Source: Myxococcota bacterium
Lineage (GTDB): Bacteria > Myxococcota > XYA12-FULL-58-9 > JALHOP01
Reading direction: 5' to 3'
Assembly: GCA_022842935.1 (NCBI GenBank)
Contig: JALHOP010000006.1
Coordinates: forward strand, 124,001-188,000
Length of the DNA: 64,000 nucleotides
Shown: positions 1 to 64,000 of the stretch, piece after piece
Layout of the letters: the number at the start of each line of letters is the position of its first letter
Position numbering within the stretch: the first letter of the stretch is position 1
Made by a program: the position numbers and the translations under genes
The notes under the pieces: generated by a model
Told to the model about the DNA's origin: nothing
What the model saw: the letters and a program-made list of their open reading frames with translations, nothing else
Database searches by the model: none

Positions 1-64
1 GCCATACAGCCTCAGCGCATAACCCGCGTTCGCGTTGCTCCGCAACCTCGGCGCTGCGCGTCGG

Positions 65-649
65 TTAGAGGTTCTGCGCAGCCTCGACGCCGTCGTCGGT
101 CTCTTCGCTCTTTAGCCGCACCATCTTTCGCTTGATGACGTCACGCTTGAGCTTCGAGAGGTAGTCGACGAACATCTTGCCGTTCAGATGATCGATCTCG
201 TGCTGCAGACAGACGGCAAAGAGGCCATGCGCATCGAGCTCGTACGGCTTGCCAGTCGGGTCGAACGCTTTAACGATGACATGCTCGCGACGTTTGATGT
301 CCTCGGTGATGCCGGGGACTGAAAGACATCCTTCGTTCCAGGTGATGTCGCCGTCCCCGCTGACGAGCTCCGGGTTGATGACTGCGAGCGGCCCCTTGTA
401 GCCCCATGCATTCAGCTCGTCTTTGACCTCGGGGTCTTTCTCGGCGTCGTTTCGGGGATCGAGGTCGATCACGATCACCCGCTGGCCGACCGCGATCTGC
501 GTGGCGGCGAGGCCGATACCGCGCGCCTTGTACATGGTGTCGAACATGTCGGCGACGAGCGTGCGCAGGGCATCGTCGAACTGGGTGACAGGCTTGGCGA
601 CTTCGGCGAGGGCCGCATCGGGCCACACGACGATTTTGCGGACGGTCAT
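65..649 (-). CDS. def: Peptide deformylase
   Basis: Removes the N-terminal formyl group from nascent proteins in the cytoplasm. All three signature motifs are visible: GIGLAATQ, EGCLSVPG with the metal-binding Cys, and QHEIDHLNG (HExxH) supplying two His ligands and the catalytic Glu. I start at the ATG of MTVRKIVVWPD (position 649), giving 194 residues. The 12 codons upstream (to 685) look non-coding and would give an unusual extension. A charged tail follows the HExxH helix (KLKSEETDDGVEAAQNL). The gene is monocistronic as far as can be seen and runs towards the window edge, with nothing recognisable in bases 1-64. Identification is secure. Confidence 0.97.
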   Translation of the reverse strand: MTVRKIVVWPDAALAEVAKPVTQFDDALRTLVADMFDTMYKARGIGLAATQIAVGQRVIVIDLDPRNDAEKDPEVKDELNAWGYKGPLAVINPELVSGDGDITWNEGCLSVPGITEDIKRREHVIVKAFDPTGKPYELDAHGLFAVCLQHEIDHLNGKMFVDYLSKLKRDVIKRKMVRLKSEETDDGVEAAQNL

Positions 650-965
650 GCGCCAATATTGACCACGCGTTTTCGAGGTTGGCAAGGCAGCCTTCGCGCT
701 GCCCTTAAGCCGACAGCGGGCGCGGCGCGGGGTGCCGACATGTCAGCGCGTACGGGACAACGCGCTCGCGCGGCCGCCGATAGTCTTGGGTGTGAACGTG
801 ACGAACGATAATGGTGGCGGGTGTGCCTTCGGGGCCGAGCCATGTCGTGACGTCGCGCGCAGTCAACAGGCAAGCCCGAGGGTCGCGCCGCCGCCGCTCC
901 GCACCGCTAAGGCCGAAGCGTGCGAGAGCCCGCTGCCTAGCGCTAGCGCTCAGAAGGCCTCCGCC
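650..965. other. Intergenic stretch between def and the methyltransferase
   Basis: About 316 bases lie between the divergent def and methyltransferase genes. An open frame continues upstream of the methyltransferase to 732, but its composition (runs of short, Pro/Arg/Ala-rich, motif-free peptide) does not look coding. A minus-strand open frame here (705-1184) is also a GC-driven shadow. The promoters of both flanking genes must lie here, but I recognise no convincing -35/-10 pair or operator. Confidence 0.4.
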
Positions 966-2417
966 ATGGTCACCGGGCGTGCTGACGCGCGGGGTCCGAT
1001 CGTACGCCACCGGGTTGATGTCACGCGCGATGGCCAGACACTCGCGCGACACGGCATGTCTGACCTCGATATTCAGCCGCTGTCGCGCCACATGATGCTC
1101 GAGCGCCTCGAGGCGCGCACCGACCTCGAAGAGGCGGAGCTCAGAGGCCTCCGAGTTGCCCCCAACGACTCGCGTATCGCGCATCTCGTCGCTCGCAGCT
1201 ACCTGGCTGAGCGTGGCTTGGTGTCGTTGAGTCCCGCGGAGCGCGAGGAGCTACGTGTCCACTACCAGAGGCGCGCGCTCGATGACCGCATTCGCAACTT
1301 TGGGAATATGCCAGTAACGCTGGCCGAGTTCTGCGAGCTGACGGAGCTGCTGTCGAGGCGTGACGGTGCGAGCGTGACGCGCGCCGAGGTGGACGCGTGT
1401 ATCGCGGCGCTACCCACGAAGGTCAGCCCATTTCCCACGGCCAAGGGGTTTACCGGGGCAGCGCCTACCGGTCTCGAGCGCTTGTTCATGCGTGGCGTCA
1501 TCCCAATCGGCGACTGGTTTCACACGCGGGCCCCTGGGGCGCTGTCACCGAGCGAGGCCATTACGTGCCTTCGCGACGGGGTTCGGACGCGACGTTTTCT
1601 GGAGGCCGTTTGCAATGATGTCGAGACGCTAGCTAAGCGCCGCGAACACGCGATCGAGGTTCTCGATGCCGGGTGCGGTGGCGTGCCCATCATGGGCATC
1701 TACGCGGCTCTCGTCGACACCCGCGTGCGCGTGACCTGCCTCGAGCTCAATCCCGTCTCCGCTCGCATGGCGCGCGCAGTCGTCGCCGCCGCGGGTTTGC
1801 AGGACCGCATCGACGTGATCTGCGCCGACGCCATCACCTACCGAGCGCGCGGGCCGGTCGACTTGCTGGTCTCCGAGACGATGCACAGCGGCCTCATTGC
1901 GGAGCCCATTGTCGCGATCCTCGACAACTTGGCTCCGCAGGTTGCACGCGATGGGCTCGTGCTTCCACGGGCCGTCGATGTCAAAGCGAGCCTGGTGGGG
2001 CTCGACCACCTGCACGGGTTGATCGCCTACAAGGGAGACCTGAGAACGGTCAGGCCATACGTCGATACGGAGTGGCAGCAGGTCGCTCGCTATGTACCCG
2101 GCGCTGGCTTGGCGAAGATCGCGTTCGCGTTGGACACCATCGATGCTTCGCCCGGTGCCCATATGGTCTACGTCACGAGCACGGTCGACCTGGGCTCCAC
2201 GCGCCTCGATGTGCACGACTCGCTCATCACGGCGCCTCAAGCGGTACTCGAACCGGACAGCGAGGTCAGCGCACAGCAGCCTTGGATCGTCGATGTCGCG
2301 CCCACGCGTCGACCCACGGTGATGGTCCAGTACGGCCCAGGCGGCGACCTCGTCGGGGCTGGTAGAATCGGGCCGCCGACCGGTACGGCTCGAGCGCCCT
2401 CAGCACGAGGTCTGTGA
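966..2417 (+). CDS. Class I SAM-dependent methyltransferase, PRMT-like core
   Basis: The protein is 483 residues. Motif I (LDAGCGGVPIMG, about residues 232-243) is the SAM-binding glycine loop. It is followed by CLELNP (acidic end of beta2), ICADAITY, and SETMHSGLIAEP (about residue 301), which recalls the double-E loop region of protein arginine methyltransferases and archaeal predicted RNA methylases. The first ~200 residues are helical and match nothing I recognise. I chose the ATG at 966 because AAGG lies 8 nt upstream; an in-frame alternative is at 1056, and the open frame back to 732 looks non-coding. The substrate is unknown. The gene converges on the lipoprotein gene at 2437 with only 19 bp between stops. 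Confidence 0.75.
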   Translation: MVTGRADARGPIVRHRVDVTRDGQTLARHGMSDLDIQPLSRHMMLERLEARTDLEEAELRGLRVAPNDSRIAHLVARSYLAERGLVSLSPAEREELRVHYQRRALDDRIRNFGNMPVTLAEFCELTELLSRRDGASVTRAEVDACIAALPTKVSPFPTAKGFTGAAPTGLERLFMRGVIPIGDWFHTRAPGALSPSEAITCLRDGVRTRRFLEAVCNDVETLAKRREHAIEVLDAGCGGVPIMGIYAALVDTRVRVTCLELNPVSARMARAVVAAAGLQDRIDVICADAITYRARGPVDLLVSETMHSGLIAEPIVAILDNLAPQVARDGLVLPRAVDVKASLVGLDHLHGLIAYKGDLRTVRPYVDTEWQQVARYVPGAGLAKIAFALDTIDASPGAHMVYVTSTVDLGSTRLDVHDSLITAPQAVLEPDSEVSAQQPWIVDVAPTRRPTVMVQYGPGGDLVGAGRIGPPTGTARAPSARGL

Positions 2418-2436
2418 GATGCGCTGAATGCTCTCT

Positions 2437-3861
2437 CTAGTCACACTGCTCATGACAGCCGGCGACTGGCTCGCTCTCCGCCGTCTTCTCGACCGTGCAG
2501 GCTGCATCGCTATTGCTGCGTGAGCAAGCGACCTTGAATGTCCGCGAAAACGACTTGATGGAATCGACGCAGCCTTCAACGGGCTCGCCCGGCTCTTCAT
2601 AGTAGACCTGAATGGTGGTGTTGTCGATGCTATAGCGGACACCATCGAAGTCCTTCTTCTCGATTACGATCCGATCTGCACGCTGATCGAAAAGCGCAAC
2701 GCTCTTGAGCGGACCGCCACAGACCCATTCGGGGCCGTCGATGATCATGAGCCAGTCGTCTTCGAGCTTAACGACGTTGCCATCGCGCTCGGCGACCGCG
2801 GTGAGCGCATGACGTTTGCGGAAGAGCATGTTGTAGCCTTCGGTTGCTTTGCCCGCCACCACGGTGAGCTCGCCGCGCAGCAAGAGGTGGGTCGCATTCT
2901 CTTTGATGGTCCACTTCCAGGCGCCCTTGCATTTCCTCGCCTCGGTCACGCCATCGCAGGCTGCCAAGCTTTCGCTATTGGTGCGTGCGACCCAAACATC
3001 GAGTGCCTCGCGCGTGACGAGCTCGGGGAGTCCAAGCGCTGTGGCGCTCGCCTCGACGTCCGGCGGATCTGCATCGCACGTGACCTTGAGCACACAGGCT
3101 TGGACCTCGGCGCGCTTGGTTTTCGCTGCTGTGAGATTGCACTGCTTGGGACCACACTTCAGAACGTAGGTGCGTGCGGTGACGGGTTTCATCGTTGCAT
3201 CGCACGTTATTGCGGTCGACGGCGTATTGACCTCTATCTCCACGGGCTCGCCGCCCATGATGGCGATCGCTTCGGCGCCGTCTGGGGCGTCGACCGCAAA
3301 GGCCCGATTCTTCTTCAACGAGACGACCTTGATTGCATCGCCTGACTCGAGGGGATCGCAGCCAAAACCGCTCCGGGCGGCTACCACTTTGTCGCTGGCC
3401 ATCCACGAGCGTCCGCTAAGCTCGGCGACCCGCTGCAAGAGCGGACGCTTGGAGTAGATCACCGAGGCGACGCTGGTTTCCGCCGGCTGATACGGGTTCT
3501 CCGGCGACGCCACCGTCTCTTCGACGACGACGAGGTGTTCGCCATGACGCACGATGGTCTTGTGCGACGCGCCTTTGCAGGCCTTGTAGTCTTTGATGCG
3601 CGGGCATGCCGAGAGACTTTCCCGGTTCTCCGCAGCGAGCTCGTGCTGAAGCTCATCGGCCCAGCGCAAGTCCTCGGGCGCGAGAGGCGTCTCCGCTTGA
3701 GTTCCTGGTGCCGGCTCTGGCGTTGGCGTTGGTGACGGCTTTGGCGCCGGGGTGGGGTTCGGAGCATCGGCTGGTGGCGCGAGCGGTAAGTCTCCGCGCG
3801 GCGTCACTTCACGTTCGCAGGCGAGGATACTCAGGGCCAAAACGAAGACGGAAAAGCGCAA
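2437..3861 (-). CDS. Lipoprotein with an internally duplicated domain
   Basis: The protein has 474 residues if it begins at the TTG at 3861. That codon has GGAG 7 nt upstream and is followed at once by a lipoprotein signal peptide (LRFSVFVLALSILAC), lipidated Cys at residue 15. An upstream in-frame ATG at 4065 would overlap smpB and bury the signal peptide, so I reject it. A Pro/Thr-rich linker (APNPTPAPKPSPTPTPEP) leads to two related Cys-containing domains. The repeats align at ENRESLSACPRIKDYKACKG and RTNSESLAACDGVTEARKCKG, each followed by a beta-rich stretch. About 17 Cys in the mature part suggest disulphides. Function unknown; likely periplasmic or outer-membrane anchored. Confidence 0.75.
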   Translation of the reverse strand: MRFSVFVLALSILACEREVTPRGDLPLAPPADAPNPTPAPKPSPTPTPEPAPGTQAETPLAPEDLRWADELQHELAAENRESLSACPRIKDYKACKGASHKTIVRHGEHLVVVEETVASPENPYQPAETSVASVIYSKRPLLQRVAELSGRSWMASDKVVAARSGFGCDPLESGDAIKVVSLKKNRAFAVDAPDGAEAIAIMGGEPVEIEVNTPSTAITCDATMKPVTARTYVLKCGPKQCNLTAAKTKRAEVQACVLKVTCDADPPDVEASATALGLPELVTREALDVWVARTNSESLAACDGVTEARKCKGAWKWTIKENATHLLLRGELTVVAGKATEGYNMLFRKRHALTAVAERDGNVVKLEDDWLMIIDGPEWVCGGPLKSVALFDQRADRIVIEKKDFDGVRYSIDNTTIQVYYEEPGEPVEGCVDSIKSFSRTFKVACSRSNSDAACTVEKTAESEPVAGCHEQCD

Positions 3862-3967
3862 TCGGTTGCTCCAACGGGCGTCGTGACTATCGACGAACGA
3901 CAGACCCAACGCCGCTACGCTGCCTGGTTTGTTCGAGTCTGTCGCATGACTGAAAACGCACGCGGCG

Positions 3968-4450
3968 CTACCGGCCGGCGCGACGCATGATGCGCTGGAG
4001 CTCGCGCTTGTTGTCGCGGTCCTTGATGTCGCGTCTTCGGTCGATATCAGTCTTGCTCTTACCAACGCCGATCTCGATCTTCACGCGTCCGTCCTTGAAG
4101 TACATCGACAGGGGGATCGCGTTTTCACCCTTTTCTCTAATGCGCACATCGAGTCGCTCGATCTCATGCGCGTGCATCAGGAGTTTCCGCATGCGGGTCG
4201 GTTCGTGGTTGAAGATGTTGCCGGCGCTGTACTCCGGAATGTGAGCGTTGAGCAGGAATGCTTCATTGTTGCGGATCATCACGTACGCGTCATTCAGCAT
4301 GACGCGGCCCTCCCGGCAGGATTTCACCTCGGTGCCGGTGAGCACCATGCCGGCTTCCAGCTTGTCGCTGAAGGCGTAGTTGTGGAGCGCGCGTCGATTG
4401 TCAGCGATCAACTTCTTGCCAACGGCTCCGTCTTGTTTTTTCTTGCTCAT
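3968..4450 (-). CDS. smpB: SsrA-binding protein SmpB
   Basis: Binds tmRNA and delivers it to stalled ribosomes in trans-translation. The 160 residues match the family along the whole length: NRRALHNYAF near the start, LTGTEVKSCREGRV, HIPEYSAGN, the LSMYFKDGRVKIEIGVGKSK core, and a basic C-terminal tail (DIDRRRDIKDRDNKRELQRIMRRAGR region) that inserts into the empty mRNA channel in characterised homologues. The start ATG is only 20 bp from the ATG of the divergent lipoprotein gene at 4471, so its promoter must extend into that gene. No ssrA gene is present in the window. Confidence 0.98.
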   Translation of the reverse strand: MSKKKQDGAVGKKLIADNRRALHNYAFSDKLEAGMVLTGTEVKSCREGRVMLNDAYVMIRNNEAFLLNAHIPEYSAGNIFNHEPTRMRKLLMHAHEIERLDVRIREKGENAIPLSMYFKDGRVKIEIGVGKSKTDIDRRRDIKDRDNKRELQRIMRRAGR

Positions 4451-4470
4451 GTCTCGCGGAGGGGTTCTCG

Positions 4471-4896
4471 ATGCTACGTACTTCTGTGTTCGCCGCTGCT
4501 GCTATCGCCTTAATCGCCTGTGACGGTTCCAACGCGCCCGGGAAGGTAACCGGCAAAGATGTAAAGGACTCGATTGGCGAGGCTGCCCGTACCACCAACG
4601 CGTACGTTAGCCAAACCCGCGACGAGGTCGTTGCCAAGGGAAAGGCCGAGATTGCCAAGGCTGACGCCGAGCTTGCGGCGCTGCGCGGCAAAGCGAGTGG
4701 AGCGGCGGCGGACGCCAAGGCGAGTCTCGACGCGTCGATCGTGAAGCTCGAAAAGGATCGCGCCGAGGCGGCCGCCAAGCTGGACGAGTTGCAGAACGCC
4801 AGCGGGGACGCCTGGAAAGACATGACCGCGGGGCTCGAGCGCGCGCTCGCCGAGCTGGGAGAGGCCGGACGCGACGCCAAGAACCGGTTCGACTGA
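4471..4896 (+). CDS. Small coiled-coil lipoprotein
   Basis: The product is 141 residues with a lipoprotein signal peptide (LRTSVFAAAAIALIAC, lipidated Cys at 17). The mature part is almost entirely Ala/Lys/Glu/Asp-rich helix with heptad character (KGKAEIAKADAELAALRGKA; KLEKDRAEAAAKLDELQ), like apolipoprotein- or LEA-like stalk proteins. It probably forms a lipid-anchored helical rod or oligomer in the periplasm, but no partner is evident. GGAGG lies 8 nt before the ATG, which supports the start. The gene is divergent from smpB. Confidence 0.8.
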   Translation: MLRTSVFAAAAIALIACDGSNAPGKVTGKDVKDSIGEAARTTNAYVSQTRDEVVAKGKAEIAKADAELAALRGKASGAAADAKASLDASIVKLEKDRAEAAAKLDELQNASGDAWKDMTAGLERALAELGEAGRDAKNRFD

Positions 4897-5011
4897 CCAG
4901 GCGGCCCAAGCGCGCGGCGATGACCCAACTGGCTGGCATTGGGTGAGCCTCGACGTGCGGGACGACATGCGCTCTAGGCGCGAGTGGGCGTCGGTGATAT
5001 CGACCCGGCCC

Positions 5012-5761
5012 ATGTCTCGTTTCGTTAGCGTTTTCCTTGCGCTAGCCATCGCCGTGTTTGCCGCGCCGGCCAACGCCTATCTGTTGCCGGCAAGCTTTCT
5101 GATTCGCCAGATGGCCGAGCGCCGCGCCAAGGCGGAGGTTCGCGACTGTGTGGTGCAGCTGACCGTCGAGATGGACGGCCGCGATGACCAGGTCGACGAG
5201 CGCATTTACGTGAAGAACCCCGAGCGCCTCCGGCTCGAGCGCGACCTCGGCGAGAGCACCTCTGTTGTTATCGAGCGCGAGGGAAAGCGCGCCGAAGGCG
5301 ACACGAACGCCGTCAAAATCACCAAGAACCCATCGACGGAGCTGCTCGCGACCTTGCTCATGCCGAAGGGGCGCGAGCCGGAGGATATGGCGGCGCGAAC
5401 CATTGCGGTGCTGCAGGGGCTTGGCATCGAAACGAAGATGGTCGCCATCACCATCTACGGCAAAGACGCGCGAGAGACCGCCTATGTGATCGGGGCGAAG
5501 CCGCAAGAGACAGAGAAGCCGCAGCTGTGGGTCGACAGCACGACGTTCTTGCCGGTTCGGCTCATCAGCTACGTCGATGAAGGCGGAAAGAAGGTGCGCT
5601 ACGAGTCGCGCTTCTTCGACTACACGACGGGCGTTGGCGATTTCTTCCCCCGCATCATCGAGAACTATCGCGCTGGTAAGCTGATCCGGCGGGCCGAGGT
5701 CGCGGACATCAAGGTCAACCAGGATCTACCGGACACGTTGTTCCAAGTGCCCGCGGGCTGA
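5012..5761 (+). CDS. Secreted protein, possibly LolA/outer-membrane lipoprotein-sorting-like
   Basis: The product is 249 residues. I start at ATG 5012, which gives a clean Sec signal peptide (SRFVSVFLALAIAVFAAPANA, cleavage after ANA); the open frame to 4943 lacks this. The mature protein alternates beta strands (LTVEMDGRDDQ; IYVKNPERLRLERD) and ends in a stretch on converting a measured value (WVDSTTFLPVRLISY; RFFDYTTGVGDFFPRIIE). That recalls the antiparallel sheet of LolA/LolB-type or DUF4292-like outer-membrane sorting proteins, but the similarity is by impression only. Its stop overlaps the next ATG by 1 nt (TGATG), so it is translationally coupled to the HAD phosphatase. Confidence 0.7.
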   Translation: MSRFVSVFLALAIAVFAAPANAYLLPASFLIRQMAERRAKAEVRDCVVQLTVEMDGRDDQVDERIYVKNPERLRLERDLGESTSVVIEREGKRAEGDTNAVKITKNPSTELLATLLMPKGREPEDMAARTIAVLQGLGIETKMVAITIYGKDARETAYVIGAKPQETEKPQLWVDSTTFLPVRLISYVDEGGKKVRYESRFFDYTTGVGDFFPRIIENYRAGKLIRRAEVADIKVNQDLPDTLFQVPAG

Positions 5762-6420
5762 TGCGCGCCGCTCTCTTCGACCTCGACGGGACGTTGGTCG
5801 ATAACATGGCGTTCCACGCGCGTGCCTGGATGCAGCTCTGCGAGCGCCACGGAATCCCCGCGCGTCTCGACCAGTTCGAGCGTGACTTTGCCGGCAAGAA
5901 GAACGGCGAGATCATCGAGAGGCTGCTCGGGCCCGGAGTGGATCCAACACGCGCGCGCGCTCTAGCGGACGAGAAAGAGGCGACCTACCGAAAGCTGTAC
6001 GAGCCGCACGTTGTCTGGGTGCCGGGGGCTCGTGAGCTCATCATGCGCTTGCGGGCGAAGGGAACGGCAGTCGCGCTGGGTACGGCCGCGCCGCGGCCCA
6101 ATCGGGAGATGGTGCTCGGTTCATTGCGAGCCCTCGGATTCTTCGACGCCATCGTCGGAGGGGAGCAGGTCGCGAGCGGCAAGCCGGCGCCGGACATCTT
6201 CTTGGAGGCGGCACGGAAGGTCGGCGTCCCGCCCTCGGGGTGCGTCGTCTTCGAGGACGCAGTCAATGGGGTGCTCGCCGGAAAGAGCGCTGGAATGTTC
6301 ACGGTGGGTATTTGTACCAGCGAGCTTCCGTCCGCTTTAGCGGCAGTCGGCGCCGATACGACGTCTCGCGACTTTACGACTCTCGACCCGGCCGTGCGGG
6401 TCCGGCTCGGCATCACCTGA
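5761..6420 (+). CDS. HAD-superfamily hydrolase, beta-phosphoglucomutase-like
   Basis: Cytoplasmic phosphatase or mutase of 219 residues. Motif I is FDLDGTLVDN with both catalytic Asp; motif II GTAAP; motif III Lys in SGKPAPDIF; motif IV FEDAVNGV. A helical cap (residues ~15-85: FHARAWMQLCERHGIP, KEATYRKLYEP) marks the class C1 beta-PGM/phosphatase group. The substrate cannot be told from the sequence. The ATG shares its A with the TGA of the upstream secreted-protein gene, so the two are an operon; priA follows 31 bp downstream. Confidence 0.9.
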   Translation: MRAALFDLDGTLVDNMAFHARAWMQLCERHGIPARLDQFERDFAGKKNGEIIERLLGPGVDPTRARALADEKEATYRKLYEPHVVWVPGARELIMRLRAKGTAVALGTAAPRPNREMVLGSLRALGFFDAIVGGEQVASGKPAPDIFLEAARKVGVPPSGCVVFEDAVNGVLAGKSAGMFTVGICTSELPSALAAVGADTTSRDFTTLDPAVRVRLGIT

Positions 6421-6451
6421 CCTTCTTGTCGGGGGGGACATTTAGAATCCC

Positions 6452-8890
6452 ATGGTGCGCGCTCGCGTCGTTTTGAACGAACCGGTGGGGTTGCTCGACT
6501 ACGGCATCCCTGCCGAGGTGGCGCACGCCGTCGCGCCCGGGGTCGCGGTGCGCGTGCCGCTGGGGAAGCGTCGAACCAGCGCGTATGTCGTCGACCTCGT
6601 CGATACCCCGCTTGCGGCCGACATCACCATCAAGGACCTCGATGGTCTCGATGCCGAGCGGCCCACCTTACCCGCAAAGCTCCTCGAGCTCGTGGTCTTC
6701 GCCGCTAGCTACTATGACGTCTCGCCGGGCGACGTGCTCGACGCGGCCCTGCCTGCTCTCGCACGCGCTGGCTCGTCGCGCTTCAAGATCACCGAGTTGG
6801 GTCTTCTGCATCGTGCCGACGCTGCGGCAAAAGAGGTCGACGTCGCGCTACTCGACGTCGCCGCGAAGTTTCCGAAAGGCTTTACGGTCGCGGCGCTCGA
6901 GCGTGAACTGGGCTGGCCGAGGCGTACTGCGATGTCGCGCTTGAAGCGACACGTGACAGCGGGCTGGCTCGTCTACGCGGCAAAGAAGAAGGGCGGCCCG
7001 CGTGAGGTCATTGCGTACAAGCGTGCCGAGGCGCCCCCCGAGGTTGTTCTCGGCTTAAAGCCCAAAGCGCGGGCGTTGCTCGAGGCGATGCCACCGGGCG
7101 AGGCCATGAGCGTCGCGGACCTCAGCGCGATCGATCCACGTGCCTACGACCGTGTGAAGACGCTCGAGAAGGCCGGTCTCGTTGTCCGCGAACGACTCGC
7201 GCAGCGGCTCACCCCGTTCGGGTCGGAGGATGGCTCCGAAGAGGTAGCGCATAGCGGCGCGTCGGCGGTCGCGCCGGCGTCGACCCCCGAGCAAGCGGCT
7301 GCCATCGCGGCCATCGAACAGGCAATCAGCGAGCGAGCGTTTTCGACCTTCTTGCTCAACGGCGTCACGGGCAGTGGCAAGACCGAAGTCTACCTACGCA
7401 TCATCGAGAAGGTACTCGCGCGTGGTCAGACGGCGCTCGTCCTCGTGCCGGAGATTGCGCTTACACCGCAGCTCGGAGCACGTTTTCGTGCTCGGTTTGG
7501 CGGTTTGGTCGCTACCTTCCACTCGGGCCTCACAGTCGCGGAACGCCGCGACGAGTGGGAGCGCGTGGTGCGGGGCGAGGCCCGTATTGGTCTCGGAGCT
7601 CGGTCTGCCCTGTTTTTGCCACTGGTCGACGTCGGCATCATCATCGTCGATGAAGAGCACGAGACGTCGTTCAAGCAAGACGAAACTCCTCGCTACAACG
7701 CGCGCGACCTCGCCGTCTTTCGCGGCCGCCAAGAAAACGCTGTCGTGGTGCTGGGGTCGGCCACGCCCTCTCTCGAGTCTCGCGGCAATGTCGTGCAGGG
7801 GCGCTATCGTGAGCTCATGATGCGAACGCGTGTCCTCGACCGGCCGTTGCCCGAGGTGACGCTGCTCGATCTCGCCAAGGGCGAACGCGTGGGGCAGGGC
7901 ATCTTCACGGCCGCGCTGGCGGGGTCCATTGAGCGCGGCCTTGCCGCCAATGAGCAAACCATCCTCTTCTTGAATCGGCGCGGGTTCGCGTCGGTAGTCT
8001 ATTGCGGCGACTGCGGTCACACCTACAAGTGCGAAAGTTGCGACGTATCGCTAACCTTGCACCGGCGGCGCGGGCAGCTCATCTGCCACTATTGCGGACA
8101 CGAAGAGGAGTCCCCCGACGACTGTGCGTCTTGCAAGGGTCATAACTTGCAGCAGCACGGCTTGGGCACCGAGCGCGTCGAGGCTGAGCTCCGCATGCTG
8201 CTCGGGCCTGTCCCGGTGGCGCGCCTCGACCGTGACACAGTGCGACGCCGTTCCGATCTCACGCGCGAGTTGACGCGCTTCGCGCGAGGCGAGGCCAAGG
8301 TTCTCATCGGCACACAAATGGTCGCCAAGGGGCACGACTTCCCCGGCGTCACGCTCGTCGGCGTGGTGAGTGCCGACGCAGGCCTGTCGTTCCCCGACTT
8401 TCGCGCCGCCGAGCGAACCTTCCAGCTCCTTACCCAGGTCGCCGGTCGCGCTGGGCGTGGCGACAAACCAGGCGTCGTGATGGTGCAAACGTACGACCCT
8501 GAGCACTACGCCATCAAGGCAGCCGCCAAACACGACTACGAGACCTTCGCTCGGCACGAGCTGACGTTGCGCGAGGAGCTGGGCTACCCGCCCTACACGC
8601 ACCTTACGCTGTCGCGGTACGAGTGTGAGAACGAGCGCCTGGCCCACGAGGCGGCGAACACCGACGCCGCACGCATGCGGGAGCTCGCTTCGACCCGGCA
8701 GCCTGACAAGGTCCAGGTCCTAGGGCCGGCGGTTGCTCCCCTGGCGCGACTGCAGGGGCGGCATCGCGTTCAGGTCCTTCTCAAGGCGAAAGATCGGGCG
8801 AGTCTGCGTGACGTCATGCGGGCCATGCGTCGGTCGCACCCGCACGAGGTGCGCCAGGTTGTTGATGTTGATCCGTTCAGCATGCTGTAA
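6452..8890 (+). CDS. priA: Primosomal protein N' (PriA helicase)
   Basis: Superfamily 2 DNA helicase that restarts collapsed replication forks by loading DnaB. The product has 812 residues. The N-terminal 3'-DNA-binding domain (VLNEPVGLLDYGIP) is followed by Walker A (GVTGSGKTEVYLR, about residue 305), the DEEH box (IIVDEEHETSFKQDE), and two zinc-binding Cys clusters inserted in the second helicase lobe (CGDCGHTYKCESC and CHYCG...CASC, about residues 518-560). The late motifs GTQMVAKGHDFPGV and QVAGRAGRG are present, and the C-terminal domain is intact. Length is slightly above the usual ~730 residues because of an expanded linker between the DNA-binding and helicase domains. Confidence 0.97.
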   Translation: MVRARVVLNEPVGLLDYGIPAEVAHAVAPGVAVRVPLGKRRTSAYVVDLVDTPLAADITIKDLDGLDAERPTLPAKLLELVVFAASYYDVSPGDVLDAALPALARAGSSRFKITELGLLHRADAAAKEVDVALLDVAAKFPKGFTVAALERELGWPRRTAMSRLKRHVTAGWLVYAAKKKGGPREVIAYKRAEAPPEVVLGLKPKARALLEAMPPGEAMSVADLSAIDPRAYDRVKTLEKAGLVVRERLAQRLTPFGSEDGSEEVAHSGASAVAPASTPEQAAAIAAIEQAISERAFSTFLLNGVTGSGKTEVYLRIIEKVLARGQTALVLVPEIALTPQLGARFRARFGGLVATFHSGLTVAERRDEWERVVRGEARIGLGARSALFLPLVDVGIIIVDEEHETSFKQDETPRYNARDLAVFRGRQENAVVVLGSATPSLESRGNVVQGRYRELMMRTRVLDRPLPEVTLLDLAKGERVGQGIFTAALAGSIERGLAANEQTILFLNRRGFASVVYCGDCGHTYKCESCDVSLTLHRRRGQLICHYCGHEEESPDDCASCKGHNLQQHGLGTERVEAELRMLLGPVPVARLDRDTVRRRSDLTRELTRFARGEAKVLIGTQMVAKGHDFPGVTLVGVVSADAGLSFPDFRAAERTFQLLTQVAGRAGRGDKPGVVMVQTYDPEHYAIKAAAKHDYETFARHELTLREELGYPPYTHLTLSRYECENERLAHEAANTDAARMRELASTRQPDKVQVLGPAVAPLARLQGRHRVQVLLKAKDRASLRDVMRAMRRSHPHEVRQVVDVDPFSML

Positions 8891-8924
8891 TCAGTGCGCC
8901 AAGGCCTGAACCCCGAAAGCTCTA

Positions 8925-11900
8925 ATGGGCGCGTCCACCATCCTCGTTCTCGACGACGGGCATCACTCGCTCGAGACGCTGACCAGCGCGCTCGAAGACG
9001 CTGGCTATGCACCCGTTGCGGTCGCCGAGGGCGACGACCCGCTTGGCCAATTCGAAGCGCTCACCCCCGAGCTCGTCTTCTTGAGCCTCAAGGCGCGGAG
9101 CGCCCTCGAGGTCTGTGAGGCCATTCGCCTGACGGGCCACGGCGCCATCGTACCCATCATCTTCGTGGGCAATGGCCATGCGAAGGTCCGCTCCCCATCC
9201 GAAGCCCTCTCCTATGGTGGCGACTATCACTTCGGCGAACCTCTCGAGCTCGGAAAGATCCTCGCCAAGGTCCAGACCTACGTCGGAGCGCCTCCGGCAC
9301 CGCGGGAGGAGATCACCCGCGTTGATATCGCGCCGGTCGTCGACCTGGCGCGGCTCGCAGGCGGAGGGGCCACCGTCGAGCTACGTTCTGAATCCGCTTC
9401 CGACCTCGCGAGCGCCTCGGACGACCTCCTCGCCCAGATCGAGGCCGAAAGCCGCGCCGAATCGGAACGGCGAGCGCGTGAGGAGGCCAAGCGCCGCGCT
9501 GAGGACGAGGCCGAGCGGTTTCTCGCCGAGGAGGCCCAGCGTCAAGCCGACGAGGAGCTTGCGCGGCTGACCGCCGAGGCGGACGAGCGCCGCGCCGAGT
9601 CCCAGCGTCAGGACGAGGCGCGCAAGGTAGCGGCGGAAGAGATGCGCATGCGCGCCGAGGTGGCCGCGGCCGAGAGACGGCGCAGCGAAGAAGAATCCCG
9701 ACAACGCGCGCTCGAAGAAGCCGAGCGGTGGGCGGAGGAAGCGCGTCGCGAGGCCGAAGAAGAGACGCGTCGCCGCGCGCAGGCCGAAGAGCGCGCGCTT
9801 CGCGAGGCCGAAGAACGTGCGCGTCGTGAGGCCGAAGAGCAGGCGCGTCGTGAGGCAGAAGAGCAGGCGCGTCGTGAGGCCGAAGAGCAGGCGCGTCGTG
9901 AGGCCGAAGAGCAGGCGCGTCGTGAGGCCGAAGAGCAGGCGCGTCGTGAGGCCGAAGAGCAGGCGCGTCGTGAGGCCGAAGAGCAGGCGCGCCGTGAGGC
10001 CGAAGAGCAGGCGCGTCGTGAGGCCGAAGAGCAGGCGCGTCGCGAGGCCGAAGAGCAGGCGCGTCGCGAGGCCGAAGAGCAGGCGCGTCGTGAGGCAGAA
10101 GAGCAGGCGCGTCGCGAGGCCGAAGAGCAGGCGCGTCGCGAAGCCGAAGAACGTGCGCGTCGTGAGGCAGAGGATCAGGCGCGTCGTGAGGCCGAAGAAC
10201 GTGCGCTTCGCGAGGCCGAAGAACAGGCGCGTCGCGAAGCTGAAGAACAGGCGCGTCGCGAAGCTGAAGAACAGGCGCGTCGCGAAGCTGCCGCGTTGAA
10301 AGCGCGTCTCGACCTCGAGGCCCGGATACGTCGCGAAGCCGAAGAGCAGGTACGTCGCGAAGCCGAAGAACGTGCGCGTCGTGAGGCCGAAGAGCAGGCG
10401 CGTCGCGAAGCCGAAGAGCAGGCACGTCGCGAGGCCGAAGAGCAGGCACGTCGCGAGGCCGAAGAGCAGGCGCGTCGCGAAGCCGAAGAGCAGGCGCGTC
10501 GTGAGGCCGAAGAGCAGGCGCGTCGCGAGGCCGAAGAACGTGTTCGGCGTGAGGAAGAACGTCGCCGTGCCGAGCAGGAAGAAGCGCAACGGCGGGCGGA
10601 AGAAGAGCGACTCCGCATCGAGGCGGAGAGCCGCCGCAAGGCCGAGGAAGAGCAGCGACGTCGTGCCGAGGAAGCGCGGCGCCGAGCGGAAGAAGAAAGT
10701 CGTCGTCTCGAGGCTGAGGCCGAAGCGCTCCGGCTGGCTGAAGAAGAGATCCGCCAGCGTCGCCTCGACGATGAACGCCGTAAGGCCGAAGAAGAAGCGC
10801 GGCGCCGCGCCGAAGAAGAGCGCCAGCGCGTCGAAGCCGAAGCCGAAGCCAAGCGGCTCGCGGAAGCCGAGTCCCAGCGGCTCGCCGAAGCCGCTCGGCG
10901 TAGGCTTGAAGAAGCGCTCGAGCGCGCCGAGGCGGAGCGCCGCGTCGCAGAGCAAGCCGCAGAGGAGCAGCGCCGCCGGTCGGAAGAGGCCGCGCGTCGC
11001 AAGTTCGCCCCCGCGAAGCCCTCTGCGAGCGAATCGAAGCCTGGCGCCGACACGACGCGCGTTGAGCGTTCAACCGAAATCGTCCGGGGGGAGTCCGGGT
11101 TGACGATAGCAGCCACGCTAACTCCGTTGTCGGGTAGCAAGAGCGCTGAGTTGCAGCCTCCGTCCGCTATCGAAGACATGAGCGACCAGGAGTTTCGTCG
11201 GCCCGTGCCGCGAGCCTCGGTCAACATACCAACGCCGACGGCGCAGTCCCTCGTGCAGAATCAACCAGGGACACCGATGCGCGCCAGACCACAGTTGCGC
11301 GCATTCACGCCTGAAGAAGGTGTCTTCAGCAACAGCGCCGACATGGCCGACCTCTTGGCCGAGGCGTTTCGTCAGCAAATCACCGGTCGCATCGACTTCA
11401 CGTCGGGCACGCGCCAGAAGTCCGTCGTCTTCGAACGCGGACATCCCGTCGACGCATACTCTAGCCAGGTCTATGATCGCATGGAGGAGTACCTGCTCCG
11501 CGAAGGGCGCGTCACCAAAGCCCAATACCACGAGGTACGCGTCAAAGGCCTGCGCGGCCCGCGGCGTATTGGCGCCTTCTTGGTGAACGAGGGCTATCTG
11601 CGTCCCGACGAGCTGTTCACCGCGGTGCGAGGTCAACTCGAAGAGCTCATCTTCTCACTGTTCGAGTGGGACGAAGGTAGCTACGCGTACGTCGCCGAGC
11701 ACGTTGACGACGACGATCGCGTCACCCTCGAACGTGACCCGCGAGCAATCGTGACTGAAGGGATTCGCCGCAAGTACCTCTTACCGCGAGCGGTGCAGAA
11801 GCTTGGCAGCCCAAGCTCGCTCTTGACGCGCACTGACCCCGAAGGCCGTATCGACTCCGACGCGCTCGGCCTCACACCAGACGAGCGCCAGATCGCTCGG

Positions 11901-12341
11901 CTCGTCGACGGCACCCGCAACATCGATGACATCGTCTTTTCGAGCGGACTCGGTGCGCTGCGTGTCTACCATGTGCTTGCCGCGCTCTGCGCCACGGGCT
12001 ACGCGGAGGTCGCAGTCCGTGGAATCGAAGGCATCAACCTGAGCGGTGCGACCGATCTCGATGGTATCGATCGTCAGCGCATTCTCGAACGGGTCGAGCA
12101 AGTTCGGCAGGCAGACTACTTCCAGATTCTCGGTGTCTCGCGCGGCGCTACCACCTACGAGGTCGAAGCCGCTTTCGAGCGCATCACCCGCGAGCTTGCT
12201 CCGCCGCGTCTTTCGCCTGCTGTGCGTGCTTCACTCAAGAATGAGATCGACGAGATCGAGCGGGTCCTCGAAGACGCCCGTGATGTGCTTCGCGATCAAC
12301 GCATGCGCGAAGCATACGCACGCAATCTTCCGCGCCTTTAG
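8925..12341 (+). CDS. Pseudo-receiver / tandem-repeat helix / DUF4388 (PATAN) / J-like multidomain protein
   Basis: The product is 1138 residues. Residues ~5-118 have a response-regulator receiver fold (ILVLDDGHH retains acidic residues), but the phospho-acceptor Asp is Ser (ELVFLSLKAR), and the conserved Thr and Lys positions are also lost (IIFVGNG; FGEP). Residues ~165-700 are an uninterrupted Glu/Ala/Arg-rich helix including 30 octapeptide units. Residues ~795-930 form a DUF4388-type domain (TGRIDFTSG...VFERGHPVDAYS; RRIGAFLVNEGYL). The C-terminus (from ~1063) resembles a J-domain (DYFQILGVSRGATTYEVEAAF) without the HPD motif. The layout recalls the Myxococcus pseudo-receiver/coiled-coil proteins AglZ and FrzS, so a scaffold in polarity, motility or signalling is an inference. 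Confidence 0.75.
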   Translation: MGASTILVLDDGHHSLETLTSALEDAGYAPVAVAEGDDPLGQFEALTPELVFLSLKARSALEVCEAIRLTGHGAIVPIIFVGNGHAKVRSPSEALSYGGDYHFGEPLELGKILAKVQTYVGAPPAPREEITRVDIAPVVDLARLAGGGATVELRSESASDLASASDDLLAQIEAESRAESERRAREEAKRRAEDEAERFLAEEAQRQADEELARLTAEADERRAESQRQDEARKVAAEEMRMRAEVAAAERRRSEEESRQRALEEAERWAEEARREAEEETRRRAQAEERALREAEERARREAEEQARREAEEQARREAEEQARREAEEQARREAEEQARREAEEQARREAEEQARREAEEQARREAEEQARREAEEQARREAEEQARREAEEQARREAEEQARREAEERARREAEDQARREAEERALREAEEQARREAEEQARREAEEQARREAAALKARLDLEARIRREAEEQVRREAEERARREAEEQARREAEEQARREAEEQARREAEEQARREAEEQARREAEEQARREAEERVRREEERRRAEQEEAQRRAEEERLRIEAESRRKAEEEQRRRAEEARRRAEEESRRLEAEAEALRLAEEEIRQRRLDDERRKAEEEARRRAEEERQRVEAEAEAKRLAEAESQRLAEAARRRLEEALERAEAERRVAEQAAEEQRRRSEEAARRKFAPAKPSASESKPGADTTRVERSTEIVRGESGLTIAATLTPLSGSKSAELQPPSAIEDMSDQEFRRPVPRASVNIPTPTAQSLVQNQPGTPMRARPQLRAFTPEEGVFSNSADMADLLAEAFRQQITGRIDFTSGTRQKSVVFERGHPVDAYSSQVYDRMEEYLLREGRVTKAQYHEVRVKGLRGPRRIGAFLVNEGYLRPDELFTAVRGQLEELIFSLFEWDEGSYAYVAEHVDDDDRVTLERDPRAIVTEGIRRKYLLPRAVQKLGSPSSLLTRTDPEGRIDSDALGLTPDERQIARLVDGTRNIDDIVFSSGLGALRVYHVLAALCATGYAEVAVRGIEGINLSGATDLDGIDRQRILERVEQVRQADYFQILGVSRGATTYEVEAAFERITRELAPPRLSPAVRASLKNEIDEIERVLEDARDVLRDQRMREAYARNLPRL
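9786..10556 (+). repeat. 24-bp coding tandem repeat (octapeptide EEQARREA and variants)
   Basis: The first block (9786-10289) has 21 consecutive 24-bp units, of which 13 in a row (9834-10145) encode exactly EEQARREA. A 51-bp non-repeat spacer (LKARLDLEARI region) follows. A second block (10341-10556) has 9 units. Units differ mainly by synonymous changes (cgt/cgc, gag/gaa, gcc/gca) and Gln/Arg swaps. The protein pattern is that of a single alpha helix or coiled coil with alternating acid and base. The DNA identity between units suggests expansion by slippage or unequal recombination. Confidence 0.95.
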
Positions 12342-12425
12342 ACCAGTTGAGGTCGTTCCTCGCGACACGCCATCTTCACCGCATCGAACCCGAAGCTCAC
12401 ACACGTCGAAACGAAGCTCCGCCCA

Positions 12426-13367
12426 CTAGCCGGTGCGGAAGAGTCCAAGCTGCACGTTACCGTCGAGACGCGGGCCTTGAGACTGAACGGGCTCGACCGT
12501 GACCGGAGCGCCGGTCATGAGCGAGAGCTGTGTCCCCGGCGACGCGACGGCGGCGAGCTGCGCGGCGACGGGCGCGTTCTTCGATGGAAAAACACCCTGT
12601 AGAGCGGCGCGCACGATCTCAATGGTGTCTGGAGCGAAGTTGCCGCGACAGATCCACTGCAGGTAGCTCGGGTCGTTTTCGACCAAGAGTCGCAGCGACT
12701 TGCCCTTGTTCTTGCCGAAACTGATGGTCGCTTCGTCGTCGACCCAAACGATCTTGCCTTGACCGTCAAGCCAATCGGGCGGACGGCAAACAGCATGGAG
12801 GCCCTCGACGCCGGAGGGAAGGTCGCTGTAGCGGTCGACCTGAGCGAGCAGGACGTCGGCCGCCGCGAGGGCATCGGCCTCGGCGTGGTGGGCCGCGGTC
12901 AACTCGCGATTGCAGTAGAAGCGCAGGGCCGCGGAGAGGTCGCGGGGCTCGCGCATGGTGAAGATACGGAACGAGTCGATGACCTTGGTGTCGGGGGCCG
13001 GGAAGGTGCGGCCGGCGCGTCCGAACTCGTTGGTCAGCAGCGGTAAGTCGAAGTGCTCGATGTTGAAACCGGTAAGGTCGCAGCCGACGAAAAACGCATG
13101 CAGGTCGGCGGCGGCTTGTTCGAAGCGCGGAGAGCCCGCGACATCGGCATCGGTGATGCCATGCACTGCCGTCGCTTGCGGTGCGATGGGGCGGCCAGGG
13201 TTCAACCGCTGGGTGCGAACCTCGCGGCGGCCGTCGATATGCAGCTTCACGCAACAGATCTCGACGATGCGGTCACTCGCGATGTCGAGCCCCGTGGTCT
13301 CCAGGTCGAAGGAAACCATGGGGCGTGTCAGCCGCAAACGCGGCGTGGTCTGGGGCTCAGCGGCCAT
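12426..13367 (-). CDS. DEDDh 3'-5' exonuclease with ExoX-like C-terminal domain
   Basis: The product is 313 residues. The exonuclease core shows ExoI FDLETTGLD (Asp and Glu), ExoII GFNIEHFDLPLL (Asp) and ExoIII HHAEADALAAADV (His and Asp), typical of DnaQ/RNase T-type enzymes. The C-terminal ~100 residues contain ISFGKNKGKSLRLL...DPSYLQWI, a small module known from ExoX-like and related nucleases. It is probably a DNA repair or proofreading-type nuclease rather than the polymerase III epsilon subunit. An alternative start at the internal ATG (MVSFDLETTG) would also preserve the whole core. Divergent from the gene at 13436 with 68 bp between starts. Confidence 0.9.
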   Translation of the reverse strand: MAAEPQTTPRLRLTRPMVSFDLETTGLDIASDRIVEICCVKLHIDGRREVRTQRLNPGRPIAPQATAVHGITDADVAGSPRFEQAAADLHAFFVGCDLTGFNIEHFDLPLLTNEFGRAGRTFPAPDTKVIDSFRIFTMREPRDLSAALRFYCNRELTAAHHAEADALAAADVLLAQVDRYSDLPSGVEGLHAVCRPPDWLDGQGKIVWVDDEATISFGKNKGKSLRLLVENDPSYLQWICRGNFAPDTIEIVRAALQGVFPSKNAPVAAQLAAVASPGTQLSLMTGAPVTVEPVQSQGPRLDGNVQLGLFRTG

Positions 13368-13435
13368 GTCGGGATAGTAGCGCGCGGGTCTGTCAGTTTG
13401 GCTTTGGTTAGCCTTCTCGTGGTACTAGCCCGCCC

Positions 13436-15088
13436 ATGAATCTACGTGCGGCGGTCGCGCCGGTGGCGTTTCTCCTCGCTTTTTCAGGGCTTTCGGCTGC
13501 CCGGGGAGCCGGGACTTTTGCTTTCGATGGCTTGCCGACCGTGTCGGAGGGCCAACACATCGAGGCGATTCTGCTCCTCGACGACCTCCGCGAGCTTCGC
13601 GGCAAGCTCGAGTTGCAGAGAGCTTTGATCGCTCGCACGACCTTCGGGCGCGAGTATGTCAAAGCAGAGCATCAGCGCGCTTTGCTGGGCGTCGACCTGT
13701 ACGGCGAGATCGACCGCCTGCTCGCACTCGCCGCGCCCAAGGGTGGCAAGGTTCCCGTCGTCGGCGCGGTCGTCTCCGAGGGTGAAGGCACGATGCACGC
13801 GCAGCTCGCCATCAAGGTCGAGGATGGCGCGCTCGAGCGCTTGGCCAAAGCCCCCAGCGAGAGCGCGATTGCGTTTACGAACGACAACGGCGCGCTCAAG
13901 GTCACCATGCGTGGCATCACGTTGCCCGCCAAAGTGGACGGTGGCTGGTTGCGCATCGGTGCCACCGATGCGTCTCTCGCTCTGACCGGTAGCAAGGCCC
14001 TGACCGCTTTGCCGGACGGGGTGGCCCGTTGGGCGAAAGACTCGCAGCTGGTCCTGGCGGCGCTCGGCGGTGGCATGATCAGCAGTGGTCTCGCCAAGGC
14101 CTTCGCCGACAACCCAATGGCTCAAAACATGGTGAACGAAGCCAAAGCGTTGGCGGTGACCATGCGCATCGATTCCGACCTATCGCAGGTCGCGCGCATC
14201 GTCCTCGACTCCGAAGCGGTCAGGCAGATGGCGCCGATGGTTAAAGCTCAGGGTCGGCCCGCCAGCGCTGCGGCTCACTGGGACTCCGAAGCGCTCACCG
14301 CCGTATCGATCGCTGTGCCGCCAATGCTGCTCACCGGCGCCTTGACGCTCGCGCAGATGGAGGTGCCCGAGATCGCGGACCCCTCGGTTCAAGAAGTCAT
14401 CAAGGCTGCCCAGGCCGTCAATGGCCGCTTGAGTCTCGCCACGTTTGGCGCCCCGGGGGACTGGGCGATGGCCGCCGACTTCATCGATGCGCAGTCAGCG
14501 CAGGCGTTCGTCGACAGCAGCGCAAAAGCGCTGAAGGCGCTGCTCGATCGCTATGGCGTCGAGCCGGGTCTCATGCGGCTCGAGGGCAAGCAGGGCGCGC
14601 AGCTCGTGAAGCTGCGCCCCGACGTGACGTTGACCGACAGCACGGTCGTAGCTCTCGACAACAGCGTGGTGGCGGCCCGTCAGCGCGTGCGCGTCGAGCG
14701 TCTGACCGACCTGCGCACGGCAAAGAAGGGCAAGTCGTTGCTCGACGGCCCGTTGACTCCAGCTGTTCGCGAGGTGCTGGAACGACCCGGCATCCTTCAG
14801 GCCTATATGGTCACGGGCTACGACGGGACGACGCTCGAATGGTTCTACTGGCCAGCCAAGATTGCCGAGGTGGCGCTCAAGCAGATGCGTGACATTCTGC
14901 CCAAGGACGCACTCGACCCCAATCTCTATGGGGCAGCGTTCGCGAGTCCCGCTTCCATGACCGTCAGTCGTTTGCCGCTGACGCTCGCGGTTGGTGGCTT
15001 CGGGCTTGCCTCCGTCTACGACTACGCCGTCGCTCTCGACGTCGACGATAACGCACTGGTTCTCCAATTTGCGGGGTCGCAGCTATGA
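13436..15088 (+). CDS. Secreted protein of unknown function
   Basis: The product is 550 residues with a Sec signal peptide (LRAAVAPVAFLLAFSGLSAARGAG). The mature part is Ala/Leu/Val-rich with alternating helix and strand and no motif I recognise (EAILLLDDLRELRGKLELQ; KLRPDVTLTDSTVVALDNS). It resembles the large, poorly characterised periplasmic proteins common in myxobacterial genomes. Its stop overlaps the next ATG by 4 nt (ATGA), so it is translationally coupled to the pilin-like lipoprotein gene, and the two products may work together at the envelope. Confidence 0.7.
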   Translation: MNLRAAVAPVAFLLAFSGLSAARGAGTFAFDGLPTVSEGQHIEAILLLDDLRELRGKLELQRALIARTTFGREYVKAEHQRALLGVDLYGEIDRLLALAAPKGGKVPVVGAVVSEGEGTMHAQLAIKVEDGALERLAKAPSESAIAFTNDNGALKVTMRGITLPAKVDGGWLRIGATDASLALTGSKALTALPDGVARWAKDSQLVLAALGGGMISSGLAKAFADNPMAQNMVNEAKALAVTMRIDSDLSQVARIVLDSEAVRQMAPMVKAQGRPASAAAHWDSEALTAVSIAVPPMLLTGALTLAQMEVPEIADPSVQEVIKAAQAVNGRLSLATFGAPGDWAMAADFIDAQSAQAFVDSSAKALKALLDRYGVEPGLMRLEGKQGAQLVKLRPDVTLTDSTVVALDNSVVAARQRVRVERLTDLRTAKKGKSLLDGPLTPAVREVLERPGILQAYMVTGYDGTTLEWFYWPAKIAEVALKQMRDILPKDALDPNLYGAAFASPASMTVSRLPLTLAVGGFGLASVYDYAVALDVDDNALVLQFAGSQL

Positions 15089-15765
15089 AACGCCTGAGCA
15101 CCATCGTCCTCACCGTCCTCGTCGCTGCCTGCGGTAGCAAAAAATCTGGCACTGTCGCGGCTCCCCCGCGCGCGGCCGAGAGCGAGCAATACTACAAAGC
15201 GCTCGATGCCCGCTATAACGGTGACAGCCGCGCCTACTACGACGGGCTTCTCGAGCTCGCGCACGATGATCCGGACAGTCGAGCTGGTCGTAAGGCGCGT
15301 GCGATCCTGCAGGCTGACGATGGCCTCCTGATGTTGGCCGCTGTCGGTTCGCTGGCTGGTGCCGCCGTCCCGAGCTTCACGCGCTATCAGAACAAGGCGA
15401 AGGAGGCCGAAGCTCGCGTCATGCTTCAGTCGATCTACACGGCGCAGAGCGCGTTCTTCGCCGAGAAGAAGCGCTACTGCCGCACCTTCAAGGAATGCGG
15501 CTACGAGGGGCAACCCGATCAGAAATACATCCTGTTCATGTCGCCGAAGGAGATGTCTGTCGCACCGGGTGGTGACGAGTTCATGCTTACCGTCGTGGCC
15601 GCCGAAGCCCGCGAGGCCCTGGTCGCCGCCAACGTCAAGCCCCGCGTCGAACGGAAGAAGTTTCTGGTCGCTGCCGTCGCGAACCTCGACGGCGACGAGG
15701 TCATGGATGTTTGGACCATCGACGAAGCTGGCAACCTCGTTCACGTCGTGAGCGACCTCGAGTGA
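15085..15765 (+). CDS. Lipoprotein with type IV pilin-like domain
   Basis: The product is 226 residues. It starts with a lipoprotein signal peptide (KRLSTIVLTVLVAAC, lipidated Cys16), then a short helical region. A hydrophobic helix (residues ~81-96) leads into VPSFTRYQNKAKEAEARVML and YTAQSAFFAEKKRY, which closely resemble the alpha1 helix of deltaproteobacterial PilA-type pilins. The end (NLDGDEVMDVWTIDEAGNL) matches the C-terminal strand of such pilins. The prepilin peptidase motif is absent: no GFTLIE-like sequence and no Glu5. The domain is therefore probably delivered by the lipoprotein pathway instead of the pilus assembly route. Coupled by ATGA overlap to the upstream gene. Confidence 0.8.
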   Translation: MKRLSTIVLTVLVAACGSKKSGTVAAPPRAAESEQYYKALDARYNGDSRAYYDGLLELAHDDPDSRAGRKARAILQADDGLLMLAAVGSLAGAAVPSFTRYQNKAKEAEARVMLQSIYTAQSAFFAEKKRYCRTFKECGYEGQPDQKYILFMSPKEMSVAPGGDEFMLTVVAAEAREALVAANVKPRVERKKFLVAAVANLDGDEVMDVWTIDEAGNLVHVVSDLE

Positions 15766-15770
15766 CATCG

Positions 15771-16823
15771 ATGGCTGGGGAGGCGCGAAACCGGCTCCCC
15801 AACGGCGTTCGCGTCGCGCTTCGTTTCACGTTGAAGGCGCTTCTCACGGTCGGCGCGTTTTATCTCCTGCTCACCCACAAGGTCGATGCTGGAGATGGTA
15901 CGCGCGTCACGATCGCCGCGGCGGTGCGCGATCATCTACGTGAGCTCGATCCCGTGCGCTTCTGGCCTCTGATCGCGATTGCTGCCTCCGTCAAAGCGGT
16001 GGGGGTCTTCGCCTCGATGGTGCGCTGGCAGCTCTTGTTGGTTGGGCAGGGCATTCGCTTCAACTTCATGCACACGGTGGGGACCTTCCTCATCGGTCGC
16101 TTCCTGGGGACCTTCTTGCCGTCCACCATCGGTCTCGATGGCTACAAGCTTTATGATGCGGCTAAACACAGTGGCCGTGCCGTGCCTGCCGCCGCCGCGA
16201 CCGCGGTCGAGAAAGTGATGGGGCTCGCAGGCATCTTCCTCACTTTTCTCATCACGGTTCCCTTCGGCTACGGGGTTCTCGGTGACCACGCCGGTCTGGT
16301 CGTAGCAGTGACGGTACCGCTCGCCGCAGGCGTAGTCGTGGTGGCGTTTGCGCTGCTTTTCAAACCCACTTGGGCTCCGCGTCTCGCGAAGCTCGCGTTT
16401 TTCGGTAACGCCAAGATCACTGGTTTCATCGAAAAGCTGACGACGTCCGCCATGGCCTACAAGGGGAAAGCCCGATTGTTGGCGGCTGTTGCCGGCCTCT
16501 CGTTCGTGGTGCATTTCACGACTGCGGCGCTCTACTTCTTCACTGCGCTTGCCATCGGTGCCGAAGGTGCGAGCTTTGGTGCCGTCAGCTTCGCCTCGAG
16601 CATACAGATCGTCGCCACGGTTCTGACGCCTTTCACGATCGCCGGCGAAGGCGTGCGCGAGATCGTGCAAGCCTTGCTGCTCGCCAAACATATCGGTGCC
16701 ACGCAGTCGGTGCTTTCAGCCGCGCTGGGCTTCTGGGCGGCGGAGGCTTTGACGCTCTCTGGTGCCTTCTTTTGGTGGGCGCGTCGCGGTGATTATCGAC
16801 CGAAATCGGTGCAGTTGAGCTAG
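15771..16823 (+). CDS. Flippase-like integral membrane protein (UPF0104 / LPG synthase TM region family)
   Basis: The product is 350 residues starting at ATG 15771 (MAGEARNRLPN), 5 bp after the upstream stop. There are about eight predicted membrane segments (LLTVGAFYLLLTH; FWPLIAIAASVKAVGVFASMV; VAVTVPLAAGVVVVAFALLF; GLSFVVHFTTAALYFFTALAIG). Family-typical features are RWQLLLVGQGI, FLIGRFLGTFLPSTIGLDGYKLYD and TPFTIAGEGVRE. Members of this family lie near lipid or polysaccharide genes and some transfer lysine to phosphatidylglycerol, but this one lacks the soluble synthase domain. Probably a lipid-linked substrate transporter; the substrate is unknown. Confidence 0.85.
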   Translation: MAGEARNRLPNGVRVALRFTLKALLTVGAFYLLLTHKVDAGDGTRVTIAAAVRDHLRELDPVRFWPLIAIAASVKAVGVFASMVRWQLLLVGQGIRFNFMHTVGTFLIGRFLGTFLPSTIGLDGYKLYDAAKHSGRAVPAAAATAVEKVMGLAGIFLTFLITVPFGYGVLGDHAGLVVAVTVPLAAGVVVVAFALLFKPTWAPRLAKLAFFGNAKITGFIEKLTTSAMAYKGKARLLAAVAGLSFVVHFTTAALYFFTALAIGAEGASFGAVSFASSIQIVATVLTPFTIAGEGVREIVQALLLAKHIGATQSVLSAALGFWAAEALTLSGAFFWWARRGDYRPKSVQLS

Positions 16824-16835
16824 ACTGCTTGAGCC

Positions 16836-17588
16836 ATGCTGCACCTGCTCAAGCGCCATCCTATCGCGACGCGGGCGCACTTCGACTTCACGCTGGCGCT
16901 CACCTTCGCCCTACCCGAGGCTACGCTTTCAAAGCGCCTCTACCCAGGGCTCACGATCGACGCGTGGAATGGTCTCGGGTTCGTTTGTATCGCAATGGTT
17001 CAGACCCGGCAGATGCGTCCGGCATTCATGCCGCAGTGGCTGTCGGGCAGCTTCATGCTGACCGGCTATCGCATCTTCGTTCGCTATAAGACGCAAGAGG
17101 GGAAGGTCTTGCGAGGTCTGCAAGTGCTGCGTTCGGACACCGACCGGGCCGCCATGGTGATGCTGGGGAACATTTTCACGCACTACCGATACGAGCACGC
17201 GACCATCGGCGTGCACCGCGAGCAGGGCACACTGCGCGTTCACGCGACGACACCCAGGCAAGACGCCGATCTCGACGTGGTGGTCGACGCGGCCGCGCCC
17301 GACGATATTCTGCCCGCCGGCTCTCCGTTTCCTGACGCGCGTACCGCGCGACGCTTCGCGGGACCCATGCCTTACACGTTCTCATACGAGCCCGAGACAG
17401 GTTCTATCGTTCGCATCGAGGGGCGTCGGCGTGGCTGGAAGCCGAGAATGGTCGCGGCGCGTGTCGAACACAGCAGCTTTTTCGCGCGACAGGGGCTGCC
17501 CGAGCCCATGCTCGCGAGCGCGTTCATGGTCGAAGACGTACCGTACCATTGGTCACGCGGAGTTCTGGAACGCGTAAGTGCCGCGTGA
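16836..17588 (+). CDS. DUF2071 (YqjF-like) family protein
   Basis: The product is 250 residues. The N-terminal half (LYPGLTIDAWNGLGFVCIAMV, PQWLSGSFMLTGYRIFVRY) and the later YTFSYEPETGSIVRIEGRR fit the DUF2071 family, which shares the acetoacetate-decarboxylase-like fold. No enzymatic role is established for the family. The gene begins 12 bp after the flippase-like gene and its TGA overlaps the next GTG (GTGA), so these genes form one operon with the methyltransferase and the small membrane protein. Confidence 0.8.
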   Translation: MLHLLKRHPIATRAHFDFTLALTFALPEATLSKRLYPGLTIDAWNGLGFVCIAMVQTRQMRPAFMPQWLSGSFMLTGYRIFVRYKTQEGKVLRGLQVLRSDTDRAAMVMLGNIFTHYRYEHATIGVHREQGTLRVHATTPRQDADLDVVVDAAAPDDILPAGSPFPDARTARRFAGPMPYTFSYEPETGSIVRIEGRRRGWKPRMVAARVEHSSFFARQGLPEPMLASAFMVEDVPYHWSRGVLERVSAA

Positions 17589-18349
17589 AACCGCCGCCAA
17601 GACAACGCGCCGGGCGGGGACGCTATGACGGACTGACGAACGTCTTTCTCTTCAACTGGCCGAGCTTTGTCACAGCGGGCGCCCTCGCCTTTGTGTTGGT
17701 CTTCGTCTCGCGCTTCGTGGACTTCAAGGTGCGCGCTCTCATGTTGGGCACGGCGATGCTCATTTTCGCGGGTATCGTGAGTGTTGTCGGCATTACCCAC
17801 TGGGTCTACGACCGCTCGAATCTCTATCGCTGGGATTGGCTGCTCATGCACGTGCCGGTTCCGCCAAAGCGGATACTGAACGTCCACGCTGGTTACGACG
17901 AAAGCGCCGACGCCCTCGCTCGCTTGTTTCCTCAGGCTGACGTCGTCAACTGCGACATCTTCGACCCCACTTACGCCACCGCCCCATCGATCGTGCGAGC
18001 CCGAGAGCGCTACAAGCGACGCGACGCGCTCCAGGGAAACACCGACAAGCTACCCATCGACGACGACTGGGCAGACCTTGTCGTGGGCTTCCTCGCACTC
18101 CACGAGGTGCGAGACGGCGCCAAGCGCCGACAACTCTTCGGTGAGTTACGGCGCGTGACCACGACGAACGCGCGCCTCATCATCGTTGAGCACTTGCGCG
18201 ACGCCGCCAACTTCGCTGTTTACGGTCCCGGCGCCTTTCACTTCTTGCCGCGGCAAGCTTGGCTCGACTCTACCGCAGGCAACTTCGTCATGGGCTCCGA
18301 GCAGACCATCACGCCGTTCGTTCACGTGCTGGAGTTCAAACGCGCATGA
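17585..18349 (+). CDS. Membrane-tethered class I methyltransferase
   Basis: The product is 254 residues from the GTG at 17585, which overlaps the preceding TGA. Two hydrophobic helices come first (FVTAGALAFVLVFVSRF; LMLGTAMLIFAGIVSVVGI), then a SAM-methyltransferase fold with a degenerate glycine motif (ILNVHAGYDESA), a beta2 acidic end (VVNCDIF), DWADLVVGFLALHEVRD (motif IV-like) and LIIVEHLRDAANF. The substitution of NVHAGYDES for the usual DxGCGxG still leaves an acidic residue and glycine. Probable substrate is a lipid or membrane compound, by inference from topology and neighbours. The TGA overlaps the next ATG. Confidence 0.8.
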   Translation: MKPPPRQRAGRGRYDGLTNVFLFNWPSFVTAGALAFVLVFVSRFVDFKVRALMLGTAMLIFAGIVSVVGITHWVYDRSNLYRWDWLLMHVPVPPKRILNVHAGYDESADALARLFPQADVVNCDIFDPTYATAPSIVRARERYKRRDALQGNTDKLPIDDDWADLVVGFLALHEVRDGAKRRQLFGELRRVTTTNARLIIVEHLRDAANFAVYGPGAFHFLPRQAWLDSTAGNFVMGSEQTITPFVHVLEFKRA

Positions 18350-18759
18350 GTGGGCTCGAGCTTGCTCTACGGCTGGCTGGGGCCAGCCATCTCGTGCTCG
18401 CTATCGCGCACATACCGATTTCCCGTTACTTGGGCTGGAAGGCGGACCTTCAGGGGGCGAGCTTACTCACCCGACAGATCTTTTGGGTGCATTGCTTCTT
18501 CATCTGCCTGGTACTGACCTTGATGGGCGCGCTGGCGGCCTGCGACCCGGCGACCCTCATGACTCGTAGCCCGCTTGGCCTCTACGTGAACGGTGCCATC
18601 GCGTTCTTCTGGCTCGTGCGCTTGTTCTGTCAGTGGTTCGTCTACGATGCCTCGCTCTGGCGCGGAAAGCGTTTCGAGACATCCATCCACGTGCTCTTTT
18701 CGGTCGTATGGATGTTTTACGTGCTGGTCTACGGGACAGCGCTGCGCGCCCAGCTCTAG
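18346..18759 (+). CDS. Small four-helix membrane protein
   Basis: The product is 137 residues with four predicted membrane helices (ALRLAGASHLVLAIAHIPI; IFWVHCFFICLVLTLMGAL; YVNGAIAFFWLVRLFCQWFVY; HVLFSVVWMFYVLVYGTAL). Family unknown to me. Its ATG overlaps the TGA of the methyltransferase gene (ATGA) and it is the last gene of the 15771-18759 run. His and Trp in the helices could bind a cofactor, but that is speculative. Confidence 0.75.
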   Translation: MSGLELALRLAGASHLVLAIAHIPISRYLGWKADLQGASLLTRQIFWVHCFFICLVLTLMGALAACDPATLMTRSPLGLYVNGAIAFFWLVRLFCQWFVYDASLWRGKRFETSIHVLFSVVWMFYVLVYGTALRAQL

Positions 18760-18808
18760 CCTAACGAACCCATCGCGCGGCGCGCGCCTGGCACTTCGCA
18801 GCGCGTAC

Positions 18809-19555
18809 TCATTCGCCGCGGTTCTCGCGTTGCGCGGTGGCAGCGCGCTGGCGCTCGTCTTGTGAAGCGCCCTGCACTCCGAACGGTGCGCTCCACGTGC
18901 TCGTTGACTGACGGGGCATCGTGACGCCCAGGTTCGCGTCGAAGAACGCCATGGTCTTGGTCCAGGCAGCGTTTGCTGCGTCGGCGTCATCGCGCGGCAC
19001 CCCCGCGAGTGCGAGGAGCGGCGCCTGCAGTTGTTGCATCGTCGTGTCGTCGGCCGGAAAGTCGTACGTGACGACAGCGCTGAAGTCGGACGCAGCGAGA
19101 GCAGCGCGGAGCGCCAGTTCTCCTCCCACGCCGCCGCCAATGATGCCGACCTTGCCCGCGTCGATACCCTGGCGTGTGCGCAGCAAGCGCGCCGCCTGAC
19201 GGATGTGGTCTACGGCGACGCGTCGATCGAGCGCTTGCATGCGGGTTCGCGCGTCCTCGTCCGTCGTGGGGAGGTCGCCTTGGTACAGATCGACGACGAG
19301 CGCCGTCAGCCCGGCCGCCGCCATGCGATCGGCGGTGCGGCGCAGGTCGTCGTTGATGCCTAGGTCGCCAGGGATGACGATGACTGCGGGTCCGCCGGGA
19401 CGGCTTGCGGGCGTCATGCTGAGGTAAGCGAGCGACCCATCAACCATGATGTGACGCCCGCCCGGTGCTTCGGGGAGGGTCTCGTCCGCGCGCGCCATCA
19501 CCCCCCAGGCGACAAGCGCGGCGCAGAGAAGGAACGTTCCATGAACTCTCGACAT
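18809..19555 (-). CDS. Secreted dienelactone-hydrolase-like protein lacking the nucleophile
   Basis: The product is 248 residues with a signal peptide (VHGTFLLCAALVAWGVMARA) from ATG 19555. The fold markers of DLH-type alpha/beta hydrolases are present: PAVIVIPGDLGIN, ADRMAAAGLTALVVDLYQG, and KVGIIGGGVGGELAL at the nucleophile elbow. In active members the elbow reads GxCxGG or GxSxGG; here the nucleophile position is Gly. The usual late Asp and His (a GAxHGF-like segment) are also not evident. It is therefore probably not a hydrolase, though it could bind a ligand in the periplasm. Confidence 0.75.
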   Translation of the reverse strand: MSRVHGTFLLCAALVAWGVMARADETLPEAPGGRHIMVDGSLAYLSMTPASRPGGPAVIVIPGDLGINDDLRRTADRMAAAGLTALVVDLYQGDLPTTDEDARTRMQALDRRVAVDHIRQAARLLRTRQGIDAGKVGIIGGGVGGELALRAALAASDFSAVVTYDFPADDTTMQQLQAPLLALAGVPRDDADAANAAWTKTMAFFDANLGVTMPRQSTSTWSAPFGVQGASQDERQRAATAQRENRGE

Positions 19556-19743
19556 CGCGGCCCCCTTCCGGCTGCGATCAGTTCGCACCAGGAGGGACCT
19601 CGGTGCACGAAGAGAGCCATCGCAGAGGGCGTCAGGACGCGCTTCACAGCGAGGTCCATGCGGAGGGTTGTCCGCAGTGGGGCAAAGAGCGACTGTAACG
19701 TGCACCCGCGACAGCAGAGAGAACTAGGCGCGATAACGCGCTG

Positions 19744-20970
19744 CTAACGTCGGCGTCGCGGCAGCTTGATGGGCTCGGTATCGGGCAAGTAGCCTGGCAG
19801 CGTCGCGTAAAACGCCATCGACTTCTCGAGGTCGTCGATGCGCACGTGATCGTTGATGGGGCCGCTATAGCTTTCTTCGGACGGGCCGAAGCCGATGGTC
19901 GGCACCTTGGCCATGCCCATCGTGTAGACGCCTGCCGTCGACATCGTCCAATGGCCGATGGCTGGCGCCTTCTTGAAGACGCTCTTATAGGCGTTGCCCG
20001 CGCTCACCACGAGCGGGTGCTCGTCTTCCAGGCACCATGTGGGGAAGTACTTCTCCATCGGCAAGCGCAGCCCGCGATAACTCGGCTGGTCGTAGCCAAC
20101 GATTTCGATCTTGGCGCGCGTGCCTTTGGTGAGCTCTTTGATCTGGGACAGCACCTTCTTGCGCTGCTCGGTCGAGGTGAGGCGTCGGTCGATGATGATG
20201 CGCACCGACTCGGGCAGCATGTTGGGGCCGTTGTAGTCGCAATCGATATGGGTGACCGCGATCGTGGCCTTGCCCAGGTATTTGTCGACTGGCAGCTGCG
20301 CGTTCAAGGCCTGCACGCCCTCGATGATCTTGGTGATCCCGTAGATGGCGTTGAAACCCTTGTCCGGGTTCGAGGCGTGGACCGGTTGTCCGCGTAGAGT
20401 GACCTGGATCTCGGCGCGCCCGCGGTGGCCACGGTTGATCCGCATGCCGGTCGGCATCGAGAGCACCACGAAGTGCGGGTACGTCTTTTCGACGTCGAAG
20501 ATTGCCTTGTACGCGAGGCCTTCGCACTCTTCGGCCTGGATGGAGCCGACGATGTAGACGGTCGCGTCGGCCGCGAGATCGAGCTCCTGGACGATAGCAC
20601 CTGCGAAAACGATTGCCGCGAGCCCGCCCTTGTTGTTGGCCGCGCCGTGGCCGAACACTTTACCGGCTTTCATGTCCCCGGTGTACGGGTCGAACCGCCA
20701 GGAGCTACGGTCACCGATGCCGGGTGTGTCGAGGTGGGCGTCAAAGACGATCTTGGTGCGGCCGTCGCCAATCTTGCCGACGACATTCCCAAACCGGTCG
20801 ACTTCAGCGCTTGGGTAACCCAAGCGAAGCATTTCTCGCCGAACTAACGCGGCAATCGCCTCCTCGCCCCGGCTGGGAGAAGGAATGGCGATGAGCTCGC
20901 GCAAAAACTCAGCACTGCGATTGCGATGTCGCTTGGCGGCAGCGACGATTCGCTCGCGCATCTCGTCCAT
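19744..20970 (-). CDS. M20-family peptidase homologue (YgeY-like) with degenerate metal site
   Basis: The product is 408 residues from ATG 20970, which has GGAG 5 nt upstream. It is related throughout to YgeY-type M20 amidohydrolases (DAHLDTPGIG, RGHRGRAEIQV, IDRRLTSTEQ, YFPTWCLEDEHPLV). His79 and Asp81 remain. The bridging Asp is Asn112 (GHGAANNKGG for GRGxSDxxGG), the catalytic Glu is Ala146 (IQAEECEG for VQEEDCDG), the next ligand is Met172 (SMPTG for STEPT), and the C-terminal His is missing (ESYSGPIND for EAHAPNE). Hydrolysis by the standard two-metal mechanism looks impossible, yet the frame is intact. Divergent from the YiiX-like gene. Confidence 0.85.
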   Translation of the reverse strand: MDEMRERIVAAAKRHRNRSAEFLRELIAIPSPSRGEEAIAALVRREMLRLGYPSAEVDRFGNVVGKIGDGRTKIVFDAHLDTPGIGDRSSWRFDPYTGDMKAGKVFGHGAANNKGGLAAIVFAGAIVQELDLAADATVYIVGSIQAEECEGLAYKAIFDVEKTYPHFVVLSMPTGMRINRGHRGRAEIQVTLRGQPVHASNPDKGFNAIYGITKIIEGVQALNAQLPVDKYLGKATIAVTHIDCDYNGPNMLPESVRIIIDRRLTSTEQRKKVLSQIKELTKGTRAKIEIVGYDQPSYRGLRLPMEKYFPTWCLEDEHPLVVSAGNAYKSVFKKAPAIGHWTMSTAGVYTMGMAKVPTIGFGPSEESYSGPINDHVRIDDLEKSMAFYATLPGYLPDTEPIKLPRRRR

Positions 20971-21011
20971 GAATGCTCCGCCGAAAACTTTCGTACGGAA
21001 AAGGGCGCCAA

Positions 21012-21026
21012 GCAAATAATATTTGC
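21012..21026. promoter_or_regulatory. Perfect AT-rich palindrome between divergent genes
   Basis: GCAAATAATATTTGC is a perfect inverted repeat (7-nt arms, 1-nt centre) in an otherwise GC-rich region, 42 bp from the M20-like start and 39 bp from the YiiX-like start. It contains TAATAT on the plus strand and TATTAT on the minus strand, either of which could act as a -10 element. It may be a repressor operator, a symmetrical bidirectional promoter core, or both. No good -35 is visible on either side. Confidence 0.5.
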
Positions 21027-21064
21027 AGTCGAAACGTTATGTTGGGTGATCCAAGGGAGTCCGG

Positions 21065-21661
21065 GTGACGCGCTGGCTGGTCCTATTTTTGATCGGATTA
21101 TGGCCGCCGGCGGCTGAAGCTGGCGGCCTGCGCGAGGGCGACCTGCTTTTCCAGACGTCGCGATCGTCGCAGTCGAAGGCGATCGCCTTGGCCACCAAGA
21201 GCCCGTTCACACATGTGGGCGTTTTCACCCTGCGCGACGGTAAGCCCTACGTTTTCGAGGCCGTCCAGCCGGTAAAGCTCACCCCGTTGGCTGCGTGGCA
21301 ACGGCGAGGGGTCGGCGGGAAAATGACGGTACGCCGGCTGGCGGACGTCACCCCCCTCACGCGCGAGGTGCTCGAAAAAATGCGCGAGGTCGCCCAGGGA
21401 CTCGTGGGTAAGGACTACGACACGGCCTTCGCTTGGGACGACGAGCGCATGTACTGCAGCGAGCTCGTCTACAAGATCTACGCGCGGGGTGCCGGCATCG
21501 AGCTTGGCCAGGTCCAGAAGCTACGCGACTTCGACCTCACACATCCCGAGGTTCAGAAGAAGCTGCGCGAACGCTATGGCGAACAAGTGCCGCTCGACAT
21601 GGACGTGATCTCACCGCAGGCGCTCTTCGACGATCCGCGGCTCGTCACGATCGACGATTGA
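21065..21661 (+). CDS. YiiX/YebB-like permuted NlpC/P60 cysteine peptidase
   Basis: The product is 198 residues starting at GTG 21065, with GGGAG 5 nt upstream. It has a signal peptide (RWLVLFLIGLWPPAAEAGG). Family features include LREGDLLFQTSRSSQSKAI at the start of the domain, FTHVGVF with the catalytic His, and MYCSELVYKIY with the catalytic Cys. The His-before-Cys order is that of the circularly permuted papain-like group. The likely substrate is peptidoglycan stem peptide or a lipid/amide bond in the envelope. Ends directly against the convergent gene at 21662. Confidence 0.9.
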   Translation: MTRWLVLFLIGLWPPAAEAGGLREGDLLFQTSRSSQSKAIALATKSPFTHVGVFTLRDGKPYVFEAVQPVKLTPLAAWQRRGVGGKMTVRRLADVTPLTREVLEKMREVAQGLVGKDYDTAFAWDDERMYCSELVYKIYARGAGIELGQVQKLRDFDLTHPEVQKKLRERYGEQVPLDMDVISPQALFDDPRLVTIDD

Positions 21662-22723
21662 TCACTTGTCGGGGACGAAACGCAGTGGATACGTGAGCGT
21701 AAGGCCCGCGTTGTAGCGCGGCGGCGGGAAGTGCAGGTCGTAGGCACGCTTGACCACACAACCAGAGAGGTTGCCCGAGCCCGTGTCGTTGCTCGTGACC
21801 ACGACGTTGTCGACTCCACCTCCAGCGTTGACGTCGACGCTCAGAGCCACCGTGCCCGCGAGGCTCGGCTTCTGCTTGCGCTCTTTGTCGTAGCAGGCGC
21901 GGAAGTCTTGGCTTGCGCTGCCGAAGGTCGCGTCGATCTGGGCTTGCGATAGCCAGCCGATGAACTTCTCGCCTTGCGGCGGCGTGAACCGGATGGGGTG
22001 ATTCAGCGTGACTGGTTTGCCTTTGTAGGGCTCGGGGAAGCGAAGGGCGCGGACCTGATTCGCAGCGCAGCTATCGAACTCGGCCTCGAGTCCTTGCAAC
22101 GCCTTGACCTCTTTGACCTCACCTTTGTCCGCGATAACGACCTGTAAGACCAACTCGCCCATGAGGTTGGGGTTACGCTTCAAGGCAAGGTCGTAACAGT
22201 TGGTCTTGATGCGCTCCGACGCTTGCGCCATCACCGGGTCGGTCTGCGCCGGCGTGAGCCCGACTTTGCCTTCCATCGGGTCTGGCTCGAGCGTTAGGAG
22301 CACGAGCACCTGGTAGTAGGGCTCCTTGGCCGGCACCAAATAGGCGCCGACGCCTGCTTTGGCGGGCAGGTCGAAATCGATCTTGATCTGCTTTGCGATG
22401 GCGGCCGGGTCGTTTCCAGCTGCGTATTGGTAGCGGTACCCGCGTGGCGCCATCCGCTGCTGCTTGATGTCGTTGTCGATCTGCTGCGCAGCGCTCTGCT
22501 GGGTGGCTGCGAGCTGCGCGTACCGACGCGCGAAATTGCGCAGATTGTCGTCAGCCGTGAACGACGGCTTCTTGGCGTCGCTACCGCGACCGACGTTGAG
22601 CTGTTCTAGAACTTTCGCTTCAAAGGCCGCTGTTTTGAAAACGTTTCCGCCACCAGTCTCGAGGCCCTTGGGAGCCGCGGGAGGCGCCGCGATGACAGCC
22701 AGGCATAAGAAAGCATGAGTCAT
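21662..22723 (-). CDS. Secreted protein with two AgmX/PglI-type C-terminal domains
   Basis: The product is 353 residues with a short signal peptide (THAFLCLAVIAAPPAAP). A helical N-terminal region with Gln/Ala-rich coil (RYAQLAATQQSAAQQIDND) is followed by two copies of a TonB-like beta module. Copy one contains CYDLALKRNPNLMGELVLQVV and CAANQVRALRFPEP; copy two contains CYDKERKQKPSLAGTVALSV and CVVKRAYDLHFPPP. The Cys pairs at equivalent places suggest one disulphide per module. This module is typical of myxobacterial AgmX/PglI gliding-motility proteins, but here it lacks the other domains of those proteins. Confidence 0.8.
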   Translation of the reverse strand: MTHAFLCLAVIAAPPAAPKGLETGGGNVFKTAAFEAKVLEQLNVGRGSDAKKPSFTADDNLRNFARRYAQLAATQQSAAQQIDNDIKQQRMAPRGYRYQYAAGNDPAAIAKQIKIDFDLPAKAGVGAYLVPAKEPYYQVLVLLTLEPDPMEGKVGLTPAQTDPVMAQASERIKTNCYDLALKRNPNLMGELVLQVVIADKGEVKEVKALQGLEAEFDSCAANQVRALRFPEPYKGKPVTLNHPIRFTPPQGEKFIGWLSQAQIDATFGSASQDFRACYDKERKQKPSLAGTVALSVDVNAGGGVDNVVVTSNDTGSGNLSGCVVKRAYDLHFPPPRYNAGLTLTYPLRFVPDK

Positions 22724-22797
22724 AACGGAGTTTTAGCGTCATCTGCGGCGCAACGCGAACCCGGCCGTCGCGATACTCGAAATGAGAGGTACGACGC

Positions 22798-24126
22798 ATG
22801 CTGTCAACATGGGCGGTGCTCATCGTCCTAGGAAACCCAGAGTGGAATCCGCGCATTACAGCCCAGCAGGCGCGCGCCCACGCCAAGATGGAGGAACAGG
22901 CGCAGGCTGATGAAGTTCCTGGCGCCTTCGACACCGAGCCGCCTCTGGTCAATCTCCCGCGCCAGGCTACGCCCGCCATCAGCGCCGAAGCCTTGAGCCG
23001 TGGCCAGCTCCTCGGCGAGATCGAGGAGAAGACCAAGCGCGTGCGCGCTTTTCTCGGGGAGCGGGGATACGATGCGCTCGTCCTCACCCAGGTGCGTAAC
23101 TTCGCCTGGATGACCGCCGGTATCGCGGACAATCAGATCGTCCTCGGCAGCGAGAAGGGCGCCTCTTCTCTTGTCATCACCAAAGATGGCCGTCGCTTCG
23201 TCGTCGCAAGTGTAAGCGAGCTTCCCAGGCTCGCCGCCGAGAGCTTGTCGGGGCTCGGCTACGAGCCGAAAGGGCTCGCGTGGACCGACACCGACCTCGG
23301 CGGTGCGGTGAAAAGGCTCGTCGCGAGCGATCGCGTCGCGAGTGACACCAACGTCCCCGGTCTCGAGACCGTCGACATCGTCGCCCTGCGCGCGCCGCTC
23401 ACCGATACCGAGGTCGTCAAGCTCCGCTGGGTCGCCAAGCACACCGCCGATGCCGTCGTCGAGGTCATCGAGAGTCTCTCGCCAGGCGTGAGCGAGCGCA
23501 GCGTCGAGGCACGCACGTCGAACGCGCTCCTCCGCCGTAACCTTCGTCCGACAGTGCTGCTCGTCGGAACCGACGAACGCATCCAAAACTATCGGCACAC
23601 GCCTCCAACCGACTTCGCGACTCTCGAGAATGACGTGCAGATCACCGTTTGCGCCAAGCGCTGGGGATTGACCGTCGCAATGACCCGGCTCGTGCACTTT
23701 GGCGACGCTACAGCGGACATGCAGCGCAAGCTCACCGCCGCGGCCCGCGTCAGCGCGACGCTACAGTCGCGCTTGAAGCCCGGAAAGACCGCGGCCGAGC
23801 TGTTCGCCGTCATGGCCCAGACCTACGCCGACTCCGGTTTCCCGGACGAGTGGCGCCAGCATCACCAGGGGGGCGCCATCGGATATTCGGAGCGCGAGTG
23901 GTTTGCGTTGCCTCAGGGGTCGCAGCGTGTCGCCGAGCGTCAGGCGTTCGTATGGAATCCGACCGTGCAAGGCACCAAGGTCGAAGACACGGTGCTGGTG
24001 ACCAAAAACGGCGTCGAGAACCTGACCCTCACCGAGGGCTGGCCCAGCGTGACCACGCTCGTGGACGGCAAGTCCATACGTTCACCGGCAATCCTCATCA
24101 AATCGGCCGCGACCGCGCGTCGTTAG
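22798..24126 (+). CDS. M24 (Xaa-Pro aminopeptidase-like) protein with degenerate metal site
   Basis: The product is 442 residues, with an N-terminal hydrophobic stretch (LSTWAVLIVLG). It has a creatinase-type N-domain (VRAFLGERGYDALVLTQVRNFAWMT) and a pita-bread C-domain. Where active M24 enzymes have IDxGA...SDxTR this one has ITVCAKRWGLTVAMTR, so both Asp ligands are gone. The His of HHQGGAIGY and the Glu of VEDTVLV remain, while the other Glu is Asn (FVWNPTVQG for xxxEPGxY). It belongs to a divergent, probably non-peptidase branch; creatinase itself shows that this fold can work without metal. Divergent from the AgmX-type gene, 74 bp apart. Confidence 0.8.
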   Translation: MLSTWAVLIVLGNPEWNPRITAQQARAHAKMEEQAQADEVPGAFDTEPPLVNLPRQATPAISAEALSRGQLLGEIEEKTKRVRAFLGERGYDALVLTQVRNFAWMTAGIADNQIVLGSEKGASSLVITKDGRRFVVASVSELPRLAAESLSGLGYEPKGLAWTDTDLGGAVKRLVASDRVASDTNVPGLETVDIVALRAPLTDTEVVKLRWVAKHTADAVVEVIESLSPGVSERSVEARTSNALLRRNLRPTVLLVGTDERIQNYRHTPPTDFATLENDVQITVCAKRWGLTVAMTRLVHFGDATADMQRKLTAAARVSATLQSRLKPGKTAAELFAVMAQTYADSGFPDEWRQHHQGGAIGYSEREWFALPQGSQRVAERQAFVWNPTVQGTKVEDTVLVTKNGVENLTLTEGWPSVTTLVDGKSIRSPAILIKSAATARR

Positions 24127-24170
24127 CGCTTGCAGTCGGGGACGGATCCCGGCGATGCAAGCACGACGTC

Positions 24171-25352
24171 GTGACATCGCTGCGCATCCTCCACCTCGTC
24201 AGCTATCCGCTTTACAGCGGCCCGATGCCGCACGTGCTCGGCCTCGCAAAGGCGCAGAGGGCCGCCGGTAACGACGTCTGGATCGGCTACGACACCAAAC
24301 GCGGCAACTTCGACGGCTTCGAAGAAGAAGCGCAGCCCTACATCGAAGCCTCGGGCTTCGCGACGGTGCCCATGGAGCTGTCGGCGAAGTCGGCGCCGTT
24401 CGCCATGTGGCGTGACGCCAAGACTTTGGCCACCGTCGTGCATGACCGCCGCATCGACGTCGTGCATGCGCACATGTCGCATGACCATGTGATCATGGCG
24501 ATGGCGCTCCGTGACGAGAGCATGAAGCGGATCGTCCGCGCGCGTACCGTTCACGCCGCGCGTTCGCTGGAGAATCGCTTCGGCCAGCGCATGCTCCTGA
24601 CCCGAGCGGACACCTGGATCGTGCGCTCGCAGGCTCATTCGCGCGATATCTTGAATCGCTTCAGACTCGACGCTTCGCGTGTTCACGTCGTGCCTGGCAG
24701 CGTCGACGCGACGGTTTTCGCACCGCGGCCGCACGATGTCCGCTTGGCCTTTCGCCGGCGCTTCGACTTGCCGGAAGACGCATTGCTCGTCGCGCACGTC
24801 GCGTTGATCGCTCCGGGACGCGGACAAGAGGAGCTGGTTCGGTCGCTCGCGCAGATGGGGGAGGCGCCGATCCACGCCATGTTCGTCGGGCGCGGCGAGT
24901 CCGAGCACGCGGTCGGCGAGCTCGCTCGCGGGCTCGGCATTGCGCACCGGGTTCATTTCGCGGGCTACGTGGGCCTGCCTGAGCTGGTCGACGTGTATGC
25001 TGCAGCGGACATGGCCTTCGTCGCTCGTCCGGGCAACGACGCTGCTTCGCGCGCCGCCCTCGAGGCCATGGCCTGCGAGAAGCCGGTGCTGGCACTTCGA
25101 GAAGGCGCCCTCGGCGAGACGGTCACCGAACGCGTGGGCTACCCAGTGAGCAGCGTGACGCCCGAGCTCATCACGCGTGCGCTCCGCAGCGTGCTCGATG
25201 ACCGCGCCGACGCGGCGACGCGCGGTCGGACTGCGCGTGAGCTCGTCTTACGTGAGCGAACCTTCGCCCGCGAGGTGACACTGACACGCAACGCATACGT
25301 GAGCGCCGGCGCTCTGCCTGCCAACGCACGCCTCGAGCCGCTCGACACCTGA
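24171..25352 (+). CDS. Glycosyltransferase family 4 (GT-B)
   Basis: The product is 393 residues from GTG 24171, 44 bp after the M24-like gene. It has the GT-B two-lobe layout: LRILHLVSYPLYSGPMPHVLGLAKAQ at the acceptor lobe, VVHAHMSHDHVIM, then VHVVPGSVDATVFAP linking to the donor lobe (LLVAHVALIAPGRGQEELVRSL; HFAGYVGLPELVDVYAAADMAFVA). The usual EX7E is modified but an acidic residue sits at PGNDAASRAALEAMACEKPVLA. It probably transfers a sugar from a nucleotide donor to a lipid or polysaccharide acceptor; neither can be identified here. Confidence 0.88.
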   Translation: MTSLRILHLVSYPLYSGPMPHVLGLAKAQRAAGNDVWIGYDTKRGNFDGFEEEAQPYIEASGFATVPMELSAKSAPFAMWRDAKTLATVVHDRRIDVVHAHMSHDHVIMAMALRDESMKRIVRARTVHAARSLENRFGQRMLLTRADTWIVRSQAHSRDILNRFRLDASRVHVVPGSVDATVFAPRPHDVRLAFRRRFDLPEDALLVAHVALIAPGRGQEELVRSLAQMGEAPIHAMFVGRGESEHAVGELARGLGIAHRVHFAGYVGLPELVDVYAAADMAFVARPGNDAASRAALEAMACEKPVLALREGALGETVTERVGYPVSSVTPELITRALRSVLDDRADAATRGRTARELVLRERTFAREVTLTRNAYVSAGALPANARLEPLDT

Positions 25353-25373
25353 AACGGGCTAGCGCTAGCCGTT
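25353..25373. terminator. Hairpin between convergent genes
   Basis: AACGGGCTAGC and GCTAGCCGTT form a nearly perfect inverted repeat (one bulged G, no loop bases beyond the central GC) directly after the glycosyltransferase stop and overlapping the stop of the convergent gene at 25365. No T-run follows on either strand, so a bidirectional terminator is plausible but unproven. Confidence 0.4.
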
Positions 25374-25715
25374 ACGGCGCAAGCTCACGCCTGAGCGCGG
25401 CGCCCGTAGCCCGGCCTGCGGCTTAGCTAGGTCCCAGGTGCAACGCTCGAGAGCCCGCTGCACTTCGTCGCGCACGCCATCGGGCAAGATCGGGGGGAAG
25501 GCGTTGCCATCGCCAGTGCCCACCACATGACGAGCAAAAAGCCCAGGGTCGCTCTCGTAGTCCCGGCGCTCCAGGGGGCCGAGGGAGTCATGGAAGCGGG
25601 TGGCGCGCAGCTCTTCGTAGCGCGTCAGCGACTCGGTGAGCCAAGGAGCTTGCATGATGCTGGCGCTGAAATAGTGGTCGCCGACATCACGTCCGATGCA
25701 ACGGGCGTCGATCAT
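25365..25715 (-). CDS. Hypothetical protein, 116 residues
   Basis: The ATG at 25715 has GGAGAG about 8 nt upstream, and codon choice is like that of neighbouring genes. The product is hydrophilic, with no signal peptide, membrane helix or motif I recognise (SIMQAPWLTESLTRYEELRA; FPPILPDGVRDEVQRALERC). It lies 82 bp downstream of the antiporter gene on the same strand and could be its operon partner. Confidence 0.55.
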   Translation of the reverse strand: MIDARCIGRDVGDHYFSASIMQAPWLTESLTRYEELRATRFHDSLGPLERRDYESDPGLFARHVVGTGDGNAFPPILPDGVRDEVQRALERCTWDLAKPQAGLRAPRSGVSLRRNG

Positions 25716-25797
25716 GGGAATCTCTCCGGGGAAGGTGCATGTATCGCAAGGCCAATCCGCCGGGTGCCCCGAGCGGGTCTGACAGGCTGTCGGGGCG

Positions 25798-27882
25798 TCA
25801 GGACCCGCTGTTGTCTTCGGGCGCGGCGTCGTCGCCTAGCTGCAGAAGGCGCGCGGCTGATGCAACCGCGTGGCGCGTGCCGGCGAGCGCGAGGACGTCG
25901 CCGACGTGCAGCTTTTCGGCGGCTGTTGGAATGAGCACGCTCTCTTTGCCGCGCGCGATGGCAAGCACCGACGCCCCTGTACGCCCGCGCAGGTCGAGCT
26001 CTGCTAACGTTTTGCCGACAGCGATGCTCTCGGCGTCGAGCTTCAGGGGGATTGGGGCGCCGAGGCCTGGCATCAGGTGCTGAACGTGCGCCAGAGCGTC
26101 GTCGCTGCTGCTGTGGGGGTCGGCTTTCCCCTGCGCGGCGAGGGCTTCGATGATGAGCTCCGCGCCTGCCTTTACGTGGCCCTGGAGGTTCGTCGCGCTG
26201 CGCCAAAACGCAACCCCAAGCACGAGGACGACCAGCGCCAGCAATATGGCCTCGAGCCAGGCCGGAAAAAACGGCCGCGTCAATGCGACGACTGGCAAGC
26301 CGATGACCAAAACGATGGCGAGCTGCAGCGTCGCCACGAGGGCCCGGCGCGGCGTTGCCGCAAGATCGGCGCGATTGGGCTCGCTCGACAGCGGTTGACC
26401 GAGCGACATGCCAAGTCGTTGCGTGAGGTTGAAGACGCCGAAGATCATCGGCGTCGCTAGCAGCAACACAGCGACCAGCACCGCTGCGCGCGCAAGCATG
26501 GGGGACAGACCAAGCTCGCGGACGCCGAGCGCGCTCACGCGGTCGATGAACAGCGATGCGCCGATGATGAGCCCGACGAGCAGAGCGCAGTCGAGCACCA
26601 AGAGCTTCACCAGGCGGCGCACGCTCCAGCGCGAATCGCCAGCGGCGCGCGGCGCCCTGAGTTGCTCGACCCAAGTGCCGTAGAGAGCCGCGAATGTCTG
26701 GAGTGGCTTTGGTAGTTTGTGATCGAGGAAGCTCGCCGCAGGGCCAGCGGCGCGAATGAGTAAGGGCGTAGTAAGGGTCGTAATCGCCGAGACCGCAACC
26801 GCTACGGGGTAGAGAAATTCGCGTGTCGCCCCCAGCATCACGCCGAGACCTGCAATGATGAACGAGAACTCGCCGATCTGGGTTAGACTCATGCCCGCTT
26901 TAACGGACATCTGCGTTCCGTTTCCGGTTAGAAACGCGCCAGTCGAGACACCCACGAATTTGCCGCCAATGACGAGCGCCGCGAACACCGAGACGGCGCG
27001 CCAATGGTGAACCACGAGCTCTGGGTCAATCGACATACCGACCGACACGAAGAAGATCGCCGCGAATAGATCGCGGACCGGCAGGATCAGATGCTCGATT
27101 TGTTTGGATTCGCCCGACTCGGCGACCATCGAGCCTGCGACGAAGGCGCCGAGCGCCACCGAGTAGCCGAGCTTGTGCGCCAAGAGCGCAACCGCGAAGC
27201 AAATGCCCATGCTGGCGACCAGCGTGGTCTCGCTGCGCTTCAAGCGATTGATCGCTCGCATGGCGCGCGGCACGACCAGCATGCCGACCGCGACTAAGCC
27301 AATGAGAAAGGCGGCGAGCCGGCCACTCGAGCTCGCGATTGTCGCGGCGGAGACCCCGTCGCCCGATGAGAGGGCGGTCAGGATCGCCATGAGCAAGATC
27401 GCGATGAGGTCTTCGACGATGAGGATGCCGAAGACCAGCTCGCGAAGCCCCCGAGCGACGCCCTGCTCGTCGAAGGTTTTGGCGATGATGGTGGTACTCG
27501 AGATCGCGACGATGGCGCCGGCGAAGATGCTCTCGCGCATCGTCCAGCCAAAGGCACGCGCCACCATGAAGCCGAGCCAGACCATCATGCTCGACTCGAT
27601 GAGGGCCGTGAGCCCCGCAGTCGGACCGATCCTGAATAGCTTACCGAGGCGGAACTCGAGCCCGATGGCGAACATGACGAGAATGACGCCCAGCTCCGAC
27701 AGCGTCTGGACGATCTCGCGGTCCGCAACCAACGGGATAGGAACGTACGGCCCTACGATGAGTCCCGCCAAAATGTAGCCCAGGACGATGGGCAGACGCA
27801 GGCGCTGGAAGAGCACCGTCGTGACCGCTGCGACGCAGAGGACGACCGTGATTGCCTTTAAGAACTCGTGGGCCCCGTGCAT
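25798..27882 (-). CDS. CPA2-family cation:proton antiporter with C-terminal RCK_C domain
   Basis: The product is 694 residues. Residues ~1-385 form the antiporter membrane domain, with LGYILAGLIVGPYVP, LIVEDLIAILLM, LGAFVAGSMVAESGES and IFFVSVGMSIDP, as in KefB/YbaL-type proteins. Extra membrane helices follow (LLVLDCALLVGLIIGASLF; AAVLVAVLLLATPMIFGVF; LQLAIVLVIGLPVVAL), then a soluble TrkA-C/RCK_C domain (SIAVGKTLAELDLRGRTGASVLAI, LHVGDVLALAGT). There is no RCK_N Rossmann domain, in contrast to the second antiporter at 48485. Probable role is K+ or Na+/H+ exchange in the inner membrane with ligand control through RCK_C. Confidence 0.9.
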   Translation of the reverse strand: MHGAHEFLKAITVVLCVAAVTTVLFQRLRLPIVLGYILAGLIVGPYVPIPLVADREIVQTLSELGVILVMFAIGLEFRLGKLFRIGPTAGLTALIESSMMVWLGFMVARAFGWTMRESIFAGAIVAISSTTIIAKTFDEQGVARGLRELVFGILIVEDLIAILLMAILTALSSGDGVSAATIASSSGRLAAFLIGLVAVGMLVVPRAMRAINRLKRSETTLVASMGICFAVALLAHKLGYSVALGAFVAGSMVAESGESKQIEHLILPVRDLFAAIFFVSVGMSIDPELVVHHWRAVSVFAALVIGGKFVGVSTGAFLTGNGTQMSVKAGMSLTQIGEFSFIIAGLGVMLGATREFLYPVAVAVSAITTLTTPLLIRAAGPAASFLDHKLPKPLQTFAALYGTWVEQLRAPRAAGDSRWSVRRLVKLLVLDCALLVGLIIGASLFIDRVSALGVRELGLSPMLARAAVLVAVLLLATPMIFGVFNLTQRLGMSLGQPLSSEPNRADLAATPRRALVATLQLAIVLVIGLPVVALTRPFFPAWLEAILLALVVLVLGVAFWRSATNLQGHVKAGAELIIEALAAQGKADPHSSSDDALAHVQHLMPGLGAPIPLKLDAESIAVGKTLAELDLRGRTGASVLAIARGKESVLIPTAAEKLHVGDVLALAGTRHAVASAARLLQLGDDAAPEDNSGS

Positions 27883-27941
27883 TGCACCCCGATGCGTATC
27901 ATTGAGGCGCCCGGGGCGATGTCAACCGACTGCCGGCACCA

Positions 27942-28670
27942 CTAGGACGGCTTCTTCGTGAATCCCACGGCGGCTCGGACACCGGCAACGAGCTCAGCGG
28001 CCCGCCACACGACAGGATCGCGCGCGGCGTCCATGCCGAGCTTGGTCGCAACAGCCACCGCCACGCCGACGACCGGCGTTGCGACGACCGCAGCGAGCGT
28101 CCCCACGACCCCCGCGGCGGTCCCGGTTGCGACGTCGTACGCGATGGCGGTTCCCGTATCGACCTGTTGCTCCCGCGCTTCGAGCTTGCCGCTGCGCAAC
28201 AACGTCTCAGCGACGTTGCTGGCCGTACTGAATACCACGTCTCCGAGGACGCCGGTCTTCGTGAGAGGTGTCGTGAGTCCCGCGCCAACAGCGGCCTTGC
28301 CGACCTCGCTCGCGCTCTTGTCCAAGCCGAGTCGTTTACTGATGGCGTCGGACGCTTGCGTGGTGGCGTCGATCGCCTGGCGTACGAGCTTGCCACCGAC
28401 GTTGGGGGCCACGCCCTCGGCGAGCGCCGTCGCGCGACGTCCGATGACCACCGCCTCGAGCTCCCTGCCTCGCGACACGGCGGTATCCCATTCGGCTCGC
28501 CAGCCGCTGCCGACTAGAAGGTCCCGAAGTGCGTGCCGCTCGATGTAGTCGACGGCGCCAAGCTTGGCCTGGGTCTCCGGGCTCAACAGACTCACGTGCA
28601 CCGCGGTTGGGGTTCCGAACCAGCGGCGGAGGGGGCTTTGCGGAGCTTCGACCACGAAAACACGTTCCAT
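27942..28670 (-). CDS. Hypothetical protein with hydrophobic Ala/Val-rich tail
   Basis: The product is 242 residues from ATG 28670 (MERVFVVEAPQSPL); the frame extends to 28787 but that part looks non-coding. No family is recognised. Residues ~150-215 alternate Ala/Gly/Val hydrophobic stretches (AIAYDVATGTAAGVVGTLAAVVATPVVGVAVAVATKLGMD) that could be one or two glycine-zipper-type membrane helices, as in EcsC or other membrane-associating proteins. It lies 59 bp downstream of the antiporter start region and is transcribed in the same direction. Confidence 0.6.
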   Translation of the reverse strand: MERVFVVEAPQSPLRRWFGTPTAVHVSLLSPETQAKLGAVDYIERHALRDLLVGSGWRAEWDTAVSRGRELEAVVIGRRATALAEGVAPNVGGKLVRQAIDATTQASDAISKRLGLDKSASEVGKAAVGAGLTTPLTKTGVLGDVVFSTASNVAETLLRSGKLEAREQQVDTGTAIAYDVATGTAAGVVGTLAAVVATPVVGVAVAVATKLGMDAARDPVVWRAAELVAGVRAAVGFTKKPS

Positions 28671-28896
28671 TCTGGCGTTCAGGTACGAGTTATCGCCATC
28701 GTGGCTGCAAGCTTGCTTGTTCTGGTGTGCACACCGGTCACTGGATAGTCCGCCACGCTCAGCCCGGATGGCAAACATCCCGACCATCGACGTCTACGAG
28801 ACCTGCGCGGTAACCCTCGATCTCCTGACGAACACCCACGACGTTACCAAACGCTGAACATTCGTTACGTGGTCGGTCCCCACGCCGAGCGAGCCA

Positions 28897-29487
28897 TCAA
28901 GTCGCCTCGGGGTGGTCCGCCTTAGCAGAGTCGACCGCGACGTGCGGCGGTGGGATGGCTAGCAGCTGGCCCGGGATCTTAGCGGCGGCGTGTTTGCTGG
29001 ACTTCTCCATTTCTTCCGCCGCCAAAGCCCCGAACAGCGTTCCCAGGCCTCCGCCAAACAGACCAACCAAGAACAACGCCTCACCCGGTATGCTCGTGAA
29101 GCATGCCGCCGCGCCCAGCGCGAGGCCAACGGCCCCGAGCGTGCCGCGGAACGTAAACTTCGCCTTTGTTTGCAGGCGATCGCGCTCCAACAGTCCCGCG
29201 CGAATCACCTCGAAACGCTCGTACTGGTTCGAGTTGAGCACGCCATGTGCATCGGCGGCGGAGAGACGCGAGCCGCCTTCCAGCACGTCCCTGAAATCGA
29301 GTCGATCGCGCAGTGTCGTGGCGAGAGCACGGTCGTGCTCGGCGACGTCGCTCAATTTGATGAGAGCCCCATCTTGGTTCGCTGAGACGACGGGCTTTTG
29401 CTGGATGAGCGCGACGCTCCGCACCTCGGTCGGGGGCACTACATCGGCGGGGGCTACGAATAGACGAGGCGCTGGAACGTTCGACAT
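28897..29487 (-). CDS. Hypothetical protein with two membrane helices
   Basis: The product is 196 residues from ATG 29487 (MSNVPAPRLFV); the frame extends upstream to 29664 without coding character. A central predicted helical region (DVAEHDRALATTLRDRLDF; LSAADAHGVLNSNQYERFEVI) is followed by two hydrophobic helices (GTLGAVGLALGAAACFTSI and GEALFLVGLFGGGLGTLFGAL) and a polar tail. I do not recognise the family. The 226 bases separating it from the next upstream minus gene hold no ORF or site I can identify. Confidence 0.6.
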   Translation of the reverse strand: MSNVPAPRLFVAPADVVPPTEVRSVALIQQKPVVSANQDGALIKLSDVAEHDRALATTLRDRLDFRDVLEGGSRLSAADAHGVLNSNQYERFEVIRAGLLERDRLQTKAKFTFRGTLGAVGLALGAAACFTSIPGEALFLVGLFGGGLGTLFGALAAEEMEKSSKHAAAKIPGQLLAIPPPHVAVDSAKADHPEAT

Positions 29488-29599
29488 GTTGACGACCTTG
29501 TTGGTCGCCTTATCGGCACTAGCCCAGCCTGGACGCCGATCCCTGCTCTGAAGGCGTGTCAGCCGTCGTGGCCCTGCGTGGCGTGGCGCAGCGGTCGCG

Positions 29600-31294
29600 T
29601 TACGGCATGACGCTAATCGTCGCGCCCGCGATCGGAGTCCCGGTCGCAACGACCGCTGGTCCACCGCTCACCGTTTCGGTGCCGGTGATCGACGAGATGC
29701 CGAACACGTAGGTCTTCGCCGTCGGATTCGGGTCGACGTCTCCGTCATCGTCGGTGCTATCGTCATCGGTGTCGTCGTTGTCCGCGTTGTCGCTGTCGCT
29801 CTGTTGACCGTTGTCACCGTTGTCGTTGCCGCCATTGTCGCTACTCCCGCAGGCGAGCGAGGTCGCGACCGCGACAGCAACGATGGCCACCGCCATCGCG
29901 GGTGCGCGGCGGCGGAACAGCACCGCGAGGGGAATCGCGATGACGAGGAGCAGGGTCCAGGGCGCTCCTGGGACACGGACACCGGCTTGGATGGTTTCGT
30001 CGATGTCGACCGTGACGAGCAGATCGACGCCGCTACCGACCGCAAGTGGGCTCGCAAAGCTGATTCCGACCGCGCCGGTCGTTGCCATCTCGGCTTGCCC
30101 CGCGAGCGCCTCCCCTCCATCGACCGCGCCGTTGCCGTTCGCATCGACGTAGACTTTCACGCCGGCGAGGTCCTGGGCCGCCCCCGTGCCGCCCATGGTC
30201 ACGATGACGTTGTTGATCGCCGGCGCTCCCGTCGCCTCGACATGCACGTGATGCACCGCGACTCCGCTCGAGCCCTTGGCGACTACCCCACCCGCGGGCA
30301 CGCTGCTGCCCGCTGAAGCGGTCATCGTCGCCGAGGTGGACACGGGCTCCCAGTCGACATCGAGGGGTCGGTCACCTTCGGGGATCCATTGGCAGATCGT
30401 CGGATCGGGCTCGGAGAACGCGCACGGCCCCCCAATGCGTGCCAACTCGCCGACGAATCCAGGATCGCCAACCGCCTGAACGCGCGCCGTCTCGTTGAAC
30501 GGCACCTCGAACTCGCAGAGCGTTTCCTCGCCGGCCGGCATGGGGCAGCTGTAGTCGCTGCCGAGGTCAACGATGGTGCCGCCGCCGGTGCTCGAGAGCA
30601 CCGTGATCTGGCACAGCGTACCACGCCAAAACCAGTCGACTTCTTGGACGCCCGTGCCCTCTTCGACCACGAAGACCGGCGAGGTGTTGACGGGAACCGG
30701 CTTGCAGTGGCGCTCGGCCGCGCCGTTGACGACCGGGGTCCAGCTGCCAATGGGAAGCCAGCCACCTTCGGGTCCGGTCTGATAGTAGCGTCCCTGATTG
30801 CCAACGGGAAATCGCAAGTTGAAGCCGCTGGACTGGATGAACGGGCGGAAGTTGTCGTTGCCGATGAGATTGATGCGTAGCTCGCGGACCTTCATGCGAA
30901 TCGTCGCGACCATGGGCTCGTCGAGGCAGAACTCTCGGATCGGGTCGCCCAGCACATCGGATTGGCAATACGCGCCGATCTTCTCTTCGTTCGACGCGCC
31001 GGGCACGAAATCGACTCGGTAGTACGCCGGCTGACTGCCCAGCCCGCACACGGTTCCTGGATTGCAACTGCTCAACTGCCCGCAGGTGCCCTGCCCGGTG
31101 ATGTCGTCGTTGCCGCGCTCTGGCGCGCCATAGCAAATGAAGGACAGTCGGCTCTGCACCATGCTCGGATGGTTCGGCTGCACGCCTTGATTGGGCTGGA
31201 CATCGATACGACTGATTTCCTGCGCCTCGGCGACTGAGCTTGCGAGCAGGAGCGAGAAAGCGACGACGGTCGGGACGAGTCGAACCATGAGCAT
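29600..31294 (-). CDS. Secreted Cys-rich protein with EF-hand-like loop and an internal lipoprotein-like signal
   Basis: The product is 564 residues. The ATG at 31294 has GAGG 7 nt upstream and gives a signal peptide (VRLVPTVVAFSLLLASSVAEA). A beta-rich ectodomain with many Cys follows; around residue ~400 is VYVDANGNGAVDGGEAL, a Ca-binding-type loop. Then comes a membrane helix (APWTLLLVIAIPLAVLF), RRR, and a second hydrophobic stretch ending in SLACGSS, which has the form of a lipoprotein signal peptide and lipobox. An Asp/Asn/Ser-rich linker and a 40-residue tail finish the protein. It may be a fusion of a C-terminal membrane-anchored surface protein with a lipoprotein. Function unknown. 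Confidence 0.7.
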   Translation of the reverse strand: MLMVRLVPTVVAFSLLLASSVAEAQEISRIDVQPNQGVQPNHPSMVQSRLSFICYGAPERGNDDITGQGTCGQLSSCNPGTVCGLGSQPAYYRVDFVPGASNEEKIGAYCQSDVLGDPIREFCLDEPMVATIRMKVRELRINLIGNDNFRPFIQSSGFNLRFPVGNQGRYYQTGPEGGWLPIGSWTPVVNGAAERHCKPVPVNTSPVFVVEEGTGVQEVDWFWRGTLCQITVLSSTGGGTIVDLGSDYSCPMPAGEETLCEFEVPFNETARVQAVGDPGFVGELARIGGPCAFSEPDPTICQWIPEGDRPLDVDWEPVSTSATMTASAGSSVPAGGVVAKGSSGVAVHHVHVEATGAPAINNVIVTMGGTGAAQDLAGVKVYVDANGNGAVDGGEALAGQAEMATTGAVGISFASPLAVGSGVDLLVTVDIDETIQAGVRVPGAPWTLLLVIAIPLAVLFRRRAPAMAVAIVAVAVATSLACGSSDNGGNDNGDNGQQSDSDNADNDDTDDDSTDDDGDVDPNPTAKTYVFGISSITGTETVSGGPAVVATGTPIAGATISVMP

Positions 31295-31404
31295 GCGCGC
31301 ACCTCGCACGCCGTATCGACGCCCACAAGCCGTTTCTGGGCTTACAATGCCGCGTCGCGCGCGCTCCGGCAGCTCGAAGTGGGTCTGCGCATTGGGATTC
31401 GCAC

Positions 31405-31722
31405 TCACCGGGCCGTCGCGACGAGCGCGAGCGGCGACGCGGGTCCGGCATCGATCGTCTCGCTCGTCAAACGCAGCGCATCAATGACCTGCACGTCGTC
31501 GGCGTCGCTCGCGATGGACACGAGCAAGGTGCCGGCGCTCACGACGAGGTGCTCACGGCACCAGACGGCGCCGCCGATATTGTGCAGCAGGTCGAAGGCG
31601 TGGTGCGAACGCGGTGCGGCCATGTCGAGGAAGAGCTCCAGCGCCTCCCCCACGAACGCCGCGATGCGGTTTCCATCCGCGGCCGGTCGTGAACGGCGGG
31701 GCCTTCCCCAGTCGGTCCCCAC
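31405..31722 (-). CDS. Hypothetical protein, about 105 residues
   Basis: Third codon positions are strongly G/C and the composition is protein-like (RIAAFVGEALELFLDMAAP; GTLLVSIASDADDVQVIDAL), so I take it as coding. No ATG start is available at the 5' end; the frame opens with GTG at 31722, without a clear ribosome-binding site. No motif or family is recognised. It lies between tRNA-Pro and the secreted protein gene, all on the minus strand. It may be truncated. Confidence 0.5.
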   Translation of the reverse strand: MGTDWGRPRRSRPAADGNRIAAFVGEALELFLDMAAPRSHHAFDLLHNIGGAVWCREHLVVSAGTLLVSIASDADDVQVIDALRLTSETIDAGPASPLALVATAR

Positions 31723-31791
31723 CGTACGCAGAGGGTTCAGGTGCGACTGCGACCGGGAGCGAGAACGCTCACTCGGATCCGCGGCTTGAAA

Positions 31792-31868
31792 TGGTCGGGG
31801 CAGTGGGATTCGAACTCACGGCCCCCTGCTCCCAAAGCAGGTGCTCTACCAGACTGAGCTATGCCCCG
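31792..31868 (-). tRNA. tRNA-Pro (anticodon TGG)
   Basis: Read on the minus strand it begins CGGGGCA and closes with TGCCCCG, then A and an encoded CCA. The D-arm is GCTC...GAGC; the anticodon stem CTGC/GCAG encloses the loop TTTGGGA with anticodon TGG; the T-arm has GTTCGAATC. Total length is 77 nt with CCA. A small hairpin (GAGCG-AGAA-CGCTC, plus-strand 31757-31770) lies downstream and might help termination. Confidence 0.97.
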
Positions 31869-31923
31869 ACTCGACCGTCTCTCTAATCGTCGCTTTCGTT
31901 GGATGCAAGGGGCGGCTTAGGGG

Positions 31924-33165
31924 TCAGCGCGCACTGCCCGGGATCGTGTCGTGTGCCAGGATGCGGGTCGGGTCGAGGACCAGGCGGTCCTTCATGTGGG
32001 GGGCCTGGGTCGCGTCGGGGCGGCGCTCGGAGGCCAGCTCGTCGACGATTTGGGAGTAGCTCATGACGCCGATCGGGTGGCCCACCAAGCGGCCGCCTCC
32101 GATATAGACGACGTTTTCGCCAGGGCCGCGGCGTGCTTCTGCTTCAGCGGACACATCGGGGTTCGCGACGTAGCCGGCATCGCCGGGGAGTAGGCCTTGG
32201 TGGCCATGCGGGGCGGCGCTGGCGGGCGTGAGATATTGGCTTACGTGCTGGTTGAAGGCGTAGGGGCCAAGCACCAGGCCGTCGAAGGCGCGATCGAAGT
32301 CTTCCGGGCCGATGACGTCGAGGATGCTCTTCAGATAAATGGTGTGCTTGGCGGTCGCGCACTCTTGGGTCTGGCGCGTCGCGAATAGGTCGCGCACCGC
32401 GTCCGACGGGCGTACGCCGGGGCGGACCATGAAGGTCTGCGGATAGTGGTGCCAGCCTTCTACGCCCCCTCGGCTGCGCTCGTCCGGGGCTGTCGCGCTC
32501 TCGCGCACCAAGGGACCCGCGAACTCCACGAAGGCGCCGTCGCGTTCCAGCCGTGACATGGCTGGCTCCCAGAAGGACGGGTTGAGCTTCGTCGGGCCAT
32601 AAGGGTGATTCATGGCGTTGAAGGCGAGGGCTGCGCGCACCGTCGCCGCAGAGATGCGGGTGCGATCGCGCAACTCAGGGTCGACCGGCGCCGCGCGTCC
32701 GTCGCGGACCACCACATCGGCCTCGTTCGGCGCTCCGTCCCCATCGATATCGACCCAGGTACCGCCGCCCGTGGCCTCGGCGATGATCGTGCCGAGAAGC
32801 GCCGTCTGCTCGTTTGGGCCCGCCGTGAAGCGTTCGCGGAGCCAACCCACGACGTCTGTTGGAACGGACGGTGTTCTGAAAAGCGTCTCTGCGAGCAGGA
32901 CGCGGGCCGCGGTCTCACCCACGCGGGTAACGAGTCGCTCGAACCCCGCCGTCGCCGAGCCTGGCGTCGTCAGATCGAGGTCACGCGGCGCCTGCGGCTC
33001 AGGCGTCGCTCGGGCCTGCCGACGCCGACCCCCGGCGGTTTGGGTAAACGCATCCGGCTGCTTGGCGGTCGGGCCCCGGGCGGCTGGCTCGGGCCTGACC
33101 GTCGCTGGCGCTGCCAACCCTCCGATGGGGCTGCTGGGAGTGACTCTGTTCGCTGGCTTCACCAT
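31924..33165 (-). CDS. Tgl-type protein-glutamine gamma-glutamyltransferase (transglutaminase)
   Basis: The product is 413 residues. The C-terminal half resembles Bacillus subtilis Tgl, the spore-coat crosslinking enzyme: QECATAKHTIYLKSILDVIG corresponds to its FECATA segment with the catalytic Cys (here Cys269, Glu268), LLPGDAGYVANPD to its substrate loop, and PGENVVYIGGGRLVGHPIGV to WRGENVI...AHGLGI (here Glu350, His363). The N-terminal ~130 residues are Pro/Arg/Ala-rich. Residues 139-150 (DIDGDGAPNEAD) fit an EF-hand loop, absent from the Bacillus enzyme as I recall it. There is no signal peptide. A role in crosslinking a spore or envelope protein is inferred from the family. Confidence 0.85.
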   Translation of the reverse strand: MVKPANRVTPSSPIGGLAAPATVRPEPAARGPTAKQPDAFTQTAGGRRRQARATPEPQAPRDLDLTTPGSATAGFERLVTRVGETAARVLLAETLFRTPSVPTDVVGWLRERFTAGPNEQTALLGTIIAEATGGGTWVDIDGDGAPNEADVVVRDGRAAPVDPELRDRTRISAATVRAALAFNAMNHPYGPTKLNPSFWEPAMSRLERDGAFVEFAGPLVRESATAPDERSRGGVEGWHHYPQTFMVRPGVRPSDAVRDLFATRQTQECATAKHTIYLKSILDVIGPEDFDRAFDGLVLGPYAFNQHVSQYLTPASAAPHGHQGLLPGDAGYVANPDVSAEAEARRGPGENVVYIGGGRLVGHPIGVMSYSQIVDELASERRPDATQAPHMKDRLVLDPTRILAHDTIPGSAR

Positions 33166-33257
33166 GGAGCTAGCTCGCAGTGTAACTCAACGCACCGCGG
33201 TTTGGCTCGGGGAGTCGCTGACGAGACGACAGCGGTGTCCGCCGGTCCCTCAGGCGT

Positions 33258-33734
33258 TTAGCCCGTCTCGCGCAGCGGTCCGTGTTTGATGGTCGTCTCC
33301 ACCCGCGCCACCACCTCGGAGGACGGATCGCGGATGAGCGCTTCGACCGTGGTTTCACCATCGCGTGTCCAGTCGATTTCGGGCGCGCTCGCCGAGGCCA
33401 GGAGGCGTCCGCGCGCCTTCTTGACGTAGACGATCTCCATCTTGGTCACGATCCAGCGCGTGCCCTCGGGCTGTCGCGACACCACCGCGAGGTTCGCGGT
33501 GAACTCGCCCAGGTTCGCAAGAGCGATGGCGTGGACTGAGCGCAGGTGGTTGCGCACCGCGCGGCGGTCGTTCATCGCGACCTCGGCGCGGCCGGCTTCG
33601 AGGCTCTGGATGAGTGGCTCGATAGTGCCCGAATACGGAATCGCCCTGCCGATGAGCAGCGCCGCGAGCTTGCGCCCGCCAGGGAGCGCGATGATGCGCT
33701 GAATGCGGCGGACGAGCTGAGCGCCGAGGACCAT
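33258..33734 (-). CDS. DUF4442 hotdog-fold protein (acyl-CoA thioesterase-like)
   Basis: The product is 158 residues from ATG 33734 (MVLGAQLVRR); another ATG at 33755 overlaps the GST gene. The hotdog-type pattern is present: PYSGTIEPLIQSLEAGRAEVAM, RNHLRSVHAIALANLGEFTANLAV around the central helix, and EIVYVKKARGRLLASA. His and Asn in that central helix match the family, whose members probably hydrolyse or bind acyl thioesters. It begins 1 nt after the GST stop, so the pair is cotranscribed and probably coupled. Confidence 0.8.
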   Translation of the reverse strand: MVLGAQLVRRIQRIIALPGGRKLAALLIGRAIPYSGTIEPLIQSLEAGRAEVAMNDRRAVRNHLRSVHAIALANLGEFTANLAVVSRQPEGTRWIVTKMEIVYVKKARGRLLASASAPEIDWTRDGETTVEALIRDPSSEVVARVETTIKHGPLRETG

Positions 33735-33735
33735 T

Positions 33736-34344
33736 CTAGCTCTTGAGTCCTTCATCCGCTAAAGCAGACTGAACGCCGGGTCTCGCGTTGACGGTCTCGA
33801 ACCACTTTCCGAGTGCCTTGTATGCCGACAGGTCGACACTCATGGACGTTGCCCAGCGGGTCACCGTGTAGAGGTAGGCATCCGCGATGCTGAACAGGTC
33901 ACCGCCGAGGAACTTTTGCTTCGCGAGCGTTTGGTCGAGCAGCGCGTAGCGCTTGTTGAGCCTCTGCTTGAGCTTCTCGCGCGTGGTTGCGTCGAGCTCT
34001 TTGTCGAACATGGGGCTGTACGTCTTGTGGATTTCGCTCGAGACGTACGCGAGCCATTCGTTCAGGCGAAGGCGTTCGAAGCTGCCGCCGGCCGGCGCGA
34101 GGTTCGACGAGGGCGACTGGTCGGCGATGTATCCGAGGATGACCGGACCCTCGGTAATGACGCGGCCATCGGCCAGCTCAAGCGCGGGTACGTAGCCCTT
34201 GGGATTGATCTTGAGGTAGTCGCCGCCGCCATCGAGCTTCTTTTCGCGCAGGTCAACGCGAACGGTCGTGAAGGGCAGCTTGGTTTCAGCCAGCGCGATG
34301 TGTGAGGCGAGGGCACACGTGCCCGGTGTGTAGTAGAGCTTCAT
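33736..34344 (-). CDS. gst: Glutathione S-transferase, beta class (GstA-like)
   Basis: The product is 202 residues. The N-terminal thioredoxin fold starts KLYYTPGTCALASHIAL, carrying the beta-class Cys (Cys10), then INPKGYVPALEL with the cis-Pro and DGRVITEGPVILGYI for glutathione binding. The helical C-terminal domain contains FSIADAYLYTVTRW, the N-capping box. It is a cytoplasmic detoxification or reduction enzyme. The hmgA gene nearby makes a link with maleylacetoacetate isomerase (a zeta-class GST) tempting, but the active-site motif here is beta class, not zeta. Confidence 0.93.
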   Translation of the reverse strand: MKLYYTPGTCALASHIALAETKLPFTTVRVDLREKKLDGGGDYLKINPKGYVPALELADGRVITEGPVILGYIADQSPSSNLAPAGGSFERLRLNEWLAYVSSEIHKTYSPMFDKELDATTREKLKQRLNKRYALLDQTLAKQKFLGGDLFSIADAYLYTVTRWATSMSVDLSAYKALGKWFETVNARPGVQSALADEGLKS

Positions 34345-34363
34345 GCACCCACAATATGGTGGC

Positions 34364-36529
34364 TCAGCGTCGTCGCGCCAGCTCTTCGACCTGTTGCCAG
34401 AGATCGCGCGGCAGTAGCCACTGCTCGCTCAGCGTGATCTCGCGGGCGAGGATATAGGCGATGCGCTGGCGGTCGACGCTCGGAGCGTTGGCGAGCCACT
34501 GGCGTAGACCCATCGCAGCGGCGCGGCGGTTCCATGCGAGCTGTGAGGTGTCGCTCACATCGGGCGGCGTCATGCCGCGCGGCTCGGCGTCGGCCTGCAA
34601 GTTGGCGCGGAGGGTGCGCAATAGCTCGCGGTCCGCGATGCGACGACGCACCTCACCAGGAAGCTGGGCAAGCTCTGCGGGGAGGAGGTGTTGCGCGAGG
34701 GTGTCGGCGAGCGCGTCGCCGTTGGGCTCGCTGAAGCGATCGTTGTACCAGCGCGTCACCAGCTGACTGACGTCGGCCCGGGCCTCGTCGGTGTTGGCTG
34801 CAAGCCGGGCCGCAATCTCACGTGCGCGTGCGTCTGCAATCGGCCGCGGGGGCTCTCCGGCGCGTGTCGCCGGTGTGTAGCTCGCCTCCGCCTCGAGGCG
34901 CGACCAGACATCGCGCGGGAGCTGCCAGCGTTCGTCGAGGTCGAAGCCACCCCGTACCCCATTCGTCAGCATCGCGGCGATGCGTCGACGGTCGGCCACG
35001 GGGGTCTCGGCCAAGAAGCGCTCGAGCATGGCACCGCCACGTTGCCCCTCGGGCGTGAGCACCTCGGGCTCGAGGGTCGAAGAAGGTAAGCGCGGCCCGC
35101 CCGCCAAGGCTGGCGCCAGGACATCGCGCACGCTCCGGAGAATAGCGCGATCGCTGACACGCTCCCGGATGCCCTCGGGCAAGAGAGCGATCTCTTGCGG
35201 CGTCAGATTTCTACCTAAAGTGTCCGCAAAAGCGTTCTTGTCGGGTGCTGCTTCGTTCCACTGCGTCACCAGACGGCCCGCTAGCTCCCTACTTTCGTTG
35301 AGCTGCTGCTCCATGGTCCAGCGTTGCGCCTCGTCGGTGATCTCGCCAAGTGATGCTTCGGTGGCGATGGCGAGGTGCCCCGAAAGCTGCCGCATCTCGT
35401 CACTCGAGAAGGTTCGCGGCCCCTGTGGAGGCGTCTCCTGGTCGGGAGGGGCGCCGCTTGGGGTCACGACCGGCGCGATGGTGTCCTCGGCCACTATGCG
35501 ATCAGCGGTCGCGCGGGTTACGACCGGCTCCGCGTCGCTCCGCTCGACGACGGGATTGGCCGCCACAGGCTCTCCGTCGACGGACTGCAATGGCGGATCG
35601 CCACCGACGACGGGCTTTACACGCACCGGCTCGGGCGGATGGGCGGCGCGATAGGCGGCTGCAGCGGCCTCGGTGTCATTGCCGACCTTGCCATCGATGG
35701 TGACGGGCTCGCCGTTTTGCGAGCGCCAGGCATGCAGGCGCTCCTGCACACCGCGCACCGCTGCCTCGAGGTTGGGCGTCGCGCCGCTACCGAACTTGTA
35801 GCGTTCGGCGGCCAGGTCGAGTGCGCGGCCAAGCTCGGCGGGCGTCGCGTTGCGGAGGCTCCCGGGCTCACGGTCGAGGACCACTTCGAGTGTACGCGCA
35901 AAACGGTCCGGTCGCTCGACCCACTCCCGCCAGGTGGGGTCGACGTTCGCCATGGCGGCGTGACCGTGCAGCGTTGGGGGCAGGGTGCCGGGGCGCTGCC
36001 CGGTGGCGCGGGTGAAGCGGCGGTCCGCTTCGAGCGTGCGTGTGCCGACCATGCCATCGAGATCGCGCTCGCGCAGGCCGTGACCGACGAGCTCGCGCTG
36101 GCGGGCGATGACCACGTCGCGCATGCTCGCGGGTCCCCCGGGCGCTCCGATGCCGTAACGCTGCTGCACCTCGTCGAGGCTGCGCACCAGCGCCTCGTTG
36201 GTGGCGCCGCGCAGACTACCCTGGTCGCGCCCGAGTAGCGTCTCGAGTGTTCGCGTGAGGTTGCGCGGCTGGCTCATCCAGGTGCGCCACTCAGCGTCGG
36301 TCGCCGCGCGCAAGGTGGCGTGGTCCATGGGGCGGTTCGCGGGCCGCGGCAGCGGGCGGGGGATGTCAACGGCGATGCCTGGCCCGTCGACCGAGGCCAA
36401 GCGCAATGGCGCGCGATCGATGACGTCGTGGGCGCCTTCGATCGCAACGCGTGGCTCGACACCGTGCTGCGAGATGTCGGCCAGGACTGCCGGTCGATGC
36501 GCTTCTACACGTCCTGGTCGCGCGACCAT
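34364..36529 (-). CDS. Large protein of two duplicated module pairs with peptidoglycan-binding-like motifs
   Basis: The product is up to 721 residues; the start is uncertain, with MDHATLRAATD (about residue 68) as an alternative. Two N-terminal repeats share WRTWMSQPRNLTRTLETLLGRDQGSLRGAT and WREWVERPDRFARTLEVVLDREPGSLRNAT. Each ends in a segment like the PG-binding_1 core (DLDGMVGTRTLEADRRF; TIDGKVGNDTEAAAAAY). After an acidic Pro/Val-rich linker, two C-terminal repeats share LVTQWNEAAPDKNAFADTLG and LVTRWYNDRFSEPNGDALADTL. No signal peptide is seen. It may be an export substrate or effector-like protein, but no catalytic domain is recognised. Confidence 0.65.
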   Translation of the reverse strand: MVARPGRVEAHRPAVLADISQHGVEPRVAIEGAHDVIDRAPLRLASVDGPGIAVDIPRPLPRPANRPMDHATLRAATDAEWRTWMSQPRNLTRTLETLLGRDQGSLRGATNEALVRSLDEVQQRYGIGAPGGPASMRDVVIARQRELVGHGLRERDLDGMVGTRTLEADRRFTRATGQRPGTLPPTLHGHAAMANVDPTWREWVERPDRFARTLEVVLDREPGSLRNATPAELGRALDLAAERYKFGSGATPNLEAAVRGVQERLHAWRSQNGEPVTIDGKVGNDTEAAAAAYRAAHPPEPVRVKPVVGGDPPLQSVDGEPVAANPVVERSDAEPVVTRATADRIVAEDTIAPVVTPSGAPPDQETPPQGPRTFSSDEMRQLSGHLAIATEASLGEITDEAQRWTMEQQLNESRELAGRLVTQWNEAAPDKNAFADTLGRNLTPQEIALLPEGIRERVSDRAILRSVRDVLAPALAGGPRLPSSTLEPEVLTPEGQRGGAMLERFLAETPVADRRRIAAMLTNGVRGGFDLDERWQLPRDVWSRLEAEASYTPATRAGEPPRPIADARAREIAARLAANTDEARADVSQLVTRWYNDRFSEPNGDALADTLAQHLLPAELAQLPGEVRRRIADRELLRTLRANLQADAEPRGMTPPDVSDTSQLAWNRRAAAMGLRQWLANAPSVDRQRIAYILAREITLSEQWLLPRDLWQQVEELARRR

Positions 36530-36592
36530 CCACGGGCTCCAGTACCAAGGCGGGAGGGCCGGTCGGGACGACCCAGGCTCAACTTACACGTT

Positions 36593-37882
36593 TCAGCCAG
36601 ATGCTGGTTTGGGGAGCTTTGCTTTGGCGAAGTTCGCCCAGACATCGTCGTAGTCGAGCTGGCAGTGGGGCGCTTCGGTGGCCCATCGCGTTGGGCGAAT
36701 GGCCCAGCGGCTCTCGAACATGAACGCCATTGTCTGGTCCACCTTGTGGGGCGGCAGGTCGCCCTTCACGGCGGCTTCGTAGGTCGCCTGGTCGGGCCCA
36801 TGACCTGCCATGCAATTGTGGAGCGACGCCCCACCCGGCGCGAACCCCTCGTGTTTCGCGTCGTAGGCGCCGTGCACGAGCCCCATAAACTCGCTCATCA
36901 CGTTGCGATGAAACCACGGCGGCCGAAACGTATGCTCGGCGACCAGCCAGCGGGGCGGGAAGATGACGAAGTCGCAGTTGGCGGTGCCAGGCGTGTCGCT
37001 CGGGCTTGTGATCACCGTGAAGATCGAAGGGTCGGGGTGATCAAAGCTGATGCTGCCGATCGTGTTGAAGCGGCGCAGGTCATATTTGTACGGCGCAAGA
37101 TTGCCGTGCCAGGCCACCACGTCGAGTGGCGAGTGCTCGAGGGTGGTCGTCCACAAGCGACCGTCGAACTTCTGAACGACTTCGCAGGGTGCATCGATGT
37201 CCTCGAACCAAGCCACCGGCGTCGAGAAGTCACGAGGGTTCGCGAGCCCGTTCGCCCCGATCGGACCGAGGTCGGGAAGCCGAAAGAGTTGGCCGTAATT
37301 TTCGCAGATGTAACCGCGCGCCTCGGCCTCGGCGAGCTCAACGCGAAAGCGGACACCGCGTGGGACCACGGCGATCTCGCTGGGTTCGAGATCGATGACG
37401 CCCATTTCGGTGACGAGTCGCAAGCGGCCCACCTGTGGAACCATGAGCAGCTCGCCGTCGGCGTTATAAAAGACGCGGCCCTTCATTGAGCGATTGCAGG
37501 CGTAGAGATGGACACCGATGCCCTGACCCGTGCTCGCGTCACCGTTGCCGCCGTAGGTGGCGAGGCCCTCGACGAAGTCGGTCGGTGTCTTCGGCATGGG
37601 GAGCGGGTCCCAGCGCAAGCGGTTCGGTGAGGGCGGCAGCTCGTTGAAGGGCGCCGAGCGCAAGAGCGTGGGCTTTGCGTAAGGCGCATAGGGCTTGTGA
37701 CTCGCCGTGGGGCGCATGCGATAGAGCCACGAACGGCGGTTCGTAAGGCGCGGAGCGGTGAACGCAGTCCCCGAGAGCTGCTCGGCGTAGAGACCAAAGG
37801 GTGTCCGCTGAGGCGAATTCTGACCTACTGGAAGCGCCCCGGGGACAGCTTCGCTTGCGACGTCATTGGCGAAGCCGGACAT
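36593..37882 (-). CDS. hmgA: Homogentisate 1,2-dioxygenase
   Basis: Ring-cleaving Fe(II) enzyme of tyrosine/phenylalanine catabolism, converting homogentisate to maleylacetoacetate. The product is 429 residues from ATG 37882 ([10 protein letters not shown]). Iron ligands match the family: [15 protein letters not shown] (His and Glu) and NCMAGHGPD (His). Other conserved stretches are [22 protein letters not shown] and [14 protein letters not shown]. The frame continues upstream to 38143 without coding character. GGAG lies 4 nt before the start and within a small hairpin. No fahA or maiA gene follows, so the pathway is completed elsewhere. Confidence 0.96.
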
Positions 37883-37885
37883 GTA

Positions 37886-37900
37886 GCTCCGCTCGGGAGC
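37886..37900 (-). promoter_or_regulatory. Hairpin covering the hmgA ribosome-binding site
   Basis: On the minus strand GCTCC-CGAGC-GGAGC can fold into a 5-bp stem with a 5-nt loop. The 3' arm contains the GGAG that precedes the hmgA ATG by 4 nt, so folding would hide the ribosome-binding site. It may reduce translation or respond to a regulator; with five base pairs, chance is a real alternative. Confidence 0.35.
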
Positions 37901-37949
37901 ACTATTCGTCGTATGCACGGGGCGAATCTGCCCCCAATCAGCGCTCGCT

Positions 37950-38249
37950 GTCGAGATGCGCCATGTGCAGCGAGGGATAGCGGTCGCCCGCGATGCTCCC
38001 CGGAGGCCCAACCGATGGCGAGCTGGGCCGGCGTACGCCCGCCCTGGGCTGCAAGGTTTGCGAACTGGCGCACGCGGGCTTCGTTCCTGGCAGGTCGACG
38101 ATGGGGTGAACCATGGCCGCGCGACGAATGGTCTCGGCGCCAACCTCCGACAAGCCGATGTGCTTCACGTAGCCCGCCTTCACCATGTCCGCGATAGCGC
38201 CGATGGTGTCCTCGATTGGCACCGCTGGGTCGAGGCGGGCGCGCTTCAC
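37950..38249 (-). pseudogene. Aldo/keto reductase remnant
   Basis: In one frame, DPAVPIEDTIGAIADMVKAG and [20 protein letters not shown] are unmistakable central aldo/keto reductase sequence. After HPIVDL the reading jumps to another frame that gives [20 protein letters not shown], which lies some 80-90 residues further on in intact enzymes. The N-terminal half, including the catalytic Asp/Tyr region, is missing. The gene therefore carries a 5' truncation, an internal deletion and frame changes. It sits between hmgA and a LysR-type remnant. Confidence 0.75.
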
Positions 38250-38309
38250 GGGTGCGTCTCTTTGGTTGACTGCATGGTAGGCGCGTACAACGAATAGAAC
38301 CAGTGGACG

Positions 38310-38580
38310 CCGTGCTAAGCCCCGCGCAAACGAAACCCTTGGTGAAGAGCGGACGCCGTCGGATGCCAGTTGGCATCTCGTCGGCGACCGTCACCGCCAT
38401 ATCGAGACGGCTGTTGCTGAGCAGGTGAGCGGCATTGCGAAACGTGACCGGGATGGATCGCCAGCCCGAAAGCGTCTCGATGAGCGCGAGTACTTCGCGC
38501 GCGAGCACGTCGTCGTCTCCTACAACGGCGACCCGCGTGGCATCATCGAGGACTTTCTTGCGTTGCTCACCGGCCCAAGG
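38310..38580. pseudogene. LysR-type regulator remnant with a locally inverted segment
   Basis: On the plus strand (about 38488-38575) the sequence reads YFAREHVVVSYNGDPRGIIED, as in the substrate-binding domain of LysR regulators. On the minus strand (about 38325-38450) it reads NAAHLLSNSRLDMAVTVAD and PTGIRRRPLFTKGFVC, which in intact LysR proteins comes just before the first segment. The two pieces are head to head, consistent with a short inversion. The HTH domain is absent. The original arrangement was probably a LysR gene divergent from the aldo/keto reductase. Assignment is from motif memory. Confidence 0.55.
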
Positions 38581-38581
38581 G

Positions 38582-39670
38582 TCAGGGCGCGAGCAAAGCG
38601 TCGATGACCTTTGGGTCGTTCAAGAGGCCAGCGTGCTCCGCCGGCGTGGTCAGCAGATCGTGCTTCAGGCGTCGTGGCCGAGCGCGCTCCAAGATGACGC
38701 GGCCGTCACCCTGCTCGCGTGGTGTGCTCGCGAAGTCCCACACGTGTCCGTCATGACGAACGGACGCGAGGGTAGGCAAGCTGCCACCCGCGACTACGGT
38801 GATTGGGATGCTGGTCTCTGGCTCGAGCTCCACCAGACGGCGGAACTCCTTGGCGCGCTCGAGTGCAACGCCAAAGTACGTATCGAACTCGGTGGAAGGC
38901 TTTCGTCCCTCTTTGTACGGCCCGATCTTGGCGCTCGACCACGAAGCCGGGTCGTAGAAGTCGAGCGTCGGAAGGTCGACGTACGCGCCGGGCGCGCTCG
39001 GGAAGAAGCTGTAGACGGAGGGGAACGTCGCGATGACCTCGGGTGCAAGGAGCGACGCACTCGCGCCAACCGAGACGCCGTCGTGCAAGTCTGGCAAGAA
39101 GCCGACGCCGCCATGTAGAGGCGCGCCGACTAGCGCGAGGCGCGCGATGTCAGCACCACCGCGCGCGAGCAACGCGAGCGACAACATGCCCCCCATGCTG
39201 TGGCCAATGAGCTGCACCGCTTGGCCGTGACGCTCGCGTATCTTCGCCACGAAGGCCGCTAGAGCATCCAGGGTTTCGAGGTTGTCGCGGCGCCAGTCGT
39301 AGGCAAACAGGTAGGCTGGGCGCTGCTGCTGGGCCAGCGCGTCGATCCACGGGCCGTAGATGTCTTCACCGACGAGGCCCGGTACGATGTACAGCGCGCG
39401 CAAGATGCCGGCTGCATGTCTGCCATCGCGGTCTTGGGTCGCGCCATCGAAACGCGCGGGTAGAGCGAGGTTGGGAGTCGAAAGGCCTAGCACCTCGAGG
39501 CGCGTCAGGAAGACGATGTCGCCGTCCGCGTCCGCTAGAGCGCTCCCCTTGATACCTGGAACGAATACGATTGGCGTCCCGTCGCTACCCGCCGAAATGC
39601 TCGAGGGGCTTGCGGGCTCGACGACGGGCCCGCAAGCCGTAAGGAGGAGCACGCTGACGAGTAGGGTCAA
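38582..39670 (-). CDS. LCAT-like lipase/acyltransferase lipoprotein
   Basis: The product is 362 residues from TTG 39670, whose TTGA overlaps the stop of the upstream gene. It opens with a lipoprotein signal peptide (TLLVSVLLLTAC). The alpha/beta hydrolase fold resembles lecithin:cholesterol acyltransferases: IVFVPGIKGSAL (oxyanion region), YLFAYDWRRDN, and the nucleophile elbow IGHSMGGML with Ser. The C-terminal His candidate lies in KHDLLTTPAEH. It probably acts on phospholipids or other lipid esters at the cell envelope. An upstream in-frame ATG (39745) would lie inside the neighbouring gene and lacks a signal peptide context. Confidence 0.85.
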   Translation of the reverse strand: MTLLVSVLLLTACGPVVEPASPSSISAGSDGTPIVFVPGIKGSALADADGDIVFLTRLEVLGLSTPNLALPARFDGATQDRDGRHAAGILRALYIVPGLVGEDIYGPWIDALAQQQRPAYLFAYDWRRDNLETLDALAAFVAKIRERHGQAVQLIGHSMGGMLSLALLARGGADIARLALVGAPLHGGVGFLPDLHDGVSVGASASLLAPEVIATFPSVYSFFPSAPGAYVDLPTLDFYDPASWSSAKIGPYKEGRKPSTEFDTYFGVALERAKEFRRLVELEPETSIPITVVAGGSLPTLASVRHDGHVWDFASTPREQGDGRVILERARPRRLKHDLLTTPAEHAGLLNDPKVIDALLAP

Positions 39671-40983
39671 TCCTTGACGATGGTCACGGGGGTGCCCGGA
39701 CGATTCCACGGGTTCCAGCCGACGTTGGGTTGGTCTTTGATCCAATCGGTCGGACGATAGCGCGGACCTTCGGGGACCACCAGCGAGCCGACGTAGTCGG
39801 CGTCGTCGTAGACGCGCTTGATCATCTTGGCCACCGCAGCCATGTCGTTGTCGTCGACCACGCCGTTACTGGTGGCGCGATAGAACTGCACCGTCACGCG
39901 CACGGGGAACTGGGTGTCGCGCTGGAGCTTCATGTTGCCCATCTCGTGGAACGGCCCGATGTCGTCACCGTGGCCGAGCACCGCCTGCTCGACGTTGCTG
40001 CTGCGCGCTACAGCGGACGGAGCCGCCTCTGATTCCATCGCCTGGCCGCCACCCGCGCCACACGCGGCGCAACCGTCATCGGTGAGACCCGAGAGGTAGC
40101 CGCGGTTCTCGTGCTTGAGCGGTACCTGGATGATCATCAACATGTCGGCGCCCTCGTCCATGGCGCCCGCGTCTTGCTGTTGCGCTTTACCGGTCTCGAT
40201 GCGCTGCTTCACGTCGCTCTTGCGCTCAGCGGTGAAGGTCGTGCGCTGGCCCTCGTTGTTGAAGAAGAGCTGCTGACCCCAACCCTGCAGCGATTGGTCA
40301 CCGCCCTTGTTCTCGATAATGGTGGCGCTCATGCCCTGGCGGGTGACGAGCAGGGTGAGCACTGCAGGCGAGCCCGGTGCGCTCTGATAGTTGAAGATGA
40401 CGGGTGTGAACTCGGCTTTGCCACCCTTCGAGATGGGCACGAAGACGTGCTGGGCCGACACGAGGAAGTGTGAGTCGCGCTTGGCGCTGAAGTCGTCGTT
40501 ACCGCGTAGGCTCTTCGGGTCCGAGAGGTAGTCGCGGAGGTTCGCGAGCACCTTGGAGAGCGGTACGTTTTCGAGCTTGCCGCCTTTCTTCTGATTACCG
40601 ACGCGCACCCAGAGCTTCTCGGCTTTGATGTCGCCGGTCTTGTCGGTGAAGTTGGGGAAACGAATGACCGGCAAGAGATGCGTGCGAACGTTGTCGCCGC
40701 CCAGCGGCTCGCGGACCTGGAGCGTCACGTCGCTGATGTTCGGGCCAATGGCGGAGCCTCCCGCGCGACCAGTGTCCTCCCACAAGACGTCGAGCACGTT
40801 GAGGCCGAACTTGCCGGCGCGTTGCTGCAGGTCACCGTCCGAGGGCATGGCGACGACGCGCTGAATGACCTGTGAGTAGGTCTGCTCGTTCCCAGTGGCC
40901 ACCTGCGCTGCTGCCGCCGGGTGGGACACCGCCGTCGAGGTGGTGAGGAAAGCGAATAGAACGACCAAGCTCGCGTAGCGCAT
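39667..40983 (-). CDS. Secreted protein of unknown function
   Basis: The product is 438 residues from ATG 40983, with AAGGAG upstream and a signal peptide (RYASLVVLFAFLTTSTAVSHPAAAA). The mature part opens with NVLDVLWEDTGRAGGSAIGPNI and has a beta-rich body that mentions no known motif. A CAACGAGGG segment (DDGCAACGAGGGQAM) could bind metal or form a disulphide. Related proteins occur widely in bacterial genomes as uncharacterised secreted proteins. It is coupled to the lipase lipoprotein by the TTGA overlap, so a joint role in lipid handling is an inference. Confidence 0.75.
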   Translation of the reverse strand: MRYASLVVLFAFLTTSTAVSHPAAAAQVATGNEQTYSQVIQRVVAMPSDGDLQQRAGKFGLNVLDVLWEDTGRAGGSAIGPNISDVTLQVREPLGGDNVRTHLLPVIRFPNFTDKTGDIKAEKLWVRVGNQKKGGKLENVPLSKVLANLRDYLSDPKSLRGNDDFSAKRDSHFLVSAQHVFVPISKGGKAEFTPVIFNYQSAPGSPAVLTLLVTRQGMSATIIENKGGDQSLQGWGQQLFFNNEGQRTTFTAERKSDVKQRIETGKAQQQDAGAMDEGADMLMIIQVPLKHENRGYLSGLTDDGCAACGAGGGQAMESEAAPSAVARSSNVEQAVLGHGDDIGPFHEMGNMKLQRDTQFPVRVTVQFYRATSNGVVDDNDMAAVAKMIKRVYDDADYVGSLVVPEGPRYRPTDWIKDQPNVGWNPWNRPGTPVTIVKD

Positions 40984-41090
40984 GCTGTTTCTCTCCTTGC
41001 GGCTCATTCGTCGTCGCGGGGCCCAATTGTGGGAAGTCCCGGACCTGCCGCTGGCCAGGTTGGGTCAGGCTGAGTATGCTCAAGGCACAC

Positions 41091-42260
41091 ATGGCACCGG
41101 CCGACCGCAATCCTAACCGCCGCGCGTCGCCGATGCCGGCAAGCGACTCGGAGACCTCGCGCGACGAGGGCTTCGAGCCGACGACGGTTGCGCCCATGCC
41201 CAAGGGTGAGCACAAGCCCGTCAAGCACGGTGACGAGCTCACGCGCCGTCTCGATGTGTCGGACAACCCCGGGTTTGCGGAGGGCTGGCACCCAGAAGTG
41301 AAGAAGCCCCCGCGTTCAGCCGAGGGTCGTCGCGACCCGCGGCGGACCGATGTCTATCGGGAGAAGAAGGCGGAGAACCCAGACGTCGTGGGTGCGCCAG
41401 AGCGGACAGTCGTCGCGCCGCTGCCCCGACGTCATGAAGATGTCGAGCCCATCCCGGATGCGGCATCAACGAGTGGCGCGCGCGTCGCCGCCGAGGCCGA
41501 GGCGCGTCGTCAGCGTCGCGCCGAAGACGAAGCACGTCGTCGCGACGAATCCGCGCGCCGTGACCTTCAGCGTCGTGATGCGCGCGTCGCCGAGAAGCGT
41601 CCCGAGCGGCGACGTGATGATACCCCAGACGGCCGTCGCGACCGTCCCGCATCACGCGAGACCGATCGCGAGCTCGATCTGGCCTCCGAGCGCGTGCCGG
41701 CCCGTGAGCGCACGACCCCTGCCGCCGCGCCGCTACGCGATAGCGACGCGCGTGATGAGCCCCACGACCGCACGGCGCGCAGCGATCGGTCCGCCCGCAA
41801 CGATCGGGACGGCGCTCACGACCGCGACGAAGGCCGCCGTCGCGCCGCCGACCGTCCCGAGAGCACCAACCACGGCCTCGTGCATCAAACGACCTCCGTG
41901 GAGCGCGTCGCGAGTGACTCGCCGTGGGTACGCCTAGGCGTTGCGTTGCGTGACGTCTCGAACGCCATGGTCGTCTCGACGAAAGAGTCATGGACGGTGC
42001 TTCGCCGTGATGGCGTCAAGCCTTTCCTCGTCCGCATGAAACCAGGCGCCGTCCGCGTGTGGCGAAAAACACGCGACCTCGCCGTGCGCCTGCGTATCGT
42101 GGCGGTGACCAAGGCCGTGGAGCTTGGCTTGGTGAAGCCGAAGCGACTGAGCGAATACGAGCAGCACGGCGATGACCGCTTGGATCAGTCGCGCGTCGAG
42201 AAGTGGCGGCGGTTCCACAAGGGCAAGACGAGCTCGTCGTATCTGCAAGACGACGAGTAG
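41091..42260 (+). CDS. Highly charged, probably disordered protein
   Basis: The product is 389 residues from ATG 41091 (AAGG 6 nt upstream; an in-frame ATG at 41076 has no such site). Residues ~80-270 are dominated by Arg, Asp and Glu (RRQRRAEDEARRRDESARRD; HDRTARSDRSARNDRDGAHD), with low-complexity runs and no fold. The last ~110 residues are basic and more ordered (WTVLRRDGVKPFLVRMKPGAVRVW). It may bind nucleic acid or anionic polymer; polyphosphate is a possibility given ppk in the window, but nothing here proves it. Divergent from the secreted-protein gene at 40983. Confidence 0.65.
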   Translation: MAPADRNPNRRASPMPASDSETSRDEGFEPTTVAPMPKGEHKPVKHGDELTRRLDVSDNPGFAEGWHPEVKKPPRSAEGRRDPRRTDVYREKKAENPDVVGAPERTVVAPLPRRHEDVEPIPDAASTSGARVAAEAEARRQRRAEDEARRRDESARRDLQRRDARVAEKRPERRRDDTPDGRRDRPASRETDRELDLASERVPARERTTPAAAPLRDSDARDEPHDRTARSDRSARNDRDGAHDRDEGRRRAADRPESTNHGLVHQTTSVERVASDSPWVRLGVALRDVSNAMVVSTKESWTVLRRDGVKPFLVRMKPGAVRVWRKTRDLAVRLRIVAVTKAVELGLVKPKRLSEYEQHGDDRLDQSRVEKWRRFHKGKTSSSYLQDDE

Positions 42261-42333
42261 GGGCGCCACCGGCGTCAACGCATGACGGAGCCCCGCCCTG
42301 CGCGGCTCTTCCCGCGCGTTATGAGCCGCGCGC

Positions 42334-43452
42334 TTATCGGAACAAGGCCATCTGCGCTCCTTTCTCCTCGGGCGGACGAAACTTGGTGGTGTCGAGCTCG
42401 GTGCGCTCGAGGTTGAACCCAAACCGCCGACAGGCGGCGTTGAAGCGCGCCGCGATGGTTTGCGCGTACGGCCCCGTGCCGGTCATGCGAACGCCCCACG
42501 TGCTCTCGTACAGCTCGCCCCCGCGCGTCTGGCGAATCGTGTTCAGCACGTGATCTTTGCGGTCGGGGAAGTGCCGCTCGAGCCATTCTTCGATGAGGTC
42601 TTTGAGCTCGTGAGGCAGACGTACCAGCACGTAGCCAGCACGTCGCGCGCCGCGCGCGTAGGCCGCCTCGAGGATGCGCTCCATCTCGTGGTCGTTCACG
42701 TGAGGGATCATTGGGGCCGTCATGACGTGCGTTGGCACTCCAGCCTCGTTGAGGACCTCGATGGTCTCGAGTCGCTTGTCGGGCGTCGCGGCGCGCGGTT
42801 CCATGATGCGCGCGAGACTCTTCTCGAGCGTCGTCGTCGAGACGAAGACCTGAGCGAGGTTGTCCCGCGCCATGTCCGCCAAGATGTCGACGTCCCGCTG
42901 CACCAGCGCCGACTTGGTAATGATAGATACCGGATGCCGAAACTCACGCAGGACCTCGAGCAGGCGCCGCGAGATCTTCAGCTCGCGCTCGACGGGCTGG
43001 TACGGATCGGTGTTGGCGCCCAGCGTGATAGGCGCACAGTGATAGGACTTCTTGGTGAGCTCTTCGCGCAGTCTGTCTGGCGCGTCGGGCTTCGAGAAGA
43101 TCTTGGTTTCGAAATCGAGGCCTGGAGAAAGACCAACGTAAGCGTGTGTCGGACGCGCAAAGCAGTAAACACAACCGTGCTCACACCCCTTGTACGGATT
43201 GAGCGAGCGATCGAACGACAGGTCGGGCGAATCGTTGCGTGTGATTGCGCGGCGCGTCTTCTCGGGAATGACTGTCGTTGGCAGGCGCATCGGCTCGCCG
43301 ACCGCGCCGTTCTCGCCGGCAGCCTCGGGGTCGTCGATGTCGTCGCCCCAGCCGTCGTCGAACGGAGTGAGCTGCCGCTTTTCATAGCGCCCGGTGGGGT
43401 TACTGACAGCTCCCCGGCCGCGCACCACCCGACGTGAATCGATGACAACCAT
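42334..43452 (-). CDS. Radical SAM protein, PA0069/SplB-like
   Basis: The product is 372 residues from ATG 43452 (MVVIDSRRVV). The radical SAM cluster motif is CEHGCVYC (CxxxCxxC), preceded by DRSLNPYKG, with FVSTTTLEKSLARIMEPRA, TAPMIPHVND and GYVLVRLPHELKDL following. This arrangement is that of the PA0069 family, related to spore photoproduct lyase, for which no defined reaction is established. The open frame extends to 43551 but the extra residues look non-coding. Confidence 0.9.
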   Translation of the reverse strand: MVVIDSRRVVRGRGAVSNPTGRYEKRQLTPFDDGWGDDIDDPEAAGENGAVGEPMRLPTTVIPEKTRRAITRNDSPDLSFDRSLNPYKGCEHGCVYCFARPTHAYVGLSPGLDFETKIFSKPDAPDRLREELTKKSYHCAPITLGANTDPYQPVERELKISRRLLEVLREFRHPVSIITKSALVQRDVDILADMARDNLAQVFVSTTTLEKSLARIMEPRAATPDKRLETIEVLNEAGVPTHVMTAPMIPHVNDHEMERILEAAYARGARRAGYVLVRLPHELKDLIEEWLERHFPDRKDHVLNTIRQTRGGELYESTWGVRMTGTGPYAQTIAARFNAACRRFGFNLERTELDTTKFRPPEEKGAQMALFR

Positions 43453-43599
43453 ACAGATGTTCAGTGTAGCCACAGGGTCTGACAGTCGCCAGCCAAGATG
43501 GGCCCATTCCAGTCGCCGCCGTTGCCCGCGCGCAAGCAGGGGACCGCGCACCGCCTGAACATCACCCCGCCAGTCCTACGGCGCAGAAGGTCGACCGCT

Positions 43600-43941
43600 G
43601 ACCACGACCTACCCCTCAGGTCTTGCCTATCGCCGCGACTACGGCAATCGCGAGCACGCCGAGTACGGGCATATGTTCTTCCCCACTTCGACGGCGACCT
43701 TGCGCAGCTGGTCTTCCCTGGCTGGAGCAACATCACGCGCCCGGTGAGCCGCGATTTCTCGGGCACTTGGACCCGCAAGCTCTACACGCGCTCGAGCGCG
43801 ACGCTCTTCGACTGGGCCATCGACTACGACAACGAGGGCTCGGTGGAAGCGACCGAGCGCGACTGCAACGGTAACATTCTGGCCGTGCCCGTGAGCCGCC
43901 AGGCATCGGGCCCCTTGGCATTGTCTTGCGCCATGCATTGA
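43600..43941 (+). pseudogene. Possible frameshifted gene remnant
   Basis: Between the radical SAM gene and the rhodanese gene, two adjacent frames look coding. One reads GLAYRRDYGNREHAEYGHMF (about 43615-43680); the other continues FDGDLAQLVFPGWSNITRPV and SGTWTRKLYTRSSATLFDWA to a stop at 43939-43941. Joining them needs one frame change near 43680. No start codon, ribosome-binding site or family is recognised. The rest of 43453-43600 holds nothing I can identify. Confidence 0.35.
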
Positions 43942-43978
43942 ATTACAGCGGCAAAGACGTCTGCAAGGAGACCTCGAG

Positions 43979-44347
43979 ATGACACATGTGCTCATCGCCG
44001 CCGCCGTACGAAGCCCCGAAGGCATCCCTGAGGTCACCCCGCAGCAGGTGCAGAGCATGGCCGAGGGCGCGCGCATCGTCGATGTTCGCGAGGTCAACGA
44101 GTTCACCGGAGAGCTCGGGCACATTCCTGGTGCCGAGTTGGTTCCACTCGGCACCATCGAGCACGCCGCCAACGAATGGGACAAGCTCGCCCCCCTCGTC
44201 ATGGTGTGCCGCTCAGGCGGACGCTCGGGACGTGCGACTCAGACGCTGAAGCGTATGGGCTTCACCGAGGTGGTCAACATGACCGGCGGGATGCTCGCCT
44301 ACAACGCGGCGGGCCTCGAGGTCGAGGGCAAGAACGGCGGCAAGTAG
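43979..44347 (+). CDS. Single-domain rhodanese
   Basis: Cytoplasmic sulfurtransferase of 122 residues. The rhodanese fold is clear: VTPQQVQSMAEGARIVDVRE, FTGELGHIPGAELVPLG, and the active-site loop MVCRSGGRSGRA with the persulphide-carrying Cys, followed by NMTGGMLAYNAAG. The RSGGRS loop is that of GlpE/PspE-type rhodaneses. AGGAG lies about 8 nt before the ATG. Natural sulphur acceptor unknown. Ends against the convergent membrane protein gene. Confidence 0.93.
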   Translation: MTHVLIAAAVRSPEGIPEVTPQQVQSMAEGARIVDVREVNEFTGELGHIPGAELVPLGTIEHAANEWDKLAPLVMVCRSGGRSGRATQTLKRMGFTEVVNMTGGMLAYNAAGLEVEGKNGGK

Positions 44348-44348
44348 G

Positions 44349-44711
44349 TCACGACGGCGGGTGCTTCACGTCGATGGCACTGAGCGCGACGATGAGTAGC
44401 GCGACGCCAAGCATCGCGATGGCGAGGGCCACATAGGCGAGCCGCGACCGCTGGACGCCTGTACGCTGCTTGCCGCTGAACGTGAGCAGCAAGGCAATGA
44501 AGGTCGCCGCGGCAAAGACCCCCGGTACGCTTGGCTGGGCAAAGATGGCGAGCATGGGCGCGCCCTCTGGCGGTAGCAAGCGCGCGACCGCGCGGTACGC
44601 CACGAACGGGTAGACCCCGAGGGCGAGGCAAAGCAGGGCTGCGACGAGGGACGCGATCCACGCCGACGTCGACAGCTCGGGAAGCGAATTGGTCGTTGAT
44701 GTCGCGGACAT
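44349..44711 (-). CDS. Small three-helix membrane protein
   Basis: The product is 120 residues with three predicted membrane segments (AWIASLVAALLCLALGVYPFV; VPGVFAAATFIALLLTF; LAYVALAIAMLGVALLIVAL). The N-terminus is Ser/Thr-rich and outside the membrane. No family recognised. It stands alone: the next minus-strand gene upstream (start 46125) ends 106 bp before its start. Confidence 0.65.
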   Translation of the reverse strand: MSATSTTNSLPELSTSAWIASLVAALLCLALGVYPFVAYRAVARLLPPEGAPMLAIFAQPSVPGVFAAATFIALLLTFSGKQRTGVQRSRLAYVALAIAMLGVALLIVALSAIDVKHPPS

Positions 44712-44817
44712 GGACCAGCACCATGCATCTTCGCCGCGACGAAAACCACACCCCGAGGCTGCGCCTGGCGACGAACGCAGTTCGTAGCGCCTTCATCGAC
44801 GAGCGTGTCCCTCCGGC

Positions 44818-46125
44818 TCATCCCACGTCGCGCACCATGGCTACGGGGGCAAGCGCGTTGAGCATCTCGGCGATGCGCTGCGTGCCAAACTTGGGCATGC
44901 GCGTGAAACCGTGCCAGGCGGCCGCGGCGAAGGTCCCGTCCGCGAGCAGCTCATGGAACCATTCGCCCGCGTAGCGTGGGTCGCGCTGCTTCATGCCAGC
45001 GCCATTTTCGATTGCCCAGCGTCTGTTATAGCGTTCATGGACGCCGACGGGCCAGGACAGTATCAGCGGAATCCCGAGAGCGCCGTAGAACGTCATCTCG
45101 CTGGGTTTGGTCCACAAAAAATCCGTGCTGGCGAGCGTGGCGTTGAAGCGCGCGTAATACGACTCGAAGTTGGACTCGAGCAAAATGTCGACGCTGTTGC
45201 CCACGAGGTCGCCCATACCGAAGTCGTGCAACCAACCCGCGAACATGTCGGCGACATGCTGACGCAAACCTGCAACGAGCGTTAGCCGCAAGCGTCCTGA
45301 AGACAGAGCGCCTCGCAGCGAGGGCAAGAAATGCTTGGCGACGTCCGATTGCGCCCCAGCGCCACCGACCGCAAAGGTTAGATGTGGCGCATCCCTGCGG
45401 TCCTCAGGCAGCGGGCCCAAGAAGTGCTCAATCTCTCGCGCGGCGTCGCGTCTGAAGATCCCATCAGGGTCGAGCCGCACGAGGCGTGCCGCGAGGTTCT
45501 GCTTGGCGTGCGCAAGTGACGGTCCGCCAATCAACGACTCTGCGATGGGAAACCCCGTGACGTGAATGTTGTCGCCATTGACGCCGTAAGCCTCGAGCCG
45601 GCGCTTCGCGCGCTGGGTCGGGGCGAGATACTGAATGCGTGAGCGCTTGGGCTCGATAGGCGCCCAGACCCGGTTGATGTCAGCATCTGTCACCACGCAA
45701 TACACGTTCGGCAGGCCAGCCCTGTCCGCGATGATGGCCGGGGCATAAAACGTGGTTACGAGTGGAGACTTGGTGTCGCGCAGATAGCGAATCAAGCCGG
45801 CGCCGAGGCCCCGCTGAATCGCACGGTCGAGCATCTTGACCCCAACGTGTGGCGCGGAGAGGTCACGAATTGGGTGCAAATGCGGGATCGATGTCAGCGA
45901 GTCGAGGATGCCGCGAAAGGGTCCGCCGACGATGGGCACCTGCGACATACGTGACGTCATCTCGTAGAACCGCCGGCTGCGTGCCCAGGCCTTTTGATCG
46001 TCTTCATCTGCGAGCGGCGGCTTGTCGATCTGCAGTGACTGGACTCCGAGCGCGTCCGCCACCGCTTTAGCGGCACGGAGATGGCCGTAGCCCATGTCGA
46101 TGGTAACGACGATCGGCGCGCTCAT
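44818..46125 (-). CDS. GT-B glycosyltransferase, MGDG-synthase/MurG-like
   Basis: The product is 435 residues from ATG 46125 (MSAPIVVTIDMGYGHLRAAKAV). The GYGHLRAA start is the glycine-rich acceptor loop of the MGDG synthase/MurG group, which typically reads GxGHxxAA. Later, FAVGGAGAQSDVAKHFL is the donor-lobe loop and FLWTKPSEMTFYGALGIPLILSWPVGVHE matches the nucleotide-sugar region (typical TKPxxMxxxEAxxxxxPxIL). Predicted to transfer a hexose to a membrane lipid. Last gene of the run beginning with the GT21-like gene at 47931. Confidence 0.82.
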   Translation of the reverse strand: MSAPIVVTIDMGYGHLRAAKAVADALGVQSLQIDKPPLADEDDQKAWARSRRFYEMTSRMSQVPIVGGPFRGILDSLTSIPHLHPIRDLSAPHVGVKMLDRAIQRGLGAGLIRYLRDTKSPLVTTFYAPAIIADRAGLPNVYCVVTDADINRVWAPIEPKRSRIQYLAPTQRAKRRLEAYGVNGDNIHVTGFPIAESLIGGPSLAHAKQNLAARLVRLDPDGIFRRDAAREIEHFLGPLPEDRRDAPHLTFAVGGAGAQSDVAKHFLPSLRGALSSGRLRLTLVAGLRQHVADMFAGWLHDFGMGDLVGNSVDILLESNFESYYARFNATLASTDFLWTKPSEMTFYGALGIPLILSWPVGVHERYNRRWAIENGAGMKQRDPRYAGEWFHELLADGTFAAAAWHGFTRMPKFGTQRIAEMLNALAPVAMVRDVG

Positions 46126-46177
46126 GTGGCCACGAAGCCAGCCGCTCGGTTGTGGGCAGCACAAGCAAGCACTGGGG

Positions 46178-46756
46178 TTAGCCGAGCATGAGGCGAACGA
46201 CGAGGCCAGCGGCACTGCCCAGCACGGCCCCGGCCGCGACGTCGAGGGGGTAGTGCGCCCCCAAGTACACACGCGACAAACCGATGCCAGTGGCGAGCGC
46301 CATGCCGGCGGGGCCCAGCCACGCCCCTTCTCCGGTGAGCGCGACCGCTACAGCGAACGCCGCCGTCGTATGTCCAGAGGGGAACGAGAACCGGTCGGGG
46401 TGCTCCGTGAGCGCCGAGAATCCGAGCACCCGCGGGTCGGGCCGTGGTCGTGAGGCGGTGCGTTTGATGATTTGCGACGCGCCGGTGGCGAGTAGCGCCG
46501 CACCTCCGAGCAACAAGGCTGGTCGCCGAGCAGAGCCCCCGCAGGCCGCTAGAACGAGACCCATCGCCCACCAGCTCGAGGCGTTGCCGACGTTGGTAAA
46601 GGCGCGCATGACCTTGGTGACCCACGGCACCTCCCACTTGCGCACCCGCACCAAGATGGCCTCGTCGTAGGCGTGTAGCCGCTTCCAGTAGGACGGCGGT
46701 GCCGCCACGGTCTCGACGACCACCTCTTCGGGAAGCACACTGGGTTCGCGGGTCAT
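46178..46756 (-). CDS. PAP2-family phosphatase
   Basis: The product is 192 residues. The phosphatase signature is complete: KRTASRPRP (motif 1), SFPSGHTTAAFA (motif 2, with His) and SRVYLGAHYPLDV (motif 3, nucleophile His). Four or so membrane helices surround the site, as in phosphatidic acid, undecaprenyl-PP or sphingolipid phosphatases. Its ATG overlaps the TGA of the GT21-like gene (ATGA). With its neighbours it may remove phosphate from a lipid intermediate before or after glycosylation. Confidence 0.92.
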   Translation of the reverse strand: MTREPSVLPEEVVVETVAAPPSYWKRLHAYDEAILVRVRKWEVPWVTKVMRAFTNVGNASSWWAMGLVLAACGGSARRPALLLGGAALLATGASQIIKRTASRPRPDPRVLGFSALTEHPDRFSFPSGHTTAAFAVAVALTGEGAWLGPAGMALATGIGLSRVYLGAHYPLDVAAGAVLGSAAGLVVRLMLG

Positions 46757-47931
46757 CAAGCCACCTGTTCCGCTAGGGCGGTCAACACACTGCCGGCGCC
46801 GATGCGCATGCGGTTTCCACGCCAAAGTATCGTACGCTTGACCGCTGCTGTGCACCATACGGCCATCACCAGGAAGTCTTTGACGGGAACCAGCGCCAGA
46901 TACTTCAAGGGCATCCGCTGTCGGCGCAGACGCACGAAGAGACTCGCGTCGGAGCCCAGCTTTAGCAAGATGCCAACGCCCAGGGCGATGGCAAGCTGTC
47001 CAGCGTAAGGTAGCGTCCGACCGCAGACGGCAAGAGCAAGCGCGGCGATGAACAGCCATGGCAGAGGGTTCGTGAAGCTTTCGGCGAGAAAGACCCCAGG
47101 TGCAATGCGCCTGCGCATCTGTGCCCAGCGAACGTGACGATTCAAGAACTCGCCAAGGCTCCGCTCGCACGTGACGGTGGGGAGCGCCTGGACCGATAAG
47201 GCGACACGGTGACCCGCGCGATGGAAGCGCTCGCCCAAGATGTAGTCTTCGGCGAGTACGTCTTTGACGGCCCGAAAGCCACCGAGCTCGTCGAGCACGC
47301 TCTGCCGCATCAGCATCGATTTCCCGATGACACACGGCCGCCCCGCGATGCCATCCGTCGCACAGACCGCGGACACGACGAACGACGCGAGGTGCAGGTT
47401 TTCCAGCACTGCTCCTAGCGATCGCTCATGCGTGCCCACGAGAACGCTGTGGACCAACCCGACGCGCGCATCCGCGAGCTCTGCCGCGAGTGCGCGCACG
47501 TAGTCGGGACCGGCCCGCACGTTCGAATCTGAGATGAGAATATAGTCATGACTCGCGAAGCGCGACATATGCGCGAGGTTCACGACCTTCGGATTGGCGC
47601 CGAGAGGCGAAGCACCCGAGACCACGAGGATACGTACTGTTGGATTCTCGTCGCGTACGCGCCGCGCGACCGCTAGCGCCGGGTCATTGTCATCGGCGGC
47701 GCCGAAGATGACCTCGAAGCAAGGGTAGTCTTGCCGCGCTAGCGACGTCAGGTTCTCGTAGAGCTCGTCGTCGACGCCCTTGAGTGGCTTCAAGATGCTG
47801 ATGGGAGGCGATTCAACGCCGGCAGCAGCGCGTCGTGAAAGAACCTTATGCGTGACGATGGACAACAGGAGCGTCGTGGCCAGAGCCGCCGCTGCTACAG
47901 CCGCGAGGATGAGCACCAGAAGCTCTTCCAT
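46756..47931 (-). CDS. GT21 ceramide-glucosyltransferase-like / HpnI-like glycosyltransferase
   Basis: The product is 391 residues. An N-terminal membrane helix ([22 protein letters not shown]) precedes a GT2/GT21 catalytic domain. The D1, D2, D3, (Q/R)xxRW signature of ceramide glucosyltransferases is present: AADDND (Asp80-83), SDSNVR (Asp135), LAEDYILG (Asp229) and RHVRW (265-269), with [11 protein letters not shown] at the start. C-terminal membrane helices follow. The hopanoid enzyme HpnI shares these motifs, so the acceptor (ceramide or hopanoid) is undecided. ATG chosen at 47931; 47961 is an in-frame alternative. Confidence 0.88.
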
Positions 47932-47995
47932 GGCGGACACCGTCGTCGACCCGTGTGACACGGATGGTCAGCGCGCGTGACAATTCGTGGAAGAT

Positions 47996-48472
47996 TCAGC
48001 GACGGAGCTTACCGAGCTCTTCCGGTCCCCACAGGTGCACGAGCATGAAACGTCCGACGCGCGGCTTTCCGGTAAGGTGCGCGACGCCCGCCTTCTCGAG
48101 CATGTAAACGTGAGCGCCGCGCGCGCTACCGTTGCAGCACCAGGCAATGAGCTGGGTCAGCCAGGGCTCGTGGCCAACCACCGCGACCGAATCGCCCTTC
48201 AGTTGCCGCAAGAGCTTGTCGCGCGGTGCGCGGGTCAGCTCTTCGGTGACTTGCGGGTCCCTCGTGCAGAGGGAGCGCAAGACCTCCGTGGTCTGCAGGG
48301 CCCGCTTCCATGGACTCGTATAAATGTTGTCGAAGTGGATGCCGAGCGTCTCGAGGCCCTTGCGTACCCGTGTGAGCTCGCGCCGACCGGCAGGCGTCAG
48401 GGCTCGCGCGGGGTCGTGCCGCAGTTCACCTTTCGGAACCGCGATGCCATGACGAATGACGAAGAGGTCCAC
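47996..48472 (-). CDS. sixA: SixA-type phosphohistidine phosphatase
   Basis: The product is 158 residues of the histidine-phosphatase (phosphoglycerate mutase) superfamily. The RHG motif (FVIRHGIA) and the distal VGHEPWL carry the catalytic His residues, and YTSPWKRALQTTEVL supplies the phosphate pocket Arg. Small size and the absence of an inserted domain fit SixA, which in E. coli dephosphorylates PtsN/NPr-type or HPt histidines. It begins 12 bp after the KefC-like gene and ends 64 bp before the GT21-like gene, all on the same strand. Confidence 0.9.
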   Translation of the reverse strand: MDLFVIRHGIAVPKGELRHDPARALTPAGRRELTRVRKGLETLGIHFDNIYTSPWKRALQTTEVLRSLCTRDPQVTEELTRAPRDKLLRQLKGDSVAVVGHEPWLTQLIAWCCNGSARGAHVYMLEKAGVAHLTGKPRVGRFMLVHLWGPEELGKLRR

Positions 48473-48484
48473 GCGAGGGAGATA

Positions 48485-50254
48485 TCAGATCGCTTCGCGC
48501 TCGTCTTGCTTGAGGATCTCCTCGAGGTCTTGGGCGTAGGACTTCGCCGAAGCGATGAGGGCCTTGGTGTCGTGACGCAGCGGGTACGCCTTGCGTACCT
48601 GCGCTTCGTCGTATTCCGCGAATGTATTGGCGGTGCGGCGCGCCGCGAGGCTGGTGAAGCCCAGCTCCTCGAGCGTGAGCCGGCTCATCTCGACGCTCCC
48701 GAAGAAGTTTTCGCGCACGACTTGCGTCACGCCTTCTCCGAGGAGCGCGTAAGCATGCTGGCGGTTTCGCGCGCGCGCCACGATGTGCAGGTTAGGGAAA
48801 TTCTCCTGCACGATCTTCAGCGTGCGCATCGACGCCTCGAAGTCGTCGATCGCGAGCACGAAGACCTCGGCCTTGTCTGCCTTGGCGGACCTGAGCAGGT
48901 CGAGCCGCGAGGCGTCCCCGTAGTACACGCGATTGCCAAAATTGCGTACGAAGTCGACGTGCTGCGCGCTGGCGTCGAGCGCCGTGAAGGGAATGCCGCG
49001 TGACAACAAGATGCGCCCGACGATCTGACCGACGCGACCGAAGCCGGCAATGATGACCCGGCTGTGGTCGTCGGGCATTGCGTCGTATTCGCGCTTCTCG
49101 GTGCCATCGCCGAGCCGCTTGAAGACAGCGTCGCGGATGACGAAGAGGATTGGGGTAGCGATGAGCGACAAGGTCACCACTACGACCAGCAACTCGCCGA
49201 GGTGCGAGCCGAGCACCCCGGCCTTCATGGCGTCGGCGAAAATGACGAAGGCAAACTCGCCCCCCTGCGAGGCAGCGATCGCAAGGCTCGCGGCGTTGCG
49301 GCTACCGAGCTTGGTGAAGCGTCCGATACCGAAGAGGACGCCCGCCTTGAGCACGAGCAGCCCGAGCGTCAGGCCGACGACGACGAGAGGTTCGCTGGCA
49401 AGTAGCTTAAGGTTCGCCGACATGCCGACCGCGACGAAGAACAAACCGAGGAGCAGCCCCTTGAAGGGTTCGATGTCTGCTTCGAGCTCGTGTCGATATT
49501 CGGAGTCGGCGAGCAGCACGCCCGCGAGGAAAGCGCCGAGCGGCATCGACAGCCCAACGGCGTGCACGGCGCTCGCGGTGCCAATGACCACGAGTAGCGC
49601 CGAGGCTGTCGACAGGTCTTGGCTGCGGATCGTCGCGACCAAACGAAACGCGGGTCGCAGCAGGAAGCGCCCCACGATGACGAGCACCGCAAGCACGCCG
49701 GTGACCACGGCGACACGCAAGAGCGGATGTTGCGCCCCTTCGGTCGCCGCGGGGTTGCCGAGCAGCGGGATGAGCGCTAACGCCGGAATCGCCGCGATGT
49801 CCTGGAAGAGAAGGATGCCGAAGGCGCTGCGGCCGTGGGGTGACGCGAGCTCGTTCTTCTCGCCGAGGATCTGCGTCGCGACCGCGGTCGACGACATGGC
49901 GAGCGCGACCCCGATGGCGATGCCCGCTTGCCACGTCGTGCCGAACACCATCGCCGCTGCGCACACCACCGCGGTCGTGAGCCCAACTTGCAAGCTGCCG
50001 ATGCCAAAGACGTGGGCGCGCATTTTCCACAGACGGGCGGGCTGTAGCTCGAGCCCGATGAGGAAGAGCATGAGCACGACGCCAAGCTCGGCGATGTGAA
50101 GAGTGCCTTCGACGTCTCCAACGAGAGCGAACCCAGAAGGCCCGATGGCCGCGCCGGCGGCGAGGTAGCCAAGCACCGAACCCAGACCCAGACGCTGGAA
50201 GATGACCACCGCGATGACAGCAGCAGCCAGGAAGATAAGGGTGGTGACGAGCAT
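48485..50254 (-). CDS. KefC-like K+/H+ antiporter with RCK_N domain
   Basis: The product is 589 residues from ATG 50254, overlapping the TGA of the MATE gene by ATGA. The membrane domain (~1-385) shows LGYLAAGAAIGPSGFALV, LFQDIAAIPALALIPLL, LGAFLAGVLLADSEYRHELE and LFFVAVGMSANL, as in KefB/KefC. An RCK_N Rossmann domain follows (VIIAGFGRVGQIVGRILLS, YYGDASRLDLL). In E. coli glutathione and its adducts gate KefB/C through this domain, protecting against electrophiles; whether this protein responds likewise is not visible. The acidic C-terminal tail is short. Confidence 0.92.
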   Translation of the reverse strand: MLVTTLIFLAAAVIAVVIFQRLGLGSVLGYLAAGAAIGPSGFALVGDVEGTLHIAELGVVLMLFLIGLELQPARLWKMRAHVFGIGSLQVGLTTAVVCAAAMVFGTTWQAGIAIGVALAMSSTAVATQILGEKNELASPHGRSAFGILLFQDIAAIPALALIPLLGNPAATEGAQHPLLRVAVVTGVLAVLVIVGRFLLRPAFRLVATIRSQDLSTASALLVVIGTASAVHAVGLSMPLGAFLAGVLLADSEYRHELEADIEPFKGLLLGLFFVAVGMSANLKLLASEPLVVVGLTLGLLVLKAGVLFGIGRFTKLGSRNAASLAIAASQGGEFAFVIFADAMKAGVLGSHLGELLVVVVTLSLIATPILFVIRDAVFKRLGDGTEKREYDAMPDDHSRVIIAGFGRVGQIVGRILLSRGIPFTALDASAQHVDFVRNFGNRVYYGDASRLDLLRSAKADKAEVFVLAIDDFEASMRTLKIVQENFPNLHIVARARNRQHAYALLGEGVTQVVRENFFGSVEMSRLTLEELGFTSLAARRTANTFAEYDEAQVRKAYPLRHDTKALIASAKSYAQDLEEILKQDEREAI

Positions 50255-51618
50255 CAGATGTTTCCGGTGAGGGCAATACGTCGCCAGACGCCGGAACGAA
50301 ACCTGAACACGAGGACGACGGCAAGCAGCATGATGTAGGCGGTCACCCAAAGCATGACCGCGACGTTTCCGTGTCCGAAATAGCGAACGCTTATGTAGGA
50401 CCCTGGCGCGAAGACGAACCAAGCGAGCGCGGCCCGCGCCCACATCGTGAACGTCGTATCGCCCGCAGCGCGCAGTCCCTCTGCATAAGCCATCGAGGTT
50501 GCATCGAAGATGGCCCATAGAGGCGACAGCCGCAGCATGGTGATGCCCGTCGCCATCAAGAGGGCCGCGTTCGGGTCGTCGTCACTCACGAAGAGCCCCA
50601 TGAGCGTGCCGGGAATGAAAAGGTAGGCCAGGGCACACAGCGACATCCACGCGATGTTGCTGAAGGCCGCCATACGAAGCGTCCGCGGCACGTCGTCTTT
50701 GGCGCCGGCGCCAATGGCTTGCCCAATCAGGACCGCGCCAGCGCTGGACAGGGCGAACGCAGGCATGAATGCGACGCTGTTCAAGTTCATGACCGACATG
50801 AAAGCGGCAAGTGCGCTCGTGCCCAGACCGGTGAGCACCACGTTGAGGAAAAAGCTGAACGCTGCGAAGTCGAGAAACCAATTCAGACCCGATGGCACTC
50901 CGAAGCGCAGCATCTCCCATAGCTCGCTCCGTTTGAGCGGTGTCTTCGCGAGGCTACGCCCTTCCCGCACGAAGTAAATGAAGAAGGCACCGAAGCCGAT
51001 CATGGTCGAGATCGAGCTGGTCCACGCTGCCCCCGCGACGCCGAGCGCCGGGAAGCCGAGGTTGCCGCGGATGAAGAGGAGGTTGCCGACCACGTCGACG
51101 ACCATGACCGCGACCGCGACCACCATGGGCAGGCGTGTATTTCCAAGCCCCGAGTAGTAGTTGCTCAAGGCCTCGAGGCCGATCGCGGCACCACCCGCGA
51201 TGAGCCGAATGCGAAGGTACGTCTCGAGGTGAACGCGCACGTCCGCCGCGTACTCGAAAGGCAGGAGCAGCTCGTGAATGCACAGCGCAGCGACGAGGCA
51301 CACCACCTGCGTCGCCACCGCGACGGCGAGTCCATACCAGGCAAAGCGCCGGGCGCCCGCGAGATCACCTTTGCCGAATAGCTGCGACGCGAAGCTCGAG
51401 ACGATGAAGACGATGCCGAACGGGAAGATGAAGATGTTGAACGAGTTGAACGAACCCGTCGTCGTCGCGGCAAGCGCGGCTTCGCCGAGGTAGCCGACCA
51501 TGAACGCATCGAAAATGCCCGCCACGACCTGGGTCGAGCGGGAGATAATCACCGGCCACGCCAAGGCGAAGAGGCCGGCGAACGTGGGCCGTGAGTAAGT
51601 GGTGGCTGCGGAGGACAT
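50254..51618 (-). CDS. MATE-family efflux transporter
   Basis: The product is 454 residues with about 12 predicted helices in two similar halves. Family features are WPVIISRSTQVVAGIFDAFMV near the start, SFNSFNIFIFPFGIVF, and the second-half counterpart SAGAVLIGQAIGAGAKDDV. MATE proteins export cationic drugs or other organic compounds in exchange for Na+ or H+. It heads a minus-strand run with the KefC-like antiporter, joined by a 4-nt overlap. The substrate is unknown. Confidence 0.9.
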   Translation of the reverse strand: MSSAATTYSRPTFAGLFALAWPVIISRSTQVVAGIFDAFMVGYLGEAALAATTTGSFNSFNIFIFPFGIVFIVSSFASQLFGKGDLAGARRFAWYGLAVAVATQVVCLVAALCIHELLLPFEYAADVRVHLETYLRIRLIAGGAAIGLEALSNYYSGLGNTRLPMVVAVAVMVVDVVGNLLFIRGNLGFPALGVAGAAWTSSISTMIGFGAFFIYFVREGRSLAKTPLKRSELWEMLRFGVPSGLNWFLDFAAFSFFLNVVLTGLGTSALAAFMSVMNLNSVAFMPAFALSSAGAVLIGQAIGAGAKDDVPRTLRMAAFSNIAWMSLCALAYLFIPGTLMGLFVSDDDPNAALLMATGITMLRLSPLWAIFDATSMAYAEGLRAAGDTTFTMWARAALAWFVFAPGSYISVRYFGHGNVAVMLWVTAYIMLLAVVLVFRFRSGVWRRIALTGNI

Positions 51619-51760
51619 CGTGACGGGTCTTCGGGCGATCGGCAGATCCCACGCCGGTCATGCCCCGGTCAATTCGAGAGCGGTATGGGGCGCCCGGGCG
51701 CCTTTGGGCGACCGCGACGCGGCGTTGCTCTCGGGTGCGCGTGACGCTAAATGTACAGGC

Positions 51761-52285
51761 GTGAACAAGATCTACGCTATCGCGGTTGTGTGCGCGCTCG
51801 TCGGTTGTGGCGGCGACGACGTTCCAGACGGTGCCGTCCTGTGTGAAGGTGATGAGTGCATCTGCAGAGGCGGCACCAACTGCAGCGTTCCCTGCGCAAA
51901 CGACGACGCCTGCATCTCGACATGTGAGGACTTCGCTGGCTTTTGCAGTCTCACCTGCGACGACGCCTGCGACCTTACCTGCAACAACGGTCCTACCTGC
52001 AATATGAGCTGCGGCGGCGACTGCCTGCTTTCCTGTCGCGAGACTCAGCTGTGTAACGCCGACTGCGGCGAGAACTGCGTCTACAACTGCGCAAACGCCG
52101 CGACCTGCGCCGTCGTCGTGGGCGCGAACAGCTCGGTTCGTTGTGAAGATGGCTCCACCTGCAATGTCACGTGCACGGGCGTCTGCCGGGTCCGCTGCCA
52201 GGACGTGGGGACCTGCAGCGTGTTGTGCCCAAGCAGCTTGGACCGTGAGATCTGTGACGACGGGTTCGCCTGCGGCAACTGCTGA
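51761..52285 (+). CDS. Cys-ladder lipoprotein with 18-residue repeats
   Basis: The product is 174 residues from GTG 51761, the codon just before NKIYAIAVVCALVGC, a lipoprotein signal peptide. The mature part has 31 Cys including the lipidated one. From CSLTCDDACDLTCNNGPT on, five consecutive units of 18 residues follow a C-x3-C-x3-C-x3-C-x5 spacing; the fourth unit (CAVVVGANSSVRCEDGST) lacks the second and third Cys. Equal spacing suggests a disulphide-stacked beta solenoid on the cell surface, by inference. The open frame to 51599 upstream is non-coding. Function unknown. Confidence 0.8.
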   Translation: MNKIYAIAVVCALVGCGGDDVPDGAVLCEGDECICRGGTNCSVPCANDDACISTCEDFAGFCSLTCDDACDLTCNNGPTCNMSCGGDCLLSCRETQLCNADCGENCVYNCANAATCAVVVGANSSVRCEDGSTCNVTCTGVCRVRCQDVGTCSVLCPSSLDREICDDGFACGNC

Positions 52286-52304
52286 CATGGGTCGTGTTCG
52301 GCCT

Positions 52305-52445
52305 CTAGGCCACGAATAGCTTCATCAGTATGCGAACCAAGAAGCCCCGGCGTCCGCTCAGCGCGTCGCTCAACGTGAGCAACCTGACCTCGTCCTCTGA
52401 GGTCTGACCGTATCCGCCTAGCAGCGCGAAAACATTGGTGTTCAT
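52305..52445 (-). CDS. Small ORF of 46 residues
   Basis: A complete frame from ATG 52445 to TAG, with AGAGGA about 9 nt upstream. The product begins NTNVFALLGGYGQTSEDEVR and ends FLVRILMKLFVA, giving a polar N-terminal half and an amphipathic, hydrophobic C-terminus. No family recognised. It lies in the gap between the Cys-ladder lipoprotein gene (convergent, 19 bp) and ppk (divergent). A stem-loop and a palindrome precede it. Could be a regulatory peptide or small membrane-associated protein; spurious translation is also possible. Confidence 0.45.
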   Translation of the reverse strand: MNTNVFALLGGYGQTSEDEVRLLTLSDALSGRRGFLVRILMKLFVA

Positions 52446-52462
52446 GACGTTCTGTCCTCTCG

Positions 52463-52481
52463 AGGCGCGTCCCTCGCGCCT
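52463..52481. promoter_or_regulatory. Seven-bp stem-loop upstream of the 46-residue ORF
   Basis: AGGCGCG and CGCGCCT enclose a TCCCT loop, 18 nt upstream of the small ORF start and just before its AGAGGA. It would lie in that ORF's leader. Read on the plus strand, T residues follow (CCTTTGAC), so a terminator for transcription arriving from the lipoprotein gene is the other reading. Confidence 0.4.
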
Positions 52482-52486
52482 TTGAC

Positions 52487-52499
52487 TGAACGACGTTCA
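52487..52499. promoter_or_regulatory. Palindrome between the 46-residue ORF and ppk
   Basis: TGAACGACGTTCA is a perfect inverted repeat with a single central base. It lies 41 bp upstream of the small ORF and 122 bp upstream of ppk, so it could be an operator for either. The half-sites resemble GAAC/GTTC of LexA-type boxes, but the spacing is 3, not 4, so I do not call it a LexA site. Confidence 0.35.
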
Positions 52500-52621
52500 A
52501 CACCTGCGGGTTTGGACATGCTCACTTCAAAAAGAGACGAAAATTGTGATCTCTACCCCAAGGGCGGCGAGACTGACCCGGACGTGACAGCTCAAGTCCC
52601 GCACGTTAGAAGGCCTTGCCT

Positions 52622-54874
52622 ATGACCGCGATGGAGCACCCAGCACCGACCGAGACCCCGGCGACTCCTACGGCGGCTGCTGTCGACGCCGCCAAGGCGC
52701 AGGTTCTACGGGCCCGGCAACCGACGCCAGCTGTCGACGTTACGGCGGCGAGCGCCGAGCTCTACATCAATCGTGAGCTCTCGCTGCTCGAGTTCAATCG
52801 TCGCGTCTTGGCGCAAGCCCAGGACCCGAGTGTTCCTCTCCTCGAGCGCCTCCGCTTCCTCACCATTTGCAGCTCGAACCTCGACGAGTTCTTCGAGATC
52901 CGCGTGGCCGGTGTAAAGGAGCAGCAACGCTACAACGTGGCCACGCAGTCGCCCGATCAACTCTCGCCCATCGAGCTTGTCAGGCGCATCAGCGAAGTGG
53001 CTCACGAGCTGGTCGAGCAACAATACCGCGTGCTCAACGAAGAGCTTCTCCCGGCCCTCGAGCGCGAGGGTATCTTCGTGTCGCGCCGCGAGTCGTTCAA
53101 TGAAGGGCCGCGTATGGATTGGCTGCGCGCCCACTTCCAGCGCGAAGTCTTGCCGGTCCTGACGCCAGTCGGGCTCGACCCGGCACACCCGTTTCCTCGG
53201 GTCTTGAACAAGTCGCTCAACTTCGCGGTCACAGTCGAAGGTGTCGATGCTTTCGGTCGTGACTGCGACTACGCCGTCGTGCAGGCACCGCGTTCGTTGC
53301 CGCGCGTCGTCCGCTTGCCGCCCGAAATCGCCCGCGGGCCGTACGACTTCGCGTTGCTCTCGTCGATCATTCACGAAAACGTCGGCGAGCTCTTCCCGGG
53401 TATGAAGGTCACCGGCTGCTACCAGTTTCGCCTCACCCGCAATAGCGAGCTTTGGGTCGAAGAAGAAGAAGTCGACGACATCTTACACGCGCTCGAGGGT
53501 GAGCTGACGCGACGTAACTGGGGCGACTCGGTGCGTCTCGAGGTCGCCGACAACTGCCCGCCCCAGATCCGCACCTTTCTCCAGGAACAGTTCGACCTGA
53601 AAGCCGAAGACGTCTATCAGGTGAATGGGCCCGTCAACGTGTCGCGCTTGGCGCGCATTTACGACCTCGTCGACCGCGCCGATCTCAAGTACCCGCCGTT
53701 CGTCCCTTCGACGCCCCGGGCGCTGTCGTACAGCACCGACATGTTCGAGACGTTGCGGCGCGGCGATGTGCTCTTGCACCATCCGTACGAGTCATTCGCG
53801 CCGGTGCTCGAGCTGCTGCGGCAGGCAGCCAAGGACCCCGAGGTCCTCGCCATCAAGCAGACGCTCTATCGCACCGGCAACGACTCACCGATCGTCAACG
53901 CCCTCATCGACGCCGCGCAAGCAGGCAAAGAGGTCACCGCCGTCGTGGAGCTGCGCGCCCGCTTCGACGAGGCAGCCAATATCGATCTTGCGACCCGTCT
54001 GCAGAACGCGGGGGCCAACGTCCTTTACGGCATCGTTGGCTACAAGGCACACGCCAAGATGCTGCACATCGTGCGGCGCGAGGGCAAAGGCCTACGCTAT
54101 TACACACATCTCGGCACCGGCAACTACCACGTCAAGACCGCTCGCGCGTACACCGACTTCGGCTACATGACCGCATCGCGAGAGATCGGCGAAGACGTCC
54201 ACAAGATCTTCCTGCAGCTCACCGGCCTAGGCCGCGTGACCAAGCTCAAGAGGCTTCTCCAGTCACCGTTCACGTTGCAGAGCCGTTTGATGGAGCTCAT
54301 CGACGAAGAGATCGAGCATGCCAAAGCGGGCCGGCCGGCACGAATCGCGGCGAAGCTCAATTCGCTTTCTGAGCCCGGTATCATCGCGGCGCTTTACAAG
54401 GCGTCGCAGGCCGGCGTTTCGGTCGACCTCCTGGTGCGTGGCGTCTGCGGCCTGCGCCCGGGCGTCCCGGGCGTTTCGGAGAACATCCAGGTCCGGTCGA
54501 TTATTGGCCGCTTTCTCGAGCACAGTCGCGTCTACTACTTTCACGCGAATGGCGCCGAGGTCATGTATTGTTCGAGCGCCGACTGGATGAACCGCAACTT
54601 TTTCCGTCGTGTCGAAGTTGCCTTTCCCATCGAAGATCCGGTGCTTAAGCAGCGCGTCTTCGTGGAAGCGATTGGTGGGTCACTCGAGGACAATACCCAG
54701 GCCTGGGTATTGCAGCCCGACGCCACCTACGTGCGCTCCAGCGGTGGGGGCAAGGGACGCGCCGCGCAAGCCCAGTTGCTCGCAGCCCTTTCCGAGAAGC
54801 AACCGCCCGCTGATGCGGACGACGGCAACGGTAAGCCGAAGAAGAAGAAGCACCGTCACCGCGATCTCATGTAG
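52622..54874 (+). CDS. ppk1: Polyphosphate kinase 1
   Basis: Makes long-chain polyphosphate from ATP, reversibly. The product is 750 residues from ATG 52622, with AAGG 8 nt upstream. The N-terminal domain starts at LYINRELSLLEFNRRVL; FVPSTPRALSYSTDMFETL, GYKAHAKMLHIVRREGK (about residue 475, the autophosphorylated His in E. coli Ppk), YTHLGTGNYHVKTARAYTDF and the second conserved His in EHSRVYYF (~632) with SSADWMNRNFFRRVEVA are all present. A Thr/Ala/Pro-rich ~45-residue N-terminal extension and a Lys/His-rich tail (KPKKKKHRHRD) are extra to the core. The exopolyphosphatase gene lies 4 kb away. Confidence 0.97.
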   Translation: MTAMEHPAPTETPATPTAAAVDAAKAQVLRARQPTPAVDVTAASAELYINRELSLLEFNRRVLAQAQDPSVPLLERLRFLTICSSNLDEFFEIRVAGVKEQQRYNVATQSPDQLSPIELVRRISEVAHELVEQQYRVLNEELLPALEREGIFVSRRESFNEGPRMDWLRAHFQREVLPVLTPVGLDPAHPFPRVLNKSLNFAVTVEGVDAFGRDCDYAVVQAPRSLPRVVRLPPEIARGPYDFALLSSIIHENVGELFPGMKVTGCYQFRLTRNSELWVEEEEVDDILHALEGELTRRNWGDSVRLEVADNCPPQIRTFLQEQFDLKAEDVYQVNGPVNVSRLARIYDLVDRADLKYPPFVPSTPRALSYSTDMFETLRRGDVLLHHPYESFAPVLELLRQAAKDPEVLAIKQTLYRTGNDSPIVNALIDAAQAGKEVTAVVELRARFDEAANIDLATRLQNAGANVLYGIVGYKAHAKMLHIVRREGKGLRYYTHLGTGNYHVKTARAYTDFGYMTASREIGEDVHKIFLQLTGLGRVTKLKRLLQSPFTLQSRLMELIDEEIEHAKAGRPARIAAKLNSLSEPGIIAALYKASQAGVSVDLLVRGVCGLRPGVPGVSENIQVRSIIGRFLEHSRVYYFHANGAEVMYCSSADWMNRNFFRRVEVAFPIEDPVLKQRVFVEAIGGSLEDNTQAWVLQPDATYVRSSGGGKGRAAQAQLLAALSEKQPPADADDGNGKPKKKKHRHRDLM

Positions 54875-54978
54875 GTGGCTGCGCACCTCGCTCCGTCCAG
54901 CCGGCCTGAATGCTGGTCATGCACGAGGCATCGTACGCTTATTGGCGCTTCTAGCGGACGTGCGGCAAGCTTTACGAC

Positions 54979-57816
54979 GTGAGAGACATTTGCCGTTACG
55001 CGGTCCTCCTTACCGCGATGACGGTCGGCAACGGGGCTTGTACCTACGACGCGGGCGACACCTGCGATGGTGACGTTTGCGTCAATCGTTCGCCGATCGC
55101 CGTCATCAGTGGCGTCGCGGGCGACGGAGCCCTGCGCGTGGGGAGCGCCGGCGAAGTCCTCGTCTCGGCGCGTGAGTCGAGCGACCCGGACGGAGATGTG
55201 CTCTCCTTTGCTTGGACCCCAGGAGCGCCGTGTGATGCGTCAGTGGTCGGGGACCTCACGAGTGAAGAGCTGCGGTTCGACGATTTGCCCGTTGGCTCGA
55301 GCTGCGCAGTCGGGCTCACTGTCACCGACGGCCGCGGGCTCGCCGCCTCTGCATCAGCGACGCTGGTCGTCCGCAATATCGGCGGCCATGTCACGCGCAG
55401 CCTCACAGCGTGTGTCGCTTCTTTCGACCCGAATAGTGATGCCCCCCAGGGCACGCCTTCGACACCGTTTTGTGCGGTGGACCAGGCGCTGACGGCGGCG
55501 CGGGCTTTCCATCTCGCCGAGGTGTCCCTGGAAGTCGGAACCCACACGCTCGTCGGACCCACCATCATCGATTTCCCGGTGCGCGTGCGCGGTGGCTATG
55601 CGGTTGCGGCGCCGGATTGGACCCACGCGGTCGGCAGTCGTTCGAACCTCGAGCTCGAGCAGGGGACCCTTGCCTCGGGTGACGCGCAGCTCGCGGTGAG
55701 CGACGGCGTTACCCTCGAGCTTCAGGATCTGGTCGTCGTTCGGCGCGGGGGATGTCGTGCGGACTGTGCCCTCGTCCGCGCGACGCAAGCCTCCCTGGAG
55801 CTTCGCGCTGTGAGGCTCGGCAGCGAATCGGTCATCGCCATGCCCGCCGCCAACGACGCGGCCGGGGTCAACTACACCAGCGTCGCCATTGACGCTCCTG
55901 GCAGCGATGCGCAGCACTTCATCGCTGAGAATCTGGTCATCTATGGCTCCGCGAACGCGGTGACCTCGACCGGGGTCAGCATTGCTGGTGTCGCCGAGGC
56001 CAGGCTGAGCGACGTCACCATCCGCGAGAGGTCGTTTGGCGCGACAGGTATCCGCACACTGAGCGCCGGCGATGTCAGCGTCGTGAGGGCGAATATCGAC
56101 ATCGCCTCGACGTCGACGTCGGCATCGCTGGGCTTCGGCATCGTCGACGGTGAACGCGACACCATCACCGTCGCGACATGTGACGCATCCTCTGTCGTAT
56201 GCCGCGGCTCGAGGAGCATCACCATCGAAGACTCGGTCGTTACGGTGATCAACGCCGAAGAAGTCATTGGGGTTGGCGCGCTCGGAACCCAGCGCGTCGA
56301 CGTTCGGCGCAGCACATTGACCGTCGACGGCCAGCAGGCTTGGGGGGTGCTGACGAGCGCGGCTTCTACTGGGGCGCTCGATGCTCTCACCATCGACACG
56401 ACGACCCGACGTTTCCGCTCCGGCATCCAGGCCTTCGCCGTGGGTGTCAGCGACAACTTCGATGACCTGACCGTCGAAGACGTCGGATCGTTTGCGTTTG
56501 CGCTCTCGGGTCTAGATATCGCGACGCACATCGTTGGCGAAGAGATCACCCGAGCAGCTGGCGTGAATCTTGTGCGCACCAGCGAGGCAACCATTCAGGA
56601 CAACACCATCGCGGTGACGGGCACATCGCATCTCGTCGACGCCGTAGCGGACGTGGCCGGCGTGCGGCTACTGGCTGCCGGAGACGTTGTTGTGCGCAAT
56701 AGCTCGATCCGCGTTGCGAACCTGCGCGCGCTGAACGGTGTTGCAGCTATCGCGGATGGCGAGCCGTTCATCCTCGGACGGCCCGAGACCGAAGGGTCCA
56801 ACGACCTGACAGTAGAAAACGTGGACATGGACGTGCAGGTGCGCGCTGACCTGCTCGCGACCGTCGCCTGTGTCGTCGCTGCCGATACCGGCTCCCTGCG
56901 CGTCGTCGGTAGGCGAGCGGAAGGCGAGATGGCGTGTACGGCGAGCGGGGCTGGCACGGTCTATGGCATCTTGACCAGTAGCGCAGACGACGTGCAGTTG
57001 CGCGACCTCAACCTGCGCGTCGCGAGCGTCCCCTCGATCGCAAGCATCTTCGAAGCGATACATGTCGGCGTTCACGATGGAGGCTTGCTTGCGTCCGAGC
57101 TCGATCGCGCGTCCGCGAACCTCGTCGTTAGTGGCAATCGAATTGTCCTCGACGAGCTTTCGAAACGGCAAATAGGGATCCGCGTTCGCGGACGCAGCGG
57201 TGGCGTCGATCCAATCCTCGACGACAACTTCATCGCCACCAAGCGTTCGTTCAAGAACGTCGGCGTCCTCATTCAAGGTACCGGCGCAACCGTTGCGCTG
57301 AACTCCATTCGTCTCGCGGGGTGTAGCGGCACCTGCACCGACCCCTACGCGATTGGTGTCTATGTCATGCATGCCGAAGCCGTGGAAAATCGCATTCTTG
57401 GGAATGCCATCAACGTTTACGACACGATGAATGTGTTGAGCCGTCCAGCGATCGTGCGCCACAACAGAGCCGCGGGTGGTCTGCTTCCCAATGTGGGTGT
57501 CATCGACGGGAATATCTTTGGTAGCGACGTCGAGGTGCTCGAGCCGCCTTTTGTGGCCGCGATCGCGTCCGACGCCAACACGTTGTTGCTCCCGACCGAC
57601 ATGGTTCCGTACCTCGTGAGCGAAGTGCCCGGCACTGGCAACGCCGCGACGCCCGCGCTCTATTGCCCCGACGGCATCCACGGGGACCCAACCGGTCCAC
57701 AACGCGATGCCGCCATCGTCATCGGCAGGACTTTTGGTGTCGACATTGACGGCGAGACGCGCGACGCCACTAGTCTCGAAGCGGGCGCTGATCGCATCGC
57801 GTCGACGTGCCCCTAA
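54979..57816 (+). CDS. Large secreted protein with PKD-like domain and beta-helix-like body
   Basis: The product is 945 residues from GTG 54979. The signal sequence (RDICRYAVLLTAMTVGNGAC) ends in a weak lipobox-like NGAC. An N-terminal PKD/cadherin-type domain (SSDPDGDVLSFAWTPGAPCD; VTDGRGLAASASATLVV) is followed by a header typical of DUF1565-type proteins (GTPSTPFCAVDQALTAA) and a long repetitive beta-helix-like body (ITIEDSVVTVINAEEVIGVG; VDVRRSTLTVDGQQAWGVL). Probably a cell-surface or adhesin-like protein. The 104 bp upstream of the start holds no motif I recognise. Its stop overlaps that of the symporter gene by 4 bp. Confidence 0.75.
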   Translation: MRDICRYAVLLTAMTVGNGACTYDAGDTCDGDVCVNRSPIAVISGVAGDGALRVGSAGEVLVSARESSDPDGDVLSFAWTPGAPCDASVVGDLTSEELRFDDLPVGSSCAVGLTVTDGRGLAASASATLVVRNIGGHVTRSLTACVASFDPNSDAPQGTPSTPFCAVDQALTAARAFHLAEVSLEVGTHTLVGPTIIDFPVRVRGGYAVAAPDWTHAVGSRSNLELEQGTLASGDAQLAVSDGVTLELQDLVVVRRGGCRADCALVRATQASLELRAVRLGSESVIAMPAANDAAGVNYTSVAIDAPGSDAQHFIAENLVIYGSANAVTSTGVSIAGVAEARLSDVTIRERSFGATGIRTLSAGDVSVVRANIDIASTSTSASLGFGIVDGERDTITVATCDASSVVCRGSRSITIEDSVVTVINAEEVIGVGALGTQRVDVRRSTLTVDGQQAWGVLTSAASTGALDALTIDTTTRRFRSGIQAFAVGVSDNFDDLTVEDVGSFAFALSGLDIATHIVGEEITRAAGVNLVRTSEATIQDNTIAVTGTSHLVDAVADVAGVRLLAAGDVVVRNSSIRVANLRALNGVAAIADGEPFILGRPETEGSNDLTVENVDMDVQVRADLLATVACVVAADTGSLRVVGRRAEGEMACTASGAGTVYGILTSSADDVQLRDLNLRVASVPSIASIFEAIHVGVHDGGLLASELDRASANLVVSGNRIVLDELSKRQIGIRVRGRSGGVDPILDDNFIATKRSFKNVGVLIQGTGATVALNSIRLAGCSGTCTDPYAIGVYVMHAEAVENRILGNAINVYDTMNVLSRPAIVRHNRAAGGLLPNVGVIDGNIFGSDVEVLEPPFVAAIASDANTLLLPTDMVPYLVSEVPGTGNAATPALYCPDGIHGDPTGPQRDAAIVIGRTFGVDIDGETRDATSLEAGADRIASTCP

Positions 57817-59000
57817 CTTCTCTTGCGTGGCCCAATCGTGTCGGCCATGACGGACTTATCGACGGCCTTCTCCCATCGTGCCACGACGATGGTCGCGACC
57901 GCGTTACCCACGATGTTGGTGAGCGCTCGCGCTTCCGACATGAACCTATCGATGCCGAGCAGGAGTGATAGTCCAGCTACGGGGATGGTGCCCACCGAAG
58001 AGAGCGTCGCTGCAAGGGTGACGAAGCCGCTACCGGTGACGCCCGCGGCTCCCTTGGAGGTCAGCAAGAGGACACCCAAGATCGCGAGCTCGTTACCGAG
58101 CGATAGCGGGATGTCCAGCGCCTGCGCCACGAACGACGTGGCCATGGTCAGGTAGATGCACGTGCCGTCGAGGTTGAATGAGTACCCGGTGGGAACCACC
58201 AAGCGAACAACTGCTGGTTGAATACCGGCGTTCTCGAGCTTCGCCATCAACGACGGCAGCGCGGATTCGGACGACGACGTACCGAGAACGAGGACCAACT
58301 CTTCGCGGATGAACGCGAGGAGGCGGAAGATCGATAGACCCAGCAGCCGCAACACCAGCCCGAGCACCACCACGACGAAACACAAGGCGGTCGCGTAGAA
58401 CGTGACCATCACGGCGAGGAGGTTACCGATGCTGGCGAGGCCGTGTTTGGCGACGGTGTGCGCCATTGCCCCGAAGGCGCCGAGTGGTGCCGCGAGCATG
58501 ACCAGCCCCATGACCGCGAACAACAGGCCTGCGAAGGACTCTATGGTCTTGATGACGGGACGTGCACGCTCCCCCATGCTTGCCAAGGCGAAGCCGACGA
58601 GCAACGCAACGAAGACGACCTGCAAGACGTTGTCGGCGGTCAACGCGCTCAAGATGCTGTCGGGCACCGTGCTCAGCAGTTGCTCACCGACACTCTTGGC
58701 GGCAGCGGTGTTCGGAAGGCCGCTCGTGTCGAGCGTCGCTGGGTCGATGTGCATGCCCGCGCCCGGGCGTACGATGCGGGCGACAATGAGCCCCAGCACG
58801 AGAGCCACGGTGGTCATCGCCTCGAACCAGATGAGCGCCTTGATGCCGACGCGTCCGACTTTGCGGACATCGCCCATACTCGCCACACCGAGCGTCACCG
58901 TGGTGAAAACGATCGGACTGATGAGCATCTTGACCAAGCGGATGAAAAGCGCCCCGAGCGGCCGCACCGCTTCACCCGCCTCGGGCGCGAGCCAACCCAA
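57813..59000 (-). CDS. Dicarboxylate/amino acid:cation symporter (DAACS family)
   Basis: The product is at least 395 residues. The Ser-rich hairpin (LGTSSSESALPSLM), the NLDGT motif (YSFNLDGTCIYLTM) and the second hairpin (LLLTSKGAAGVTGSGFV) are typical of GltP/DctA. The only standard start in frame is TTG 59000, which cuts the first membrane helix in half; upstream in the same frame the missing half is encoded (LLYRLVLAAVVLGALLGWL). A CTG at 59045 or 59078 could be the true start, the latter overlapping the exopolyphosphatase stop (CTGA). Imports C4-dicarboxylates or Glu/Asp with Na+ or H+. Confidence 0.9.
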   Translation of the reverse strand: MGWLAPEAGEAVRPLGALFIRLVKMLISPIVFTTVTLGVASMGDVRKVGRVGIKALIWFEAMTTVALVLGLIVARIVRPGAGMHIDPATLDTSGLPNTAAAKSVGEQLLSTVPDSILSALTADNVLQVVFVALLVGFALASMGERARPVIKTIESFAGLLFAVMGLVMLAAPLGAFGAMAHTVAKHGLASIGNLLAVMVTFYATALCFVVVVLGLVLRLLGLSIFRLLAFIREELVLVLGTSSSESALPSLMAKLENAGIQPAVVRLVVPTGYSFNLDGTCIYLTMATSFVAQALDIPLSLGNELAILGVLLLTSKGAAGVTGSGFVTLAATLSSVGTIPVAGLSLLLGIDRFMSEARALTNIVGNAVATIVVARWEKAVDKSVMADTIGPRKRS

Positions 59001-59074
59001 AAGAGCGCCGAGGACTACCGCTGCGAGGACGAGGCGGTAGAGCAGGACTCCGCGTGGCGTGGGACCCGGCGCGC

Positions 59075-60670
59075 TCAGTGGTAGACCAATTTCACTTTGA
59101 CGAACCCGAGGCGCTCCTCTTCGTGTTCGAGCTCAGTGCGTGTCATCGGGTGGTCGGCGAGCCAACCCTTCGGGAACTTGAGCTCGACCTTGTTACCGTG
59201 CGCCGTGATCATGATGTCCGGCAGCGGTTTCGGTGAGCGGCTGCGGTTCAAACGCACGGCGAGGCGCATGAGAACGGACAGACGCTTCACCATGGTTGCG
59301 TACTCGGGGGAGAGCGGCTCGAACAGGTCGTCGCTGATCTTGCGGCGGTGTGTTCGCACGAGCGTTGCCAGCGCTTGTTGTTCCTCGCGCGAGAAGCCCG
59401 GCATGTCGGTGAAGGTGAGGAGGTAACCGCCATGCTTGTGATAGCCACTGTAGGCGATGGACAGGCCAATCTCGTGTAGGCGCGAGGCCCAAGCGAGAAA
59501 CTGCTTTGCCGGCGTGTTATTGAGCTCCCAGGCGCCCGTGACCTGTCTAAGGAAGCCCATCGCCGAGCGCTCGACGCGCGAAGCCTGCTCACGGTCGATG
59601 GCGTAGCGGTGCATCAAGAAGTTGACCGTTCGATCGCGCGCGTCCGCGTGCTTGAAGCGACCGATCATATCGTAGAGCGCGCCTTCGCGCAGCGCCCCGG
59701 TGGCAACCCGCATCGACTTCAGGCCGAACTGATCGAAGGCGGTCATCAAGATGACGAGGCCGCCGATGATCACCGGCGCCCGGTCGGGCTCGAGGCCCTC
59801 GATGTTGATTCTGCTGATACGGCCGGTATCCAGGAGCGTCTTCTCGAGCTTCTCGAGTCCTTTGCGTGTGATGCCGTCTTTGCTCCAGCCGTTGGCACGT
59901 AGCACCTGCTCGACCGCCAAGATGGTCCCCGAGCTGCCCACGGCGGCTTCCCAGCCGATGCTCTTGTATCGGCGCTTGATGGAGCGCAGCTCGAGGGCCG
60001 CCGCGATGGTTGCTTCCTTGATGAGCTCTCGCTTGATCTTGCCGTCACCAAAAAACTTCATCGTGAACGAGACGCAGCCCATGTGCAGGCTGTCGGCCTG
60101 GACGATGTCCGAGCCCTCGCCGATGATGCATTCGGTGCTGCCACCGCCGATGTCGATGGCGAGCCGGCGCTCATGCTGGTCCGCGAAGTCGGACGCGACT
60201 CCAAGATAGATGAGGCGGGCCTCTTCGTGGCCGCTGATCACTTCGATGGGGTGCCCGAGGGCCTTGGCCGCCTTCGCGAGGAAAGGTCGCCCGTTCCGCG
60301 CCTGGCGTAGAGCGCTCGTGCCGACGGCGCGTACGTGGCTATGCTCGAGGTTCTTGATGCGTTCCCCGAACCGTTCGAGGCAGTCGAGCGCGCGTGCTTG
60401 AGCCTCGGGGGTCAGCTTCTTGTCATCGTCGAGACCCGCGGCGAGGCGTACCGACTCGCGCATGCGATCGAGCATCGAGAGCTGGCCCTGCTGCTGGCGG
60501 GCGATGATCATGTGAAAGCTGTTCGAGCCCAGATCGATGGCTGCGAACGTGTCGCCGGCGGGGGCGCGACTTTTTTTGGGCGCGGCTTCTCGCCTCGCCG
60601 GGTGGCCCTCCTTTGCGTCTTCACCGCTCGTTGCCCGACGTCCGTCGCGGGCCGCTTCTTCTTTACGCAT
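59075..60670 (-). CDS. ppx: Exopolyphosphatase / guanosine pentaphosphatase family (Ppx/GppA)
   Basis: The product is 531 residues from ATG 60670 (MRKEEAARDG); 60715 is an alternative. A charged, Lys/Arg-rich ~38-residue extension precedes the ASKHA ATPase-fold core. Core motifs are FAAIDLGSNSFHMIIA (phosphate 1), RAVGTSALRQARN, LAIDIGGGSTECIIG (phosphate 2) and AVGSSGTILAVEQ (adenosine-like loop). A C-terminal HD-type helical domain follows (RLHEIGLSIAYSGYHKHGGYLL). Ppx hydrolyses terminal phosphates of polyphosphate and GppA of pppGpp; which one cannot be settled here. Divergent from apaH; the starts are 43 bp apart. Confidence 0.93.
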   Translation of the reverse strand: MRKEEAARDGRRATSGEDAKEGHPARREAAPKKSRAPAGDTFAAIDLGSNSFHMIIARQQQGQLSMLDRMRESVRLAAGLDDDKKLTPEAQARALDCLERFGERIKNLEHSHVRAVGTSALRQARNGRPFLAKAAKALGHPIEVISGHEEARLIYLGVASDFADQHERRLAIDIGGGSTECIIGEGSDIVQADSLHMGCVSFTMKFFGDGKIKRELIKEATIAAALELRSIKRRYKSIGWEAAVGSSGTILAVEQVLRANGWSKDGITRKGLEKLEKTLLDTGRISRINIEGLEPDRAPVIIGGLVILMTAFDQFGLKSMRVATGALREGALYDMIGRFKHADARDRTVNFLMHRYAIDREQASRVERSAMGFLRQVTGAWELNNTPAKQFLAWASRLHEIGLSIAYSGYHKHGGYLLTFTDMPGFSREEQQALATLVRTHRRKISDDLFEPLSPEYATMVKRLSVLMRLAVRLNRSRSPKPLPDIMITAHGNKVELKFPKGWLADHPMTRTELEHEEERLGFVKVKLVYH

Positions 60671-60713
60671 GAAACCCCTTGTTGCGGTGGCGATGAATGT
60701 TCTTAATGCGGCC

Positions 60714-61514
60714 ATGGCGACGTATGCAATCGGCGATGTTCAGGGCTGCTATCAGCCCCTGAAGCGCCTTCTGCGCCGCGTGAAGTACGACCCGAAGGTC
60801 GACAGACTGTGGCTCACCGGTGATTTGGTAAATCGCGGACCCGATTCGCTCGACGTGTTGCGCTGGGCGATGGATCAGGGAGACCGCCTGAGCGTCGTGC
60901 TCGGCAATCACGACGTCCACCTCATTGCTCGCTATTACGGAGCAACGACCGGCAAGAAGCGGGACACGCTCGACGATGTGCTCGATGCCAAAGACTGCGG
61001 GCAGATGGTCGATTGGCTAGTACAAAGGCCGTTTCTCGTGCGCGAAGACAAGCACGTGATGGTTCACGCCGGCCTGGTTCCGGAGTGGACGGTCGCCGAG
61101 GCCGAGAAGCTGGCGCTGGAAGCGTCGACAGCCCTGAAGAGCGGCAAGCGTCGTGAGCTTCTGCGCGATGTCTTCGATGACGGACCGAAGCGTTGGGACG
61201 CGGCCATGGGCGCCAAGAAACGTCTGCAGTTCCTGTTCAGCGTCTTCACGCGTATGCGTATCCTTACGCGTGACGGCGCCCTGCAACTCGACTTCAGCGG
61301 TGCACCCTCGGACATTCCATCGTCGTGTCTACCGTGGTTCGATCACCCCGCGAGGCGCTCGCGCGACGCGGTTGTCATCTTTGGTCACTGGGCCGGCCTC
61401 GGTCTGCACGTGACCCCGAGCGTCGTCGGCTTGGACAGCGGCTGCGTATGGGGAGGCTCGCTCACCGCTTACCGTCTCGAAGACCGCGAGATCTTCCAGG
61501 AGCCGTGCGCGTAA
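60714..61514 (+). CDS. apaH: Symmetrical Ap4A hydrolase
   Basis: Cleaves diadenosine tetraphosphate to two ADP. The product is 266 residues from ATG 60714 (MATYAIGDVQGCYQPL); 60693 and 60669 are in-frame alternatives that would overlap the divergent ppx promoter. The metallophosphatase blocks are GDVQG, GDLVNRGPDS and LGNHDVHL, with VMVHAGLVPEW, VFTRMRI and IFGHWAGLGL characteristic of ApaH. In E. coli, ApaH also removes Np4 caps from RNA. Confidence 0.96.
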   Translation: MATYAIGDVQGCYQPLKRLLRRVKYDPKVDRLWLTGDLVNRGPDSLDVLRWAMDQGDRLSVVLGNHDVHLIARYYGATTGKKRDTLDDVLDAKDCGQMVDWLVQRPFLVREDKHVMVHAGLVPEWTVAEAEKLALEASTALKSGKRRELLRDVFDDGPKRWDAAMGAKKRLQFLFSVFTRMRILTRDGALQLDFSGAPSDIPSSCLPWFDHPARRSRDAVVIFGHWAGLGLHVTPSVVGLDSGCVWGGSLTAYRLEDREIFQEPCA

Positions 61515-61583
61515 CCGCTTCGTTCACGAAAGCTCGCTTCACCGTCACTCGCTCGCCACACTGGGGGAGCACTACCGTGCTGC

Positions 61584-63332
61584 ATGAACGCAGCGCGTGT
61601 TTTCGAGCTCGACGCATCGTTATTCAAGGGCCCGCTCGCCTGGCTCAAAGGACCCATCGAAAAGCTTCTGTCGCTCGAGGAGCTCGAGCGAATCTACGGG
61701 TTGGTGCGCCAAGGGGGTGAAGACTTCGTCGAGACAGCGCTTAGCGTACTCGGCGTTCGCATTGACGTGACGCCTGAAGACCTCGCTCGCATTCCGAAAC
61801 GCGGCGCCCTGATGGTCGTCGCCAATCATCCGTTCGGCGGCATCGAGGGCCTGGTGCTGGCCGCGATCTTGAAGCGGGTGCGTCCGGACGTCCGCGTGAT
61901 GGCCAACTACATGCTGGGACGCATGCCAGAGATGCGCGAGCTCATCATTCCCGTCGACCCTTTCGGCAACGCGGTGGCGCGCAATGCCCGACCGCTGAGA
62001 GGGTGTATGCAATGGCTCAATGAGGGTGGAGCGCTTGGCGTCTTCCCGGCGGGCGAGGTGTCTCACCTCAGACCTTCGCTGCGCGTCGAGGATCCGCCGT
62101 GGAGCCCTACGATCGCGCGCATCGCCAGAAGGCGCGCCGTTCCGGTGCTGCCCGTCCATTTCGAAGGAGGAAACGGCCCCCTTTTCCAGCTCGCGGGGCT
62201 CGTGCATCCGCGGCTGCGGACGGTGCTATTGCCGCGCGAGCTTGCGCGGTTCACGAACCGTGCGGTGCGCGTGCGGATCGGCAAGGTGATTCCGCCCTCG
62301 AGCTTCGCGGCTTACGCGAGCGACGCCGAGCTCGTCGACTACCTGCGGCTGCGCACCTACGTGCTCAAGAGTCGACCCGCAAGCGACGGTCCAAAAACGA
62401 TCGCGCCAGCCGCGGATGTTCGGCTGATGTGTGAAGAGCTCGCGCGGCTCAACAGCGCGCGCCTTCTCAGCTCCGGTGATCTCGCAGTCTACGCCGCCCG
62501 AGCCCAGGCCATCCCCAACGTACTTCACGAGATCGGTCGTCTTCGCGAGATCACCTTCCGCCAAGCACGCGAGGGCACAGGCAAGGCCTTGGACCTCGAT
62601 CGCTTCGACGCGCACTACGTCCATCTCTTCGTCTGGAATCATGCGACGAGCGAGGTGGTTGGCGCCTATCGTATCGGGCACTCCGACGACATTCTCGAAC
62701 GCCATGGCGTGCATGGTCTCTATACGCACACGTTGTTTTCCTACGGCGAAGAGTTGCTTCGACGTATCGGACCGTCGCTCGAGCTAGGTCGCTCGTTCGT
62801 GCGGCCCGAGTACCAGCGTGCCTATGCGCCGCTCTTGCTGCTGTGGCGCGGCATCGGACAATACGTGGCTCGCCATCCGCGATACCGGACGCTTTTCGGC
62901 CCGGTGTCGATCAACAACGACTACACCTCGGTGTCGCGCGACCTCATCGCCACCTTCTTGACCGAAAACGCGTCCATTCCGGAGTTGGCCCGCTTGGTGC
63001 GCCCACGCACACCCATGAAAGCCCGCCGATCGGAGCTCGATGTGCGCAAGACCAGCAGGGTCCTACGGGATATCGATCATGTTTCCGAGCTTGTCTCGGA
63101 GCTCGAGGCCGATGCCAAGGGCGTTCCTGTCCTGCTCAAGCAATACATGAAGCTCGGCGGCAAGCTCCTGGCCTTCAACGTCGATCCCGGCTTCGGCGAC
63201 GTACTCGACGGGCTCATCGTGGTGAACCTCGATCAGACCGAGAGCCGAATCCTCGAGAAATACATGGGGCGCGACCAAGCTGCGGCGTTCTCAGGCAGGG
63301 CGGAGTGCGAATCTCTAGCCCTTGTAGGTTAA
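61584..63332 (+). CDS. OlsF-like fused PlsC/GNAT acyltransferase
   Basis: The product is 582 residues. The N-terminal half is a PlsC-type acyltransferase: VVANHPFGGIEG (about residue 80; HX4E instead of the usual HX4D) and FPAGEVSHLRP (~153). The C-terminal half resembles the OlsB-type N-acyltransferase fold (VGAYRIGHSDDIL, LELGRSFVRPEYQRAYAPLLLLW ~400, FGPVSINNDYTSVSRDLIA). Such a fusion is the layout of OlsF, the bifunctional ornithine lipid synthase. Ornithine-lipid or related aminolipid synthesis is therefore the best guess. Its 3' end overlaps the convergent HAD gene by 18 bp. Confidence 0.8.
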   Translation: MNAARVFELDASLFKGPLAWLKGPIEKLLSLEELERIYGLVRQGGEDFVETALSVLGVRIDVTPEDLARIPKRGALMVVANHPFGGIEGLVLAAILKRVRPDVRVMANYMLGRMPEMRELIIPVDPFGNAVARNARPLRGCMQWLNEGGALGVFPAGEVSHLRPSLRVEDPPWSPTIARIARRRAVPVLPVHFEGGNGPLFQLAGLVHPRLRTVLLPRELARFTNRAVRVRIGKVIPPSSFAAYASDAELVDYLRLRTYVLKSRPASDGPKTIAPAADVRLMCEELARLNSARLLSSGDLAVYAARAQAIPNVLHEIGRLREITFRQAREGTGKALDLDRFDAHYVHLFVWNHATSEVVGAYRIGHSDDILERHGVHGLYTHTLFSYGEELLRRIGPSLELGRSFVRPEYQRAYAPLLLLWRGIGQYVARHPRYRTLFGPVSINNDYTSVSRDLIATFLTENASIPELARLVRPRTPMKARRSELDVRKTSRVLRDIDHVSELVSELEADAKGVPVLLKQYMKLGGKLLAFNVDPGFGDVLDGLIVVNLDQTESRILEKYMGRDQAAAFSGRAECESLALVG

Positions 63333-64000
63333 GACGGTCACATCCGCGCTGTTCCTCTTGATGTGATCGAGGAACTCCTGGTCCGGGTCGACCGCGAAGG
63401 CCCGCACGGTCGCGCGCGACAACATCGGCGTGTCGCTCCCTGCGGAGTCGCCCGAAGCGAAAAGCGGCTGTGGCGACACCAAGAGGTCGGCTACACGGTG
63501 CTTGCCGAGCAGACGCGCATCAACCGCGCGACCGGTGCAGATGCCATTGACGACCTCGAGCTCGAAGCCGTGAACGCGTTGCGGGGGGATGCCGAGGATC
63601 TTGGCACCCTGGCGGGCGACCGTCGGCAAGCCGAGCGTGATGATGTGCGACTCGACGCCCTTCTGAGCGAGTGTCCGCACCAGCGTATCGACGTTCGCGC
63701 CCGGCCGGCCATGGCCGAAGAACTTCGTACGGTACGGTGGTTTGCCTGGCACGCCCTTGTTGAACAGTTCGTCAGCCACGGCGGTCAGTTTGCTCTCGTG
63801 GACCCCGGTCAGTGCGCCGATCACCACGAAGAACACGTGCGCGAGGGACATGGAGTCGGTCTCGACCATCTGTAGGGCACGCGCGACGATGTCGTTGGTG
63901 GTGAAACCTTCGAGGGCGCACAGGGCTAATTTGCCATTGCTCACATCCACGAGCAGCTTCGCGACGCGGTGGGCGTTGGCGTTCGGCAGGACGGCGCGCT
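63315..64000 (-). CDS. HAD phosphatase, SerB-like, truncated at window edge
   Basis: The frame runs off the window at 64000: codons upstream of the GTG at 63950 (RAVLPNANAHRVAKLLVDVSNG) look coding, so the true start lies beyond. Visible features are HIITLGLPTVARQGAKILGIP (motif II region), FELEVVNGICTGR, and FASGDSAGSDTPML (motif IV, compare GDSxNDxPML of phosphoserine phosphatases). The motif I DxDGT must lie outside the window. Probable role is a small-molecule phosphatase such as SerB or an acyl-glycerol-phosphate phosphatase. Confidence 0.8.
   Translation of the reverse strand, partial: RAVLPNANAHRVAKLLVDVSNGKLALCALEGFTTNDIVARALQMVETDSMSLAHVFFVVIGALTGVHESKLTAVADELFNKGVPGKPPYRTKFFGHGRPGANVDTLVRTLAQKGVESHIITLGLPTVARQGAKILGIPPQRVHGFELEVVNGICTGRAVDARLLGKHRVADLLVSPQPLFASGDSAGSDTPMLSRATVRAFAVDPDQEFLDHIKRNSADVTVLTYKG

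Follow-up and report, generated by a model that had tools for sequence, protein, structure and literature searches.

A predicted lipoprotein with a PilA-like head in a Myxococcota bacterium, and related lipoprotein-borne heads across the phylum

Type IV pilins are defined by a signal peptide of their own, unlike the SPI and SPII of other exported proteins, and a recent review describes the SPIII signal as an invariable feature of pilins (PMC10191384). A pilin fold that traveled by the lipoprotein pathway would break this rule. The window analyzed here, a stretch of 64,000 nucleotides from an uncultured Myxococcota bacterium, contains a reading frame that raises the question directly: does it encode a pilin fold on a lipoprotein and, if so, does that fold still serve a pilus?

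The 226-residue lipoprotein

The reading frame has a gene-like distribution of GC over the three codon positions (0.67/0.43/0.78), and we assign to it the following features.

15085..15765, + strand: lipoprotein with a TPR-like hairpin and a PilA-like head; ATG start, 226 aa
15085..15132, + strand: predicted lipoprotein signal peptide MKRLSTIVLTVLVAA (first 15 residues) and lipobox Cys16, with Gly at +2 and Gly at +7 (pattern and shuffle test)
15169..15267, + strand: TPR-like helical hairpin, residues 29-61 (model helices 29-44 and 48-61), the best-conserved region among the orthologs
15280..15468, + strand: 63-residue helix 66-128, corresponding to pilin alpha1 with an N-terminal extension (AlphaFold2 model)
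15322..15378, + strand: alpha1N remnant GLLMLAAVGSLAGAAVPSF (residues 80-98), a weakened hydrophobic segment (dG +1.65), with D79, in the register of Glu5, just N-terminal to it
15478..15498, + strand: Cys132-Cys138 pair, kept in two orthologs (genomes G006 and G007)
15529..15762, + strand: pilin head, its end DGDEVMDVWTIDEAGNL..., with strands 149-151, 193-199, 208-213, and 218-222 and an inserted helix, 165-181

The signal peptide ends in the lipobox LVAA|C16. When the first 40 residues were shuffled 20,000 times, a PROSITE-type lipoprotein pattern including K/R close to the start arose in 160 cases (0.8%), and the lipobox is present in the window copy and in all three orthologs (G005, G006, and G007). 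An earlier note on this DNA, made from the sequence alone, had claimed the lipobox and proposed a search for homologs sharing it; the claim holds, and the search yielded these three orthologs as well as eight long relatives elsewhere. The PilA-type alpha1 that the note described is also present: residues 81-148 form an ungapped alignment with M. xanthus PilA (8tj2) over its mature residues 7-74 (phmmer, E 2e-11). The NCBIfam model typeIV_PilA_Myxo matches residues 81-153 with E 8e-14, under the model's 400-bit cut-off, and the Pfam family PF14245 (Pilin_PilA) scores 19.9 bits (E 9e-4) in the window copy, which misses the curated cut-off of 28.5 bits, and 43.1 bits in the G006 ortholog, which exceeds it. 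The C-terminal strands of the window copy give no phmmer match to PilA; they were nevertheless recovered, as claimed, both by the predicted structure and by profile alignment with relatives.

The prepilin-peptidase site G|F..E is missing from the window copy, as had been noted, with I74-L75 occupying its register, and no SPIII or G|[FM]...E motif occurs in frame in this copy or in its orthologs. We therefore give almost no credence to the possibility that the start was mis-called and that this is an ordinary pilin cut by prepilin peptidase: PilA homology is all that speaks for this reading, which the sequence largely contradicts, and the coupled ATG start yields the lipobox common to all orthologs. 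Glu5 was likewise said to be lost, and a Glu is indeed absent from its register, although the position is not always uncharged (D79 in the window copy, Ser in G006, Asp in G007).

The AlphaFold2 model, built on a 20-sequence alignment, has a pLDDT of 84 and shows a pilin beta-sheet together with a long alpha1 helix, giving the lollipop fold of type IV pilins (helix 66-128 and four strands in an antiparallel sheet). Comparison of a model with PilA had been suggested, with loss of the long helix or of the sheet counting against a pilin fold; both are there, and the M. xanthus type IV pilus ranks first among the PDB matches (E 2.5e-5, prob 1.00, with a TM-score of only 0.38-0.41), ahead of gonococcal pilin; TM-scores for the pilin matches are modest overall (0.32-0.43). 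The lipobox and the predicted structure together bear out a pilin fold on a protein of the lipoprotein route. The hairpin profile also matches a TPR lipoprotein of this genome, in its first repeat only (E 6e-4), which we regard as a lead only.

The alpha1 sequence, the lollipop fold, and C-terminal strands with D.W.I are held in common with PilA (PF14245; NCBIfam NF041775; 8tj2). Unlike PilA, the window protein lacks SPIII, the PilD site, and Glu5, its alpha1N is weakened, and an SPII signal and a TPR-like hairpin stand in front of it.

A coupled gene for a 550-residue exported protein

The lipoprotein gene is preceded on the same strand by a gene whose stop codon overlaps its start.

13436..15088, + strand: gene for a 550-aa exported protein, translationally coupled partner, with a signal-peptide-like N-terminus and no Cys; adjoins the lipoprotein gene in G005, G006, and G007
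15085..15088, + strand: ATGA stop/start overlap from the 550-aa gene to the lipoprotein gene (sequence)

In the orthologous pairs, the two genes are separated by 4 (G005), 5 (G007), and 11 (G006) bases. Among 195 Myxococcota genomes searched, the 550-aa gene lies directly upstream in all four that carry either gene, and the pair was not found in the rest. These four genomes belong to one order, whose other four genomes have neither gene; in G007 a contig boundary splits the 550-aa gene, and the other half is found on another contig. A scan of contigs returned only the two orthologs already known, from Deltaproteobacteria bacterium RIFOXYA12_FULL_58_15 and Myxococcota bacterium RA.bin128. The earlier suggestion of the coupled gene as a candidate partner is strengthened by these results, and it is because the adjacency is conserved that we consider the 550-aa protein a probable binding partner of the lipoprotein.

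The 550-aa protein matches no Pfam family. Its model is of low confidence (pLDDT 61), and the only non-random fold match, to the Treponema lipoprotein TP0453, fills the top six entries (best E 5e-3, prob 0.98), at about 10% identity and a TM-score of 0.40 at best. Given so poor a model, the fold of this protein and its contact with the head are guesses. An assignment to DUF3352 (PF11832) was rejected for want of a profile match, the only weak match in the genome lying elsewhere (C3:407926), and weak matches that the 550-aa protein gave in G045 and G117 were discarded, because the genes at these places are AnmK-like and encode no relative.

The lipoproteins of G006 and G007 are kept over their whole length at about 40% identity. 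The G005 ortholog (L039 5981-6343) has the lipobox, the hairpin, and the hydrophobic helix and no pilin head; its gene stops after the hydrophobic helix, with a convergent gene opposite, and the 550-aa gene is still upstream. At alpha1N the window copy has diverged more than any other (GSLAGAAVPSF, against GILAAIAIPNF in relatives), as might be expected if recombination had left behind a decaying chimera without a function of its own. We judge this quite improbable: full-length conservation with a retained partner in two other genomes, gene-like codon bias, and a confident fold all argue against it.

The gene downstream of the pair (window 15762-16823) encodes a membrane protein of the lysylphosphatidylglycerol-synthase/flippase type, and the genes downstream of the pair in G006 and G007 look unlike it. 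Farther upstream, a 1138-aa reading frame (8925-12341) with response-regulator, DUF4388, and DnaJ-like domains includes a 24-bp tandem repeat (9741-10537, about 33 copies) that codes for ARREAEEQ.

Pilin-like heads elsewhere in the Myxococcota

Profile searches identified eight long lipoproteins of about 500 aa (in G146, G166, G188, G119, G079, G171, G078, and G192), each with an N-domain of about 370 residues and a C-terminal PilA-like head without a prepilin site. A lipobox is found in all seven with an intact N-terminus, six by the strict pattern and G078 as LVPAC; the N-terminus of the G188 protein is lost at a contig end. The same N-domain occurs as a headless lipoprotein in G133 and G134 (L107 4740-6176 and L108 4976-6337). 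The long lipoproteins resemble the window protein in their lipobox, weakened alpha1N, and C-terminal PilA-like head; they differ in their N-domain, in having no hairpin, in the separate origin of their heads, and in not lying beside a 550-aa gene. We also considered that they might be fusions of the 550-aa protein with the short lipoprotein, and dropped this, as the profiles of the 550-aa family and of the long N-domain showed no sequence homology when compared. Two genes with the MG2 and A2M domains of alpha-2-macroglobulin come after the long lipoprotein gene in G166, and the first downstream gene in G146 is similar (L044 3543-10601 and L043 7149-14301).

In many other Myxococcota proteins, a PilA-like head is attached to an ordinary transmembrane helix and is often preceded by a zinc ribbon or a DUF4190-like segment. 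One is encoded in the window's own genome (L002 1195-2286; C1:771280), a non-pilin with a zinc ribbon, a transmembrane segment, and a long KAASDKAA repeat tail. Like the window protein, these membrane-anchored proteins have a PilA-type head without a prepilin-peptidase site; they differ in a stronger transmembrane helix and the lack of a lipobox, and their recognizable zinc ribbons suggest a cytoplasmic N-terminus.

A tree of 32 heads, whose exact branching is uncertain owing to the short alignment (134 columns), puts the short lipoproteins, seven of the long ones, and the long one of G079 in three separate places. The G079 head pairs with the membrane-anchored head of G154 (support 95/87). 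The AU test rejects one common origin for all lipoprotein-borne heads (p 0.0007) and likewise for the long class taken by itself (p 0.009); it does not reject a single clade for the short class. The lipoprotein-borne heads appear to represent at least three independent joinings, a single origin being hard to maintain, and in the G079 lipoprotein (L054 6741-8357) the head was apparently replaced by that of a membrane-anchored non-pilin family.

We found no description of pilin-like or pilin-fold lipoproteins in the open-access literature, and passages of a myxobacterial pilus survey (PMC6060248) make no mention of such proteins.

Strength of alpha1N and the proposed role of the head

In real pilins, the first half of alpha1 is both the transmembrane anchor and the core of the filament. 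In the window copy this segment has a predicted insertion dG of +1.65, compared with -2.48 for PilA of the same genome, and thus lacks the strong anchor typical of pilins. The 11 lipoprotein-borne copies range from +0.63 to +2.36, all below membrane-insertion strength, and 10 PilAs lie at about -2.5; we rely on the relative order of the values, which is safer than the values themselves. The 28 membrane-anchored non-pilin copies range from -3.87 to +0.15 (8 copies from -3.10 to +0.15, and 20 further copies from -0.70 to -3.87), so that the lipoprotein-borne and membrane-anchored ranges are completely separated, with zero overlap, although related sequences are not independent trials and the tree allows about three independent contrasts for this split. 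Kyte-Doolittle maxima in the first set divide in the same way (1.53-2.07 for lipoprotein-borne copies, 2.18 and above for the others).

As the N-terminus of a lipoprotein is outside, a strong alpha1N would put the head in the cytoplasm, and a weak one fits the topology. The hydrophobic stretch that is left, about 18 residues, could in principle act as a real transmembrane stop, with the lipid end periplasmic and the head cytoplasmic; we consider this very improbable, given that dG is positive in 11 of 11 copies and fully apart from that of the 28 membrane-anchored ones, and that a Cys pair is conserved in the head. Cys132-Cys138 is likely a disulfide, which would make the head extracytoplasmic, and the retention of such pairs argues for an oxidizing compartment and a periplasmic head.

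In M. xanthus, Lys at +2 directs lipoproteins to the inner membrane and Ala at +7 to the matrix (PMC3222651). By these rules the window protein, with Gly at both positions and neither Lys+2 nor Ala+7, is predicted to reside in the outer membrane. It would be exported by Sec, lipidated at Cys16, and transferred to the periplasmic face of the outer membrane, where the lipid anchor would be followed by the TPR-like hairpin, running into the long helix equivalent to pilin alpha1. Shortening and weakening of the first half of alpha1 would prevent a stop in the inner membrane and leave the head in the periplasm, the remaining hydrophobic face of alpha1N being probably buried against the membrane or the 550-aa protein. 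The head could then act as the binding module of a two-protein complex with the 550-aa protein, in a role other than that of a pilus. On balance we favor this reading, in which a lipoprotein with a non-polymerizing PilA-type head, a lipid anchor taking the place of the membrane anchor, probably works as a module with the 550-aa protein and is no pilus subunit.

The earlier note had instead suggested capping, docking, or competing with pili. As a pilus accessory, the protein would mimic a pilin while tethered to the outer membrane, and would dock or cap pili or compete with them at the PilQ secretin, or hold on to fibers that have been retracted. Its PilA-like alpha1 and head agree with such a role, as does its hairpin: a TPR lipoprotein encoded in the genome, of the protein type of the pilotins Tgl and PilW, has a similar first repeat. 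The genome also has three tandem canonical pilA genes (L048 8686-14936; C9) and, a few kb from these, a gene for a prepilin peptidase; tip pilins may be without Glu5 (PMC10191384). Retention of a PilA-like alpha1N motif in relatives (GILAAIAIPNF) could mean that contact with the pilus is still selected, which counts against our non-pilus model. However, no type IV pilus genes were found among the neighbors examined, and lipoprotein-borne heads occur in just 11 copies in 195 genomes, compared with near-universal PilA-type matches in the phylum. The head is also dispensable, being missing in G005, where the rest of the pair persists, and in the N-domain-only proteins of G133 and G134; and the joining of heads has happened more than once, with a non-pilin membrane family as the apparent source in one case. 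A function at the pilus therefore seems unlikely to us, and the earlier suggestion is not supported.

The preferred reading, of a head that works with the 550-aa protein away from the pilus, might exemplify a wider route. With about even confidence, we propose that in the Myxococcota the PilA head has repeatedly separated from the pilus to become a lipid-anchored binding domain, the lipoprotein anchor replacing the transmembrane half of alpha1 and the helix being weakened so that the inner membrane does not trap the head. This would be a general, convergent path from filament subunit to outer-membrane module. A pilin fold borne by a lipoprotein shows that the fold is detachable from filament building. 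If confirmed, such proteins would offer a natural pilin head free of the membrane helix for structural work and a defined two-gene system for testing what pilin-like heads bind, and would mean that counts of PilA in Myxococcota genomes include non-pilins.

Two known systems bear a partial likeness to the window protein. In the type V pili of Bacteroidota, the pilus proteins are exported as lipoproteins, with a different fold and as polymerizing subunits. The TPR pilotins of the Tgl/PilW/PilF type share with the window protein a lipobox followed by a TPR-like hairpin, but have several TPRs, where the window protein has one hairpin, and no pilin head. The window's own genome encodes a Tgl/PilW-type TPR lipoprotein whose first repeat resembles the hairpin of the window protein (L115 6870-7640; C1:506869).
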